Part shown: positions 1 to 52,193 of the stretch, one piece after another | How positions within the stretch are numbered: position 1 is the first letter of the stretch | How the letters are laid out: each line of letters opens with the position of its first letter | IMG/VR virus record: IMGVR_UViG_3300017728_000013 | Span: 1-52,193 of that record | Length of the DNA stretch: 52,193 nt | Direction: 5' to 3' (one strand) | From: a virus | Translations under genes and position numbers: made by a program | Notes under the pieces: generated by a model | The model's input: the letters and a program-made list of their open reading frames with translations, nothing else | The model's database searches: none | What the model was told of the DNA's origin: nothing

Positions 1-535
1 CAACGACGGCGGCTTCAACTGTGGTAAACCTTCTGGTTGGATTGAAGACTTCGCTGCGTTGCCTGACACGATGAAGGATCTTATTCGCTCTATCAAACGA
101 GCGCGTGTTCTGCTTGGTACAGTAGAGCTTGTAGATCCTGTGGATGAAGATGGTAACAGCGTAACACTTACGCCTAGCCCATTCATCTGGGAGATTGAGA
201 ATCGTGACGCCTTCAAAACAGTTGGCGGCATCTTTACTCAACTCACAAAAATGCGGCGTCTACCACCGCAGCACACCTTCACTGCTACCACAGAGAAGCG
301 TGAGTTACCTAATGGTAATTGCTTCTACCTGCCTAACGTGCAGTTAGATGCTGCAAACACTATCGACATTGCAGATAGTGACTCACAGGAAACGTTGGCT
401 AACTTCCTAGCTTGGATTTCAAACTACAACGAGTACATCTTAGGTGCTTGGGATGAGAACAAGCATAAGAATGATGACGTTGACGAAGAGCTTGTTGACT
501 CTTTCGTTGACATCGACGCTGACGAGTTCGTGTAA
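1..535 (+). CDS. Hypothetical protein, 5'-truncated by window edge
   Basis: The reading frame is open from base 2 to the TAA at 533-535, so the start lies left of the window; about 177 residues are visible. The C-terminal third is very acidic (many D and E after about residue 125 of the visible part). No catalytic motif is recognised. The stop overlaps the ATG of the following exonuclease by one base (TAATG), which implies translational coupling. An acidic tail on a small protein beside an exonuclease and a Holliday-junction nuclease would suit a single-strand DNA-binding protein, but that is only a guess from context. Confidence 0.75.
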   Translation, partial: NDGGFNCGKPSGWIEDFAALPDTMKDLIRSIKRARVLLGTVELVDPVDEDGNSVTLTPSPFIWEIENRDAFKTVGGIFTQLTKMRRLPPQHTFTATTEKRELPNGNCFYLPNVQLDAANTIDIADSDSQETLANFLAWISNYNEYILGAWDENKHKNDDVDEELVDSFVDIDADEFV

Positions 536-1374
536 TGAACCATCCTGCTGAACTGTCTATTCATTCTTACTTAGTCAATGCAACTAAGGGTGAGTCCTCT
601 ATGTCTGAGGATACCATCCAACAAGTAGGAGCAGAGGTTATGGAAGCAATGCGTAAACAGTTTGGTGGGGGCAATAGGCGTGACAAGTTTCGCTTACGTA
701 TGTCTAACATAGGTAGGCCAACTTGTCAGCTTTGGTTTGAAAAGAACAAGCCAGAGACTGCGTTGCCCAAGCCAACCACATTTGTAATGAACATGTTACT
801 GGGAGACATAGTTGAAGCTGCTTTCAAGGGCATCCTAAAAGAAGCAGGCGTAGCGTATCGTGATGCAGAACACGTAACACTTGACTTAGACAAGACAAAA
901 GTAAATGGTACGTATGATCTAATTATAGACGGTGCCGTAGACGACGTTAAGTCTGCCTCTGATTGGAGTTACAGAAATAAGTTTGAGTCTTTTGATACAC
1001 TAAAGAATAGTGATCCATTTGGATATGTAGGTCAGTTAGCTGGGTATGCTAAGGCATCTGACAGTAAAGCTGGTGGCTGGTGGGTAGTCAATAAAGCCAA
1101 TGGAAATATTAAATATGTTCCTGCGGATACCCTTGACATGGAAGAAGAAATCACTATATTGAATAAGACAGTTGATACTGTCGAGAGTAATGAGTTTAAA
1201 CGTTGCTTCAGCCCTGTACCTGAAACATTCAGGGGGAAGGCAACGGGTAATACTATTCTCAATGATAGCTGTAAGTTTTGTGACTACAGGTTCAGTTGCT
1301 TTGAAGGGCTGAAAGAAACTGAATCACGAGTATCACAAGCGAAGAACAAACCTACAGTTGCGTACATAGATTAA
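535..1374 (+). CDS. Cas4-like PD-(D/E)XK exonuclease
   Basis: A 279-residue nuclease of the PD-(D/E)XK superfamily. Candidate active-site residues are E94, D128 (in GTYDLIIDG) and D137-V138-K139, followed by Q167 in the GQLAGYA motif. Cysteines C64, C246, C249 and C255 have the one-plus-three arrangement that holds a [4Fe-4S] cluster in Cas4 and AddB nucleases. It probably resects DNA ends in phage recombination or host DNA breakdown. The ATG at 535 overlaps the previous stop; a second ATG at 601 would remove only N-terminal residues before the first cysteine, so the longer form is kept. It leads into endonuclease I, a usual pairing in T7-like replication modules. Confidence 0.85.
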   Translation: MNHPAELSIHSYLVNATKGESSMSEDTIQQVGAEVMEAMRKQFGGGNRRDKFRLRMSNIGRPTCQLWFEKNKPETALPKPTTFVMNMLLGDIVEAAFKGILKEAGVAYRDAEHVTLDLDKTKVNGTYDLIIDGAVDDVKSASDWSYRNKFESFDTLKNSDPFGYVGQLAGYAKASDSKAGGWWVVNKANGNIKYVPADTLDMEEEITILNKTVDTVESNEFKRCFSPVPETFRGKATGNTILNDSCKFCDYRFSCFEGLKETESRVSQAKNKPTVAYID

Positions 1375-1385
1375 AGGAGAACTAT

Positions 1386-1613
1386 ATGTTAGGTGATGAA
1401 GAAATAAAAGAAATGCATGAACAAATTCATGCTATGGAAAAGGATCTTGCGGAACGTAAGAAGGAACTGCATGATGCTAAGTATGCAGGACTTCGTTCAG
1501 CTATGGAAGCACGTAAGGCTGCAGAAGATGCGGTGCGACAGGAACTAAGATCACTGGGTGTATCTACTGTAAGTAGTTTGCCTAGTCCTTGGAATGGGTT
1601 GTGGCGTATCTAA
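1386..1613 (+). CDS. Small coiled-coil protein, unknown function
   Basis: A 75-residue protein preceded by a good ribosome-binding site (aggag, 7 bases before the ATG). Residues 1-55 are rich in E, K, A and R with regular hydrophobic spacing and should form one long helix or coiled coil. The last 20 residues are different and contain a short WNGLW motif. Not recognised. It sits between the exonuclease and endonuclease I, with its stop directly abutting the next ATG, so it belongs to the same operon. Confidence 0.7.
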   Translation: MLGDEEIKEMHEQIHAMEKDLAERKKELHDAKYAGLRSAMEARKAAEDAVRQELRSLGVSTVSSLPSPWNGLWRI

Positions 1614-2066
1614 ATGCGGGGAAAGCAATACTCTGCTGCCCTGAAACATGGGTATAGGAGTGGTCTTGAGGTAAGAAACAAAGACTATCTTAATGAACTT
1701 GGACATCCATTCAAGTACGAAGCCATTAAGATAGAGTGGGAAGACCTCATGTACCGCACCTATACTCCTGACTTTATTTTGAAGAATGGTATTATCATTG
1801 AAACTAAAGGCAGGTTTACAGCAGACGATAGGCGCAAACATTTAATGATACAAAAGCAACATCCCAAGTTGGATATACGTTTTGTATTTACCAGTAGCAG
1901 AGCTAAACTAAGTAAGGGTGCTAAGACTACATATGGACAGTGGTGTGAAAAGAATAAATTCATGTACCATGATAGAATCATTCCAGAGGAATGGCTGCAT
2001 GAGAAGGGTAAGGACAAACATCCCCCTTTGATACAGTTCCCTCTAAAGAAAATAAAAAGGAGTTAG
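1614..2066 (+). CDS. T7 endonuclease I-like Holliday-junction resolvase
   Basis: A 150-residue protein with the endonuclease I catalytic set: E19 in the GLE motif, D53 in YTPDF, and E63 and K65 in IIETKG. The spacing 34-10-2 nearly equals that of T7 gp3 (E20, D55, E65, K67). Downstream motifs such as DRRKHL and FTSSRAKL also fit the family. It resolves branched replication and recombination intermediates before packaging. The ATG follows the previous TAA with no gap and lacks a strong ribosome-binding site, suggesting reinitiation. The basic C-terminus may aid DNA binding. Confidence 0.93.
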   Translation: MRGKQYSAALKHGYRSGLEVRNKDYLNELGHPFKYEAIKIEWEDLMYRTYTPDFILKNGIIIETKGRFTADDRRKHLMIQKQHPKLDIRFVFTSSRAKLSKGAKTTYGQWCEKNKFMYHDRIIPEEWLHEKGKDKHPPLIQFPLKKIKRS

Positions 2067-2067
2067 A

Positions 2068-2433
2068 ATGAGTAGTGAAAAAATATTTATGGACTTTGAC
2101 CAGAACGATTACATCATACGACTAAGCCCCTTCTTAAATAAAAAGGGAGATTGGACAGGGGAAATAATGGTAGGCACTTGCACTACAGATGATAATGTGT
2201 TATCAGACTTTGACAATGCTCAACTAATGAAACTAGCACATATGATGTGTGCCTCACTACCCGTAATGGAAGAGGATGCAGCAGTTCGCAGGTTGCTGGA
2301 GAATGAGGTAGAAAAAACTATAGATGACGCACTAGAAGAAGAAGAGGAAGTTAAGCCAGCCATTGAGGTTGCAGGGGTATCAGACAATGTAATATCTGTA
2401 CTATTTAATAGCAAAGGAGACAAAGATGGTTGA
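2068..2433 (+). CDS. Hypothetical acidic protein
   Basis: A 121-residue protein preceded by aaggag. The N-terminal ~55 residues look globular, with aromatic-rich beta-like segments. Residues 65-110 are helical and very acidic, with a run of glutamates near residue 91. No known motif is seen. Its 3' end overlaps the next ATG by 8 bases, the usual tight packing of this operon. No function is proposed. Confidence 0.7.
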   Translation: MSSEKIFMDFDQNDYIIRLSPFLNKKGDWTGEIMVGTCTTDDNVLSDFDNAQLMKLAHMMCASLPVMEEDAAVRRLLENEVEKTIDDALEEEEEVKPAIEVAGVSDNVISVLFNSKGDKDG

Positions 2434-2656
2434 CGTAGTAAACAAGCCGCCGCATTACAATACATCTAACATAGAATGCATTGATGCTATGGCAGCTATG
2501 GTAGAGGATGCTGATGTAACAGCACACGAAGCATATTGTTGGCAGAACAGCTTCAAGTATCTGTGGCGTTGGAACTACAAGAATGGAATAGAGGATCTAC
2601 AAAAAGCTAAGTGGTACATAGAACGTTTGATTGAGGAAGTGGACAGTAGGAAATGA
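2426..2656 (+). CDS. DUF3310 family protein
   Basis: A 76-residue protein with the DUF3310 pattern: NKPPHYN at the N-terminus, then IECIDAM, then KYLWRW followed by KNGIEDLQKAKWYIERLI. This small family is common in phages next to nucleotide-metabolism genes. Some database entries call it nucleotide kinase-like without experimental support, so no reaction is assigned here. An ATGA overlap joins it to the following tiny ORF. Confidence 0.85.
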   Translation: MVDVVNKPPHYNTSNIECIDAMAAMVEDADVTAHEAYCWQNSFKYLWRWNYKNGIEDLQKAKWYIERLIEEVDSRK

Positions 2657-2811
2657 TAATCAAAACATTTCTTACACTTGAGCTTGATGAGGATGACTAT
2701 CCTGTACCATCTGACGGGAATATTGAAGAGGAAATTAGGGCATTGATTCTTGAATACATATATGATATTGATGGCCTAGACGTAAAACATTTGAAACTAT
2801 TTATGGAGTAA
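2653..2811 (+). CDS. Small acidic hypothetical protein (52 aa)
   Basis: The ATG at 2653 overlaps the DUF3310 stop as ATGA and the frame runs 52 codons to TAA at 2809-2811, just before the reductase gene at 2819. The product is strongly acidic, with an alternating hydrophobic N-terminus (IIKTFLTLELDEDD). It fills an otherwise empty 160-base gap in a densely packed operon and has the coupling geometry of its neighbours, which is the main support for it being a gene. Function unknown. Confidence 0.6.
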   Translation: MIIKTFLTLELDEDDYPVPSDGNIEEEIRALILEYIYDIDGLDVKHLKLFME

Positions 2812-2818
2812 TGATAAT

Positions 2819-4726
2819 ATGAACAACTATTTACCAACTGACTACCAATCGTTCATCCACAAATCTCGCTATGCTAGATGGATGCAAGGCGTAGGAAGGC
2901 GTGAGACATGGGATGAGACTGTGGGAAGATACATCGACAACGTAGTGAAGCGGGTACTGCCCGACAGATTACATTACCTTGCATTGGAGTGTGAGCAAGC
3001 TATCTTAGGCTTAGAGGTTGCACCTTCCATGCGAGCTATGATGACTGCAGGCCCAGCCCTCGACAGAGATAACACCGCTGGGTATAACTGTAGCTACCTA
3101 CCCGTAGATGACCCTAAGTCCTTCGATGAGGCTATGTATATCTTGCTCTGTGGTACTGGTGTTGGGTTCAGTGTCGAGCGTCAATATGTTACTAAACTCC
3201 CTGAGATCCCTGAGTTGTTCTACAGTGATACAACTGTCGTTGTCAAAGACAGTAAGGAAGGTTGGGCTAAAGCGTTCCGTCAAGTTCTTGCTCTCCTCTG
3301 GGCTGGTGAGATCCCTAAGTGGGATGTCTCTCGTGTTCGTCCTGCAGGTGCTAGACTAAAGGTGTTTGGCGGTAGGGCTAGTGGCCCAGCACCCTTGATT
3401 GATCTGTTTAACTTCGCTATCACAACATTTAAGAATGCACAAGGACGTAAGCTTACAAGTATCGAGTGCCATGATCTTATGTGTTTCATTGGTCAGATCG
3501 TTGTTGTTGGTGGTGTGCGTAGGTCAGCTATGATTAGTTTGTCTAACTTGTCTGATGATCGTATGCGTCATGCTAAGTCAGGACAGTGGTGGGAGACTGC
3601 AGCTTGGAGAGCGTTGGCTAATAACTCAGTTAGTTATACAGAGAAGCCTGACATGGAAACGTTTATGCGTGAGTGGACAGCACTGGTAGAAAGTAAATCA
3701 GGAGAGCGTGGTGTATTTAACAGACAAGCTAGTAAGGATCAAGCGAAGAAGTATGGCAGACGTAACCCTGACTACGAGTTTGGAACTAATCCCTGTTCAG
3801 AAATCATACTACGTCCGTATCAGTTTTGCAACCTTACTGAAGTTGTTATCAGGGCAACAGATACAATGGCAGACTTGGAACGAAAGGTAAGGATCGCAAC
3901 TGCATTAGGTACAATACAATCTTCTTTAACTAACTTCCCTTATCTACGTAAGGTCTGGAAGAACAACACAGAGGAAGAGCGTTTGCTTGGAGTATCCTTG
4001 ACAGGTATCATGGATAACCCTCTTACTACATCAGAAAACCAAGGATTGGAGAAGACCCTTGCACATCTTCGTGGAGTTGCTGTCAATACTAACGCTGAAC
4101 TTGCTGACACTCTTGATATACCTCATAGCACTGCAATCACGTGCGTTAAACCATCAGGAACAGTATCGCAACTGGTGGATTCAGCCTCTGGGATTCATGC
4201 TCGCCATAGTGCCTATTATATCCGTACTGTTCGTGGTGATAACAAAGATCCATTGACACAGTTTATGAAAGATCAAGGCATCCCTAATGAGCCATGCGTT
4301 ATGAAGGGAGACACAACTACTGTGTTTAGTTTCCCTGTCAAGTCACCTAGCAAGTCAATCACTCGTAACGATATGACAGCTATTGAGCAGTTACAAACTT
4401 GGCTGTTGTACCAACGACATTGGTGCGAACATAAGCCAAGTGTGACGATCTCAGTTCGTGACGATGAATGGATGGAAGTGGGTGCGTTTGTATATAAACA
4501 CTTTGACGAAATGTCAGGTGTGTCTTTCTTGCCACACTCAGATCACACATATCAACAGGCACCCTATCAAGACGTAGACAAGGACACATATAATGTGCTA
4601 CTAAAGTCTATGCCTAAGAAGATTGATTGGGCTGGGCTGTCTGAGTACGAGAAAGACGATAACACCGCTGCAATGCAAACTATGGCTTGTACTGGTGATG
4701 CATGTGAAATAGTAGACATAACATAA
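2819..4726 (+). CDS. nrdJ: Class II (adenosylcobalamin-dependent) ribonucleoside-triphosphate reductase
   Basis: A 635-residue reductase that makes deoxynucleotides for phage replication. The cysteine layout is that of the monomeric class II enzyme: C326 (NPCSE, thiyl radical site) and C337 (FCNL) are 11 apart as in Lactobacillus C408 and C419; C91 (GYNCSY) is the partner; C624 and C629 (CTGDAC) form the C-terminal shuttle pair. Motifs GTGVGFS and GGVRRSA also fit. It needs cobalamin from the host and is oxygen-independent. It is about 100 residues shorter than the Lactobacillus enzyme (739 residues). A glutaredoxin downstream probably supplies electrons. Confidence 0.93.
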   Translation: MNNYLPTDYQSFIHKSRYARWMQGVGRRETWDETVGRYIDNVVKRVLPDRLHYLALECEQAILGLEVAPSMRAMMTAGPALDRDNTAGYNCSYLPVDDPKSFDEAMYILLCGTGVGFSVERQYVTKLPEIPELFYSDTTVVVKDSKEGWAKAFRQVLALLWAGEIPKWDVSRVRPAGARLKVFGGRASGPAPLIDLFNFAITTFKNAQGRKLTSIECHDLMCFIGQIVVVGGVRRSAMISLSNLSDDRMRHAKSGQWWETAAWRALANNSVSYTEKPDMETFMREWTALVESKSGERGVFNRQASKDQAKKYGRRNPDYEFGTNPCSEIILRPYQFCNLTEVVIRATDTMADLERKVRIATALGTIQSSLTNFPYLRKVWKNNTEEERLLGVSLTGIMDNPLTTSENQGLEKTLAHLRGVAVNTNAELADTLDIPHSTAITCVKPSGTVSQLVDSASGIHARHSAYYIRTVRGDNKDPLTQFMKDQGIPNEPCVMKGDTTTVFSFPVKSPSKSITRNDMTAIEQLQTWLLYQRHWCEHKPSVTISVRDDEWMEVGAFVYKHFDEMSGVSFLPHSDHTYQQAPYQDVDKDTYNVLLKSMPKKIDWAGLSEYEKDDNTAAMQTMACTGDACEIVDIT

Positions 4727-4739
4727 AAGGAGATATACT

Positions 4740-4955
4740 ATGGCTAAATTAAATATAGATGGTGTAGATGTTTACACTGATGACTTTGATGAAGATCAAG
4801 GTAAAATTTTTCAAGAGGTACAACAGGTAGCTAATGAAATAGCTAGGCTAGAGTTCTTGACACATTGCTTACAGCAGCGTCAAAGTTCCTTAGCACCCCT
4901 TCTTCTACCCAATGAAGAAAAGAAAGAAGAAATAAAAAAGGATACTAAAAAATAA
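4740..4955 (+). CDS. Small DUF6447-like protein
   Basis: A 71-residue protein with a strong ribosome-binding site (aaggagatatact before the ATG). The start MAKLNIDG, an acidic stretch, then a helix ending in a lysine/glutamate-rich tail, resembles the small phage family DUF6447 (beta-hairpin plus one long helix); that match is from memory of the pattern. It lies between the reductase and glutaredoxin and overlaps the glutaredoxin ATG by one base. Confidence 0.7.
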   Translation: MAKLNIDGVDVYTDDFDEDQGKIFQEVQQVANEIARLEFLTHCLQQRQSSLAPLLLPNEEKKEEIKKDTKK

Positions 4956-5179
4956 TGTATACTGTAATTTCACGTAACGAATGCATCTTCTGTGACAAGG
5001 CTAAGGAGTTGTTAAATGTAGATCGCATTGGTTACGTAGAGTACAATGTACAATCCCCAAGCAGCAAGTGGTTGTTGCATCTTTTAAAACAAGCAAACAT
5101 AAAAACTGTACCTCAGATATTTGACAGTAATGGAAAACATATTGGTGGGTACACTGAACTCAAGGAGTATTTAAAATGA
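4955..5179 (+). CDS. Glutaredoxin
   Basis: A 74-residue glutaredoxin: an N-terminal beta strand, a C10-x-x-C13 active site (CIFC), the TVP cis-proline loop at 51-53 and a GG glutathione-binding turn at 64-65 followed by the last helix. It is the likely reductant for the class II reductase upstream, recycling the C624/C629 pair. The stop overlaps the next ATG (ATGA). Confidence 0.92.
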   Translation: MYTVISRNECIFCDKAKELLNVDRIGYVEYNVQSPSSKWLLHLLKQANIKTVPQIFDSNGKHIGGYTELKEYLK

Positions 5180-5676
5180 TTATTGAAGTACCAGTTACAG
5201 AAGAAATGATTATTGAAGCAACAAAAAAAGCCAGAGAGATGGGCCAACTCAAAGGTTCAATGATGAACGGTGGGCGCAATCTTTCTGGCTTTCTGGGGGA
5301 ACTGGCAGTGCATTCTCTGTTGGGTGGGGAGATCCACAACACATATGATTATGATATCCTTCTAAATGGTAAGAAGATAGATGTAAAGGCTAAGAGTACC
5401 AACTACAAACCTAAACCTGAGTATGCAGCTACGATCTTTAAGTACTCTGAGAAACAAGGTTGCGATTACTTTGTGTTTACAAACGTAAAGAAAGACTTGT
5501 CTAAGGTGTGGGTATGTGGTACATATGAACGTGACGGGTTCGTAAAGGATGGTGTACTAAAGCGTAAGGGTGAAAAGTTTTACGCAGGTACTAGAGAAAT
5601 CGAATACCGTAGAGATAACTACGAAATGAAGATAGGTGATCTTAAGCCTATAGATGTATTAAAAGAAGCAGCGTAA
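5176..5676 (+). CDS. Putative PD-(D/E)XK-type nuclease
   Basis: A 166-residue protein not recognised by name, but with a nuclease-like signature. A helix carrying GELAVHSLL with E42 is followed by YDYDILLNG (D58, D60) and KKIDVKAK (D69-V70-K71). This is the E...D...DxK order of PD-(D/E)XK folds, with a beta-hairpin between the metal ligands. Residues 75-160 look like a beta-rich extension. It may be an endonuclease for DNA repair or host DNA degradation. It overlaps the glutaredoxin stop by 4 bases. Confidence 0.65.
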   Translation: MIIEVPVTEEMIIEATKKAREMGQLKGSMMNGGRNLSGFLGELAVHSLLGGEIHNTYDYDILLNGKKIDVKAKSTNYKPKPEYAATIFKYSEKQGCDYFVFTNVKKDLSKVWVCGTYERDGFVKDGVLKRKGEKFYAGTREIEYRRDNYEMKIGDLKPIDVLKEAA

Positions 5677-5683
5677 GGAGAGT

Positions 5684-5944
5684 ATGATGGGCAACAATAA
5701 AAACATGAGAAAGCAACGTGGTTTAGGTAAGCACGATGCACCATTGCGTGTCCAATACAATCAGGGGTCACAAGACTTCAGAGCAGGGCGTGTCACTAAC
5801 CCATTTCACAAGGACACAATGCAGCACAGGGAATGGGAGAGAGGGTTTAGCAAATCCTATTTTGAAACATTGAAACGGCAGAAGGAATATGAATCTAAAA
5901 GAAGAAGCAAAGAAATTTCTACAGGAGAAGTACAGCATGTCTGA
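5684..5944 (+). CDS. Rmf/CrpP-like small protein
   Basis: An 86-residue basic protein preceded by aaggagag. Residues 25-60 carry the spacing of the Rmf/CrpP fold: a glycine, a basic GR pair, an NPF turn, then REWERGF. Rmf dimerises ribosomes under stress and CrpP-like proteins have been linked to antibiotic modification; which role (if either) applies here is unknown. Its 3' end overlaps the MazG start by 8 bases in another frame. Confidence 0.6.
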   Translation: MMGNNKNMRKQRGLGKHDAPLRVQYNQGSQDFRAGRVTNPFHKDTMQHREWERGFSKSYFETLKRQKEYESKRRSKEISTGEVQHV

Positions 5945-6266
5945 CTTTAATTCGTATCAGCGCAACGCAAGTTCAACTGCCATCTACCCAGAGGAACATC
6001 GTATCCTCTACCCTGCGTTAGGGTTAGCTGGTGAGGCAGGTGAAGTAGCTAACAAAGTAAAGAAGCTTATACGTGATGGGCCTGATAAGCGGCCTGACAC
6101 ATGGCGAGAGGACATAGCCAGTGAGATTGGTGATGTACTCTGGTACTGTGCTGCACTAGCTACTGATCTGAACTTGTCATTAGGTATGATAGCAGGACAG
6201 AACGAAAAGAAACTAGGGCAACGAAAACAATCTGGAACTCTAGGCGGCAGTGGTGACACACGATAA
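5937..6266 (+). CDS. mazG: MazG-like nucleotide pyrophosphohydrolase
   Basis: The ATG at 5937 is chosen over an in-frame ATG at 5889 because aggag lies just upstream of it. This gives 109 residues. The MazG metal-binding motif is split as in the family: E33-A-G-E36 and E63-I-G-D66. It hydrolyses nucleoside triphosphates to monophosphates. In marine phages it is proposed to lower (p)ppGpp or supply nucleotides; which one is not decided by sequence. It is the last plus-strand gene before the terminator. Confidence 0.9.
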   Translation: MSDFNSYQRNASSTAIYPEEHRILYPALGLAGEAGEVANKVKKLIRDGPDKRPDTWREDIASEIGDVLWYCAALATDLNLSLGMIAGQNEKKLGQRKQSGTLGGSGDTR

Positions 6267-6271
6267 ACTAA

Positions 6272-6291
6272 AGGGGGCTTAATCGCCCCCT
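6272..6291. terminator. Bidirectional Rho-independent terminator
   Basis: A 7-bp stem (AGGGGGC / GCCCCCT) with a 6-base loop, followed by a T-rich run on the plus strand and preceded by an A-rich run that becomes T-rich on the minus strand. It stands between the MazG stop (plus) and the stop of the large minus-strand virion gene, exactly where two converging transcripts must end. Confidence 0.92.
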
Positions 6292-6294
6292 CTT

Positions 6295-9200
6295 TTATTT
6301 ACTAAGTACGCCCTTGTAGATTCTTCCTAGCTCTATTAGAGCCTCCACTTCACTTGCGTCTGACATTTCAGGTGGCTCACCATTCTGGCGCATCCACTCA
6401 CTCATAGCAAGCTTACGTGTATCCTTGTCAAGCTTACGAAACTTCTCGTGTGCTAGTAGCAGTGGGTCAGTTCTAGCTCCGCTAACTTCCTTAGCTAAAT
6501 CTAAAAACTTATTCTTCTGCGCCTTGAGGTAAGGAACAATACGTTTGTTTACAAACTTATCTATACTTTCAGACTTTCTTACAGCCCTCATATCAGGATC
6601 TGTACTGTTTAAGTATTCCTTACGTAATGCTGTCTCATATGATTTTGACATGTCTACAAGAGCAGGAACTGCTTCTTGCATGTATGCATTCTCAATACGC
6701 TTACGAGATGGTATCTTAGATTTGCTACCCATTTCCCAGTCATTGAAACCTTTGTCCTTAAGGTACTCACCTGATGGGTTGTCCATTGAGTATTGTGTAA
6801 TACCTGCGACAAGACCCAAACCCATAGACTTACGTTCTTTGTCAGGTTGAAATATATCTACACGCTCTTCTCTTTCAAATTCTTTCGATGGAGTAAATAC
6901 ATTGGTCAATCCAGCCTGTCTAAATGACCTAGAGGTTTCCTCCAAAGAAGCATCAAGATAACTTTCTGTAAGCGTGGCTCTATCGTCAGCCTGATCTGCA
7001 TACCATGCAGGTCTATACCCTGTAGCTCTCTGTAACTCAGGTATCTGTGTAAGAGGTATAGCCCATGTACGTAAGTAATCTGCAACGCCCCTTGATACAA
7101 GCTTCTTAGCAGACTCACTAGACACTAAGTCTTTTTCACTCGCAATGATGTTACGTATTTCTTCGACGTAAATGTTTGCAACGCCTGTTCTTGCAGCAGT
7201 ACCTAAGAAAGTTTCTTGTACATCTTTTACGTCGAACCAAGAACCAAATGTACCTTCACTTAATCTACGCGCACCTTCAGCTATCCACAGTGCTTGACGC
7301 ATAGGGAAAAAGGAAGTAGCATCCCAGACTGTACCCTCTTCTGTTTGTATTTCTTTGTAGTCTGAGGGAGCGTCATCAGAATTTCTGTACTGTACCGCCG
7401 CCAATATACCTAAACCACCAGTTAAGTTACGTGCTATATTCTGCCTGTCTTTACGATCAAACTTATCGCCAAACTTTTTACCATCAATATTAAACGCACG
7501 TTTAATCATAGGGTTAAGTGCACCACCACCATACTGACCCATAAGTTCTAATGATTTAAACATAAATCGTGGGAAGGGAGTGGTAACTGCAGTAAGACCA
7601 TTACGAGTTAAGAAGTTACTTATGTTATTAAACACAGGTATCTCAGGTGGGCTTGCATACGTAATGTCTAACGCCCTTCTTGTACTGTCTTCAATTAATT
7701 CTTCAAAGGCAGGTGCACCTTTAGGTCTAACCTTACTACTGTTAGCAATAAGATCATCTATCTTACCTTCTTTAAGAAGCTCCATGAGATCTTTACCATA
7801 GTCGCGTTTTACTAGACGCTCTAGCTCACCAATAAACGCAGCCCTACGTATTGTAAATTCTTGTATTCTGTTTGGTGTATTGAGTAGTGTTACTGCATCT
7901 TCTACTTTAGATAAGCCCTTATCGATAAAGCCACCCTGACCCCTACCTGTAGCAGTCTGATACTCATTAACTAGATCAAACATATTAGTGTGCTGCTTCA
8001 TAAACTCAGGGCGTTTAAGTACAAAGTCTGTAACTTCTTTAGACAGCACAGGATTTAAATACATTCTCTGCAGCATTCGAGTGCTACCAGCATAACTATC
8101 CCAGCTTGCTAGTGTTCTACCACCTGCACCCAATGCTTTAGCGCCAGCCTTTAGTAAACCTATATCACCTATTTTTTGAAACTGATCAGACATATTAATT
8201 AAGATGTTATCAAAAACATTTTCAAGTGTTTCTAGTGGAGTACGTATAGCCGCAGATCCAGCGTTACGAAACGCAGTCTTAACCATAGATACCATGCCAC
8301 CACGACGAATGTTTTCAATTCGACGCCAACCTTTTACAAACCTGTTTTGTTTGTCAGCCTGTACTTTTTCTTTAGCCCTAGTTAAATCATCTAGTGATGC
8401 AGCCTTACGTATCTGTGATAACTTATTAAGTATTTTACCAGCTTCTGATCCACCAGAAACAACCATGTGCACGTAATCATCAAACGACAGGCCGTACTTA
8501 GACAGAACATCAGCCAACTCTTGACTGTCTGCAAAGCCACTGTCTACATCTGTAGTAAGTCTAAACAGACCTTCAATAATTGTCTCATTTTTACGGAATG
8601 CTTTAGGGTTTTTCTTTTTAAACTCAGACGCTACTGCCACAATAGCATTAAACTTTTCTGGTTTAAGTAATGGGTTGACTAGTTCATCAGCTTCATCTGT
8701 TAAACCAGTTAGTGCTTTTTCTTCTGTTACCTTATACTTACGTTCAGCGGTAACTCTATCAGACACAAAGTCAGCAGCACGAATGTCCTGCATAGCCTTT
8801 ACATCTTCTGCAACCTCAAGGCCATGTGCTTTAGCTGCATTAAAGTCTAGTGTCTTTTTACCGTTAACTGTCTTTGAAACTACAACAGCCTTACCTGTAG
8901 CCTCAGATATACTAGCTTCGTATTCGTCAATAAGCTGATCTGCAATGTCAGAGTTTTCGTCAGCTACCTTTTTAGCTTCTGCTTGTTTAGCAGCCGTAAC
9001 AGAAGCAGAGTTTTTCTCTATCTCTGCCATAGTACGAGCGCCTTTAGTTTTGTTCTTAAGACCTTTCAGTATGGGTGCTGCTAGTTGTTTTGTTCCTGTG
9101 ATAGTAAATGCAAGTTCTGCTGCACTAATACCAAGGTTAACAGCCATAACCCCGTACTCACCATCTTCATAAGCCTGTCTTGCATTAGCTACATTCTCAG

Positions 9201-9855
9201 GGATGTCAGCAATACCCATAGCAGCGGCTAAAAAAGGTGACCACTCAGCGCCTTCGATTATATATGTAATAGTTAAGGGTGAATAACCTTGATCCACTAG
9301 AGTAGTAGCTAACTCACTACGTATAGGATTATCACTCTTTATCATTTCATCTACCATGTATGCACGATCTTCACGCTCTATCATGTAGTCACGTAAAACT
9401 TCTTCACGTGTAGGTTTTCTTACGTCATCCCCTAATTGTATATTAGTAATGTCTTCTACTTCTACTTTGTAGTATCTATCATCTTTTAATACACGCTCAC
9501 GCTCCCAGTTAGCAACGGCTGTAGCGTAAATATTATCTATGTTTTCTTCCGCAAAGTCAAAGTCTTTATTCATCAAAGCGTCAACACGAGGGTCTAATCC
9601 CTCTGGCTCTTCTGTTACTTCCTGTTGCTGTTGCGCTTTTTCATATATACTTTTATCAGGAGCCTTATACAAGGGAGCCTGTATGGTAGCCTCACCGTCT
9701 TCCGTTTCCTCCTCGTCAACTGTAGATATCACAGGTGCAAAACTATCCTCTACAATAGTAGATTCCACAACAGGACTTGGCTCAAAAAGATCATCATCCC
9801 TTTGTTCCTCTGCACCATCAAAGGATGGTAGCTTAGGTGCAAACATGTCTTCCAT
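6295..9855 (-). CDS. Large putative internal virion / DNA-ejection protein
   Basis: About 1186 residues from an ATG at 9855 that overlaps the previous stop (TAATG). An upstream GTG at 9873 is less likely. The N-terminal 90 residues are acidic and low complexity, then come long helical segments. A glycine/alanine-rich stretch near residue 240-290 could insert into membranes. No lytic motif is seen. Size, place after the tail genes at the end of the late operon, and composition resemble the T7 gp15/gp16-type ejection proteins; this is inference by position, not by motif. Confidence 0.75.
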   Translation of the reverse strand: MEDMFAPKLPSFDGAEEQRDDDLFEPSPVVESTIVEDSFAPVISTVDEEETEDGEATIQAPLYKAPDKSIYEKAQQQQEVTEEPEGLDPRVDALMNKDFDFAEENIDNIYATAVANWERERVLKDDRYYKVEVEDITNIQLGDDVRKPTREEVLRDYMIEREDRAYMVDEMIKSDNPIRSELATTLVDQGYSPLTITYIIEGAEWSPFLAAAMGIADIPENVANARQAYEDGEYGVMAVNLGISAAELAFTITGTKQLAAPILKGLKNKTKGARTMAEIEKNSASVTAAKQAEAKKVADENSDIADQLIDEYEASISEATGKAVVVSKTVNGKKTLDFNAAKAHGLEVAEDVKAMQDIRAADFVSDRVTAERKYKVTEEKALTGLTDEADELVNPLLKPEKFNAIVAVASEFKKKNPKAFRKNETIIEGLFRLTTDVDSGFADSQELADVLSKYGLSFDDYVHMVVSGGSEAGKILNKLSQIRKAASLDDLTRAKEKVQADKQNRFVKGWRRIENIRRGGMVSMVKTAFRNAGSAAIRTPLETLENVFDNILINMSDQFQKIGDIGLLKAGAKALGAGGRTLASWDSYAGSTRMLQRMYLNPVLSKEVTDFVLKRPEFMKQHTNMFDLVNEYQTATGRGQGGFIDKGLSKVEDAVTLLNTPNRIQEFTIRRAAFIGELERLVKRDYGKDLMELLKEGKIDDLIANSSKVRPKGAPAFEELIEDSTRRALDITYASPPEIPVFNNISNFLTRNGLTAVTTPFPRFMFKSLELMGQYGGGALNPMIKRAFNIDGKKFGDKFDRKDRQNIARNLTGGLGILAAVQYRNSDDAPSDYKEIQTEEGTVWDATSFFPMRQALWIAEGARRLSEGTFGSWFDVKDVQETFLGTAARTGVANIYVEEIRNIIASEKDLVSSESAKKLVSRGVADYLRTWAIPLTQIPELQRATGYRPAWYADQADDRATLTESYLDASLEETSRSFRQAGLTNVFTPSKEFEREERVDIFQPDKERKSMGLGLVAGITQYSMDNPSGEYLKDKGFNDWEMGSKSKIPSRKRIENAYMQEAVPALVDMSKSYETALRKEYLNSTDPDMRAVRKSESIDKFVNKRIVPYLKAQKNKFLDLAKEVSGARTDPLLLAHEKFRKLDKDTRKLAMSEWMRQNGEPPEMSDASEVEALIELGRIYKGVLSK

Positions 9856-11030
9856 TAACCTGAATGACCCCACAGTAAATTACCAAAAGTAGTTTTTACT
9901 GCGCTATACACTAGTCCATTATGAACGTACTGTATGACAGTATTAGCATCGAAGCTTTGTTTTTCTTCAAGTACATCTTTGACACTACGAGGTGTACCAT
10001 CAGATTTGGTAGAAGGTTTAAATTCATTATTACCATTAACCATTAATTGAGTAGCTAAAACTTGATCTTCTGCACTACCTGCATTTAATTCTGCAACTGC
10101 TGTGTTGTAATTAGTCTGTACTCTATTAACTAAAGTTGCTTTGTATTTAGTATATTCTTTAAGCACCTCATTGATAGCAGTTTTAGCGCCTGCATCATCC
10201 TTCCAAGGCTCTGCTCGCCTGCGAGCATCTAATGCTAGATAAGAATCTAGGTATAACGCTGCAACATCCCCTTCATTACCAGTCTGAAAAGATTTAATTA
10301 AACCTTCAGGAGTTAGTTCTACAAACTCTTTGCCTCTAAACTTACTCTTAACAGCATTATTAACAATACTATCTAACGATTGCTTACTAAAATAATCACC
10401 GCCTAAATCGTTTTTCTTTTTAAACTCTAGGTATTTTTCGTGTGTATTAGTATACATACTTTCAAGAGCTTCCTTTTCATCTGCATCCTTAGCTTGTGAC
10501 ATAGCAAAGTCTAGCTCAACAAGTCTTGCTTCAAATGTTTTAGCCTTAGTCGTAAGGGTCTTAGGTAAAGGTTTAAACTTTTCTGCAAAAGGAATAGCTT
10601 TTCCTTGACTAACTGCTGGTCCAGCCGTAGCCTCAGTACGTAGAGATGTAGCAACAGGGGAAACTTTTGAACGTTCTAGCTCATAGTCTCGAACTTCATA
10701 CATGGTTCTAGGGTCTAAGTCTTGAGCACTGTATGCTTCAGCTTTATTTAAAGCAAACGTCGCACCTGCCTTACCTGATTTAAGTATGTTAGTGGTCTGT
10801 TCTGGGCTGTAATATAAAGCTAACTGTCCTGTTAGTAACTCTAACTCACGTTCCTGTGTACGCCTAGCTGCTTCATCTGCCCTTGCTGAAGCACGTGCCT
10901 CTTTATCTATCATGCGCTGCTCAAGGCGCTCTTCTTCACGTATACGTGCAGCTTCTTTATTGCTCTCTTGTATGCGTGCTGATACGGCCTGTGAAAAGCC
11001 ACCTATGAATGCACCTGCATTAAACGCCAT
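9855..11030 (-). CDS. Putative internal virion protein
   Basis: A 391-residue protein. It opens with AFNAGAFIGGF, a glycine-rich hydrophobic start common in phage ejection-type proteins. Residues 15-70 are a strong E/R/A coiled coil, and the rest is mainly helical. The start has a nearby aggag-like site. It is coupled to the larger downstream gene by a TAATG overlap. Most likely a core or ejection protein that works with its neighbour; no enzymatic motif. Confidence 0.65.
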   Translation of the reverse strand: MAFNAGAFIGGFSQAVSARIQESNKEAARIREEERLEQRMIDKEARASARADEAARRTQERELELLTGQLALYYSPEQTTNILKSGKAGATFALNKAEAYSAQDLDPRTMYEVRDYELERSKVSPVATSLRTEATAGPAVSQGKAIPFAEKFKPLPKTLTTKAKTFEARLVELDFAMSQAKDADEKEALESMYTNTHEKYLEFKKKNDLGGDYFSKQSLDSIVNNAVKSKFRGKEFVELTPEGLIKSFQTGNEGDVAALYLDSYLALDARRRAEPWKDDAGAKTAINEVLKEYTKYKATLVNRVQTNYNTAVAELNAGSAEDQVLATQLMVNGNNEFKPSTKSDGTPRSVKDVLEEKQSFDANTVIQYVHNGLVYSAVKTTFGNLLWGHSG

Positions 11031-11032
11031 TG

Positions 11033-11545
11033 TTATCTCCTAGCCATTAAACCTTTTACGCTGTCTACTACATCTTCAGCAACAGCCTCTACGTTTTCTT
11101 CTTCACCCTGCTCTACCTCATCATCTTCCTTCATGTTTTTTCTAGCACGTTTTACTGCCAGAGCAATCTTGGAATCTGGAAACTTATCAGGATCAATGTC
11201 GGGATCACGCAATCCCATGTCGTATTTAACACCATTCTTATCACCTACAAAAGCAAGCATTTCTAGTATGACGGGTTGGATAAGTATACCAACATCTAAT
11301 GTGTGCAGCCCCTGCATTACACCGCCTAGTTGAATTGAATTAGACAGAGCAGCAAGAGGCGTACCTAACTCCATAACATCAAGCAGTTCCTCTTGGAACT
11401 TAGGTTCAAGTAAACGAGATGAGTAAAACTCTAACGCTTCATCTATTGTATCATACTTAGCTGGTTGCTGCCAAGGCATACTGCCCATCTCAGCTACCAT
11501 TCCCTGTCCACCTACAGGTGCATCAAAGCTTGGACCTTTATCCAT
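11033..11545 (-). CDS. Putative virion-associated protein
   Basis: A 170-residue protein. The first 30 residues are glycine/proline-rich, residues 30-110 look like a compact helical domain, and the C-terminus is highly acidic (EEEN run) before a basic tail. Not recognised. It lies in the block of virion proteins after the tail genes, with an 8-base overlap with the upstream gene, so a structural role is likely from context only. Confidence 0.65.
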   Translation of the reverse strand: MDKGPSFDAPVGGQGMVAEMGSMPWQQPAKYDTIDEALEFYSSRLLEPKFQEELLDVMELGTPLAALSNSIQLGGVMQGLHTLDVGILIQPVILEMLAFVGDKNGVKYDMGLRDPDIDPDKFPDSKIALAVKRARKNMKEDDEVEQGEEENVEAVAEDVVDSVKGLMARR

Positions 11546-11744
11546 CTGCTAGAGCCTTTCTTGCCATGTTAATTTCACGTACATACTCAACAACCATTTC
11601 ACTAGGTTCTTTAGTAGCCTCAGTTTCTTCTGGCTTCATTGTTCTACGTAGCAGACCACCCTTATCTGATGTAGTTCCCGTAGCTACTTTCTTAGCCTGT
11701 GCCTTTCGTAGTACATTTAAATACGCTGTTCTATGATTGTTCAT
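11538..11744 (-). CDS. Small hypothetical protein
   Basis: A 68-residue, charged protein with a good ribosome-binding site (aaggaga before the ATG). It is mostly helical, with no membrane segment or motif. It lies between the large Q/N-rich virion protein and the 170-residue virion protein in the late operon. No function is proposed. Confidence 0.65.
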   Translation of the reverse strand: MNNHRTAYLNVLRKAQAKKVATGTTSDKGGLLRRTMKPEETEATKEPSEMVVEYVREINMARKALADG

Positions 11745-11759
11745 ACAGTTTCTCCTTAA

Positions 11760-13679
11760 TTAAAACCACCCACCGACAATAGAATCTGCATCTGCAGTTA
11801 TAATACTTCCTACAAGATTTCCTGCGGCAGACCACCAACCAGCATTAGCGGAGTCATCAGCACGATCCTTGTATCCTTTTTGACGCATCTCTTCCATAGT
11901 CATATTGGCTACTCTATCTTTTTCACTTTCAGAAGCGTCAAACGCCCACTTCATTGTATCGTTATAAAAACTAAACATATTATTATAGGCAGTGTTAGAT
12001 ATGTCTAAAGCATTCTTTGCATTTAATTCATTGACCCTGTTTACAGTAGCATTGTCTACAGTAGCAATCTGCCTACGCCAGTTAGCATTAAATTGATCTA
12101 CTACCAATCTGTTGTTGGCATTAAATTGCTCACGTTGGTTCTGTACATTAGCGTTAAACTGAGACATAGCATTCTTCTGACCTGAATTGTACTGTGCAAT
12201 AGCATTAGCTTGAGAAGAATTAAATTGATTGACCTGTGTACTTAAGTTATCATAGAACTGGTTAGTTTGATTTTCTGATGTAGCGTTAAAAGCATTAGCA
12301 GCGTTCTCAGCGGCAGCATCAGTAAACATACTCTGTACCCTAGACTGTGCTTGGAACATATTAGCAGCCTGTTGATTAGACAAGTTAGTCATATCCATTG
12401 TCATAAAGTTCTGTGCGTTCTGAACTGCAGCTTGCTGACGGTTGCTAAGATTAGCCATATCTAAGTTAGATAATGCAGCAGCTTCTGCCATTACCATAGC
12501 TTGCTTGTTATTTAAATTAGCTAAGTTCATAGTGTTAGCAATACGACTATTTTCTAGTGCAATAGTTTGCTCTGCAGTAAAGTTCATGTTAGCTACGTCA
12601 GATACTTTACTTGCATTCATAACACGCGACTGAAAAGCTTGATCGAACTCTTGCCCTATGAATGTCGCCCTTTGCTGCGCTGCTAACATAGCACGTTGCT
12701 GACGGTTAGACAAGTTCTGAGCTTCAAATTGTGCGAAGGTAGATGCATCAGCCTGTGCAATAGGCAGCGCACTTTCCATCGCAGCTTGCACCATAGCCTG
12801 ACCTGCCATACTAGATGCAGATATACCACGAGAAGCCATCTTAGACATAACACCACGTAGTGCACCCGCCGCCCATGCAGGGGGATTGTTGGCATCAAAG
12901 TCTTTAGTTAACTCACCTAGCTGTCCTTGTACAGTAGCTTTCTCAGAAGGTGTAGCTGTTGCAGCCTGTACTTCTTCTGTAAACTTAGCAGCTTTTTGTG
13001 CATTAGCTGCACCAGATATAAGCTCACCGTCTTGTATCTCACGTTGTACAGGGTTCTCCATAAGAATAGCTTCACCCTGTTCAGCTTCTAATTCAGATAC
13101 GGAACTTTCTGTTTGTTGTTCAGCAGTTACTTTAGCATCCTCTGATACTTCACCTTTAACTACGTCAACCTTTGCGGCCTCATCAACTTCACCTTCAGTT
13201 TTTACAGCAGTTACAGTAGCGGCATCTCTAGGATCTACAGTGCCTACCTTATCTACGGTATCTACAGTAGACACTGTTCCAGTTTCTGCTTCCCCTATTT
13301 GACCTGTACCTGTACCTACAACTTGATTCGTATCTGTATCTACTTTTACAGGGTCTACAACTGTACTCGTTGGCATTGAGCCTGTAGGATCTTGTAATCT
13401 TTCAATAGTAACCTCTGCAGCAGACTTACCTTTGCCTTCTGTGGGTGGGTTTGTACCCGCTTCATCATCATCACCAGCGGCATCCCCCCCTTCGTTATAC
13501 TTTTTAACCATACCACCTTTAGCCATAGCCATAGCTGCCTGTCGGTACGAGTCCATTTTTTGCATGGCACTAGGATTACCCTGTAAGTATTGGTCAAAGT
13601 TATTCATATCTCCTGTGTAGCCAAGAGAACCTGCAATACGATTCATCGCATCTGGTTTAAATCCTTTAAACTGCATCAT
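11760..13679 (-). CDS. Large Q/N/A-rich virion protein
   Basis: A 639-residue protein. Residues 55-70 contain a KGGMVKKYNEGG segment typical of marine podophage structural proteins. Residues 75-250 are acidic T/V/E-rich low complexity. Residues 290-540 are a long helix-prone region of imperfect repeats such as NLSNRQQA and QFNAN, about 11-30 residues apart. The C-terminus ends in a glycine/tryptophan-rich hydrophobic patch. The repeats suggest a rod or coiled structure in the core or tail. The ribosome-binding site aaggaag precedes the tandem ATG pair. Confidence 0.7.
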   Translation of the reverse strand: MMQFKGFKPDAMNRIAGSLGYTGDMNNFDQYLQGNPSAMQKMDSYRQAAMAMAKGGMVKKYNEGGDAAGDDDEAGTNPPTEGKGKSAAEVTIERLQDPTGSMPTSTVVDPVKVDTDTNQVVGTGTGQIGEAETGTVSTVDTVDKVGTVDPRDAATVTAVKTEGEVDEAAKVDVVKGEVSEDAKVTAEQQTESSVSELEAEQGEAILMENPVQREIQDGELISGAANAQKAAKFTEEVQAATATPSEKATVQGQLGELTKDFDANNPPAWAAGALRGVMSKMASRGISASSMAGQAMVQAAMESALPIAQADASTFAQFEAQNLSNRQQRAMLAAQQRATFIGQEFDQAFQSRVMNASKVSDVANMNFTAEQTIALENSRIANTMNLANLNNKQAMVMAEAAALSNLDMANLSNRQQAAVQNAQNFMTMDMTNLSNQQAANMFQAQSRVQSMFTDAAAENAANAFNATSENQTNQFYDNLSTQVNQFNSSQANAIAQYNSGQKNAMSQFNANVQNQREQFNANNRLVVDQFNANWRRQIATVDNATVNRVNELNAKNALDISNTAYNNMFSFYNDTMKWAFDASESEKDRVANMTMEEMRQKGYKDRADDSANAGWWSAAGNLVGSIITADADSIVGGWF

Positions 13680-13694
13680 TGTGTTACTTCCTTA

Positions 13695-14162
13695 TTATCC
13701 ATTTACTACTTCGTTTAATCCCCATGTCAAAGCGCCTAAGCCTATTATAAATATTAGTACACCTGCTGTCAATGATAAACCCCAAAATAATTTATCTCTA
13801 GCTGCAGCCTGTTGCTCTAAAGCTTCTTTATGACGTTGCCTAGCAGCAGCTTGCTCCTTGACAACTAGATCCCACATTCCTGGTGGTCCATATAACTGAC
13901 ACGCTGAACGTAATTCATCCATACATTCTTTATGTTTCATCTTAGCTTGCGCTATAGCAAAGCCTTCTTCTTCAGATGATGATAGTCTACCTAATGGGCC
14001 TTTATGTCTACCCTTTTCAGCCAGTTGTATTTCAGAGTCAAGTTTAGCTAGTTTACCAAAGTGAGGTAGTAGATCAGCTACATCCCCACCAGCTTTAACT
14101 GCAGAACTAACAGCACCTGCTATCTTAGTTACTGCGCCAGCAAGTGCTAGTACTTCAATCAT
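13695..14162 (-). CDS. Membrane-anchored tail-region protein
   Basis: A 155-residue protein. It has an alanine/valine-rich N-terminal helix, a charged central helical region (residues 40-120, coiled-coil prone with A/R/Q repeats) and a clear transmembrane segment at about residues 128-149 (LSLTAGVLIFIIGLGAL). It abuts the preceding small TM protein without a gap. The pair could act in tail assembly or at the membrane during ejection; no family name is recognised. Confidence 0.65.
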   Translation of the reverse strand: MIEVLALAGAVTKIAGAVSSAVKAGGDVADLLPHFGKLAKLDSEIQLAEKGRHKGPLGRLSSSEEEGFAIAQAKMKHKECMDELRSACQLYGPPGMWDLVVKEQAAARQRHKEALEQQAAARDKLFWGLSLTAGVLIFIIGLGALTWGLNEVVNG

Positions 14163-14411
14163 TTATCTTCCCACTTGCATCCATAATGCAGTAGTTATAA
14201 ATGTAAGTACTGCTACAGTTCCTAGTTGTACTAGTGTCTTCCACACACTTCTTTTAGTATCACGCCATGAGTCTAACAAACTACGCAACTCTTTAATATC
14301 ACTAGCTGCGTCCGTATCAGATAACCCTAAGTCACACAGAGCCTGTTTAGCACCCTTTTTAGCAGCCCTATCTAACATAGCTTCTAGTTTTTCTGGTGTT
14401 AAAGTATCCAT
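14163..14411 (-). CDS. DUF6127-like small membrane protein
   Basis: An 82-residue protein with the pattern L-x-P-E-K-L-E...A-x-x-GA, ALCDLGL, DIKELRSLLDSWRDTK, then a C-terminal transmembrane helix (about residues 61-79). This matches what I recall of family DUF6127, found beside tail genes in alphaproteobacterial phages. A TAATG overlap couples it to the glycine-rich fibre gene upstream. Confidence 0.75.
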   Translation of the reverse strand: MDTLTPEKLEAMLDRAAKKGAKQALCDLGLSDTDAASDIKELRSLLDSWRDTKRSVWKTLVQLGTVAVLTFITTALWMQVGR

Positions 14412-15775
14412 TATGTATTTAACTCATAATAAGTTACGAATACAGCGCCGCTAGACCCTGCACCAGTAGTACCTGAACCATTTTCTGAGGCAGAACCACC
14501 GCCCCCCGCCCCTAAATAACCATTCCCAGCGCCACCAGCAGAACCACTAGAGTGCTGTACAGCAAAACCACCTTGGAATGTATTTGATACATCGCTGCCC
14601 CATTCAGAAGGCTTTGTGGGAGCGGCTGTTCGATTACCAGCGGCATATCCTGACCCGCTTGCGGTAGAACCATTTACACCACCAGAGCCTAAATCTGGAC
14701 TACCACCACCTGTAGCCCCAGAATGGTCACTACCTAAAGATAAACCAGGACCATTCCCACCAGTATAGTTTGATTCTCCCCCAGATCCAGAGCCACCCAA
14801 TGATGCAGGACAAGTACCCCAAGCACCAATAGTTGTTGAACTAGAGCTTTCACCTACAGGTAAAGACGCGGTTATAGTAGCATCTATAGCACCCTGCCTA
14901 CCACCAAAACCTCTTGAGCCACCTGTAGCAGAGATAGTTGCGCCAGAACCTGTGGGGTTAAACGAGGTAGGTCCACCGTTTCTTCCTGATAAAACTGTTC
15001 CACTACCACCGCTGTAAACAACTCCCCCACCCCCTGCGCCAATACTAATGCTTGCACCATTAATTGTAAGCGAGCCAGAGGCGCTACCTGTTAGAGCTAT
15101 AGAGCCGCCTGCCCCGCTACCCAATGTGAGATCAACCTCTACAAAATTATTAACTGAATCAGCGTCTGTAACAGTTTGACTTGTGTTGTTAAGAGTCGTA
15201 ACATCAACGCCCAGAGATGTAAACGCAGATGGTTGAGATGTTAGGTTAGTAATAGCAACTATGTCACCCGTAATAATATCACTAGGTGCTACTAAAAATC
15301 TAACTTTTGCGGCGGTTGAACCGCTGGTTAAAACTATTTGTACCTGTGTGAAACTTGAAGTAACGGATGTAATATCATCTGGTACAGAATATCTGCGAAA
15401 AGCTGTGCCCCCCGCAGCCCCGCCTGACGCAACCTTTTCACGACCTGAATCAGTAGAGTGACCACCGCCAGAACCACCACCACCTAAAACATATACATTA
15501 TATTGCACACAACCTGATTGTGCTGGCGACCAAAAAGTACCACTAGATTTTGTTTCTGTAGTACCTTTCTTTTTAAGTATTCTATTTTTACTACGATAAT
15601 TAGAGAAAGAAGTAGTGGCACCAGAAGCAGGTAAACTACTAGGTACAGGATTAGAACCTCCATTAAGATCTGCGTTAAGGGATACAGCACCAGACTGACC
15701 ATAGTAGTCACGCAACTCACTCATAGATATTGAGCCAGAAGCATGACCAAAGTTATCTAATGAGGTGATAGTCAT
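14411..15775 (-). CDS. Glycine-rich tail fibre / adhesin-like protein
   Basis: A 454-residue protein. It starts with a short domain containing SMSELRDYYG, a motif frequent in fibre proteins of marine phages. Two long glycine/serine-rich regions (about 95-120 and 215-440) follow, with loops like GGGGSGGG, as in polyglycine-rich adhesin tips such as T4-like gp38 adhesins. It probably contributes to receptor binding at the fibre tip. The coding start overlaps the stop of the next fibre gene by one base. Confidence 0.75.
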   Translation of the reverse strand: MTITSLDNFGHASGSISMSELRDYYGQSGAVSLNADLNGGSNPVPSSLPASGATTSFSNYRSKNRILKKKGTTETKSSGTFWSPAQSGCVQYNVYVLGGGGSGGGHSTDSGREKVASGGAAGGTAFRRYSVPDDITSVTSSFTQVQIVLTSGSTAAKVRFLVAPSDIITGDIVAITNLTSQPSAFTSLGVDVTTLNNTSQTVTDADSVNNFVEVDLTLGSGAGGSIALTGSASGSLTINGASISIGAGGGGVVYSGGSGTVLSGRNGGPTSFNPTGSGATISATGGSRGFGGRQGAIDATITASLPVGESSSSTTIGAWGTCPASLGGSGSGGESNYTGGNGPGLSLGSDHSGATGGGSPDLGSGGVNGSTASGSGYAAGNRTAAPTKPSEWGSDVSNTFQGGFAVQHSSGSAGGAGNGYLGAGGGGSASENGSGTTGAGSSGAVFVTYYELNT

Positions 15776-17520
15776 TATAATGTACCAAACGCAGTTACGT
15801 CACCCTTAACAACTAAATTCCCGCTAGTATCTATCCTAGCTAGTGAGGTTCCGTTGTACTGGATCACTAAACGATTGCTACCGTCTACTTCAAAAGTCCA
15901 ATCTTGAGCGCCCCCTGTAAGTACAACTTCCCCGTCTGAAATTAGATTACTACCTGCCGTGACATTAGTACCTGCCGTAATAAAACCACCCGCAACCATA
16001 GATTGAGCTGCTACAATATCACCTGTAGCATAAATATCATTATCCGTAGGTGCTGTAGTATCTCCAACACGCAAACCATTTATAACATTTACGCCATTTC
16101 CAGTAATACGCATCTCTTCGTTAATAACACCCGCATAAAATTTAAGAGTGTTAGATGTAGCAAAATCAATCTTTGCGTTAGCTTGGCTGTCATCAGCAAA
16201 CGATATAACTCCGTCACTAGAGTCAATAAAGACAGTGCCGCCAATATCTAAGTTAATATCTCCAGAAGTAGTTATGTTACCTGTTAGCGCCCCTGCTGAT
16301 GTAGCGGTAGAAGCATTACCAGTAACAGCCCCTGTAAGATTCCCTTCAAATGTACCTGCTACAAATGTCTCACTGCCTACAGTCCACTTATCATCTGTCT
16401 CATTCCATACAAGGGTTTTGTTTGTTTCAGTACCGCGTTCAATCTCAATACCGCCGTTTTGTGATGGAGTACCTGTCTCATTGGAGTTTAATAAGATCTG
16501 ATTATCAGCTAAGTTAATAGTCTCAGTGTTTACTGTAGTAGTGGTGCCTGATACAGTTAAGTTTCCCCCAACAATAACATTACCTGATGTAGTAAGGCTA
16601 CCTACTGTAACTGCACTAGGTAAGCCAATTTGAATCTGGTTATTACTTACTGCAGTCTCAACTTCATTAGCTGTACCAACAAAGTTTAAAGTGTCTGTGG
16701 CTAGAGCCACACTATCGTCATCACCGCTATCAGCACCTACAGTTAATGCAGTAGTAATAGAAGCAGTGCTTACACCCGTAACTAAACCCTTACCATTTAC
16801 AGTAACAACAGGAATAGCAGTAGAGCTACCAAACGAGCCTACATTAGAGTTTACTGTATCCAAAGTTGTTGTAAGGATAATGTTACCTGTACCATCAAAG
16901 TTAGTAGCACTAGCATCTACATCCCCATCAATAGTAATACTTCTTGCAGTAGCCAATGCAGTTGCAGTATCTGCATTACCTGTTACATCACCTGTAATGT
17001 CACCTGTAATCTGACCAGTTACACCTAAAGTACCACCTACTGTAGCATTATTTGTAACTGCAGCACTGGCTAATGTGGATGCACCCGTAACCCCTAATGT
17101 ACCACCTACTGTAGTGTTTCCTGTAATAGCCGCCGTACTAGACAGGGTTGCTGCCCCTGTCACACCTAGTGTGCCACCTACTGTAGCGTTACCCGACAGT
17201 GTAGAGTTAGCTGTCACAGTAAGTGCATCTGTTACTACAGTGCCATCAAAAAAACTATCTTTAAATTTTGCACTATTAGAACCTAAGTCTAGCGTGTTTG
17301 TAGTCTTAGGTAAAACAGTACCAGATGAAACAATAAGATCTTGGCTTGGCCCTACTTTTGTGATAGGGGCACCTTCACCTGCAGTACCATCATGTTTATG
17401 TCCAGTAGAAGCATTGAACCCAGATTCAATCGCATTGTATTCTGCGTCAAAATCATCAGCGTCAATAACATTACCATTAGCAATATTGTTTGCGGTGTCT
17501 TGTCTTGTATAACCTGCCAT
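15775..17520 (-). CDS. Repeat-containing tail fibre protein
   Basis: A 581-residue fibre. The N-terminal 60 residues contain DADDFDAEYNAIESGFNAS and GHKHDG, the usual attachment domain of podophage fibres. Residues about 110-185 hold tandem VGGTLGVTG units, and the rest is a beta-rich shaft with T/N/G repeats. The DNA shows three roughly 70-bp direct repeats near 17020-17190. No S74 chaperone is visible at the C-terminus. It is a candidate side fibre or spike. Confidence 0.82.
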   Translation of the reverse strand: MAGYTRQDTANNIANGNVIDADDFDAEYNAIESGFNASTGHKHDGTAGEGAPITKVGPSQDLIVSSGTVLPKTTNTLDLGSNSAKFKDSFFDGTVVTDALTVTANSTLSGNATVGGTLGVTGAATLSSTAAITGNTTVGGTLGVTGASTLASAAVTNNATVGGTLGVTGQITGDITGDVTGNADTATALATARSITIDGDVDASATNFDGTGNIILTTTLDTVNSNVGSFGSSTAIPVVTVNGKGLVTGVSTASITTALTVGADSGDDDSVALATDTLNFVGTANEVETAVSNNQIQIGLPSAVTVGSLTTSGNVIVGGNLTVSGTTTTVNTETINLADNQILLNSNETGTPSQNGGIEIERGTETNKTLVWNETDDKWTVGSETFVAGTFEGNLTGAVTGNASTATSAGALTGNITTSGDINLDIGGTVFIDSSDGVISFADDSQANAKIDFATSNTLKFYAGVINEEMRITGNGVNVINGLRVGDTTAPTDNDIYATGDIVAAQSMVAGGFITAGTNVTAGSNLISDGEVVLTGGAQDWTFEVDGSNRLVIQYNGTSLARIDTSGNLVVKGDVTAFGTL

Positions 17521-17529
17521 GTTGTTTCC

Positions 17530-19101
17530 TTATTGTCTATCTTCTTGGCTGTATTCTAATAGCGCAGTGTCTAATGTAAAAGTAGGATTAGTAGAAAAAT
17601 CTTCTAGTCTTATTGCCACAGTCTTACCAGAACCAATAATATTAGTATTGTAAACTTTGTCTAACTCACCGCCAAATTTAGCAGAATTAAATACAGAAGA
17701 GGATGCACCAAAGAAAAACACCTCGCTACCAGTACTAGATATTTGTTGCGTAGAAGGCTGAACTACTTTTGTATCTGTAGATGATGCAAAATCGTATTTA
17801 ATATTTAAATCTATAGCCATGTTTGCAGTAGGCTCTGCGTATAAAGTCATTTTATAAAATGTTTTACGTACTTGTGGATCTGATATAGGCATAAAGGGCG
17901 ACTCGTAGATAGCCTCTATAGATGCACCATTAAAGTTAGAACCTGTTTCCATAATATAAATATAACCATCACTATTAGCAAACGCTAATGTTTCTAATGT
18001 AGATGTATATCTGCTATCTGCAATAAATGCTTTTATACCTTTAGTAGTAGACCACGCTAATCCACCTGCACCTTGAGATATAAATTTAGTTGCTATTAAA
18101 CCTTTAGCAGCTTCTGGTTGCTCAGATTCAATATATGAAAATATTCTATATTGAGCTTTTTCTTTTAGTACAATAGAACAATAATTAGGAGACTGAGCTA
18201 GAAATTTAGTTGCGTCTTTTACTATAGAATCAGATGCAATATCCAAACCAAAGTCACCAATACGATCTGTCGCACTTAATAGTCTTATACCATCAGGGGC
18301 AAGATACATAATATCACCGCCAACTTCCTGAATAGTATCACCGTTAATACAACCAATACGGTCTGTAATAGGAGCTACCTGAAAGTCTGCGGAACTACTT
18401 CCAGTAAGTCTTTTAAATGTATCAGTAGTAAATATAATAAGTTGTTCACGAAAAACTGCTAACCCTGTAATATCGTTTGCTACATTTATACTTCCCGCAC
18501 CATTAGCTACATTAAAATCATGTGTAGTAAAAGGAGCAGTAAAATATAAATTATTTCCTTTGGCATAAAAGGCAGTGTTTTTAAAGATAGCTACGTCTGA
18601 AGCACCTTGTGGATCATTTGTCCCAATGTCGTAAGGATCTCCGCTACTATCATTTTTAAAAAAGTCAAAAGAATTTCCTGATGTATTGTATATAGCAGGA
18701 AAATTTTTACTGTCTACAAATACAACTCTATCATCACCATCTAAATTATACAAAATACTTTTGGTTTTACCACCATTGGTAAGTGCGCTTTCACCTAGAC
18801 TAGTCCATGTAGTACCAGTACCATAGTAGTATTGAGTTTTATTGCTACTATTTTTACGTGCAGTTACAATACGACCTGAACTAATAACTTTTAGTGAAAG
18901 TATAGGTCCACTGCCTGTAACTTGTTGGGTACTATACTTTGAATACCCACGTAGTTTAGAGTAGCCACCTTCTTTATTTACCTCAAAGTTTTGTAATAAT
19001 GTAGCAGATCCTATAGCATTAGTACCCTGCTGTAGTGCAGTAAGATTAGAGATAAGACCACCTCTAAACTCAATAGGGAATGTTTGCCATTGCGTTGCCA
19101 T
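17530..19101 (-). CDS. Tail nozzle protein (tail tubular protein B-like)
   Basis: A 523-residue, beta-rich protein. It starts with QWQTFPIEFRGGL and then carries an NFEVNKEGGYSKLRGY motif of the kind seen at the N-terminus of podophage tail nozzle proteins. Several strand repeats suggest a beta-propeller. It follows the gp11-like protein directly, as tail tubular proteins A and B do in T7-like phages. It forms the distal tail tube. The one-base TAATG overlap with the tail tube A gene supports joint expression. Confidence 0.78.
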   Translation of the reverse strand: MATQWQTFPIEFRGGLISNLTALQQGTNAIGSATLLQNFEVNKEGGYSKLRGYSKYSTQQVTGSGPILSLKVISSGRIVTARKNSSNKTQYYYGTGTTWTSLGESALTNGGKTKSILYNLDGDDRVVFVDSKNFPAIYNTSGNSFDFFKNDSSGDPYDIGTNDPQGASDVAIFKNTAFYAKGNNLYFTAPFTTHDFNVANGAGSINVANDITGLAVFREQLIIFTTDTFKRLTGSSSADFQVAPITDRIGCINGDTIQEVGGDIMYLAPDGIRLLSATDRIGDFGLDIASDSIVKDATKFLAQSPNYCSIVLKEKAQYRIFSYIESEQPEAAKGLIATKFISQGAGGLAWSTTKGIKAFIADSRYTSTLETLAFANSDGYIYIMETGSNFNGASIEAIYESPFMPISDPQVRKTFYKMTLYAEPTANMAIDLNIKYDFASSTDTKVVQPSTQQISSTGSEVFFFGASSSVFNSAKFGGELDKVYNTNIIGSGKTVAIRLEDFSTNPTFTLDTALLEYSQEDRQ

Positions 19102-19784
19102 TAAAAGTGTACTCTCAAATCACGTACATACTCTGTACGATTTATATTTATACTACGTAAGTGCTTAATACCTTGTGTAAATTTTTGCATAGCTAATTGT
19201 GCCGCTTGCATATCGCTTCTAAATTGATATACGTAGTACATTGCACCATCTACTATAACATAACGATATTGTTCAGGAAGATTAGGTACATCAGAATGTA
19301 AATCAAGATCAAATCCTGTTGTATAATATTCATAGACTAACTCATACTCTTTGTCAGGAGTAGGTACTACTAAAAGTTCTCTACTAGGTGCACGTACTAT
19401 ATAACGTGGTGTTCCTGTACTACTAGAGTTATACTCAGTATCTACGTACTTGTCAAGGTACTCTTCGTAACTAAGTACTTTAAGTTTAATAGTATTTGTT
19501 GCTAGTGTATCGTCACGTTTAATTCTAAAACTATTTAAGTTAATTGTTTTTGCGTCATAAGGATAGCTATAGCGTGTTTCACCTGCAAGCAATACTTCCG
19601 TTTCTTCTACATGATTCCAAGGCCACTCATATTCTTCTTGTTGTATATGACGAATAGAAGAGTTTACTGCGTCTTTAGCAAAACTATAAAAACCTGTAGT
19701 AGCAGAAAAGTTAGCAGAAGTTAATTCGACTTCATTAAGCCTACGATTTATATCATTAACTATCCCAAGATAATCGTATGCCAT
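19101..19784 (-). CDS. Head-tail adaptor (tail tubular protein A-like)
   Basis: A 227-residue protein. An N-terminal helix (LGIVNDINRRLNEV) is followed by aromatic-rich segments, a PTPDKEYELVYEYY strand and a C-terminal helical region, the layout of T7 gp11-type adaptor proteins. Size is close to T7 gp11 (196 aa). Position just before the nozzle gene supports the assignment. It bridges the portal ring to the tail nozzle. Confidence 0.78.
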   Translation of the reverse strand: MAYDYLGIVNDINRRLNEVELTSANFSATTGFYSFAKDAVNSSIRHIQQEEYEWPWNHVEETEVLLAGETRYSYPYDAKTINLNSFRIKRDDTLATNTIKLKVLSYEEYLDKYVDTEYNSSSTGTPRYIVRAPSRELLVVPTPDKEYELVYEYYTTGFDLDLHSDVPNLPEQYRYVIVDGAMYYVYQFRSDMQAAQLAMQKFTQGIKHLRSININRTEYVRDLRVHF

Positions 19785-19785
19785 A

Positions 19786-20103
19786 TTACTTCTCCTTCAC
19801 CCGCAAAAACACAGAACGTTCATATACTAGTGCACCTACAGTAGTTATCTTACACGTAATCTTATATCTTTTATTATTAGTACCTAAGCTTAGTCTAATA
19901 GTAGCTATAGTTAATGTATTTGTAGCTTGTACAAACTGTAGTCCGTCTACAACTTGTGTAGGGCTTACTTCTGTTTTAACATTACTTGCGTCATCTATAA
20001 ACCAATCAACACCAGAAATAGTATCTGTACCTAAAAAACGTGACCAATCAATATTGTAGTCAAGTAATTCGTCTTTATCTTTATCAGGCCATTTGTATGA
20101 CAT
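19786..20103 (-). CDS. Phage fibre-tail adaptor-like protein
   Basis: A 105-residue protein beginning with a KWPDKDKDELLDYNIDWSR region; this KDPDE...LDY.IDWS pattern is shared by small beta-sandwich proteins called fibre-tail adaptors. The rest reads as alternating beta strands (VVDGLQFV, LTIATIRLSLG). It sits beside the tail tube A gene, where an attachment protein is expected. The assignment is by pattern memory. Confidence 0.65.
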   Translation of the reverse strand: MSYKWPDKDKDELLDYNIDWSRFLGTDTISGVDWFIDDASNVKTEVSPTQVVDGLQFVQATNTLTIATIRLSLGTNNKRYKITCKITTVGALVYERSVFLRVKEK

Positions 20104-20113
20104 TGTTCATCCT

Positions 20114-21244
20114 TTAAGCTGCTATGTAAACAGTATTGTTAGTTGAGCTACGTCCTATGTAAACAGAACGTTCTTCTACTTGCACATGTACTACATTACT
20201 GGTAGTTAAACTAGGAGAATTAGCAGAGCGTAATTCCGTACCATGAGGTTTTTGTCTAAGTATATACAGTACACGAGATTTAGAATACTGTTCTGCATAT
20301 GGACCATAATCAAATATTACTGCAGTAGGTGTACCTATGTTAGTAAAGGAAGATAGTAAAGTTGCCTCTAATGTTGTAGTGGCTTCACCCTTTACTTCTT
20401 CAAAAGCAGTAACTAAACCCGTAAATGTTGCAGATGGTATTGTTATATTTGCCTTAGCTTTTACATCAGCAAAATTATTTATAGTAATATTGTTGGGTAT
20501 AGAAGCTACAGTTAAATTAGCTTTAGCATCAAAACTAAGTGTATCTGTTACGGATGTAGCACTTACACCATTTGAAATTATATTTGCTGCACCTTTAACT
20601 ATGATGTCTTCAGCAGATATATTAGAAGTAACGTTACTTAAAGTATTATTAGCTTCAGCCTTTACGTCAGCAAAATCATTTACTGCTGTAGTAACTAGCG
20701 CACTTGTTATACTTAAATTAGCTTGAGCATCAAAGTCAATATCTAAAGAAAATGTAGCTGTAATACTAGGTACTGTAAAGTTAGCTAATCCAAAGCTAAT
20801 TAGTTGACCTGAAGTAAAAGCAGCAGACGTTGAAGTTAATGTACGGTTAGCTTCTGCACTCACATCTGCAAAATCGTTTACGCTGAATATAGAAGCAGTA
20901 CTAGGTATTATAAAATTAGCTAGTCCAGTACCTACAAGTTGACCTGAAGTAAAAGCAGCAGTAGCTGGGTTTAATGTAAAGTTAGCCTTACCTAAAACAG
21001 AAGTAAAATCATTTACTGTTGTAGTAGACTCAGTACCTGTTAAACTAGAAGTAGCTTTAGCATCAAAATCAATATTTAAAGAAAGTGTGGCTGCAGTAGA
21101 GTCTGCTGTTACATTTGCAATACCTTCAAATAAAAGATTACTAGCAGTTATTGTTGCTAAAGTAGTAGATAAATAACCTAATGCTGCAGAACTAACAGTA
21201 GCCTGAGATATAGGCGCTTCTGATATGGCAGAAAAGCCTAGCAT
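20114..21244 (-). CDS. Repetitive virion surface / fibre protein
   Basis: A 376-residue protein made almost wholly of degenerate units. NDFADV(K/S)AEAN recurs at about 70-residue spacing and alternates with FDAKA-type units and FTSGQL units; T, S, A and V dominate. The last 90 residues are different (GPYAEQYSKSRVLYILRQ...VYIGRSSTNNTVYIAA) and look like a compact beta domain used for attachment. It is codirectional with tail genes. Likely a fibre or decoration protein. Confidence 0.65.
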   Translation of the reverse strand: MLGFSAISEAPISQATVSSAALGYLSTTLATITASNLLFEGIANVTADSTAATLSLNIDFDAKATSSLTGTESTTTVNDFTSVLGKANFTLNPATAAFTSGQLVGTGLANFIIPSTASIFSVNDFADVSAEANRTLTSTSAAFTSGQLISFGLANFTVPSITATFSLDIDFDAQANLSITSALVTTAVNDFADVKAEANNTLSNVTSNISAEDIIVKGAANIISNGVSATSVTDTLSFDAKANLTVASIPNNITINNFADVKAKANITIPSATFTGLVTAFEEVKGEATTTLEATLLSSFTNIGTPTAVIFDYGPYAEQYSKSRVLYILRQKPHGTELRSANSPSLTTSNVVHVQVEERSVYIGRSSTNNTVYIAA

Positions 21245-21245
21245 A

Positions 21246-21605
21246 TTACTCTATAACTACATTAGGAATTGGCTGAATAGCTGTTAGTTCATCAGGGGTT
21301 GAGGCGGCATCAATGCTTGCTAAAGCAGGAGCATCCCGCAACGCTTTCTTGTCAGCTACAATCTGAGTTGTGCTTGCGCTTGTTTCTTGCGCTTTCATAA
21401 ACGCAGTGTCCAAAGCAGCCAACGGTTCAACTCTAGCTCTGCGTATTTTATCACGCCAGATGTCTTTAGCCTTTGCCATGTTTACAGAAATTACCCCTGT
21501 GTCTGCATTAGCTTCCCACCCATCACGAAACGTGCGCTCCGCTGGGAGTCCGTAGTCTGCGGCGTTATATTCTGTAGCGCCTATTTTAATAAAAGTTTGT
21601 GTCAC
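21246..21605 (-). CDS. Tail-fibre assembly-type small protein
   Basis: The GTG at 21605 overlaps the previous stop as GTGA and follows ggga(g) at good distance, so it is preferred over a TTG at 21620; 119 residues. The pattern is that of small proteins downstream of fibre genes: an aromatic N-terminal part, then MAKAKDIWRDKIRRAR, LDTAFMKA, DKKALRDAP and a proline-rich end. Family members are thought to be fibre assembly chaperones or tail-linked factors. Its base composition matches the two genes upstream. Confidence 0.65.
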   Translation of the reverse strand: MTQTFIKIGATEYNAADYGLPAERTFRDGWEANADTGVISVNMAKAKDIWRDKIRRARVEPLAALDTAFMKAQETSASTTQIVADKKALRDAPALASIDAASTPDELTAIQPIPNVVIE

Positions 21606-22003
21606 GCCACCATCTCCCAAGCATTTCTAAACTGTCTATTGCTAGGCACTTCTTCTGTACGCACAATCTTAAACATTGGGCGGTTATGTTCTTCTGCCCA
21701 GCACTTGCGGGGCAAATCTTTCATACACAAATATTCCATAGCTTCCTCTTCCGTAAGAGGCCCAATGCGAGGAGCAGTCCATTGCAAAGCGTGTTTCTCA
21801 GGATCATGTTTAAATTCGCTATGGCGACCCTCTTTTATTGCTTTGGCTTCATCGTCTTGAAGCTGCCAGTAAACCCAGATAGGGGGCAAGTTTCCAGCTA
21901 TAGCTTCATCAAGCCATTGTTGCGCTGGAACCAAAACTTTAGTCGGCTCATCAGGGGAATCAGGGTCATCAAACACGACACGATATTTTGTATACTTACT
22001 CAT
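21602..22003 (-). CDS. Hypothetical protein in fibre cassette
   Basis: A 133-residue acidic protein with many tryptophans and prolines (LPPIWVYW, LQWTAPRIGP) and no membrane segment. Its ATG overlaps the fibre stop upstream (ATGA), and its stop overlaps the next GTG. It is locked between a fibre and a small assembly-type protein, suggesting a fibre accessory role. The family is not recognised. Confidence 0.6.
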   Translation of the reverse strand: MSKYTKYRVVFDDPDSPDEPTKVLVPAQQWLDEAIAGNLPPIWVYWQLQDDEAKAIKEGRHSEFKHDPEKHALQWTAPRIGPLTEEEAMEYLCMKDLPRKCWAEEHNRPMFKIVRTEEVPSNRQFRNAWEMVA

Positions 22004-22896
22004 GCCAGATCCCCTGCTATTAATAGCCCTGTGAGACCATCTGCAGCATTCTCAGGCCAACAGCCTACGGCACACGCTCCTGTTGTTCGTGCATAGTCTA
22101 TGTTTCCACCAGTATATTCACCAGATAACCATCGCCCGTAAGTAGAACCCCCATAAGAAGAAACACCACAAGCGTAATAATTTGCGTCACTCATATTGCT
22201 TGATAAATTATACTGATAGTTCCCTGTTCCCAGATCAGTTAGCGATGAACAGCCATCACTTTTGTCAAAGGTAGGCGTCCCACCTGTACCGTCAGCAACA
22301 GCAGCAACTGGATTAACATCACTTGTAAGCGCAACGGTGCCGCTTGCGTCTGGCAGAGTAATTGTTCGCGCCGCTGTAGGGTTGGTTTTGGTTAAAGTGG
22401 TACTTGCGGCGGTAAATCCCACTTTTAACTGAAGAGCGCCATTATTTGCGACCGCAAAGTTTCCAACGCCAGAAACAAAGTCTACATCGATAAAATGGGC
22501 TAATGATGAAGTAAATATGCTTGAATCGTTTACTTCATAAACCCCATAATTTGAAGAGTTGATCCAGACTACCAGTGTGTCTCCGTCAACTATTGACGCT
22601 AGTGTTGAAGCTACATTATTCGAACTGCTATCGCTTACGCTACACACTAATGTTGCCGCCCCCGACCAGTTTGCGTTTTGATTTAATCGATAGTACCAAA
22701 TGCCTCCTGATCTAATGTATAACCCTCCAGATGTTGCACCATTCGCGTTTACAGTGCTTTGTGCTGGATTAATGTAATTTATTGAAGTTGTTGCGTTTGT
22801 TACATCTATATTCGTCCCAGCCAGTTTTAACGTGTCAATATTTTCTATTTGCCTACTGTCATTTATGACTGTTGTGCCGCTTACTTTAATAGCCAT
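22000..22896 (-). CDS. Tail fibre protein
   Basis: A 298-residue protein. The N-terminus (AIKVSGTTVINDSRQIENI) is the standard start of a beta-strand attachment module in marine phage fibres. The middle is a T/S/N-rich shaft with VALTSDVNPV, a motif often seen in fibre trunks. The C-terminal 90 residues form a cysteine-containing, glycine/tyrosine-rich tip (YYACGVSSYGG...CAVGCWPENAADG). Probably a second receptor-binding fibre; its composition is more GC-rich than the fibre genes at 18-21 kb. Confidence 0.75.
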   Translation of the reverse strand: MAIKVSGTTVINDSRQIENIDTLKLAGTNIDVTNATTSINYINPAQSTVNANGATSGGLYIRSGGIWYYRLNQNANWSGAATLVCSVSDSSSNNVASTLASIVDGDTLVVWINSSNYGVYEVNDSSIFTSSLAHFIDVDFVSGVGNFAVANNGALQLKVGFTAASTTLTKTNPTAARTITLPDASGTVALTSDVNPVAAVADGTGGTPTFDKSDGCSSLTDLGTGNYQYNLSSNMSDANYYACGVSSYGGSTYGRWLSGEYTGGNIDYARTTGACAVGCWPENAADGLTGLLIAGDLA

Positions 22897-22929
22897 CTTC
22901 GTGCCCTTTCACTATTAGCTAAATATATC

Positions 22930-23268
22930 TTATGCCCAAGGCATGTCTGGCTCTGCTACAGTTTTCTCGTCGATCTGTTTCTGTATCTGCTCATTAACAT
23001 GTTTCTCGTATCCACCAACAACTACAGCTTTAATCCACTCTAAAACAGCATCCTCTTTAAGATCCGCAAAAGCTACAAACGAGTCTGCTGGTGTCTCTGC
23101 TGCCGTGAAGGGCGTTGCACCAGAAAAGCTACCAGTATTTCCATCAGCATCTGTACCAGTTTTTTTCCAGTAGGTTTGTACGACAGCATTTTCTAATGTA
23201 TCACCAAGAATATTAGTTTGGTTTTGTGTTTTAAGGGAAGTAATTTCCCAAGTGTATGTCATGCTCAT
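22930..23268 (-). CDS. DUF7936-like small protein
   Basis: A 112-residue protein with the arrangement YTWEITSLK, then VVQTYWKKTGTDADGN, then GATPF and a C-terminal helix. I recall this pattern as a conserved small family (DUF7936) next to fibre genes in cyanophages and other marine phages. A ribosome-binding site (ggag) precedes the first of two in-frame ATGs. It sits directly after the giant fibre gene and may assist its assembly. Confidence 0.7.
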   Translation of the reverse strand: MSMTYTWEITSLKTQNQTNILGDTLENAVVQTYWKKTGTDADGNTGSFSGATPFTAAETPADSFVAFADLKEDAVLEWIKAVVVGGYEKHVNEQIQKQIDEKTVAEPDMPWA

Positions 23269-23269
23269 T

Positions 23270-26200
23270 TTAATTCTCCAATTTTGTTAAGCGTGATTTT
23301 AGTATTGCAATTTCTTCAGACTGCTCTTTGACAGCCTCAACAAGCAGAGCGATAGTTGCTTGATAATCTAAAAGCTTTTTGCTTTCGTCTCCTTTTACGG
23401 CTTCTGGAAGTACATCCTCTACCTCTTGTGCAATTAAGCCAGCTTTGCGATCATCGTGATCTTTAAGCATGTAGGTGTAGCCGCTAATCGTTTTTAACTT
23501 ATCAACAGCGTTTTCTATTTTTTGCAGATCAGACTTAAAACGAATATCAGAAGTTGAATTTAACGTAGTGACGTTGATCTGGTTAAATACAGATGTAACT
23601 GCGAGATCTGCGTAGTAAGCTGTGTTGTTGCGGTCATAGTAAACAGGAAACTGTGCGCCCATTTCTGAGTAAACCCTAGAACCAGCACTACTCCACCAAC
23701 CTAAATATATATTTTGTGATCCTTTTGCATCTAAAAATAGGTCACCACTTGAGTTTGTTCTGATGCGGGAATAACTAGTATTAGCACCTTCACCCTCGTC
23801 ACCTATGCGGATGTAGTTGCTGCCATCACCAACAAGCAGACGTGAGATGCGGCTATCACTATTAGGGTTTACGTAGTAACTTGTATTATTACTATCGTAG
23901 AAGATAGGTGCCCGCATTTGATTAATCGCAATTGCATAACCATCTGAAACTCTAAACTGTTCCGACCAACTGCCACTTGAATTATTGTAGTAAAAACGAA
24001 GGCCGTTAGATTGGTCACTATCAATGGCTCCGTATGGAGTGTTGCCGTTCCCCCACCAAACTGATGCGCCAACACCGCCCCCGTCAAAATAACAAGCTCT
24101 ACCACTTTGACCGCCTACAGTAACTGCGCCTAGCACATTTGAAAATTGTGTCCCATTTGGTGTGTCATCAATAGTACCCCCCACATACAAGCGATATAAC
24201 CTAGTGCTCTCTGCTGGATTAACGTAGTAAGCTGTGTTGTTAATATCATAATAATTTCCTGCATAAAGAGTGTTACTGACCCTTACATTGGTATCTCCTT
24301 CACCTACAGAAAATAGTCTAGTACCTACGTCTTCACTATCAAAGATACGCACACCACCATACTGTGCTTGCGCACCCATGCGAATACCAGTGTGCCAACG
24401 TAAATCTAGCTTGGTGTAGTTGCCACCATAGTTCTCTAGATTAGTGCCTAAAAAATAGTTATTTGGATCGTTGCCGCCGCCAAACAGCAAACGTGTACTA
24501 CTGACTGATGAATAAGCATTGTTAGTAAAGTTGCCTCCAATAACGACCGTAGAAGCAGTTGTTAGTGAGTAGATGTTAGATGTAGCAGCAGGGTTTGCAT
24601 AGTAACCAGTGTTATCACTGTCGTAGAAGATAGGCGATCTGGTTTGATTTAGAATTGTTGTATAATTAAAACCTTCTCCAACTTGTAGATTATTTCCATC
24701 AGTCGAACCCTCTATTGTTCTATAACCGTGGAACCATATACGACTGTTAGAACCAGTAAATTTAAGGCCGTGAGTATTTGAAGATCCACCGTTGTTAATT
24801 GCAATAGTACCATTAACATTTAAGGCTGTACCCGTACTTGCTGGATTAACGTAGTAACCTGTGTTGTCGGTATCGTAGAAGACAGGTGCACGAAGAGAAG
24901 ATGCTGCAAATCCATCACCAGCTTGTGTGAATTGGAATTTATCACCAATACCATTGAAGTGTATAATAAATGCACCAGTGCTATTATAACTATCGTGCAC
25001 GATCCAAGGGTAGTTACCGCCTACAGCTGAGTATCTAAAACTTGCTAGGTATCTGTTGTTATGGTGTACTTGTAATCCATAAGTCGTGTTTGAAGTGTGG
25101 GTTGTTTGATTACCAACAAGTAAAGCGTTAACTTTAGAGTAACCAGCGGGGCTTGTGAAATAAGCAGTGTTTCCACTATCGTAGAAGATAGGGGCACGAG
25201 CATCTGAAGTTGCTGTTAGTATACCGTTAGAAGTGACTGCCCCAAAGTTATGGGCAGACCAGTTAGTGCTAGTACCCGCTCTCCAATACCAAGTTGACGG
25301 GGTATGGTTGCTTGTTCCATTATTGCAGGTACGATAATTAATACTCATTGCCGTAGACTGTGAGCCAATCATCAACTCACCGCCATAACCTTGCAATTCA
25401 AGAGTATTATATGCGTGATTGCGGCCTACACGACCACCTTGACTTGTTTCTGCTACAATCTCGTTAAAATCAATAGACCCCATAACAGAACGGCTTGCAG
25501 GATTAACGTAGTAAGCTGTATTGTCGCTGTCGTAGAAGATAGGGGCACGAACACTAGCTGTACCAAACCAGTTACCGCTAGTATCAGCATAAGCTGACCA
25601 AGACCCCCAGTTAGACTTTAAAAAGCCTTGCTGACCGTTTTGATGCCCATATAATTGCAAAGACCAAGTACCATTTGAACTATACCCAGATATACCAACA
25701 TCGTTTCCAGCAGAGCCTTGCAGTTTAAGGTTTTGATCTCTTTCTTGTGATAAAATAGGGCCAGCAGTGTCTCCAAACTCTATGTTGGTAGCAATGACTT
25801 GATTGACAACAGATGTACTAGCAGGGTCAGTGTAGTAGGCTGTATCGTTGCTGTCGTAGAAGATGGGTCCACGAACACTAGAATTGTGGAATAACTGACC
25901 ACTGCTTATACCTGACACAGTTGACCCAGCGCCCAAAACCCTAAAGCCATAACTAAAGCTTGAACCCATGCGAATATCTACGCCATATTCAGATGCACTA
26001 GAATTGTATTTATTTACTACTAAGCCCCAATCGTTATTGCTTGTGGCTGTAATGTAAACAGTAGCATCGTTAGTATTATTTCTTGTGCCGCCGTTTACGT
26101 TTAATTCCTGTATGTCAGTACTAGTGCCCGTAATATTGTTTACGTTAGTAATACTATTACTGTTTGCGTTGATCGTAGACCTTGCAGTAATAACCGCATT

Positions 26201-27853
26201 GGCTGTTCCAAGATACAAAGTATTGGCTGAGTGGTCACGCCAAATAAAGTTAGTTACACTGTCGCCATTATCCCTAACAACAAAGTCAGTATTATCAGCG
26301 CGTATATCCACAGTACTTTGGTTTGTACCATCACCACGAACAAAGCCACTTGCATGTACACCATCCAGCAAATCAGCATCTAGGCCAGAGCCTGATCCGT
26401 CAGAAGTACTTGTCCACACCTGCTGCCAAGGATACCAACTACCGTTATTCCAACCTGTCCTTATAGCTATTTTGTTTCCTGTATGTGGTGTATACAGTTG
26501 TGCAATACCGTTTCCGTTTGCCTCAAAAACATTTAATACGCCGTAAGTATAAATTCCAGATATTGCAGAAGATGGATTATTTGTTCCAGTAAATGTACTA
26601 CCAGAACCAACTCCATACATTCCAGGTGCTGTCACATCCCAACTTGAAGAGCTTCCTATTTGGGTAGTACCTTTGTCATAAAAGATTGAAGACGCATGTA
26701 TACCGTCAACAGTATCAGCATCACCGACACTCACACTAAGCGTAGCATTCGCAGACCCATCCCAAGAGACAGAACCAGAAGCGTCACCAGATAAGGTTAA
26801 AGTGCGTGCTGTTGTCCACGCATCAGCATTGGGGTGGTAACCATCGTGGAAGATAATGTTAGAAGCGCCTGCTTTAAGCGTACCATCACCGTAAACTCTA
26901 AAAAGATTGTTATTACCCCAATGCCCTAAAGAAACGTAATTGCTGTTAGAACCAGCACTAGACCAGTTAAACCCTAAATAACCACTATTTTTAGTAGAGC
27001 CTTCTTTACCAATAACTAAAATATTTGTTTGAGTTGAAGCTAGATTAGCAGCAAGGTTTTCCTGAGAATGGACAAAAGCAGATGAAGAACTAACATCAAT
27101 AGCTAACGCGGGTGAGGCAGCTACACCTGTAGTAGCTACGGTTATTGCGCCCGTCATAGTCCCGCCAGCTAAAGGCAATTTAGTAGCGATTGAATTAGTG
27201 ACAGTAGTGCTAAAGTTAGCATCATCCCCTAAAGCCGCTGCTAACTCGTTAAGGGTATCTAAAGTAGAGGGTGCTGAGTCAACAAGACTAGATACTTCTG
27301 AGTCTACATACTGCTTTGTAGCGGCTCCTAATGCGGCACTAGGGTTAGCATTAAGAACTAGATTACCTGTCATAGTGCCGCCAGAACGCATTAAAGCACC
27401 TGCAGCAGTTACATTAGCTGTATCTGTTACATCTGCACTAGCTTCAACACCGTCTAGCTTAGTTCCATCTGCAGCTATATCTCTACCGTCTACAGTACCT
27501 GTAACTGTGATATTAGCAAAAGCTGCATTCTCACCTGAAACAATAGCCTTGCTTGCAGGGTAAGTCATAAACACATCTTTAGTACCTGCAGAAAAGTTTA
27601 CTGCAGATGTACCATTAGATCCCGCTAATACAGATGTACGTGAAAGTGTGTTACCTGTATTCCAAGTAGCTAGGCCTACTTCCCACTCATCAACACCAGA
27701 AGAGGTATGAACAATAGCATAAAAAGTCGTGTCTCCATTCGAAAGGAAAGATTGGAAGGTATCGAAAGTAGCAGCGGCACCGCCAAGACTTATGTTGCCA
27801 GTGCCTGTAGTAGTGCTAGTTTCTTTTACACGATCTTTTAAAGTAAATGCCAT
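23270..27853 (-). CDS. Giant tail fibre with C-terminal S74 intramolecular chaperone
   Basis: A 1527-residue fibre, the largest protein here. The N-terminal ~100 residues form the virion attachment domain. The shaft includes DADTVDGIHAS-type trimer motifs, then at least eight units of the form (A/G)PIFYDS(D/N)NTAYYVNPAS, 70-120 residues apart between about residues 680 and 1430. The end (SDIRFKSDLQKI, GLIAQEVEDVLPEAV, coiled coil) is a peptidase S74 chaperone that trimerises the fibre and cleaves itself off. Likely the main receptor-binding fibre. Confidence 0.92.
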   Translation of the reverse strand: MAFTLKDRVKETSTTTGTGNISLGGAAATFDTFQSFLSNGDTTFYAIVHTSSGVDEWEVGLATWNTGNTLSRTSVLAGSNGTSAVNFSAGTKDVFMTYPASKAIVSGENAAFANITVTGTVDGRDIAADGTKLDGVEASADVTDTANVTAAGALMRSGGTMTGNLVLNANPSAALGAATKQYVDSEVSSLVDSAPSTLDTLNELAAALGDDANFSTTVTNSIATKLPLAGGTMTGAITVATTGVAASPALAIDVSSSSAFVHSQENLAANLASTQTNILVIGKEGSTKNSGYLGFNWSSAGSNSNYVSLGHWGNNNLFRVYGDGTLKAGASNIIFHDGYHPNADAWTTARTLTLSGDASGSVSWDGSANATLSVSVGDADTVDGIHASSIFYDKGTTQIGSSSSWDVTAPGMYGVGSGSTFTGTNNPSSAISGIYTYGVLNVFEANGNGIAQLYTPHTGNKIAIRTGWNNGSWYPWQQVWTSTSDGSGSGLDADLLDGVHASGFVRGDGTNQSTVDIRADNTDFVVRDNGDSVTNFIWRDHSANTLYLGTANAVITARSTINANSNSITNVNNITGTSTDIQELNVNGGTRNNTNDATVYITATSNNDWGLVVNKYNSSASEYGVDIRMGSSFSYGFRVLGAGSTVSGISSGQLFHNSSVRGPIFYDSNDTAYYTDPASTSVVNQVIATNIEFGDTAGPILSQERDQNLKLQGSAGNDVGISGYSSNGTWSLQLYGHQNGQQGFLKSNWGSWSAYADTSGNWFGTASVRAPIFYDSDNTAYYVNPASRSVMGSIDFNEIVAETSQGGRVGRNHAYNTLELQGYGGELMIGSQSTAMSINYRTCNNGTSNHTPSTWYWRAGTSTNWSAHNFGAVTSNGILTATSDARAPIFYDSGNTAYFTSPAGYSKVNALLVGNQTTHTSNTTYGLQVHHNNRYLASFRYSAVGGNYPWIVHDSYNSTGAFIIHFNGIGDKFQFTQAGDGFAASSLRAPVFYDTDNTGYYVNPASTGTALNVNGTIAINNGGSSNTHGLKFTGSNSRIWFHGYRTIEGSTDGNNLQVGEGFNYTTILNQTRSPIFYDSDNTGYYANPAATSNIYSLTTASTVVIGGNFTNNAYSSVSSTRLLFGGGNDPNNYFLGTNLENYGGNYTKLDLRWHTGIRMGAQAQYGGVRIFDSEDVGTRLFSVGEGDTNVRVSNTLYAGNYYDINNTAYYVNPAESTRLYRLYVGGTIDDTPNGTQFSNVLGAVTVGGQSGRACYFDGGGVGASVWWGNGNTPYGAIDSDQSNGLRFYYNNSSGSWSEQFRVSDGYAIAINQMRAPIFYDSNNTSYYVNPNSDSRISRLLVGDGSNYIRIGDEGEGANTSYSRIRTNSSGDLFLDAKGSQNIYLGWWSSAGSRVYSEMGAQFPVYYDRNNTAYYADLAVTSVFNQINVTTLNSTSDIRFKSDLQKIENAVDKLKTISGYTYMLKDHDDRKAGLIAQEVEDVLPEAVKGDESKKLLDYQATIALLVEAVKEQSEEIAILKSRLTKLEN

Positions 27854-27869
27854 TTAGTGTAACCTTATA

Positions 27870-28301
27870 TTATGCAATACGAATTACTGCATTTGAAGCA
27901 TCTGCTGCTGGAAATACAACAGTAAAGTCACCTGATGTAGATGTTACCGTAGAACCAAAACTAAATACTGCAACAGCTTTATTTGATTGTGAGGAATTGT
28001 ATATTAACGCCCCTGCCGCTGAAATAGTTAAGTTCGTAAATACTTCATCTGCAAAGTCAACAAAGGCTGTTGAACCTGATAGTGTAATAACTGCAGAGCC
28101 AAGTGCCTGACCCGCCGCTGTGTAGTTAGTTCCTGTAGCTTCATCAGAACCTAAGTCAGAGTAATTAGTAGTAGCTGCACCATACGAACCTGTAGGTGAA
28201 ACTTTAATTAGAGCTATTTTTAAAGTATCTGTATCTAAATCGTGAACACCGCCAAGTAGCTCTTGCTTAAACGTGTTGCACATTGCTGTAGTAATTGCCA
28301 T
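27870..28301 (-). CDS. Virion structural protein (decoration or tail type)
   Basis: A 143-residue protein starting with MCNTFKQELLGGVHDLDTDTLKIALIK, a pattern widely shared by small phage virion proteins; the rest is a beta-sandwich-like run of T/A/G/V strands (GALIYNSSQSNKAVAVF). It sits between the capsid gene terminator and the giant fibre. A decoration, head-fibre or minor tail role fits; the sequence does not decide between them. Confidence 0.65.
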   Translation of the reverse strand: MAITTAMCNTFKQELLGGVHDLDTDTLKIALIKVSPTGSYGAATTNYSDLGSDEATGTNYTAAGQALGSAVITLSGSTAFVDFADEVFTNLTISAAGALIYNSSQSNKAVAVFSFGSTVTSTSGDFTVVFPAADASNAVIRIA

Positions 28302-28326
28302 TTGAAGGTATCCTTTATATGCAAAG

Positions 28327-28358
28327 AAAGGTAGGCCACAGTTAAGCAGCCTACCTTT
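28327..28358 (-). terminator. Terminator after the major capsid gene
   Basis: A perfect 10-bp inverted repeat (AAAGGTAGGC / GCCTACCTTT) with a 12-base loop, 12 bases past the capsid stop. Read on the minus strand the stem is followed by CTTTGC, a short U run. It should stop or reduce transcription after the capsid gene, letting capsid mRNA accumulate in excess over tail mRNA. Confidence 0.82.
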
Positions 28359-28370
28359 ATAGGTGTATTA

Positions 28371-29468
28371 TCAGGCGATATTATATTTCGCTGATACCAG
28401 AGCTTCTGGACGTAAAATTTTACGACCATAAAGATGCATACCACGTACAATATCTGCGAATGAGTCTGGGTCACGATAAGTCTCAGTTTTGTTGATCTGC
28501 TCTGCAGATGCAACGGCTGAGTCATGTCCAGCACAGATAACACCATAGTTAGCGTTCTGGTTTGCAGAACCTGAAGTTCCTGCACCAGTACCAACTGCTG
28601 GCAAGTTTGAAGTTACGTAAACGCGGAAGCCATGAAAGTTATTCAGAACCATACCGTTCTGTAACCCTGAACCACCAAAGTCTGCATTCAACAAACGTGA
28701 GTCTTCATCACGTAAGATTTCCATCATTACGGGATCAATGACCAACCAGCGACCTTGTGAGTCAACTTGCTGTTGATCCAACAAACGTGCCATACGCGAT
28801 ACAATCATCGCAGGAGACACAGTTGCTGTTGGCAATGCTGTAGCGCCAGAAAGACGTGCAGCTACTGGGATTGAATGATCGCCAGCAGAAGTTGTAGTGA
28901 TGTTACCAAAGTCACCTTTTTTCAGCTTGTTAGCTGCGAGCAATTCGTCGCCACCAGCCGTTGAGTTAGCTTTAGTTCCATTGACAACGTTGTTTACAGT
29001 GTCAGCAGATTCACCTTCCAAGATGTTGCCAGTTGCACCAGCAGCAGGTGTTTGTTTATAACCTGCCATGTAACCTAGTACATCTTTGTCAAACTGGTCA
29101 GCCAAACGATAGGCTGCACGATCTGATGCAAGACTTTGGAAATTGACGTGGGAGTGCGCGTCCTCAATATCATCGACCTTGAAGGCAAAATAATTGGCTT
29201 TGTCGATATTAAGGCTAAAGTCGGAGTCAATTAAATTTTGTGCGGCAACAGTTGTACCACGCAGATAAGGCTTAACTTCTACTTCAGGTTCTTTAACGAT
29301 TTTCACGCTATCGCCCATGTTGGCAATCTCGCCAAAATAGTCGTTGTTAGTAATTGCTTCACAGATAGCAGACTTGCGGAATGCAAGTTGTACCTGTTTG
29401 CTGTAGATTACTGGTGACCAAACCCCATTGGGAAGGTTACCATATCCACTCGCTGATCCAAATGCCAT
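28371..29468 (-). CDS. Major capsid protein
   Basis: A 365-residue coat protein. It begins AFGSASGYGNLPNGVWSP; the region around residues 75-130 has the long conserved segment with SDFSLNIDKANYF and VDDIEDAHS that is typical of T7/P22-like HK97-fold coat proteins of marine podophages. Further support is LADQFDKDVLGYMAGY and VSRMARLLDQQQVDSQGRW. It follows the scaffold gene, as expected, and is separated from it by a 266-base gap with hairpins. The gene is GC-richer than its neighbours, a sign of codon selection for high expression. Confidence 0.92.
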   Translation of the reverse strand: MAFGSASGYGNLPNGVWSPVIYSKQVQLAFRKSAICEAITNNDYFGEIANMGDSVKIVKEPEVEVKPYLRGTTVAAQNLIDSDFSLNIDKANYFAFKVDDIEDAHSHVNFQSLASDRAAYRLADQFDKDVLGYMAGYKQTPAAGATGNILEGESADTVNNVVNGTKANSTAGGDELLAANKLKKGDFGNITTTSAGDHSIPVAARLSGATALPTATVSPAMIVSRMARLLDQQQVDSQGRWLVIDPVMMEILRDEDSRLLNADFGGSGLQNGMVLNNFHGFRVYVTSNLPAVGTGAGTSGSANQNANYGVICAGHDSAVASAEQINKTETYRDPDSFADIVRGMHLYGRKILRPEALVSAKYNIA

Positions 29469-29734
29469 TGTTTATTCCTTTCGCATTATTGGTTCCAAGA
29501 TACAAACTAAAACAATTTCAAGTTTAGAGGCTAATATAATGGGTGCATCAATTACAAGAATGGCCTTTCTTGTATATAATGGGCCAATAGTGACTAGGTA
29601 GTTCCGTAAGAGTATTGCTGTTTGTGAATAGTAAAGTTTAATTTAGTATAGAATAGGTTGCTATTTAATAGGGCTACCCTATACTAAAGGATTGTACATA
29701 TAGTTATACCATAGTATTTCTATATGTCAATAGC
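29469..29734 (-). promoter_or_regulatory. Capsid gene leader with two hairpins and repeated CCCATTATAT
   Basis: This 266-base gap between scaffold and capsid genes has no ORF. It contains a perfect 8-bp inverted repeat (TACAAGAA / TTCTTGTA, 29553-29574, 6-base loop) and a longer one (TTTAGTATAG / CTATACTAAA, 29642-29688, with further pairing inside). CCCATTATAT occurs twice on the minus strand, near 29533 and 29572. These may be a late promoter with -10-like boxes, an mRNA-processing or attenuation site, or both. The terminator after the capsid gene suggests this element starts a capsid transcript. Confidence 0.5.
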
Positions 29735-30610
29735 TTAACGAGCATTTCCTGATATATCATAGATAAATTTTCCAGTACGGATAGATTCCATAATATCATC
29801 AGCGTATTTCTCGTATTCTTGCGAAGACATTTTATTTACCTGAGATTCTTTTAGGTAGTTACTTGTCTCATCAGTTTCAGGGCGAGTACGTGTAGATTTA
29901 GTTTCTACTGATTTCGCCGCATCTTTGTTAGTAGTTTTACTTTTAGCTTTTGTAATGCCTCTATCACTTTTGTATAAGTCGATAGCACGAGAAGCTGAAC
30001 GAGCATCTTCAGTGTTTTCATACAGAGCATCCTGAACCCACTTAGGCTGCTCTTCAGCCCACTCATGGAAATCATCGCTGTCACGTATGTCACCAAAGTC
30101 TGGGTGTATTCGCATAAGTTCTGCTTCAGCCTTTTCACGTGTGGCCTCATATCGCATTTCATCAATAGCTTTAACACGATCTTCTAAATCCTTTGATTGT
30201 TCTCTTGCTTTTTTAATTGCAATAGTTTCTACGATAGCTGCTACATCAGGGTATTCTGCTGCCCACTTGTCTAAGTCTTCATCGCTAGTAGGTAGTTTAA
30301 TTCCTTGTGCTGCAGATTCGCTAAGTTGTTCTTCTAGTTTTTTAATTCGATCTTCGTAACCACGTTCTTTTTCTTGAGTATGCCTACGCAAATCACCATA
30401 ACGTTTTTTAAAACTACGCTCTTCTGCTGTTTCAGGTACTTGCTCTTCTTTTTGAACTTCCTGTTCTTTTACAGACTCATCTTGTTCGTCCATTAATTTT
30501 TGTAGTTCTTCTTCTTCTATCTTTCGTTTATCTTCGTTTGAGTACTTGCGATTTGCAAATGCTACTTTTTTTGGCGTTTCCATTTCGCCAGCCATTACCG
30601 TATCGTTCAT
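29735..30610 (-). CDS. Capsid scaffolding protein
   Basis: A 291-residue, highly charged helical protein with long E/K/R/Q-rich coiled-coil segments (residues 20-110 and 130-180) and a basic, serine/threonine-rich stretch near 220-245. Position immediately before the major capsid gene, length and composition are those of podophage scaffolding proteins, which fill the procapsid and are released later. The start could also be the ATG at 30595, which follows five codons on. Confidence 0.85.
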   Translation of the reverse strand: MNDTVMAGEMETPKKVAFANRKYSNEDKRKIEEEELQKLMDEQDESVKEQEVQKEEQVPETAEERSFKKRYGDLRRHTQEKERGYEDRIKKLEEQLSESAAQGIKLPTSDEDLDKWAAEYPDVAAIVETIAIKKAREQSKDLEDRVKAIDEMRYEATREKAEAELMRIHPDFGDIRDSDDFHEWAEEQPKWVQDALYENTEDARSASRAIDLYKSDRGITKAKSKTTNKDAAKSVETKSTRTRPETDETSNYLKESQVNKMSSQEYEKYADDIMESIRTGKFIYDISGNAR

Positions 30611-30688
30611 TTAATTACTTTCTTTTCTGGGGCCACCGTAGCCTAGTGTTGTTGTTAGGGGGATGAGTAGCCAGACAAATATAGCAGA

Positions 30689-32575
30689 TTACTTACGTGC
30701 CGCTAAACCACGTTTCTTTTTAGGCATACCACCTTTTGCTAAACCTGATATACCGTATGCTTTATCTAACTCTGCACCACCTGTTTTTTGTGTAGGTGAT
30801 AAGTTAGCTGTTTTTGTTTTAGCTTCTTTAGTTGCTTGTTTTGCAGCCTGTTTTGGAGTAGGTTTTGGTGGTGGTGGGGAGCTATCATTATCGTTACTAC
30901 TACTGCCTTGACTTACAGGAGCAGATGTTGTTGTAGCTCCTGCACGACTTTGTGGTTTAGGTGAAGGTGGGGATGTAGAAGAAGAAGACTGTATTCCAGA
31001 TTCTCTAGGAGTATTTCCATCTACTTCCATAGTTGTCCCAACTAAAGGAGCAGTAACCTGTGTACCTGTAATTGCATTTTTAACTACGTCAAGTACACTT
31101 TGAGCAGACTGTGCTTGTATGTCTGCAAGTTGTTGTTTAGCTTGATTACCTGCCACAGACGTTACTAAAGGCAACGTAGATCCACTACTTGATAGCATAC
31201 CCGCACGAGAGAATTGATCTAGGGCAGAACCACCTACTGTTTGAGGAGCAGAAACAGGTATTGCTCGCGACGTAGATGTGTCTGCAATACCTAGTGCTGG
31301 TGAGGCACCATATAGTGTAGGTGTTACAGGGTCAATTTGAGATTGTACTGCAGGAGCAGGTCCTTGCGATCTATCAAACGAAGCTTCTTGATTTGTAAGA
31401 GCCGTAGTACCTGCAGTTGCTTGTCTATCAAAAGAAGCTTCTTGTTTCTTTTTAGCTATATAATCATACGCATCAATAAAATCGTTATCTGCAGTAGGAA
31501 GCATGTCTGAAGGTTTTAAGTTATATACAGTTTTTGATTCTTTAGTTGCATCTTCTTTATCTAAATCTGGATTGCCAGTTGTTGTTGTTGTAGTGTCTGC
31601 GGAAGAGACAGTAGCAGCCGCAGTCGTAGCTGTTTTAACTTGCTCATCATTAAGACCTAGCGCACCCTTTACCGTACCTATAATTTTACCAAGTATAGAT
31701 GTGTTTTCTTTTTCACCTTTACCCATTAACTTATCTTTAGCAGCACGTAAGGCAGCTACCTGACCTACTACGTCAGTCTTTTTAGCCTGCTCAATTCTTT
31801 CATCGATTGTAGAAAGTATTTGCTTTTTATTAAACTTATTACCTGCGTACACTGCAGCGCCAATTAAGGGTCCACCTAATGCACTAGCAATACCTGCAAC
31901 AATAGTAGGTGTAGAACCCGTAAACTTATCTAGTTCTTTAATATACATATCTAGTGGGGCGTCTTTCCAACTACCCGCTTCTACAAATGGATTCTTAGGT
32001 GTAGGTCCATCTGAGCTACTACCATCACCACCCTGACGTGGTGCTACAGGTTGGGGCACAACTACTTGACCTGTAAATAATACATAACCATCAGGTATGG
32101 TGTCAAGAGGTTTATCGCCTTGGAACCTAATATTTATTTTATTACCTGCTGCATTAACGTATACTTTAGTTTCAATAGGAACGTCTGCAGGAGATACAGG
32201 CCACTGAATACCCCCAATAGCAAAGTTATTTTCTTCACTATCATCTTCGCCTTCTACGATAATTAAGTCAGCCATACCAAAGGGTAAGTCATCAGGCATA
32301 GTAGCTTCATCAGAATTACCCATCTGACCCATAGCTTCCATTTCTTTTAAACCCATCTTAGCCATCTGACGCATTTGCATAAGTTTTTCAAGACCTAAAT
32401 ACCTAACTACATCTGCAGGAAATATAAACTCACCTTCGCTAATGTTAGCTGGAATATCATCACGAACTTCTTTACGTGTACTTCCAGATGGAACCTCGTT
32501 ACCAGATACTTCATCTACCATACCTCCTTCATCTTTTAGTCCACCGTCTTCAAAGAAACTCATTTGATCTTTCAT
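30689..32575 (-). CDS. Head/portal-region structural protein with GGM motifs
   Basis: A 628-residue protein. The N-terminus has DGGLKDEGGMVDEVSGNEVP and DDIPANISEGEFIFPADVVRYLGLEKL, a conserved block of marine phage structural proteins near the portal. The middle has an A/G-rich hydrophobic segment (about 215-240). Residues 420-600 are S/T/P-rich and disordered. It ends with LAKGGMPKKKRG. The ATG overlaps the preceding stop (ATGA). Probably a virion protein of the head or head-tail junction; the exact role is not known to me. Confidence 0.7.
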   Translation of the reverse strand: MKDQMSFFEDGGLKDEGGMVDEVSGNEVPSGSTRKEVRDDIPANISEGEFIFPADVVRYLGLEKLMQMRQMAKMGLKEMEAMGQMGNSDEATMPDDLPFGMADLIIVEGEDDSEENNFAIGGIQWPVSPADVPIETKVYVNAAGNKINIRFQGDKPLDTIPDGYVLFTGQVVVPQPVAPRQGGDGSSSDGPTPKNPFVEAGSWKDAPLDMYIKELDKFTGSTPTIVAGIASALGGPLIGAAVYAGNKFNKKQILSTIDERIEQAKKTDVVGQVAALRAAKDKLMGKGEKENTSILGKIIGTVKGALGLNDEQVKTATTAAATVSSADTTTTTTGNPDLDKEDATKESKTVYNLKPSDMLPTADNDFIDAYDYIAKKKQEASFDRQATAGTTALTNQEASFDRSQGPAPAVQSQIDPVTPTLYGASPALGIADTSTSRAIPVSAPQTVGGSALDQFSRAGMLSSSGSTLPLVTSVAGNQAKQQLADIQAQSAQSVLDVVKNAITGTQVTAPLVGTTMEVDGNTPRESGIQSSSSTSPPSPKPQSRAGATTTSAPVSQGSSSNDNDSSPPPPKPTPKQAAKQATKEAKTKTANLSPTQKTGGAELDKAYGISGLAKGGMPKKKRGLAARK

Positions 32576-32781
32576 TTTAAAACCTCATCCTTTAATAGTT
32601 TTAATCTACGTAATTGATTTATTGCACCCTGCGCTCTATGCACAATAGTAATACTATCTGTTTGTTCCATTATTCTGTGTTGTTCAGTAATAAGATAGTC
32701 AAAATATTCCTCTAACGCATTAGCCTGTTGGGGGTTGCCCAGCGTTGGCTTGAGGCGGTTGAGCAGTTGGTCCTTGTTCAT
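32572..32781 (-). CDS. Small helical protein overlapping portal 3' end
   Basis: A 69-residue protein from the ATG at 32781, mostly helical and moderately basic. It overlaps the last 62 bases of the portal gene in another frame, longer than the few-base overlaps usual here. It is coupled by ATGA to the following large gene. Its composition is ordinary for a phage gene, and no alternative start downstream preserves its length, so it is retained. Function unknown; a portal-associated factor is possible. Confidence 0.6.
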   Translation of the reverse strand: MNKDQLLNRLKPTLGNPQQANALEEYFDYLITEQHRIMEQTDSITIVHRAQGAINQLRRLKLLKDEVLK

Positions 32782-34843
32782 TTCCACTAAATCCTTGTTC
32801 TTGAGGTGTAGGTACTTGACCTGTTCCTATGTTACCACCCCCTGCTCCTGTAGGATCTAAAGGGTTGGCTCCCTGTTGTTGTTGCTCTTGGGCTGGGGCC
32901 GCAAAGCCTTTCATAAGCTCTGCTTGTATTGCTGCCTCATCCATATTGTTAGTTACTTTATCTGGATCTAGCTCCATTGATTTAGCTATTTCTCTGATAA
33001 TATATTGGAACTTAGCATACGGTGCTAGTGAAGGATTAGATGCTACTTGTAAAAACTGCATTAAGCGTTGGCTACGTACTTCGTTAGCCATAAGGCTTTC
33101 TGTACCACGAGCCTTAACTTCTAAGTCTCCACGCAACTCAGGATCATAGCTAAACTGCATGTTAAAACTAAACAATCCCTCACCTAATGGGCGAAGTAAG
33201 TAATCATCAATGTTTTTAATTACTGTTTTTATACCGCCTTGTGCGGCACCCATAAGCATAGAAATGCCAGAAGCAGTACGACCCACACCACTGACCCCTG
33301 TTTGACCATGAGCGAAAGATGGAAATCCAGTTGACTCATCTGCTAATACCCTTGCTTTATCAAATAGCTGTAGGTTTTCCCCTGCAACATTGGGGAACTT
33401 AGTTCCAAATACTGCTTGTCCTGGGGCACCACCTTGGCGTCTAAACACTTTCCCAGGATATACTGATAAGTCTTGGCCTGGAACTAAGTTAGTTTCATCT
33501 ACTTCAATCAATAGGTTACCAGATAATACAGCATTGTCAACTGCCATTCGCATAAAACCATTCATTAAAGTTTGCGTATCATCCATATTTTCCGCTAGAC
33601 CTACACCAAAGAAACCGTATGGGTTTAGTTCATACGGAGAGGCGTGATACGGAATCTTAGCAGGTTTGAAAGGGTTAAGTACCATGCGAAGTAGTTTGCC
33701 ATTACAGATCCAGACGTTTGCTTGTAATTCATCAAAGCCAGATAATTCACTAGGAATATCTACGCCTTGCTCTTCTAGTAGCTCTACGTCTACCATACCC
33801 CAATATTCTAATACTTCAAAACGATCAATACCATGTTCAGGTGCGAAGTCAGCTAAGTCATGTTCCCAATTTTTTCGTGTGTAATCTTCACCATAACCAA
33901 TAGCTTCATCAATTAAAGAGGCTCTAAAGTAAGGACGTTTCTTAAGGGCACGTAGTTGTGTACGTGATAGTTTATGTCGTTCAATAACATACTGAGCTTC
34001 ATCCATGTTATTTGCATCTGGATCTGGGTAAAAGTTCCATACAGATACATGAGATACCTGTGGTACTGTTTTAATCATAGGGGAGTACTCACCCTCTTCG
34101 TTCCAGTTAGCGTACTCTTTATCTACAGCAAATGGACCTTTCATAACACCAGTACCAAATAATGCCATTTCAAATACTGTACTGCGTAAATGTTTACCTG
34201 CACTCGACTCATCTAACTGGTCATGTATTTTCTTTTGCATTTTCTTAGCTGCAATCATAGCTGGGCTAAATGTAATTGCAGATGGCGTAAGTCCTGTAGT
34301 ACCTTTTAAGTTATCTATCTCTGAAAGTTTATCTTTTAGTGGGCCAAGACTTTCCATAAGAGTTTTTTCTGTCGCACCCTTAACCCACTCTTTACCATCT
34401 CCCTTATAACCATAAGGAGACACAACTTCATCCTTTGTATCTTTACGTAGTTGTTCTGGTTCTTTAGGATCAAAGCTAACATCCGCTACAACACCGTCTG
34501 GTAGCTCTGTAGGATCTACGCTTAATGGAAATCTATTATTAGCAAATAGTACATCAATCATTTGTCCATAAGCAGCTAATGTTTTTGTTTTAGTTACTTT
34601 AATAAATACACGAGATTTTTCAGCTTCTGTAAATTGAACATCAGAACTATATAGTCCCCTATAGTTTCTGTAAGATTTAAGCCAACGTTGTTCGTCTTGC
34701 TCACGATAATCTTCAGAACGTTTATATCTTTCCATAATAAATGGAATTATTTTAGCTGCATCAGAATCTTCAACATCAGAGTTTTCTGTGTCTTCAAGGG
34801 CAATCGAATCGTCCTCAATAAAAATTTCATCAATATCTGACAT
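32720..34843 (-). CDS. Portal protein
   Basis: The ATG at 34843 follows aaggaaag and is preferred over an in-frame upstream codon at 34867; 707 residues. Motifs fit podophage portals: KIIPFIMERYKRSEDYREQDEQRW near the N-terminus, VTKTKTLAAYGQMID, then GIGYGEDYTRKNWE-like and NPYGFFGVGLAENM segments and a long helical stretch before a Q/G/P-rich disordered tail. It forms the dodecameric ring for DNA passage. It lies just after the large terminase, as normal. Confidence 0.88.
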   Translation of the reverse strand: MSDIDEIFIEDDSIALEDTENSDVEDSDAAKIIPFIMERYKRSEDYREQDEQRWLKSYRNYRGLYSSDVQFTEAEKSRVFIKVTKTKTLAAYGQMIDVLFANNRFPLSVDPTELPDGVVADVSFDPKEPEQLRKDTKDEVVSPYGYKGDGKEWVKGATEKTLMESLGPLKDKLSEIDNLKGTTGLTPSAITFSPAMIAAKKMQKKIHDQLDESSAGKHLRSTVFEMALFGTGVMKGPFAVDKEYANWNEEGEYSPMIKTVPQVSHVSVWNFYPDPDANNMDEAQYVIERHKLSRTQLRALKKRPYFRASLIDEAIGYGEDYTRKNWEHDLADFAPEHGIDRFEVLEYWGMVDVELLEEQGVDIPSELSGFDELQANVWICNGKLLRMVLNPFKPAKIPYHASPYELNPYGFFGVGLAENMDDTQTLMNGFMRMAVDNAVLSGNLLIEVDETNLVPGQDLSVYPGKVFRRQGGAPGQAVFGTKFPNVAGENLQLFDKARVLADESTGFPSFAHGQTGVSGVGRTASGISMLMGAAQGGIKTVIKNIDDYLLRPLGEGLFSFNMQFSYDPELRGDLEVKARGTESLMANEVRSQRLMQFLQVASNPSLAPYAKFQYIIREIAKSMELDPDKVTNNMDEAAIQAELMKGFAAPAQEQQQQGANPLDPTGAGGGNIGTGQVPTPQEQGFSGNEQGPTAQPPQANAGQPPTG

Positions 34844-34856
34844 ATAGTTTCTTTCC

Positions 34857-36431
34857 TTAATATCCAAATGTTGCGTCTGCTACTTGCATTCCGCTTGCTA
34901 TAGTAGGCCCACCAAATTCAAAGTTAGTAAATCGTGGTCGTGACATAATACCGTATCTTAAAGCATCATACAAGTGATCTTCTGAGGTTGTGTCAATATC
35001 TTCTGGGTTTCGTTTGTCGATGGGGAGGGCGGGAAGTTGTGCAATAAGATTGGTGCAATTATTAAAAAAAACCATACGAGGCTCTTCTGTGTATTCGTCA
35101 ACCTGCAATCTCCTGTGCACCTCGTTTTTGCCAGCTACACGAGAACCTTTTGATCTATCTGATGGACGCCAGCGACATCCTTTCATAATCATTTGTTCAG
35201 CCAATGACGGGCCAGTATCACCACGCTTGTGCCATAAAGAACTATCCAAAACACCATATCTAATTGAGCCATCTTCAGCCTCTGCGTCTAATACCATATC
35301 AGCTAAATCTGTAGCTAATACTTTGCCTACATACAGTTCCCTGTATACTACTAACTGCTCACTAGGAGATACTGCAAACCAAATAACTCCTGACTTACTT
35401 CCGTATCCGTAGTCACATGCTCTAAACTTAACCCAGTTATGTGGTATAGCAAACGGCTCAACTACATGTATCTGTCTATTAAACTCAGTAAATGCTGCGC
35501 CCTCTTTAATATCCCAGTCACCTTCTAGTAACTGTCTACGTTGCTGTTCAGGCAGCGACAGAAGCATTGCTTCATAATCACCAGTCTCTGCTAAGTAAGG
35601 ATTGTCGGAAAGACGGGCAGGTATAAACCTACGCTTGAATAAAGGTTTGCCAGCTTTTGAGTGTCCAGCAGGATAGCGTAATACTTCACTTGTTTCAATA
35701 TCAGTTGCATCAAAAGATTCCCCAGAGGAGGCGGGGTCAATAAACATTTTCTTTACCCAATGATGCCCCCTACCTCCTGGGTTTGTAGTGGCTCTCATAT
35801 ATACTGGTAAATCATTTGCAGTAGATCTCAAGCGACTTCGCATGTAATTCCAAGCGAATGGAGTAGGCCATTGCGTTAATTCGTCAAAGCCTATCCAGCT
35901 AAACGCAAGACCTTGGTAGCGAAGTACGTCATCTTCTTTGTCTAAGTAAGACATCCATAGTCTAGCACCAGAAGGTGCAGTCCACTGCATCTTACGTTCT
36001 GACCACTTAATTCCAGGCCAGATCTTAGGGTACATCTCTTGTGACTTAAAGATAAGTTCCCTTAGTTCTTCTGTAGTATGTCGAAGAAGCAACCCTGAAA
36101 ATGCTGGGTGACCCATAAAGCGTAAGGGGTCAGCCAACATAGCGTAGGACTTACCCCCACCTGCAGAGCCACCATACAAAACCTCACGTTCACCTGCAGC
36201 TAAGAAGTCTGTTTGTGGTCCAGCATTAGGCTTAAAGATTACGTTATGGTCTTCTTCTACCTGCTGGGTAAACTCTTCTAGTATATCAGGCTGCGGATTG
36301 GGATTCGCTTTGCGTTTTCGTGGTGGCTCCTGTGCGGCTATTTTCGATTTCTTCCGCTTTGGCGATTGCCTTTTTCGCATAGTCTGCCCATCTGCGTAAG
36401 CTGCCAGCTTTGTTTTTTCTTCTTCGTTCAT
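34857..36431 (-). CDS. terL: Terminase large subunit
   Basis: A 524-residue packaging motor. Walker A GGSAGGGKS at 87-95, Walker B FSWIGFDE at 177-184 (D183, E184), and nuclease-domain acids D340 (RACDYGYG), D396 (GVLDSS) and D485/D489 (EDHLYDALRYG). The first 50 residues are very basic and disordered and overlap the preceding gene by 146 bases in another frame. A later start (for example the methionine at residue 18) would shorten the overlap. It cuts and pumps the concatemer into the procapsid. Confidence 0.95.
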   Translation of the reverse strand: MNEEEKTKLAAYADGQTMRKRQSPKRKKSKIAAQEPPRKRKANPNPQPDILEEFTQQVEEDHNVIFKPNAGPQTDFLAAGEREVLYGGSAGGGKSYAMLADPLRFMGHPAFSGLLLRHTTEELRELIFKSQEMYPKIWPGIKWSERKMQWTAPSGARLWMSYLDKEDDVLRYQGLAFSWIGFDELTQWPTPFAWNYMRSRLRSTANDLPVYMRATTNPGGRGHHWVKKMFIDPASSGESFDATDIETSEVLRYPAGHSKAGKPLFKRRFIPARLSDNPYLAETGDYEAMLLSLPEQQRRQLLEGDWDIKEGAAFTEFNRQIHVVEPFAIPHNWVKFRACDYGYGSKSGVIWFAVSPSEQLVVYRELYVGKVLATDLADMVLDAEAEDGSIRYGVLDSSLWHKRGDTGPSLAEQMIMKGCRWRPSDRSKGSRVAGKNEVHRRLQVDEYTEEPRMVFFNNCTNLIAQLPALPIDKRNPEDIDTTSEDHLYDALRYGIMSRPRFTNFEFGGPTIASGMQVADATFGY

Positions 36432-36711
36432 TATCCAACCGTTTCTTGAGTCCTACGTGCGATATAGTTCTACCTGTATTTCTGGTCAACCAGTTCGCTA
36501 CTTCACGATACGAATACTGTTTAAGATATTGTTTCGCTTCCTCAAGCATATCAAGCTCTAAACTAATTGGCAAGAGTATTCCGTCATCTTCTGGATTTAA
36601 TTCATATCCAAATGGAACCGTTCTTGCTACTCGTGGAATAGGCGTCCACTCATTGTCTTCTTTAAGATCTGTTGGTTGGGGTAGTTTCCATTTACCTAAT
36701 GGTTTAGTCAT
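36286..36711 (-). CDS. Small HTH protein before terminase (possible TerS-related)
   Basis: A 141-residue protein. An N-terminal loop region (GKWKLPQP, WTPIPRVARTVPFGY) precedes a helix-turn-helix at about residues 70-98 (YSYREVANWLTR, SHVGLKKRL) and a basic helical tail ending in disordered T/S/Q. DNA binding at the packaging site is likely. Its 3' part overlaps terL by 146 bases. This N-terminal block is, from memory, conserved in marine podophages in the same place, so the overlap appears real. Confidence 0.72.
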   Translation of the reverse strand: MTKPLGKWKLPQPTDLKEDNEWTPIPRVARTVPFGYELNPEDDGILLPISLELDMLEEAKQYLKQYSYREVANWLTRNTGRTISHVGLKKRLDNERRRKNKAGSLRRWADYAKKAIAKAEEIENSRTGATTKTQSESQSAA

Positions 36712-37078
36712 CTTCTTCCTGTGCTTGTTTAGCTGGCATTAGCATAACACCACCCTTAGCTTCTACCTGCATCTTTTCAGTTTTAACTAAACCAGTACGA
36801 TCTAGTAGTTCTTTGGCTGCTGCCATCTTGTCACGAATACCTAACTCAGTAGGATCATACAGAGCACTAACCATAGCCATAGCAGCTTTAGGTACGTTAC
36901 GTGCTAAGTAACTATGTGTAACATCTAGGATCTCTTCCTTAAGACTATTAGTAATCTCAGTGTTAGTAGTGTTAGGTGAGTATCCTGCCAGCTTCTTAGC
37001 CATAGTAACATCGCCACCTGCCTCGTCCATAAGGACTGCAAGAAACTTTTGCTGACGCTCTGTTAGTTCTCGTGCCAT
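36704..37078 (-). CDS. terS: Putative terminase small subunit
   Basis: A 124-residue protein. It begins LTERQQKFLAVLMDEAGGDVTMAKKLAGYS, a helix-turn-helix of the type that opens small terminase subunits, then a helical oligomerisation part (ILDVTHSYLARNVPKAAMAMV) and a region IRDKMAAAKELLDRTGL that is standard in such proteins. It should recognise the phage packaging signal. The stop overlaps the next gene by 8 bases and lies two genes before terL. Confidence 0.78.
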   Translation of the reverse strand: MARELTERQQKFLAVLMDEAGGDVTMAKKLAGYSPNTTNTEITNSLKEEILDVTHSYLARNVPKAAMAMVSALYDPTELGIRDKMAAAKELLDRTGLVKTEKMQVEAKGGVMLMPAKQAQEEDD

Positions 37079-37079
37079 A

Positions 37080-37595
37080 TTAGTCCTCTATCATACGGAG
37101 TGCTTGCTCCAATGTTTCTTTATTACGGCGTGTCCAACCGCGACCAAATGTCTCAAATGTTTTTAACGACTCATAAAATGATTGACGTTGTGTATATACA
37201 TTTTCAATAATAGCTTTAGGTTCTTTATTCATAATAGCTTGTAGTGTACGTGGTCCTATAGCACCATCTGCAGTTGCTCCGACAGCACGTTGAATAGCTT
37301 TAGCTGGACGACCGCTACCAGAATTAACGGCCCAGTCAAAGGCACACCAGTCAACACCGCTAGGAAGATCATCACCTCGTACCCTATCCCAATAATTCTT
37401 CTTATAAATAGGAGCTACCTCAATAGAAGTAAGCTCGCGCATCTCTTCTTCTGTAGACTCTCTACCTATCCACTTATCGTAAACAGCTTTAGTAACGCCA
37501 AGGTTAGTCATACCCCCAGGATCTTTAGGATGATTTACAAATCCACCTTCGTGGTGAAGTAACATCGATAAACATTTGTTAAAGTTTTTATTCAT
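37080..37595 (-). CDS. Endolysin, GH108-type lysozyme
   Basis: A 171-residue muramidase. The catalytic motif is HHEGG with E16, followed by the DPGGMTNLGVT block (25-35), as in glycoside hydrolase family 108. The C-terminal part (VGATADGAIGPRTLQAI) is the peptidoglycan-binding-type region common in this family. No signal peptide is seen, so it relies on a holin. Two holin-like membrane proteins lie just upstream in the operon (38052-38611), separated by one basic protein. Confidence 0.93.
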   Translation of the reverse strand: MNKNFNKCLSMLLHHEGGFVNHPKDPGGMTNLGVTKAVYDKWIGRESTEEEMRELTSIEVAPIYKKNYWDRVRGDDLPSGVDWCAFDWAVNSGSGRPAKAIQRAVGATADGAIGPRTLQAIMNKEPKAIIENVYTQRQSFYESLKTFETFGRGWTRRNKETLEQALRMIED

Positions 37596-37596
37596 A

Positions 37597-38052
37597 TTAT
37601 TTAGGCTTTCTTGGTGGGCGCATAGATCCTGCTACTGCAGGTTTTTTAATGGGACGTTTATTAGGAATCTTAGCCGCGTCTTTAGTTTTAGCTGCGTTAG
37701 CTTTAGCTACTTCTTTTTCAATACGAGCCTGTAACTGTGCACGTTTCTTAGCGTCAGTTTCAGCTTTGAGTTTTTTACGCATTTCAGCAATCTTAGCTGC
37801 ACCTGTTAAACCCGCACCTACTGCGCCTACACCAAAGCCAATACGTTGAGCTTTACGTGAGGCACGTTGTCCTCTAGTAGCTTGCTCTACTTGACGTTGA
37901 CCTGCTTTAGGTTTAGTAGTCATATCTTTAGCATGTTTAGCGCCTTGCTGCGCTAGTTTTTTACCGTACCTTTTAACTGCTGCTGCCATGCCTTTACTAG
38001 CAATAAACCTAGCTACGGCTGCTGCGCCTGCTACCACTAATGGTGCTACCAT
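37597..38052 (-). CDS. Basic Ala/Lys-rich protein in lysis region
   Basis: A 151-residue, strongly basic protein. The N-terminus has a possible membrane-interacting helix (APLVVAGAAAVARFI). A glycine-rich hydrophobic segment lies at about 72-90 (IGFGVGAVGAGLTGAA), followed by a long K/A/R helix and a proline-rich basic tail. It could bind DNA or membrane. It sits between the holin and lysozyme with a TAATG overlap to the holin. Possibly a lysis accessory; no family recognised. Confidence 0.65.
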   Translation of the reverse strand: MVAPLVVAGAAAVARFIASKGMAAAVKRYGKKLAQQGAKHAKDMTTKPKAGQRQVEQATRGQRASRKAQRIGFGVGAVGAGLTGAAKIAEMRKKLKAETDAKKRAQLQARIEKEVAKANAAKTKDAAKIPNKRPIKKPAVAGSMRPPRKPK

Positions 38053-38408
38053 TATTTCTTTCCCCCAAAGAATTTACTTACGGAACGAATGCCTATACTG
38101 GCACTAACTATCCCACCTAATGAATACTGATACCACGATGGCATAGTTTCAAGTGCAGCAAAACCAGCTTGCACAATGTTATTACCCCAGTCTCCACAAA
38201 ACGCTAAAATTAATGGTATAGAAAAAAGTAAAGTTATCCACTCATCTTTCCAGCTATTCTGTGTAGCTTGTATAGCAGCTAGATCCCAGTCAATCTCACC
38301 TGTAAGCTGTTTCTTTTTAATCTCAGCTTCAGTTAATTTGATTTGTGTTTTACTGTCGATTATACTTGTTGCTAGTCCAGCAACACTACTTAATACTTGA
38401 CCAATCAT
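38052..38408 (-). CDS. Holin of GTA-like 3-TM type
   Basis: The ATG at 38408 overlaps the preceding stop as ATGA, so it is chosen over a TTG further upstream; 118 residues. There is one weak N-terminal hydrophobic helix, a charged linker (LTEAEIKKKQLTGE), then two strong membrane segments (WITLLFSIPLILAF and the glycine/serine-rich YSLGGIVSASIGI). The order helix-linker-WKDEW-helix-W-helix matches the three-TM holins associated with gene-transfer-agent release in Alphaproteobacteria. It should form the lesion that lets the lysozyme reach the wall. Confidence 0.82.
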   Translation of the reverse strand: MIGQVLSSVAGLATSIIDSKTQIKLTEAEIKKKQLTGEIDWDLAAIQATQNSWKDEWITLLFSIPLILAFCGDWGNNIVQAGFAALETMPSWYQYSLGGIVSASIGIRSVSKFFGGKK

Positions 38409-38611
38409 TTTTCGTGACCTAACCAAACTGCAAAGGCACCAGTCATTGCACCAGTTACAGTTGCAGTAAGTGCAGTAGCTTGTGATGTCATATCAGTTGA
38501 AGATAACGCCATAAACCAAAACAAAACTTCTATATACATCCATGTCATTACTAACATCATTAGTCTTGGCATAATCTTCCAAGCTAACACTCGTTCCATT
38601 GCTATAGTCAT
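38405..38611 (-). CDS. Small two-TM protein, possible second holin
   Basis: A 68-residue protein with two membrane segments (about 12-36, MLVMTWMYIEVLFWFMAL, and 44-64, TALTATVTGAMTGAFAVWL) and short charged ends. It is coupled by ATGA to the 3-TM holin. Size and topology suit a holin or antiholin. An internal ATG four codons on would give a shorter form, a dual-start feature known from lambda-type holin and antiholin pairs, but that is speculation here. Confidence 0.68.
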   Translation of the reverse strand: MTIAMERVLAWKIMPRLMMLVMTWMYIEVLFWFMALSSTDMTSQATALTATVTGAMTGAFAVWLGHEK

Positions 38612-38614
38612 AAA

Positions 38615-38860
38615 TTATCCTCGTCTGTATTTAGCGGTCTTCTTTGCAATCTCTTTAGGTTGAGCCACAAACTGCTGACCTGCCTTAGTGCCTTGTCGTT
38701 TTGCTCTAGTAGTGGCTGCGTACTCACTAGAACTAAGAGCATTGATAGCCTTAGTAGGTAAATAGCGTTCACCAGTTTTAGCACTAGGCTTCCCGCTTTT
38801 AGTACGCCACTTTTCCTTAGTCCACTTGTTAAGACTTTTTTGACTTTTTGCTAGTGCCAT
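38615..38860 (-). CDS. DUF5872-like basic protein
   Basis: 81 residues from the ATG at 38860. The motifs SQKSLNKWTKEKWRTKSGKPS, GERYLPTKAI and LSSSEYAATTR correspond to the DUF5872 pattern found in many marine phages. It is highly basic (pI clearly high by eye) and probably binds nucleic acid or sits in the virion. Its start overlaps the 3' end of the preceding tiny gene by 32 bases. Confidence 0.78.
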   Translation of the reverse strand: MALAKSQKSLNKWTKEKWRTKSGKPSAKTGERYLPTKAINALSSSEYAATTRAKRQGTKAGQQFVAQPKEIAKKTAKYRRG

Positions 38861-38996
38861 GTACTTTCTGTACCTCAAAATTAGCAGTTAAGCTTGCACC
38901 TTTATGGGGTACAAACTTTCCTGTTTGCTTCATAAGTTTAAAGCCACCATTAGATTGTTTCATCCAGTGGTAGCCTTTAGGTGCTTCTACTTTCAT
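38829..38996 (-). CDS. Small conserved basic protein (55 aa)
   Basis: The ATG at 38996 overlaps the previous stop as ATGA; the frame runs 55 codons to TAA at 38829. The product begins VEAPKGYHWMKQSNGGFKLM and continues with a KPHKG-like basic region (FVPHKGASLTANFEV). I recall similar small proteins of the form HWMK...KLMK...PHKGAS in other marine phages. It fills an otherwise empty stretch and has the tight coupling used throughout this operon. Function unknown. Confidence 0.72.
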   Translation of the reverse strand: MKVEAPKGYHWMKQSNGGFKLMKQTGKFVPHKGASLTANFEVQKVHGTSKKSKKS

Positions 38997-39217
38997 TTAT
39001 AACCCCCACCCGCTTTTTTGTATTCACTTGCGAGGAGTTGGGCTTTACGTGCAGACCATTGACCCGCCTTCCCGCCTTTGGTTCCCCGTTTAATCCGCTC
39101 AAACAAACGTTTACGCATAGCAGGCTTAGTATAATTTCCTGCCTCATTAACCTTGGATTTTGCTTTCTTCGCCGTAGATTTTGTTGTAGATTTCGCCACG
39201 AGAAATTCCCATATCAT
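38993..39217 (-). CDS. Small basic conserved phage protein
   Basis: Up to 74 residues. The conserved part is the C-terminus: NYTKPAMRKRLFERIKRG, KGGKAGQWSARKAQLLA and a GGGYK end, a pattern familiar from many phage genomes. The start is uncertain: the ATG at 39217 overlaps the DUF1127 gene by 71 bases, while a GTG at about 39199 would give a shorter overlap. Very basic; probably a nucleic-acid-binding or virion protein. Confidence 0.72.
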   Translation of the reverse strand: MIWEFLVAKSTTKSTAKKAKSKVNEAGNYTKPAMRKRLFERIKRGTKGGKAGQWSARKAQLLASEYKKAGGGYK

Positions 39218-39308
39218 GCAGATGTTTATCTGACATATTTTGAAGAACCCAATAGTCTGCTCTTCGTTGTTGATGTGCTTGAATTTTATTAAGTACTTTT
39301 TTAAACAT
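39147..39308 (-). CDS. DUF1127 domain small protein (53 aa)
   Basis: The ATG at 39308 follows ggagatagaac, a strong ribosome-binding site. The product is 53 residues with the DUF1127 pattern: a basic helix, WVLQNMSDKHLHDMGISRGEI. In the family this reads L..LSDRELRDIGLSR.DI. Bacterial DUF1127 proteins, abundant in Alphaproteobacteria, bind RNA or regulate phosphate and carbon responses in the few cases studied. A phage copy could reprogram host regulation. It overlaps the next gene out of frame. Confidence 0.82.
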   Translation of the reverse strand: MFKKVLNKIQAHQQRRADYWVLQNMSDKHLHDMGISRGEIYNKIYGEESKIQG

Positions 39309-39416
39309 GTTCTATCTCCTGTATATGTTAAGGTAAGAATTACTTACCCTTATGGAGATAGTTATATCATACTTAGTTATAACATAGTACAGCTAAGTTT
39401 GCAACCCCGTTATGCA

Positions 39417-39776
39417 TTATCCTACAGGCATAAAGGTTTCTGTTACTGTGAGTATTGTATCTATATGTCCTGCGCTAGTAGGAGTTATTCTAATCTGATC
39501 GCTAGGCTGTATTACTAAATCTATTTGACTGAAGCTTATAAAGTCACCTGATGTAAGAGACTTACCCTTTAAAAAGTGTGAAGTATAATTATCTGCTGCT
39601 ACATACCACTCAACTTCAATTGTATTCGTGGCACCGCCACCATTAACTACGTGAATAAAAGTAATCTCAGCTACACAGTTTGCAGGACATGTGTATACTG
39701 TTTCTGCTGCTGTACCTGTATTGTGTCCATACACAGACTTAATACGTGCTGGCTTACCTTGATTCACAAAAGACAT
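39417..39776 (-). CDS. Hypothetical beta-rich, possibly virion protein
   Basis: A 119-residue protein beginning NQGKPARIKSVYGHNTGT. It reads as a small beta-sandwich (TVYTCPANCVAEITFIHVVNGG; IEVEWYVA; DLVIQPSDQIRI) with two cysteines in a CPANC pair. Such folds are common in head-decoration or fibre-associated proteins. It is the last gene before a 108-base gap on the minus strand. No family is named with confidence. Confidence 0.65.
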   Translation of the reverse strand: MSFVNQGKPARIKSVYGHNTGTAAETVYTCPANCVAEITFIHVVNGGGATNTIEVEWYVAADNYTSHFLKGKSLTSGDFISFSQIDLVIQPSDQIRITPTSAGHIDTILTVTETFMPVG

Positions 39777-39787
39777 TAATGTATTTC

Positions 39788-40036
39788 CTACGCAATTATA
39801 AAGTCTACGATCTGACCATCAGGTTTACGTAGCTTATTAGGGTTTGGGTTATATGCATACATCTGATTAACCAGCTTAAGATCTTCTACTGGGGTATCAG
39901 GAGTTACTTTATTAGGTTCAGGTTTGTATTCTTCGTTATTTCTACTTGACCTATCCCTGTCTGCTTTTTCAAATACTATGTTATCATGTGTCTGAAAAGG
40001 GAAGCTAGGTAAAGGGAAGTGAGATATAAGAGTCAT
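39788..40036 (-). CDS. Hypothetical protein
   Basis: 82 residues, proline- and asparagine-rich. The N-terminal part (LISHFPLPSFPFQTHDN) is hydrophobic and proline-rich but lacks a charged lead, so it is not a clear signal peptide. The centre is charged and probably disordered, and the end has YNPNPNKLRKPDG. The ATG overlaps the previous stop by one base. Function unknown. Confidence 0.62.
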   Translation of the reverse strand: MTLISHFPLPSFPFQTHDNIVFEKADRDRSSRNNEEYKPEPNKVTPDTPVEDLKLVNQMYAYNPNPNKLRKPDGQIVDFIIA

Positions 40037-40230
40037 TACACCTTAGAGCCTACGTTTAGTTTAAAACATTTTGTACGGATGTATAGCCCCTGTTGTGCCA
40101 AAGCCTTAGCTGCATTAGCTACTTCCTCTTGACACAACTTTTCAGTTGCTATCAATCCACTGGTACGTATCATTACGTCACAGGATGTTGCTGCTGGGCT
40201 ATAACAACCCAGCAACACTGCAAGCCACAT
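40036..40230 (-). CDS. Small secreted or lipoprotein-like protein
   Basis: 64 residues from the ATG at 40230, which overlaps the preceding TAA; a GTG at 40245 would add five residues. A hydrophobic start (MWLAVLLGC) ends in a possible lipobox (L-L-G-C). Three more cysteines follow (SCDV, KLCQ, TKCFK). An outer-membrane lipoprotein such as an o-spanin is possible since lysis genes are nearby, but there is no proline-rich region as in Rz1 and no paired i-spanin is seen. Confidence 0.6.
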   Translation of the reverse strand: MWLAVLLGCYSPAATSCDVMIRTSGLIATEKLCQEEVANAAKALAQQGLYIRTKCFKLNVGSKV

Positions 40231-40667
40231 TAACCCGCTGTCCACTTCTGTGTGCCACCTACAGATGCACCTGCATTCGCCATGCCACCTTTGCTGTACA
40301 TGTTTTTCTTTTTAGCGTAGCCACCCTTATTCATATCTGCGAAGGGATTAGGTAGAGGTTTAACTTTCTTGTTGCCAGCTTTTGTATTAGCACCTTTAGT
40401 AGAAGACTTTTGTGCTTGAGCAGCATCTGCAGCATCAATCTTCCTTTCGATAGCATCAAATTCTTTTTGTGTAATATTACCTGCACGTAAATCTTTACCT
40501 GCCTGTATCATAGCATCTGCACGTTGCTTATCTGTAAATGAACGGTACGCAGCCATTGATAGTGGCTTGTCACCAGCTTTAGTTGTGATAGCTGAGATAC
40601 GTCCTGATGCAGCACGTCCACGTTCTGTTCCTGTCTGCTTCTGTTTAAACTTAGGTAGTTTTGCCAT
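40230..40667 (-). CDS. Basic hypothetical protein with KGGM tail
   Basis: A 145-residue protein. The first 50 residues are basic and low complexity, then there is a helical middle (YRSFTDKQRADAMIQAGKDL; KEFDAIERKIDAAD). The C-terminus has NPFADMNKGGYAKKKNMYSKGGMANAGA. The KGGM/GGYAKKK motif recurs in two other virion genes in this window, which suggests a shared structural role. The ribosome-binding site is aagga. Confidence 0.65.
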   Translation of the reverse strand: MAKLPKFKQKQTGTERGRAASGRISAITTKAGDKPLSMAAYRSFTDKQRADAMIQAGKDLRAGNITQKEFDAIERKIDAADAAQAQKSSTKGANTKAGNKKVKPLPNPFADMNKGGYAKKKNMYSKGGMANAGASVGGTQKWTAG

Positions 40668-40685
40668 TGGTATAGTTCCTTCTAT

Positions 40686-40970
40686 TTACCATTTAACTTT
40701 ATCAGCCCAGTAAGCTGCACTCAACTTACCACGCTTTATGTTCTTTGCATGACGTGCTTTAAAGCTCGCACGTTTCTTTTTCATTTTATCTGATTCACCT
40801 GACTTAGGCTTACCTGCAGTCTTAGCGCCTTGCTCACCAAAGCGAATAGTCTTAACTGTATCACCCTCTTTAGCTACAACTACGTGCGACTTCTTAGGGT
40901 GGTTAGGTGTACGCTTAGGTTTGTTAAAGCCAGATACACCTGCACGTTCTAATCTAGGGTCTTTAGGCAT
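40686..40970 (-). CDS. DUF6321-like basic protein
   Basis: 95 residues from the ATG at 40970 (gaagga upstream). The pattern FNKPKRTPNHPKKSH, then AKEGDTVKTIRFGEQGAKTAG, then FKARHAKNIKRGKLSAAYWADKVKW matches what I recall of family DUF6321 in marine phages. It is highly basic. The start overlaps the upstream stop by 8 bases. The function of this family is not known to me. Confidence 0.8.
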   Translation of the reverse strand: MPKDPRLERAGVSGFNKPKRTPNHPKKSHVVVAKEGDTVKTIRFGEQGAKTAGKPKSGESDKMKKKRASFKARHAKNIKRGKLSAAYWADKVKW

Positions 40971-41169
40971 CTGTCCATCCTTCTTCACGCATAGCCCACT
41001 CTACATGTTCTAAAGTAAAAGGTCTACCGTAGTGAGCCTGTACAGCCTCTCTTACGTAGAATACATCACTGTGGGGGATATGTAAGTTCTCAAGGTTACC
41101 GTCTAATACGTGTTTATAAAACTCTTCAAGAACATTGTCTGTGTATAGTTTTACGGATTTCTTTGCCAT
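40963..41169 (-). CDS. Small hypothetical protein, first gene of late operon
   Basis: 68 residues from the ATG at 41169. Mixed charge, helical, with HIPHSDVFYVREAVQAHYG and an EHVEWAMREEGW end. It is the most upstream gene of the 35-kb minus-strand unit and lies next to the control region, so it should be the first product of the leftward transcript. Family not recognised. Confidence 0.7.
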   Translation of the reverse strand: MAKKSVKLYTDNVLEEFYKHVLDGNLENLHIPHSDVFYVREAVQAHYGRPFTLEHVEWAMREEGWTDA

Positions 41170-41203
41170 TGTCAATACCTAAGTTAAGATAATATACAAA
41201 CGC

Positions 41204-41220
41204 CTCCGCATAAAGCGGAG
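41204..41220 (-). other. Small hairpin at the head of the leftward unit
   Basis: A perfect 6-bp inverted repeat (CTCCGC / GCGGAG) with a 5-base loop, 35 bases upstream of the first late gene. There is no T run on either side. It lies in the 5' leader of the leftward transcript if that starts in the control region; it could stabilise the mRNA or serve as a binding site. Confidence 0.45.
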
Positions 41221-41341
41221 TACATTTAAGTGTTACACTGTACATGTTTATGTTATGTGTAATTTATTAAGAGATTATTTTTAAGAGTAACATTGTAAGG
41301 ACATTCTAAATGATACATTGTACATGTATACACCTTAACTA

Positions 41342-41370
41342 TTACTATTACATAGTTTTACACATATAAT
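41342..41370 (+). promoter_or_regulatory. Candidate rightward sigma70-type promoter
   Basis: A perfect -10 box TATAAT at 41365-41370 with a weak -35 box TTACTA at 41342-41347 and a 17-base spacer. It lies between the second and third iteron-like repeats. The surrounding region is AT-rich, so a chance match is possible. Confidence 0.35.
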
Positions 41371-41382
41371 ATGGTATGTCAA
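41355..41382 (-). promoter_or_regulatory. Candidate leftward sigma70-type promoter
   Basis: On the minus strand a perfect -35 box TTGACA (41382-41377) is followed after 16 bases by TAAAAC (41360-41355), a partial -10. It would drive the late operon that starts at 41169 and overlaps the candidate rightward promoter, so the two would exclude each other. Confidence 0.35.
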
Positions 41383-41595
41383 GTGTTAATATTGTCACTG
41401 TAACATTAAGTGATACACTGAAACATTACGTTATCTGTGTATGTCATCACGAATTGTTACAACAATGTAACCATTGTATATGTAAACCACCTTATGTGTA
41501 TAGTGGTTAACAGTGTATTTTACTGATCTGTGTGTATATTCATGCATACTATCTACGCCACCCCCACTGGCCCCTGCGGCCCCTCGTGCTTCACC

Positions 41596-41614
41596 GCGCA
41601 ATTGCGCCTATAAT
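41596..41614 (+). promoter_or_regulatory. Perfect -10 box adjoining a 12-bp palindrome
   Basis: GCGCAATTGCGC (41596-41607) is a perfect palindrome, and TATAAT (41609-41614) follows one base later. The palindrome fills the place where the promoter spacer should be, which is a typical operator position. No good -35 is seen (TTCACC at 41590 is too close), which suggests an activator or a weak promoter. It would start a transcript with a leader of about 550 bases before the first early gene. Confidence 0.5.
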
Positions 41615-41874
41615 GCAAGGTCATGACGCATGGTGAGAGCAAACAGCATGTCACATTCCACCATCACATCGTAGATGTGTTTAAAAACAACCACTTACTT
41701 GTCTACGACAACTGTTATGGAATCAGTTGCCTGTCTTTAGACAGAATGGATAGGGGGATTTGCCACACTCTTAGTGTGTTGACAAGACGATGCTTATATT
41801 TCTACCCCATCCCCTCTGGGGCAATGCACATGATCCTACAAGCCACGTGCTGCTCTGCCAATGGTTCAAGTCAA

Positions 41875-41888
41875 GTCCGACGTTGGAC
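41875..41888. repeat. Palindromic repeat copy 1 (GTCCGACGTTGGAC)
   Basis: First of five copies of the GTCCRACGTTGGAC element, with G in the degenerate position. It lies in the non-coding leader, preceded by AA and followed by CTA as in the other copies. Confidence 0.85.
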
Positions 41889-42072
41889 CTATAACATCTT
41901 TGATGTTGCTAAAATGTCACAGCTAAGGTGGTGAAGCTGCGAGTTGAGGTCGCAAGTTTAGCGCATGAGTTTCAGAAAAATATTATCGAAGAGAATATTA
42001 TTTCTTGCAACAGCGTGTAAAACGGCAGGCGCAGAGGATCACGAGGCAACTTTCCAACCTCCAAAACTTATA

Positions 42073-42156
42073 CTATCTTCTTACATTTTTAATGATAGAA
42101 CTATATCTCACTTCTTGTGAGAGATATAGGTTCTCTCATATAAAAATAGAAGATAG
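42073..42156 (+). repeat. 84-nt imperfect long hairpin before first early gene
   Basis: The left arm (from CTATCTTCT) and the right arm (ending AGAAGATAG) pair over about 36 bases with a few mismatches and small bulges; the innermost CTATATCTC / GAGATATAG stem is perfect and the loop is 11 bases. There is no T run after it. It ends 17 bases before the ATG at 42173, so in RNA it would sit right at the ribosome-binding site (aaagga). It could be an RNase III site, a translation switch or a recombination site. Confidence 0.8.
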
Positions 42157-42172
42157 ATAAAGGAAGCTCAAA

Positions 42173-42763
42173 ATGGCAAATCTCGAAATTCAAAACATCT
42201 CAACTCTCGAAGATCAAGGCAAGGTTCTTTCAGAACAGTGGGCTAAAATCGAAGCTGCTGACAAGAAAAGATTCAAACTTTCAACCAAAGCTGAAGGCTT
42301 TGATACACAGCTTGGAAAGCTGATGGTCGAGCTAAAAGCTGAGGGTGGTGATCGTATCCCAAGCCAAAGGCTTCGTGATTGCCATCTTCACTTGATCGAC
42401 AAACGGCGTCGGAGCGAAGCTCTCTGGTTTGTTGAGAACGAATCAGAATGCAGAGCATTCATTGAAACCTCAAAGAAAGGTTTTACTTCACTGTCTGCTT
42501 TGCAGAGAGCAATGAAGCAGAAAGATGCTACCTCTAAAGAGGTTGCTGAGACAACAGAAAACAGCGAAGCTGTAGCAGTCAGCGAAGCTGAAACACCCAG
42601 CGAAGCTGTTGTTAAGTCCGACGTTGGACCAGTCACAAAGCAGGTTGTCTTCGACAAGCTTATCAAGGTTTGCATGGCAAATAACATTGATCCTCTGGAT
42701 CTTGCTGAGATGCTCATGGAATATGACAGCGTATCAGCCTCAGAAGAAAAGGCTGCGGCATGA
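42173..42763 (+). CDS. First early gene, unknown function, carries palindrome
   Basis: A 196-residue protein. Residues 1-105 are a charged helical domain (LEDQGKVLSEQWAKIEAADKK; IPSQRLRDCHLHLIDKRRRSEALWFVENE), residues 115-147 are an acidic E/A/T/S linker, and residues 155-190 form a second helical part. The palindromic repeat lies at the junction and encodes KSDVGP (148-153). The ribosome-binding site is aaagga. Its place after the hairpin leader makes it the probable first rightward product, perhaps a host-takeover or DNA-binding protein; no family known. Confidence 0.72.
   Translation: MANLEIQNISTLEDQGKVLSEQWAKIEAADKKRFKLSTKAEGFDTQLGKLMVELKAEGGDRIPSQRLRDCHLHLIDKRRRSEALWFVENESECRAFIETSKKGFTSLSALQRAMKQKDATSKEVAETTENSEAVAVSEAETPSEAVVKSDVGPVTKQVVFDKLIKVCMANNIDPLDLAEMLMEYDSVSASEEKAAA
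42616..42629. repeat. Palindromic repeat copy 2, inside first early gene
   Basis: GTCCGACGTTGGAC within codons 148-153 of the 196-residue protein; it encodes KSDVGP in the frame AAG-TCC-GAC-GTT-GGA-CC. Confidence 0.85.
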
Positions 42764-42981
42764 GATACAAGCAACACACATCAACCAAGGCAGAGGTGCG
42801 CTCTCAGCGTACCAATGCCCTTCGTGCGCGTTTGGATGAAGCGAGACAGCTTAAGTCCAACGTTGGACCTAAACCTTTCACAAGTGTAGATGACCTGATG
42901 GAATCATCTAAGCCTAGAGGTACACTTGTGCCAATGATGGGCAAGATGGTGATTGATAGCGGTTGGAAAGATCCAGCTTGA
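42760..42981 (+). CDS. Small basic protein carrying palindrome
   Basis: 73 residues; the ATG overlaps the previous stop (ATGA). The first 30 residues are basic and helical (RSQRTNALRARLDEARQ). The palindrome encodes KSNVGP at 32-37, exactly between this helix and a different C-terminal part (FTSVDDLMESSKPRG, MMGKMVIDSGW). The stop lies within a TTGACA box (42978). Function unknown; a basic helix followed by a linker suggests nucleic-acid binding. Confidence 0.65.
   Translation: MRYKQHTSTKAEVRSQRTNALRARLDEARQLKSNVGPKPFTSVDDLMESSKPRGTLVPMMGKMVIDSGWKDPA
42855..42868. repeat. Palindromic repeat copy 3, inside 73-aa gene
   Basis: GTCCAACGTTGGAC within codons 32-37 of the 73-residue protein; it encodes KSNVGP in the same frame as copies 2 and 5. 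The flanks TTAA before and CTAA after extend the symmetry. Confidence 0.85.
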
Positions 42982-43040
42982 CAAACTCTATGTATAGTAT
43001 AAGTTATTTATACTTGATATTTATTGAAAGTATAAATAAC
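42978..43040. promoter_or_regulatory. Intergenic region with 13-bp perfect inverted repeat
   Basis: TTGACA at 42978 overlaps the stop of the preceding gene and TATAAG follows at 42998 (14-base spacer, short). Then GTTATTTATACTT (43003-43015) and its exact complement AAGTATAAATAAC (43028-43040) form a 13-bp stem with a 12-base loop. There is no T run after it. It may be an operator for a dimeric regulator or a hairpin protecting the downstream mRNA. The next gene begins at 43068. Confidence 0.5.
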
Positions 43041-43067
43041 GTATACATATACTAGAAAGGAAGTAAA

Positions 43068-43199
43068 ATGAATACGATTAAAGTCATCACAGATCAGTAT
43101 GGTTTCTGGCATGTTTACCGTACTTGTAAAGTCACAGGTCAGCGCTCAATCTCATTCTTTGAGAATGTGGATGAAGCTAAAGCTGCCCTGCTTAAATGA
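43068..43199 (+). CDS. Small hypothetical protein (43 aa)
   Basis: The ATG at 43068 follows aaggaagtaaa, a strong ribosome-binding site. 43 residues, beginning NTIKVITDQYGFWHVYRTC and ending with ENVDEAKAALLK. It reads as a beta-hairpin with one helix. It is missed by length-limited gene calling. It lies between the inverted repeat and palindrome copy 4. Function unknown. Confidence 0.7.
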   Translation: MNTIKVITDQYGFWHVYRTCKVTGQRSISFFENVDEAKAALLK

Positions 43200-43208
43200 G
43201 AAACTTAA

Positions 43209-43222
43209 GTCCAACGTTGGAC
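43209..43222. repeat. Palindromic repeat copy 4, intergenic
   Basis: GTCCAACGTTGGAC between the 43-aa and 66-aa genes, 20 bases before the next ATG and just upstream of its ribosome-binding site. The flanks TTAA and CTAA are as in copies 3 and 5. Confidence 0.85.
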
Positions 43223-43242
43223 CTAACTAAAGGAAAGTTAAA

Positions 43243-43443
43243 ATGATAATTACTCGCACTTCACATCTCACTGGTAACACTAACGTAATGGAATTGCCCA
43301 TTACACAATCACAATTAGACGCATGGGTTGACGGTGAGTTAATCCAAAACGTCATGCCTCACCTCTCTGTCGATGAGCGTGAGTTTATAATCTCAGGGGT
43401 TACACCCGCTGAATGGAACAGTATGTTTGGAGAGGAAGTATAA
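43243..43443 (+). CDS. Small conserved phage protein
   Basis: 66 residues with aaaggaa upstream. The pattern TRTSHLTGNTNVMELPITQSQL, DGELIQNVMPHL and DEREFIISGVTPAEWNSMFG is one I recall as a conserved small protein in many phages and plasmids, without known function. A TAATG overlap links it to the next gene. Confidence 0.75.
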   Translation: MIITRTSHLTGNTNVMELPITQSQLDAWVDGELIQNVMPHLSVDEREFIISGVTPAEWNSMFGEEV

Positions 43444-43655
43444 TGCAAATCTTAGATAAGATTGACGCCCAGCAACAAGCTGCCCATGAAGCATGGCAAG
43501 TGATGCAAGATTTACGTGACATACATCGTGACTTGACACGTATCCACAGCTTCGCTGAACCTATTTCAAATGGCGATTGGCTGTCGCCCTCTATAAAAGA
43601 AAGCATGTCTAATATCGTCGAAGCCTGTGAAACATTGATTGGAGAATTAGTATAA
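43443..43655 (+). CDS. Small helical hypothetical protein
   Basis: 70 residues from the ATG at 43443, which overlaps the previous TAA; an ATG 10 codons upstream lies inside the preceding gene and is not used. Two or three helices (LDKIDAQQQAAHEAWQVMQDL; MSNIVEACETLIGEL). No motif. A one-base overlap joins it to the HhH-like gene. Confidence 0.65.
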   Translation: MQILDKIDAQQQAAHEAWQVMQDLRDIHRDLTRIHSFAEPISNGDWLSPSIKESMSNIVEACETLIGELV

Positions 43656-44284
43656 TGTATCAACGTGATGTAAATGAAATCAAAGCTTTCGTGAAATGGC
43701 GTGGCCCAGATGCCTTGGTAAACACTGGCCTGTTCGTACTGCTTACGATACAAGCTGGCCTGTCCACAGTACGTGGCAGCATGGTCAAGGTTGAACGTGA
43801 CTTCTATCAAGCTGATTGCCTATGGGGTAAAAAAGCTGATGGCTACGAATACCTAAACGAGAACAAAGAGTTCTTGTACGGCAAGCTGTACCATATAGTG
43901 GACACCAAAGGTTACGACAGTGTGGAAGCGTGTGCTGATGTCATACAACTGTTCATGGCTGTACCTAACCTTGGCATGGTCAAAGCTGCCTTTCTAGCTC
44001 AATGCTTAGGCTTCAATGTGGCATGTATTGACAGCCACAATATCAAGCGCCTTGGCCTAAAGCCCAGCGCCGTATCGACACCGCCATCAGGTATGAAACC
44101 TGCGACAGTACGCCGCAAGGTAGAGGACTACGTTGAGCTTTGCCAAAAAGAAGGCGCTGAATATTGGTGGGATACTTGGTGCGATTATGTGGCTGGCAAT
44201 CGTGCTAATCGTGCCTTAGATACTGGTGACGTTGTGTCTAGGTATCACGTAGAATGTGTAACATATGGATTTGAACATGGCTAA
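43655..44284 (+). CDS. HhH-GPD-like protein, possible DNA glycosylase
   Basis: A 209-residue protein. Residues 103-128 read VPNLGMVKAAF...LGF...CIDSHN. This resembles the helix-hairpin-helix and catalytic loop of HhH-GPD base-excision glycosylases (LPGVGRKTA...AFG...AVDTH in endonuclease III), with K110 and D126 near the positions of the catalytic Lys and Asp. No Fe-S cysteine cluster follows. The N-terminal 100 residues are helical, as expected for the fold. The activity is inference; homologues in phages are normally unnamed. Confidence 0.6.
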   Translation: MYQRDVNEIKAFVKWRGPDALVNTGLFVLLTIQAGLSTVRGSMVKVERDFYQADCLWGKKADGYEYLNENKEFLYGKLYHIVDTKGYDSVEACADVIQLFMAVPNLGMVKAAFLAQCLGFNVACIDSHNIKRLGLKPSAVSTPPSGMKPATVRRKVEDYVELCQKEGAEYWWDTWCDYVAGNRANRALDTGDVVSRYHVECVTYGFEHG

Positions 44285-44447
44285 GAAAACTTCTGTAACA
44301 TACCGTAACCCTGTGGCAAAGGCTATGTTACAGGAGCGCAAATCCCCACAGGTCGTGCCGCCTAAGAAAGGTGGCAAGGCTAAACGTAACCGCAAACAGG
44401 AGAATGAACATGCGATACGAAATGCAAAACTTCATCAAGATGACTAA
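44277..44447 (+). CDS. Small basic protein
   Basis: 56 residues from the ATG at 44277 (an in-frame ATG at 44265 would add four). It contains YRNPVAKAMLQERKSPQVV and a KKGGKAKRNRKQ stretch; very basic. The NPVAKAL pattern is common in small phage proteins. It overlaps the previous stop and the next gene in other frames. Likely nucleic-acid binding; function unknown. Confidence 0.6.
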   Translation: MAKKTSVTYRNPVAKAMLQERKSPQVVPPKKGGKAKRNRKQENEHAIRNAKLHQDD

Positions 44448-44574
44448 GGTTAAGTCCAACGTTGGACCTAATCGAAGGCGGCAAGCGTGGAAGATTGACA
44501 GAAAGAAAGATCGTTCACGTAAACTAACTCTACGCAATAGCGTAACTAACTATCGTTCAAACAAAATATCTTAA
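44410..44574 (+). CDS. Small basic protein carrying palindrome (54 aa)
   Basis: The ATG at 44410 follows caggagaatgaac, a good ribosome-binding site; 54 residues. The palindrome encodes KSNVGP at residues 15-20, just after a short helix and before a very basic tail (RRRQAWKIDRKKDRSRK). Like the 73-aa protein it starts MRY and places the hexapeptide between two dissimilar parts. Function unknown. Confidence 0.65.
   Translation: MRYEMQNFIKMTKVKSNVGPNRRRQAWKIDRKKDRSRKLTLRNSVTNYRSNKIS
44454..44467. repeat. Palindromic repeat copy 5, inside 54-aa gene
   Basis: GTCCAACGTTGGAC in codons 15-20 of the 54-residue protein, giving KSNVGP in the same frame as copies 2 and 3. Flanks TTAA and CTAA. Confidence 0.85.
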
Positions 44575-44586
44575 GGAGATATACAC

Positions 44587-44925
44587 ATGACTAACTCAAC
44601 AGCAACAGCACCCGTAGTAAAAACAGCACACCCAGAATTGTATGCAAACCATACATTCCACATGAGTAAGGCACGTAAGTACACTTACAATTACGCTGTA
44701 ATTGACGAGGTTATCAATGAGCTTTGGGGTGAGATGACTATGGCTGAGATTGCCAAGGTACTCAATGAGTATCCAAACCGCATTGCCTATCGTGTCAAGG
44801 TACTCAAAGACCTTGGTATGATCGAAGGTAAGTATAACATGGAGCGTGGCAAGTTGATGCGTATGCGTAAGATCCTGATCACCTTCTTGGATGATGTGGA
44901 TCAGCAGTTGAAAAAGACAGGTTAA
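44587..44925 (+). CDS. Putative helix-turn-helix regulator
   Basis: A 112-residue protein with a very strong ribosome-binding site (aaggagatatacac before ATG). Residues 50-82 (WGEMTMAEIAKVLNEYPNRIAYRVKVLKDLGMIEG) fit a helix-turn-helix or winged-helix domain: EIAKVLNEYPNRIAYRVKVL reads as turn plus recognition helix. It is the only clear DNA-binding regulator among the early genes and therefore the best candidate protein for the palindromes in this region. That link is inference. Confidence 0.65.
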   Translation: MTNSTATAPVVKTAHPELYANHTFHMSKARKYTYNYAVIDEVINELWGEMTMAEIAKVLNEYPNRIAYRVKVLKDLGMIEGKYNMERGKLMRMRKILITFLDDVDQQLKKTG

Positions 44926-44971
44926 TATGATATACCTATTGTTCACACCCTTCGACTGAAAGGTAAGTCAG

Positions 44972-45388
44972 ATGAGAGTTGAAGTATATTTCAATCTACA
45001 CAAATACATATGGTCTGTTCGTTCGTGTAAGACGGGCAGGGTGATACTTCACACTGATGAAGTACACATAGACAATCCTACGTTTGTAGTACGTAAGGCA
45101 GGACGTGAGCGTGTACTGCGTGAAGGCAAGAAGAATGTCCATGCATTTGTGCGTGGTGACATGACAGTGTTTAACGATTTTGATCATATCAAAGTCGGCT
45201 TTGATCCAGACTATGTGGACTACACACTCGTGTCGTACAACCCATACAAACATGATACGTTTGTGGATGTATGTGACGTAAGACCTGTGCGTACAGCTAA
45301 ACGTGCAGTACTAACAATACAACCTAGTACGGTGGTATATAATACCGTCAACAGACCATACCTATATGCAGAAGGAGCAAGACCATGA
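44972..45388 (+). CDS. Conserved phage protein of unknown function
   Basis: 138 residues. The pattern VEVYFNLHKYIWSVRS, TGRVILHTDEVHI, then FVVRKAGRERVLREGKKNVHAFVRG is one I recall in many phages with no function attached. It is beta-rich at the N-terminus and basic in the middle. It is coupled to the next gene by a 4-base overlap. Confidence 0.75.
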   Translation: MRVEVYFNLHKYIWSVRSCKTGRVILHTDEVHIDNPTFVVRKAGRERVLREGKKNVHAFVRGDMTVFNDFDHIKVGFDPDYVDYTLVSYNPYKHDTFVDVCDVRPVRTAKRAVLTIQPSTVVYNTVNRPYLYAEGARP

Positions 45389-45576
45389 ATTATATTATAA
45401 TAAACAAAGAAGATGGCGAGCAAGGGTGGTCTAACAAAGACGGTTGGTGCTATGATGGGTACGATGTCTTTGCGGATTGTATAAAAGACGAAATCAATCT
45501 ACCTATGGGTGGAGAGTGGGAAGAACACCCCTATGAGTATAATGATGTAATAAGAAAAGGAGTACAATATGACTAA
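45385..45576 (+). CDS. Small acidic hypothetical protein
   Basis: 63 residues, acidic and rich in D, E, W, Y and G (GWSNKDGWCYDGYDVF; GGEWEEHPYEYND). Acidic, aromatic-rich small proteins in phage early regions are sometimes DNA mimics that block host enzymes, but nothing here proves that. The ATG overlaps the previous stop, and the 3' end overlaps the next gene by 8 bases. Confidence 0.65.
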   Translation: MNYIIINKEDGEQGWSNKDGWCYDGYDVFADCIKDEINLPMGGEWEEHPYEYNDVIRKGVQYD

Positions 45577-45859
45577 GAAAAAAACACCAGAGAAACTAAC
45601 ATACCTACTTCAAGAGGACAAAGCACAAGAAATGCTTGAGTTGTACATTGCGTTAGACAGTATGTTAGATGAGGCATCAGAAACGTTTGACATAAACCTG
45701 TCCACATTACGTGACTTACGACATCAAACGTGGAGACTGAAAGAAACTTTTAGTTTTAAGCCACAGAAACATGATGAGTATGCAGATAGACCCGCACATT
45801 GGAAAGAATATGTGTTACCTAATGATGAACGTGCGTGGTACTACAATGCCAAGCATTAA
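45569..45859 (+). CDS. Hypothetical helical protein
   Basis: 96 residues with aaaggag upstream. Mostly helical (LLQEDKAQEMLELYIALDSML; LSTLRDLRHQTWRLKETF), then a tail with YADRPAHWKEYVLPNDERAWYY. No motif recognised. Its 3' end overlaps the next ATG by 14 bases. Confidence 0.62.
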   Translation: MTKKKTPEKLTYLLQEDKAQEMLELYIALDSMLDEASETFDINLSTLRDLRHQTWRLKETFSFKPQKHDEYADRPAHWKEYVLPNDERAWYYNAKH

Positions 45860-46088
45860 ATCTTATGAGATCCACCTACAGATTGATGGTGTTGATAGTA
45901 TCATTGCATTAGATGATACCTATCCTGCTGTTAATTCTTGGTCGGATGCAGCTAACTTTGCAATCTTGATGGCGCGTCATGCCCATCAGGATGCAACCAA
46001 CGTAGAGTTTATCGACTGCCAAGAGTATGAGGCAGAAGAATACAAAGACATAGAATATGTATATGAAACACCAATGAGGTTACAATGA
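45846..46088 (+). CDS. Small acidic hypothetical protein
   Basis: 80 residues from the ATG at 45846; an in-frame ATG at 45771 would lie deep in the previous gene and is rejected. A beta-strand N-terminus (YEIHLQIDGVDSIIALDD), a helix (SDAANFAILMARHAH) and an acidic tail. Four-base overlap with the next gene. Unknown function. Confidence 0.6.
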   Translation: MPSIKSYEIHLQIDGVDSIIALDDTYPAVNSWSDAANFAILMARHAHQDATNVEFIDCQEYEAEEYKDIEYVYETPMRLQ

Positions 46089-46477
46089 CAGACGCTAGAA
46101 TAAAACTGACTAACACGATGCTTGATAAGAGTATCATTGACGCCAACAAAACTGTTCAAAGTTTTTTGCTAGAAGACTTTGGTATGGACTACACCGACAA
46201 GTTTTTTACAGAACAGTTTTATAACTCTGAGAAAGATAGATTTGAACGTAACAAGTTCACTATCACAGGCGAATACATTGATGGCACAGAGGCTGACATC
46301 ACATTCTATCGCAGCGGCAAGCGAGGTGATAGACGCATTAGCATACAAAAGCTAAAGCAATATGCAGATGCAGGTAATGAAGTGCGCCTCATCTCAGACA
46401 GCGAGAGCGATGGCGATGGAACACGTATATTTATATCAGTCTACACATCAGGAGAAGAAGCCAGTGCCAACGGATGA
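46085..46477 (+). CDS. Hypothetical protein
   Basis: 130 residues, acidic, with an N-terminal helical part and a beta-rich C-terminal half (KFTITGEYIDGTEADITFYRSG; TRIFISVYTSGEE). Not recognised. It overlaps an out-of-frame small ORF that leads into the SleB-type hydrolase. Confidence 0.62.
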   Translation: MTDARIKLTNTMLDKSIIDANKTVQSFLLEDFGMDYTDKFFTEQFYNSEKDRFERNKFTITGEYIDGTEADITFYRSGKRGDRRISIQKLKQYADAGNEVRLISDSESDGDGTRIFISVYTSGEEASANG

Positions 46478-46529
46478 CCCCTGTGATGATTGGTCAGACA
46501 CACCCTTACCCAAGAGGAATACTAAATGA
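46416..46529 (+). CDS. Possible tiny protein before hydrolase (37 aa)
   Basis: A 37-codon frame from ATG 46416 (or 46410) ends in a TGA that overlaps the hydrolase ATG as ATGA, the coupling used all through this operon. The product has PVPTDDPCDDWSDTPLPKR, an acidic tryptophan motif that I think recurs in related phages. More than half of it overlaps the previous gene out of frame. Real status is uncertain. Confidence 0.45.
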   Translation: MEHVYLYQSTHQEKKPVPTDDPCDDWSDTPLPKRNTK

Positions 46530-46912
46530 TTGAAGCAGCATTGATGTGCCTTGCACTGAACGTATACTTTGAGGCACGTAGTGATACCATGACAGGGCAG
46601 TATGCCGTAGCTCATGTGGTCATCAATCGTGTACAGCATGACAAATTCCCAGATGATGTATGCTCTGTGGTCAAGCAGTCACGTAGTGATGGCACCTGTC
46701 AGTTCAGTTGGTACTGTGATGGTAGATCCGACAGACCACGTGAGCCGTATGCATGGGCCTATGCCCAGATGGTAGCAGCAGATGTAATGCAGGGTGACGT
46801 GACGGACATCACATTAGGTGCCACGCACTACCATGCAAACTATGTACGGCCCTACTGGGCTGACAAACTAGAGTACACTGTGACTTATGGGTCACACCTG
46901 TTCTACAAATAG
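46526..46912 (+). CDS. SleB-type cell wall hydrolase
   Basis: A 128-residue hydrolase of the SleB/CwlJ family. LNVYFEARSD with E16 is the catalytic motif; AHVVINRV, CSVVKQ, CQFSWYCDG and GATHYHANYV...WA follow in family order. It cleaves peptidoglycan glycan strands as a lytic transglycosylase. There is no clear signal peptide, although the first 12 residues are hydrophobic. Its place in the early module, far from the late lysis genes, is unusual and may point to wall remodelling or superinfection control. Confidence 0.9.
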   Translation: MIEAALMCLALNVYFEARSDTMTGQYAVAHVVINRVQHDKFPDDVCSVVKQSRSDGTCQFSWYCDGRSDRPREPYAWAYAQMVAADVMQGDVTDITLGATHYHANYVRPYWADKLEYTVTYGSHLFYK

Positions 46913-46994
46913 CTTATCGTTACTAGTACAGGGGTAGTATCCCCTACATAACTATGGCACAGTTGCCGCATACTAAACATAAGGAGATAATAGT
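46913..46994 (+). promoter_or_regulatory. Intergenic hairpin before DUF932 gene
   Basis: 82 bases without a gene. AGGGG / CCCCT (46929-46944 approx.) forms a 5-bp stem with a 6-base loop that could be extended with GTA/TAC around one bulge. There is no U run. A strong ribosome-binding site (aaggagataat) closes the region. It is probably a weak terminator or mRNA-stabilising hairpin between the hydrolase and DUF932. Confidence 0.4.
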
Positions 46995-47843
46995 ATGGCT
47001 TTTGATATAATTAATGATGACATCATCCCTGAGTACATGGACTTTGATGTAGAGTTTGAACCTACCAAAGTAAAGGACAAGAAGTATGTCATCAATGCTA
47101 CGTCAGGTGAATACCTTGGCGTGGTAGGTAGCACGTTTACCTGTGCATCACATGGTGACTTCTATCGTGGTGTCCTTGACACAGTGACAGATGAACTATC
47201 CTTTGATGAGGTGAAAGATGCCCAGATGAACTGGCGTACCGCACGTAATGGGGCATGGGCTATGCTCGACATCACCCTGCCTAACATGAAAACTGTTGTT
47301 GAAACAGACAAGCATACTACAGAGATTGGCAATCGTATTATATCATTACATGGTATTGATGGATCATGCAGCAACCAAGTTTACTTTGGTGCTATTGATT
47401 TCTACTGTACCAATGGCATGATACGTGGAGAGTATGACAAGGTGCGTAAGAAGAATACATCTAACTTTACTATGGAAAGTTTTATCTATGAACTGACACG
47501 TGCACGTAAGGACTTCTACGAAGAAGCCAGTAAGATGCAAGTGTGGGCACAGACTGACCTCAAGTATGTAGATGTAAGCTCACTGCTTGAGAGCATGATT
47601 AACTCTAAGCGTAAGGCTGAGAAGATGTACAGCCTGTACATGCATGAGGCTGGGCAACGTGGTCACAACAAGTGGGCATTGTATTCTGCCTTCACTAACT
47701 ATGCATCATATGCTGATGAGCGTAATGGTTTCAACCTGCGTAACACTGGCAATGACACACAGGCTGTAAGCATGTGGTCACGTGAGCAAGAGGTATCTAA
47801 GTGGGTATCTGATGATCGTTTCATTCAGTTGGAGGCTGCATAA
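46995..47843 (+). CDS. DUF932 family protein
   Basis: 282 residues. It has the DUF932 order: an N-terminal block (YVINATSGEYLGVVGSTFTCASHGDFY), a middle strand region (WAMLDITLPN), GIDGSCSNQVYFGAIDFYCTNGMI and a helical C-terminal part. Such proteins occur in phages and plasmids; the function is unknown, with DNA repair or antirestriction sometimes suggested. It ends directly before the integrase (TAA then TTG). Confidence 0.85.
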   Translation: MAFDIINDDIIPEYMDFDVEFEPTKVKDKKYVINATSGEYLGVVGSTFTCASHGDFYRGVLDTVTDELSFDEVKDAQMNWRTARNGAWAMLDITLPNMKTVVETDKHTTEIGNRIISLHGIDGSCSNQVYFGAIDFYCTNGMIRGEYDKVRKKNTSNFTMESFIYELTRARKDFYEEASKMQVWAQTDLKYVDVSSLLESMINSKRKAEKMYSLYMHEAGQRGHNKWALYSAFTNYASYADERNGFNLRNTGNDTQAVSMWSREQEVSKWVSDDRFIQLEAA

Positions 47844-48935
47844 TTGCCTAAACTTCCACGCTATGTACAAGAACGAGAATCACCCTCTGGGGTGATCTCA
47901 TACCGCTTCAACCCACCTCAGATGTTAGTCGATGAGGGTCTGGTTAAACGTGAGGAGTATGGGAGTGACCTAAAGCAGGTGCGTCAGATTGTCCGTAAGC
48001 ATAACAAGGCTATTGATGCGTGGCGTGAAGAACAACTTAAGGTTGGGCATATCAAGTCGAGCAGCAAGGTCACAGACCTTATTAACTTTTACTATAGGTC
48101 TAATGATTTCAATATGTTACGTGATACAACTAAGGTGGACTACAGGTACTTTCTTACCATACTGCACCAGACAATGGGTGGTCGTAAGTTTGAACACGTT
48201 ACCGCTAAGGTTGCAAAGAGGGCATATGAAGAATGGGTCAAACGTGGTGTAAGTTTTGCTAATCATGCGGCAACCTGTGCAAGTAGGGTGTACAACTATG
48301 CGATACAGATGGAGCATACCACATATAATCCTTGGGCTAACATCAAGCGTAAGTCTCCACCTCAACGAAAGGTGGTATGGACACACGACAATGTGGTTAG
48401 ATTTCTTGAGGTTGCTTACAGTGACTTTGAGTACAGGAGTGTGGGTCTGATTGTTCAGATGGCATACGAGTGGTGTCAGCGACTAGGTGACATGCGTATG
48501 TTACAATGGCATAGCCTAGATCTTGAAGGTAAGAGGCTTAACCTTGAGCAGAGCAAGCGTAGATCTGACGTGTCACTACCAGTATCAGATGATCTGTGTG
48601 AGATGTTGAAGGAGCAACGGGCTATGTATCAGACGCTTACTCATTTCGTAGTACCTCATCCTAGACCTATGGGTAGGGTGTACAAACCATATGCTATGGA
48701 ACGACTATCCAAAGTGGGTAGAAGGGTCATGCGGTTAGCTGAACTACCAGAAGAGCTACGTCTTATGGACTTGCGTAGGACTGGTGTAACACAGATGGTT
48801 GAGGCAGGTGTATCATTGCCCCAAGTCATGGCGGTGACAGGACACAATCATGTGTCTTCTGTGAAACCATATGTGAAACATACTTACGTCAGTGCAAATA
48901 ATGCATTGACACAACGAAACGAATCACTTATATAA
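47844..48935 (+). CDS. int: Tyrosine recombinase / integrase
   Basis: 363 residues, TTG start right after the previous stop with ggagg 10 bases upstream. An N-terminal arm, an SAM-like core-binding domain (about 70-165) and a catalytic domain. Catalytic residues: R213 (QRLGDM), K238, R311, H334 (TGH) and Y343. The histidine of the HxxR box is replaced by M308 (M-D-L-R). It is directly followed by primase and helicase. No repressor or excisionase is seen, so temperate life is not shown; it may process replication or packaging DNA. Confidence 0.88.
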   Translation: MPKLPRYVQERESPSGVISYRFNPPQMLVDEGLVKREEYGSDLKQVRQIVRKHNKAIDAWREEQLKVGHIKSSSKVTDLINFYYRSNDFNMLRDTTKVDYRYFLTILHQTMGGRKFEHVTAKVAKRAYEEWVKRGVSFANHAATCASRVYNYAIQMEHTTYNPWANIKRKSPPQRKVVWTHDNVVRFLEVAYSDFEYRSVGLIVQMAYEWCQRLGDMRMLQWHSLDLEGKRLNLEQSKRRSDVSLPVSDDLCEMLKEQRAMYQTLTHFVVPHPRPMGRVYKPYAMERLSKVGRRVMRLAELPEELRLMDLRRTGVTQMVEAGVSLPQVMAVTGHNHVSSVKPYVKHTYVSANNALTQRNESLI

Positions 48936-48969
48936 TCGAACTAAGTGAGCAACACAGAAAGATTATACA

Positions 48970-49737
48970 ATGAATATTAACAGTATACTGAATGATATAT
49001 CACTATCTAATGGTGAAACTAAACGTATGACATGTCCTAAATGTAATGGGCGTAATACGTTTACAATCACTAACAATATGGGATCAATTATTTGGAACTG
49101 TTACAAGGCTGGGTGTGGTACGTCAGGTGGTACACGTACTCAGCTATCTGCTGATGACATACGTAAGAGCTTAGGTTCTGTTGCAGAAGAGACACACGCT
49201 GTATCTTTTTCCAAGCCAGACTATTTGGTGCGGGATCACTTAAAGATACGTGACTTCTGTGACAAGTGGGATCTTGACCCCAAGGTATTGGGTCTTATGT
49301 ATGATGTAAAAGAACATCGTGTAGTGTTCCCTGTTATACACGATGGAGTAATGGTCGATGCTACAGGCAGATCGTTGGGCATCCGTATTCCTAAGTGGAA
49401 ACGCTATGGAAAAAACAGATTGCCCTACGCTCATGGATGTGGTAAAACGGCTGTAGTGGTTGAGGACTGCGTAAGTGCAGCGGCTATTGGTAGTGATGTA
49501 TTTGTCGGGGTGGCAGTGTTGGGTACATCATTAACTGACGCACACAAGACGTACTTGTCGCAGTTCTCAACTATTATTATTGCGCTTGACCCTGACGCAT
49601 TACCTAAGACACTGCAATTCGCAAGAGAGTTACGTGGCTACGTATCCACGATAAAAGTTTTACGTATCAATGACGATCTAAAGTATCGTGACCCCACAGA
49701 CATACTAAGTCTGACAACACTAGGAGATAATGTATAA
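48970..49737 (+). CDS. DNA primase (zinc finger and TOPRIM)
   Basis: 255 residues. Zinc-binding C22, C25, C44 and C49 at the N-terminus, a primase core in the middle, TOPRIM acids E165-D166 (VVVED) and D207/D209 (ALDPD). It corresponds to the primase half of T7 gp4, here a separate gene. It makes primers for lagging-strand synthesis. The stop overlaps the helicase ATG by one base, so the two are made together. Confidence 0.9.
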   Translation: MNINSILNDISLSNGETKRMTCPKCNGRNTFTITNNMGSIIWNCYKAGCGTSGGTRTQLSADDIRKSLGSVAEETHAVSFSKPDYLVRDHLKIRDFCDKWDLDPKVLGLMYDVKEHRVVFPVIHDGVMVDATGRSLGIRIPKWKRYGKNRLPYAHGCGKTAVVVEDCVSAAAIGSDVFVGVAVLGTSLTDAHKTYLSQFSTIIIALDPDALPKTLQFARELRGYVSTIKVLRINDDLKYRDPTDILSLTTLGDNV

Positions 49738-50960
49738 TGGAACTATCACTCATCCGCAGTCTTATGGACAAGGAATTTTACGACGAGCATCGAGGTGCAC
49801 GTTGTCCTGATCGCTTGTTCAGTAAAGATGTTCAGAAGATCAAGCAGTCTATCGACAAGGCTATGTCAACCTACGAGCGTAGCGTCACTCCTGCTGAAAT
49901 CGAAGCCTTGTTCATGGCTAACAACCCTACACTTACTACAGCACAGAAACAGGCGTACTCTGCCTTGTTCTACAAGGTAGCCAAAGAAGTACCTATGGGC
50001 AGTGACATAGCACAAGAGGTGCTATCTAAGTTATTTCAACAGGTAATTGGTGAGGACATTGCCAATCTTGGCTTTGATTATGTCAACGGTAGCAAGTCTA
50101 CGTTGGAGCCATTACGCCTTATGCTTGAGCAGTACGGCGATGACTTCACGCCTAACCTCAAGGTGGAGTGGGAAGACATTGACCTTGACACTATCCTTGC
50201 ACTCAATGACCTTGAGACACGTTGGACGTTCAACATCCCAACCCTTACACGTAAGGTTGAGGGCATCAATGCTGGTCACTTGGTAGAGGTAGGGGCGCGC
50301 CCTAACACAGGTAAGACATCCTTCCATGCCTCACTTGTAGCTGGGCCTAATGGCTTCTGTGCACAGGGCGCACGTGTCGTTATCATGTGTAATGAAGAAG
50401 GCTATCATCGTGTAGTACACCGCTACATTACAGCATGTACTGGCATGGACAAGTATGAGGTAGCTAAGAACAGAGACAAGGCTCTAGCTATGTTCAACAA
50501 GATACGTCCACAGTTGATGTTCAAGGATGCAACAGGACGTGACATGAACTGGGTCGAGTCTGTGTGCAAGTCATACAAGCCTGACATAGTTATACTAGAC
50601 ATGGGTGACAAGTTTGCTCGCACTGCTGGCTTCTCACGTCCTGACGAAGCACTCAAAGCTAACGCTATTCATGCAAGGCAGATTGCCAAGCAGCAAGAGT
50701 GTGCCATGTTCTACATGTCTCAGCTATCTGCTGATGCAGAGGGTAAGGTTGTACTCAACCAAGCTATGATGGAAGGCTCACGTACAGGTAAGGCAGCGGA
50801 AGCTGACCTCATGCTGATGATCTCTAAGAACCCTACAGTTGAAGGGCAAGAGGAAGAAGATAACCAACGCCACATCAATGTGGTAAAGAACAAATTGTCA
50901 GGGTGGCATGGTATTGTGCACACTGATTTGGAATACAAGATAGGAAGGTACGTAGCATGA
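49737..50960 (+). CDS. Replicative DNA helicase (DnaB/gp4-like)
   Basis: 407 residues. The N-terminal ~150 residues are helical; Walker A GARPNTGKT at 186-194, a MCNEEGYHRVVHRY motif at about 217-230 and Walker B VILDMG (D288), then motifs near YMSQLSADAEGK and the KNKLSG end, as in RecA-fold hexameric helicases. It unwinds the fork with the primase. Overlaps the next gene by 4 bases. Confidence 0.92.
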   Translation: MELSLIRSLMDKEFYDEHRGARCPDRLFSKDVQKIKQSIDKAMSTYERSVTPAEIEALFMANNPTLTTAQKQAYSALFYKVAKEVPMGSDIAQEVLSKLFQQVIGEDIANLGFDYVNGSKSTLEPLRLMLEQYGDDFTPNLKVEWEDIDLDTILALNDLETRWTFNIPTLTRKVEGINAGHLVEVGARPNTGKTSFHASLVAGPNGFCAQGARVVIMCNEEGYHRVVHRYITACTGMDKYEVAKNRDKALAMFNKIRPQLMFKDATGRDMNWVESVCKSYKPDIVILDMGDKFARTAGFSRPDEALKANAIHARQIAKQQECAMFYMSQLSADAEGKVVLNQAMMEGSRTGKAAEADLMLMISKNPTVEGQEEEDNQRHINVVKNKLSGWHGIVHTDLEYKIGRYVA

Positions 50961-51388
50961 ACAACTATTTGTATACAAGCATTGGGCTTGTGGTATTTTA
51001 CATTGGCCTCAAGATGTTTAGCGGCGGTATGAAAAGCATGGGTAACATAGATCACTTGCAGTGGTTCTTGGGCAATCCTATCTACATGTTCTTTGGGGCA
51101 ATCGTTATGACACTGGCATGGCAGAGTAGTAGTCTTAGCACTACAGCTATCATCGCCTTGGTTGCATCAGGTGTGCTACCCTTACCTTCTGCTGTGGCTG
51201 CTGTGCTTGGGGCTAACATAGGTACTACAGGTACGATCTGGTTGGCTGGTCTGTTAGTGTCTGACGGTATGCCAAGAGGAGACACCTTGCGTATTGCACT
51301 GATACACACTGGTGTTAATCTTTTGATGGCACTAAGTCTATTGCCATTCGTAAACCACATAGCTAAGTTTGTGGGGAGAGTAGGATGA
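50957..51388 (+). CDS. Single-repeat Na+/phosphate cotransporter-like membrane protein
   Basis: 143 residues, about four membrane segments. Q56-S57-S58-S59 lies in the WQSSSLSTTAIIALVASG segment and GANIGTT at 85-91; both are hallmarks of the PNaS (NptA/SLC34) Na/Pi cotransporter family. Bacterial family members carry two such repeats and are over 300 residues; here only one is present, so it must dimerise to work or has another role. It could aid phosphate uptake during infection. Coupled to helicase by ATGA and to the next tiny TM gene. Confidence 0.85.
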   Translation: MNNYLYTSIGLVVFYIGLKMFSGGMKSMGNIDHLQWFLGNPIYMFFGAIVMTLAWQSSSLSTTAIIALVASGVLPLPSAVAAVLGANIGTTGTIWLAGLLVSDGMPRGDTLRIALIHTGVNLLMALSLLPFVNHIAKFVGRVG

Positions 51389-51474
51389 TAGGAGAAGCAT
51401 TGACAGCACTTATGATACTGTTATTTCTTATCTGCGGTATAGTATATATAATAATTAGCGAGGTAAATAAATGA
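51385..51474 (+). CDS. Tiny single-TM protein (29 aa)
   Basis: ATG at 51385 overlaps the transporter stop as ATGA, and its own TGA overlaps the ThyX ATG the same way. The product is 29 residues, almost all one membrane helix (ALTALMILLFLICGIVYIIISEV). Coupling on both sides makes it likely to be translated. It may be a partner of the transporter repeat. Confidence 0.62.
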   Translation: MIGEALTALMILLFLICGIVYIIISEVNK

Positions 51475-52115
51475 TACAAACATTTTACGTAGACCACATG
51501 GGTACAGACTTATCTGTGGCTAATGCGGCAAGAGTAAGTTTTGGTAAGCGTAGCGAGATGGATACGAGTGACGTATGGGGGCCACCTAAGTTGAAAGACA
51601 AGGATGCCAAGCTCATACGTTACCTCGCCAAGCACAAGCACATCAGCCCCTTTGGGCACTGCTTTGCCAGCTTCCACGTTAAGGCACCTGTGTTTGTGGC
51701 ACGTCAGCTAGTCAAGCATAAGTTCCTACGGTGGAATGAGATCAGCCGTAGGTATGTAGACCATGAGCCTGAGTTCTATCAGCCAACAGAGTGGCGTGGA
51801 CGTAGTCTTGATAAGAAGCAAGGTAGTGCAGGTAAAGTAACGGTATCTGACAACGGCTTTAATGAAATTGCAATGACTGAGTATGAGTTCCTACTAGACG
51901 TAGGGGTATGCCCAGAGCAAGCACGTATGGTACTGCCACAGAGCATGGTCACTGAGTGGTACTGGTCAGGTAGCTTGGATGCATTTGCTGACATGTGCAA
52001 CCTACGATGTAAGCCTGACACACAGTACGAGACACAGGTTGTAGCTGGGCACATTGACACAGAGATGACTAAGCTGTTCCCTGTATCATGGGAAGCATTA
52101 AGGGAGAATGAATGA
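51471..52115 (+). CDS. thyX: Flavin-dependent thymidylate synthase
   Basis: 214 residues. It has the ThyX fold motifs: SVANAARVSFG, FGHCFASFHV, PVFVARQLV and the signature region K82-H-K-F-L-R-W-N-E-I-S-R-R-Y95, equivalent to RHRxxSxNExSxRY. Here both signature arginines are lysines and the first serine is R87. The C-terminal half has VLPQSMVTEWYWSGSLDAFADMCNLR. It makes dTMP using FAD and methylene-tetrahydrofolate, complementing the reductase for dTTP supply. Confidence 0.94.
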   Translation: MIQTFYVDHMGTDLSVANAARVSFGKRSEMDTSDVWGPPKLKDKDAKLIRYLAKHKHISPFGHCFASFHVKAPVFVARQLVKHKFLRWNEISRRYVDHEPEFYQPTEWRGRSLDKKQGSAGKVTVSDNGFNEIAMTEYEFLLDVGVCPEQARMVLPQSMVTEWYWSGSLDAFADMCNLRCKPDTQYETQVVAGHIDTEMTKLFPVSWEALRENE

Positions 52116-52193
52116 TGAGAGGTAATATTGACGGTGCAATCAAGGCGTCAGCTATTGTAGCTTTACTGATCGCTGCACCACCAGTACTGATAG
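52112..52193 (+). CDS. Small membrane protein, 3'-truncated by window edge
   Basis: ATG at 52112 overlaps the ThyX stop as ATGA (a second ATG at 52115 is also possible). 27 residues visible: a short polar start, then a hydrophobic helix (ASAIVALLIAAPPVLI) that runs off the window. The gene continues to the right. Not recognised. Confidence 0.6.
   Translation, partial: MMRGNIDGAIKASAIVALLIAAPPVLI

What the first reader, a model, noticed from the sequence alone, without database searches (positions are those of the whole stretch)
41875..44467. Five-copy 14-bp palindrome confined to the early control region
GTCCRACGTTGGAC occurs at 41875, 42616, 42855, 43209 and 44454; I saw no copy elsewhere in the window by eye. 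Flanking bases (TTAA before, CTAA after) extend the near-symmetry. Clustering at the head of the rightward unit suggests a binding site for a dimeric protein (repressor, activator, replication or packaging factor) or a small repeated element. The HTH protein at 44587 is a candidate ligand.
Basis: seen in the sequence. Interest (0 to 1): 0.85.

Follow-up and report, generated by a model that had tools for sequence, protein, structure and literature searches.

The report
Phage regulator and its repeated sites
Five matching mirror-symmetric DNA sites at the head of this marine phage's early genes are very likely the binding sites of the protein made by the first of those genes, because in more than a hundred related phage sequences the protein and the sites change together.

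Summary
Confirmed: GTCCRACGTTGGAC occurs exactly five times, only at 41875-44467. The window is an HMO-2011-type marine podovirus close to Roseobacter phages CRP-1/CRP-345. The wider site is GTCC[A/G]A-YR-T[T/C]GGAC; relatives carry up to 8 copies, commonly one 220-330 bp upstream of the first early gene, one in that gene's linker, others up to about 4 kb on.

The best-supported ligand is not the HTH protein at 44587 but the first early gene, 42173-42763 ('gp01'), which has no convincing Pfam, PHROG, NCBIfam or PDB match. Of 80 loci found by gp01 protein, 76 have the site; the other four carry altered palindromes. gp01 residue 108, in a predicted helix, tracks site base 5: Thr in 90 of 93 A-type, Ser in 15 of 15 G-type rows; 9 of 9 independent pairs agree (8.9 of 9). 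HMO-2011 has its own five-copy variant. One gp01-less relative keeps the HTH protein but has no sites.

Best reading: a dimeric early regulator, probably a repressor acting through dispersed, stoperator-like sites. Binding is strongly inferred; repression and immunity are not shown.

The parts
41875..41888 (.). site 1, GTCCGACGTTGGAC, noncoding, 298 bp upstream of gp01
42616..42629 (.). site 2, GTCCGACGTTGGAC, inside the gp01 linker (reads S149-D-V-G-P)
42855..42868 (.). site 3, GTCCAACGTTGGAC, inside the 73-aa ORF 42760-42981 (K-S-N-V-G-P)
43209..43222 (.). site 4, GTCCAACGTTGGAC, just after the stop of ORF 43068-43199 and before ORF 43243-43443
44454..44467 (.). site 5, GTCCAACGTTGGAC, inside a small basic ORF (44371-44574; most homologs start at the internal ATG)
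42173..42763 (+). gp01, 196 aa, proposed site-binding protein: helical N-terminal domain, disordered linker, C-terminal helices
42491..42556 (+). predicted helix 107-128 of gp01 (proposed recognition helix); Ser108 codon 42494-42496, Arg112 42506-42508, Lys115 42515-42517
47844..48935 (+). tyrosine integrase; present in 33 of 33 distinct gp01 loci with at least 9 kb to the right

Best explanation
The five palindromes are operators for gp01, the product of the first rightward early gene. gp01 most likely binds each 14-bp site as a homodimer, using the helix that starts at residue 107; residue 108, with 112 and 115 on the same helix face, reads base 5 of each half-site. With one site upstream of its own gene, one inside it and three over the next 2 kb, gp01 would limit its own synthesis and silence the early operon, by blocking elongation at, or looping between, dispersed sites: an early-gene repressor and possibly the lysogeny repressor. 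Shown by sequence: the site set, its concerted evolution and the covariation. Inferred strongly (about 0.9): gp01 binds the sites. Inferred (about 0.55): it represses. Inferred weakly (about 0.35): this is lysogenic immunity.
For: Site set: of the best 80 of 205 relatives found by gp01 protein, 76 carry the site, 64 three or more copies; the four exceptions (L161 and L162 alike, L167, L208) have CCCCAACGTTGGGG x5, CCCCGATGTCGGGG x5 and two CCCCAA-type sites. Covariation: residue 108 is T in 90 and S in 3 of 93 A-type rows, S in 15 of 15 G-type rows. On a tree from residues 1-101 there are 12 changes of site base and 13 of residue 108, and 9 of 9 independent pairs on supported branches go the same way, p 0.0039 (106 rows); (108 rows) 8.9 of 9 on average, median p 0.0039. 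It ranks first of the gp01 columns; 112 (K in 15 of 15 G-type, 14 of 93 A-type) and 115 (A in 10 of 15, none of 93) are on the same face. The three Ser rows among A-type are the window's own group, whose sites mix G and A halves. Further variants: HMO-2011 gp74, a distant homolog, has 5 copies of AGTCCG-N4-CGGACT, one about 290 bp upstream of it; L357 has Cys at 108 (read by eye) and three GTCCYAYRTRGGAC-like sites; L089 has Gly at 108 and TTGTCC-N7-GGACAA three times. DNA-level selection: where S[NDK]VG occurs it is encoded as the palindrome core in 77 of 77 gp01 (of 96 genes) and 62 of 64 basic-protein genes (of 86), about 0.4-0.6% expected from codon use. Negative relatives: CRP-2, CRP-603, CRP-207 and CRP-3 lack gp01 and have no early dyad in more than two copies. 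Block-mean pLDDT is 83-95 for residues 11-120. Integrase in 33 of 33 distinct gp01 loci with at least 9 kb to the right.
Against: No binding, expression or lysogeny data. The gp01 query alignment was built mostly from motif-bearing loci and the nearest 80 relatives were kept, so the 76-of-80 figure favours close kin. None of 17 promoter-like matches (7.7 expected) overlaps a site. gp01 has only weak chance-level family hits (best Pfam DUF1465, E 0.0013, 4 of 32 members) and no fold match, so the HTH reading rests on helix order and covariation; helix 107-128 falls to pLDDT 51 in block 121-130. No gp01 was found in the bacterial genome collection by a peptide-pattern search, so no prophage supports immunity. 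Sites in transcribed regions have TG more than CA centres (142 to 24 in intergenic/uncertain), which a symmetric DNA site does not predict. Seven mixed rows were dropped's test: five have Ser, two Thr (L354, the same contig as L024, with two of four sites G-type; L268, mixed through GACCAA). Single G-type sites occur in A-type loci L113, L159 and L181 and a single A-type site in G-type L273. L089 also keeps one exact A-type site, by which it was found.
Confidence: 0.6

Rival explanations
1. gp01 binds the sites but serves DNA organisation, replication start or partition (a ParB- or initiator-like complex at the early end) rather than transcriptional silencing.
For: Sites adjoin a conserved noncoding region (five elements in 102-130 of 142 upstream regions, which include near-duplicates); gp01 has a helical domain, disordered linker and C-terminal helices, an order also seen in ParB/KorB-type proteins (recalled); one of 32 members gave a weak KorB hit, E 0.099.
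Against: Window sites are spaced 239-1245 bp, unlike iterons (recalled); no Pfam partition domain appeared in the gp01 scans. Partition partners were not searched for.
Confidence: 0.2
2. gp01 is a positive early regulator (activator or antitermination-type factor) using the same sites.
For: It is the first early gene; 163 of 221 intergenic/uncertain sites lie 5-14 nt before a loosely defined RBS-like sequence.
Against: A site inside the regulator's own gene and the lack of overlap with promoter-like matches do not suggest activation.
Confidence: 0.12
3. The element acts as an RNA hairpin (GUCCA-AYRU-UGGAC) in early transcripts.
For: Symmetric A:T to G:C changes also keep a stem; asymmetric sites are mostly G...T (15) rather than A...C (1) on the sense strand, as wobble would allow; a terminator-like match overlaps site 4 on the minus strand; TG centre bias in transcribed regions.
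Against: The asymmetric sites come mainly from the window's clade; the upstream site shows balanced centres CG 22, CA 28, TG 26; base 5 tracks one face of a predicted helix; no Rfam match in 41-45 kb.
Confidence: 0.06
4. The HTH protein at 44587 is the ligand.
For: Present in 33 of 33 gp01 loci with enough sequence; weak winged-helix and HTH family matches.
Against: No residue tracks site type clearly; L299 has it without sites.
Confidence: 0.03
5. A small mobile palindromic element inserted into genes in one tolerated frame.
For: Coding sites read in the S-x-V-G frame in 169 of 192 cases; some orthologous genes lack it; flanks are partly shared within a genome.
Against: Flanks vary between phages; copies in a genome switch type together and with gp01 residue 108; no scatter over the window or over CRP-1 and HMO-2011.
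Confidence: 0.02

Closest known systems
Stoperators of L5-clade (Cluster A) mycobacteriophages (PMC6550527, passages; PMC9283540, title and abstract start in search listing)
   Same: A repressor with many dispersed sites, one near its own gene proposed for autoregulation, in a set whose motif drifts with the repressor.
   Different: Stoperators are 13 bp, asymmetric, mostly in one orientation, as many as 30 over the genome, with a monomeric repressor described; here a few palindromes at the early end, several inside protein-coding linkers, and a protein with no recognised family.
Conserved inverted repeats (CIRs) of Streptomyces phage phiC31 and its repressor (recalled; one search found no paper)
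   Same: Palindromic sites repeated through the early region and bound by a repressor encoded there.
   Different: Different sequence and host; no protein relationship was tested here.
Lambda-type operators with a homodimeric HTH repressor (recalled)
   Same: Short dyad read by one helix per half-site; base preference set by a few residues on one helix face.
   Different: Sites dispersed over 2-4 kb rather than clustered at a promoter.

Membership tests
L5-type stoperator system | Asymmetric 13-bp sites, mostly in one orientation | tested here: not met
   Sites are 14-bp dyads
L5-type stoperator system | Sites spread across the genome | tested here: not met
   All five in 41.9-44.5 kb of the window. 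CRP-1 (apart from an integrase-codon match) and HMO-2011 likewise early only; CRP-345 has one further consensus match at 14469, where gp01-less CRP-2 and CRP-603 have the same stretch with two mismatches
L5-type stoperator system | Repressor stops elongating RNA polymerase | not testable with these tools
   needs a transcription assay
phiC31-type CIR system | Palindromic sites repeated through the early region | tested here: met
phiC31-type CIR system | Repressor homologous to phiC31 c | not tested
   no direct comparison was made
ParB-parS partition | ParB/KorB-type protein family | tested here: inconclusive
   one of 32 members E 0.099 to KorB; no fold match
Known HTH repressor families | Match to a known DNA-binding domain model | tested here: inconclusive
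   window gp01 below cut-off in Pfam and no PHROG or NCBIfam hit; members give only weak scattered hits; PDB sequence best E 0.21; no Foldseek match
HMO-2011-type phage | Shared replication, portal and terminase genes with HMO-2011/CRP phages | tested here: met

The most novel reading that the evidence does not exclude
gp01 founds an unrecognised family of DNA-binding phage repressors in an abundant marine phage group: a one-gene early switch in which the first gene silences the genes behind it through several dispersed dyads, some hidden as in-frame linker codons, with a natural library of regulator-operator pairs (T108-A5, S108/K112-G5, CCCC halves, HMO-2011, L089 and L357 types) from which the recognition code and immunity groups can be read.
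Probability: 0.4. Interest if true: 0.8.

Novelty: new variant of a known kind. Interest (0 to 1): 0.66.

Why it matters
[quoted passage not shown]), and 'HMO-2011-type' with 'palindrom' found no paper. A regulator with its operators would make the lysis-lysogeny question in these phages testable, would let immunity groups be predicted from metagenomes, and offers 115 typed natural protein-site pairs for a DNA-binding family with no recognised relatives.

Tried and rejected
HTH 44587 as ligand: not supported, for lack of covariation and because of L299. Integrase-codon match GTCCAAGGTTGGAC (CRP-1 6868, CRP-345 7079): it stays A-type in G-type genomes (L189, L192, L266), so treated as a coding coincidence. 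CRP-345 14469: treated as coincidence, since gp01-less CRP-2/CRP-603 have the same stretch with two mismatches. My early note that HMO-2011 lacks the sites was wrong; it has a variant. CRP-9 has three tight GTTTAA-NN-TTAAAC dyads within 100 bp and no gp01; not counted. Rfam scan of 41-45 kb: nothing. Foldseek and VIA-align on gp01: nothing useful; no claim of a new fold. L298/L300 start too close to the helicase to inform. gp01 in plasmids: none; in phages: CRP-1, CRP-345 and HMO-2011 (two records) at E 0.01. Distant gp01 queries L139 and L089 found only their own sequences. Search for a phiC31 paper: none held. The structure model of 44587 was not used further. De novo scan of L161 missed its sites because that filter dropped two-letter halves; they are.
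Full report
OBSERVATION. The motif GTCCRACGTTGGAC is present exactly five times, at the stated places, and nowhere else within three mismatches. Three copies are perfect 14-bp palindromes. The window is a virus record of 52,193 bases whose portal-terminase and early regions match Roseobacter phages CRP-1 and CRP-345; its helicase is 85.5% identical to that of CRP-345, 77.0% to CRP-1, 69.4% to HMO-2011. It is an HMO-2011-type podovirus.

THE SITE IN RELATIVES. In 49 records chosen because they hold the motif there are 1-5 copies each, and the reversed control pattern never occurs. In 53 gp01-bearing loci (582,583 bases) GTCC-N6-GGAC has centres AACGTT 101, AATGTT 56, AACATT 38 and few others, while six control patterns give 0 to 19. 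The consensus is therefore GTCC[A/G]A-YR-T[T/C]GGAC. CRP-1 and CRP-345 have four such early sites each.

WHICH PROTEIN. Of the window ORFs compared with the 119 motif-selected loci, the first early ORF, 42173-42763 (gp01), is the most widely shared (48 loci). I then searched IMG/VR with the gp01 alignment, not with the site: 205 relatives, best 80 kept. The query alignment was built mostly from motif-bearing loci, so near kin are favoured. Of these 80 loci 76 have at least one site, 73 two, 64 three. The remaining four have palindromes of altered sequence: CCCCAACGTTGGGG five times (L161, L162, same sequence), CCCCGATGTCGGGG five times (L167), two CCCCAA-type sites (L208). Positions are fairly stable: commonly 220-330 bp upstream of the gp01 start and 380-460 into the gene, then up to about 4 kb on. 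The site inside gp01 is absent in some (for example L071, L170, L196), so it is not obligatory.

COVARIATION. Loci fall into A-type (GTCCAA halves) and G-type (GTCCGA halves). In 86 of 103 loci with three or more sites all sites are of one type; shuffling gives a mean of 36 and a maximum of 49. Among gp01 columns residue 108 stands out: A-type T 87, S 3, G 1, G-type S 15 of 15; in the enlarged set A-type T 90, S 3, G-type S 15 of 15. Residues 112 (K in 15 of 15 G-type, 14 of 93 A-type) and 115 (A in 10 of 15, 0 of 93) follow; 108, 112 and 115 are one face of the predicted helix 107-128. Residue 150 also ranks high but is encoded by the site itself. On a tree from residues 1-101 only, the site base changes 12 times and residue 108 13 times; on supported branches 9 independent pairs differ in site type, and residue 108 goes the same way in 9 of 9 or 8.9 of 9 on average, sign test p 0.0039. 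Dropped before these tests: 5 and 7 mixed rows, and untyped ones; of the 7, five have Ser and two Thr. The three Ser rows in the A class and four of the mixed rows belong to the window's own group, which has Ser108 and both half-site types, as if in transition. Exceptions at single sites exist in L113, L159, L181 and L273.

OUTLIERS. Of 125 distinct full-length gp01, 10 had too few consensus sites to type. Of these, L357 has three GTCCYAYRTRGGAC-like sites and, by eye, Cys at 108; L089 has TTGTCC-N7-GGACAA three times beside one A-type site, and Gly at 108; HMO-2011 gp74 has five copies of AGTCCG-N4-CGGACT, at 53878, 54807, 60, 1261 and 1926. L177, L377, L356 and L327 show further sites with CC centres; L328, L318 and L183 had little flank and stay unresolved.

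NEGATIVE CASES. CRP-2, CRP-603, CRP-207 and CRP-3 have no gp01 by profile search and no dyad in more than two copies in their early 9 kb. CRP-738, CRP-212, CRP-235 and HTVC033P were scanned over bases 1-50000 only: no gp01 and no site within two mismatches there. L299, a phage contig binned in a MAG, has conserved upstream elements, the HTH protein and the integrase, but a GP88 protein (PF17338) where gp01 would be, and no site. It is a single case (L301 matches it in length and hits).

DNA-LEVEL CONSTRAINT. Of 489 non-redundant sites, 76 are upstream of gp01, 192 coding, 221 intergenic or uncertain; coding sites are in the S-x-V-G frame in 169 of 192. Where the peptide S[NDK]VG occurs, it is encoded as the palindrome core in 77 of 77 gp01 and 62 of 64 basic-protein genes from protein-selected loci, against about 0.4-0.6% expected from codon use. 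So the nucleotide sequence, not only the peptide, is kept.

MECHANISM. gp01 has a helical N-terminal domain (block pLDDT 83-95 for residues 11-120), a disordered linker (127-152, where site 2 lies) and two C-terminal helices. I propose a homodimer on each dyad. Site 1 upstream and site 2 inside its own gene suggest autoregulation; sites 3-5 behind it suggest silencing of downstream genes by roadblock or looping. That is inference by analogy with L5 stoperators (PMC6550527, passages: a site near rep, and sites in downstream genes that may reduce transcription) and phiC31 CIRs (recalled). None of 17 promoter-like matches overlaps a site. Integrase is present in 33 of 33 gp01 loci with enough sequence. 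CRP-3, a relative without gp01, integrates into tRNA-Met, while lysogeny of CRP-1 is unknown (PMC6918029, passages). No gp01 was found in bacterial genomes (pattern-based, so weak) or plasmids.

STATUS. Known kind: phage regulator with repeated operators. New here: the protein family, the sites, their in-frame embedding and the natural specificity series. In print: 'HMO-2011-type' with 'palindrom' gave no paper; 'HMO-2011', 'operator', 'repressor' gave one listing, on a Psychrobacter phage, not read. Only open-licence papers are held, so print elsewhere is not excluded.

Noticed in passing
window 41461-41735: Conserved noncoding elements upstream of gp01: TGGTTAAC in 130 of 142 upstream regions (near-duplicates included), ATCAGTTGCC in 127 (also HMO-2011), TGATCTGTG in 117, CAACTGTTA in 113, TAGTTTTACAC in 102. 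Candidate origin, cos/pac or promoter.
   Followed up: partly
window 41623-41934: ORF with tblastn similarity in 19 loci, overlapping the conserved noncoding region; may be conserved DNA rather than a gene.
   Followed up: no
window 42560-42615: Three AGCGAAGCT mini-hairpins in the gp01 linker beside site 2; CACCTTCGGTG-like small hairpins lie beside some sites in relatives.
   Followed up: no
L127/L306 (CRP-9), about 622-709 bp before record base 1: Three clustered GTTTAA-NN-TTAAAC dyads in a gp01-less relative, possibly another regulator's sites.
   Followed up: no
L299:4651-5376; L129 (CRP-2) 749-1504; L130 (CRP-603) 503-1243: GP88 (PF17338) stands at or near the head of the early operon in gp01-less relatives.
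   Followed up: partly
window 44972-45388: L5 gp82-like protein (PF25735, E 3.3e-33), another early-gene link to L5-type phages.
   Followed up: no
sites in transcribed regions of relatives: Centre TG outnumbers CA on the sense strand (coding 120 to 14, intergenic/uncertain 142 to 24) but not at the upstream site (26 to 28); the intergenic bias is unexplained.
   Followed up: partly
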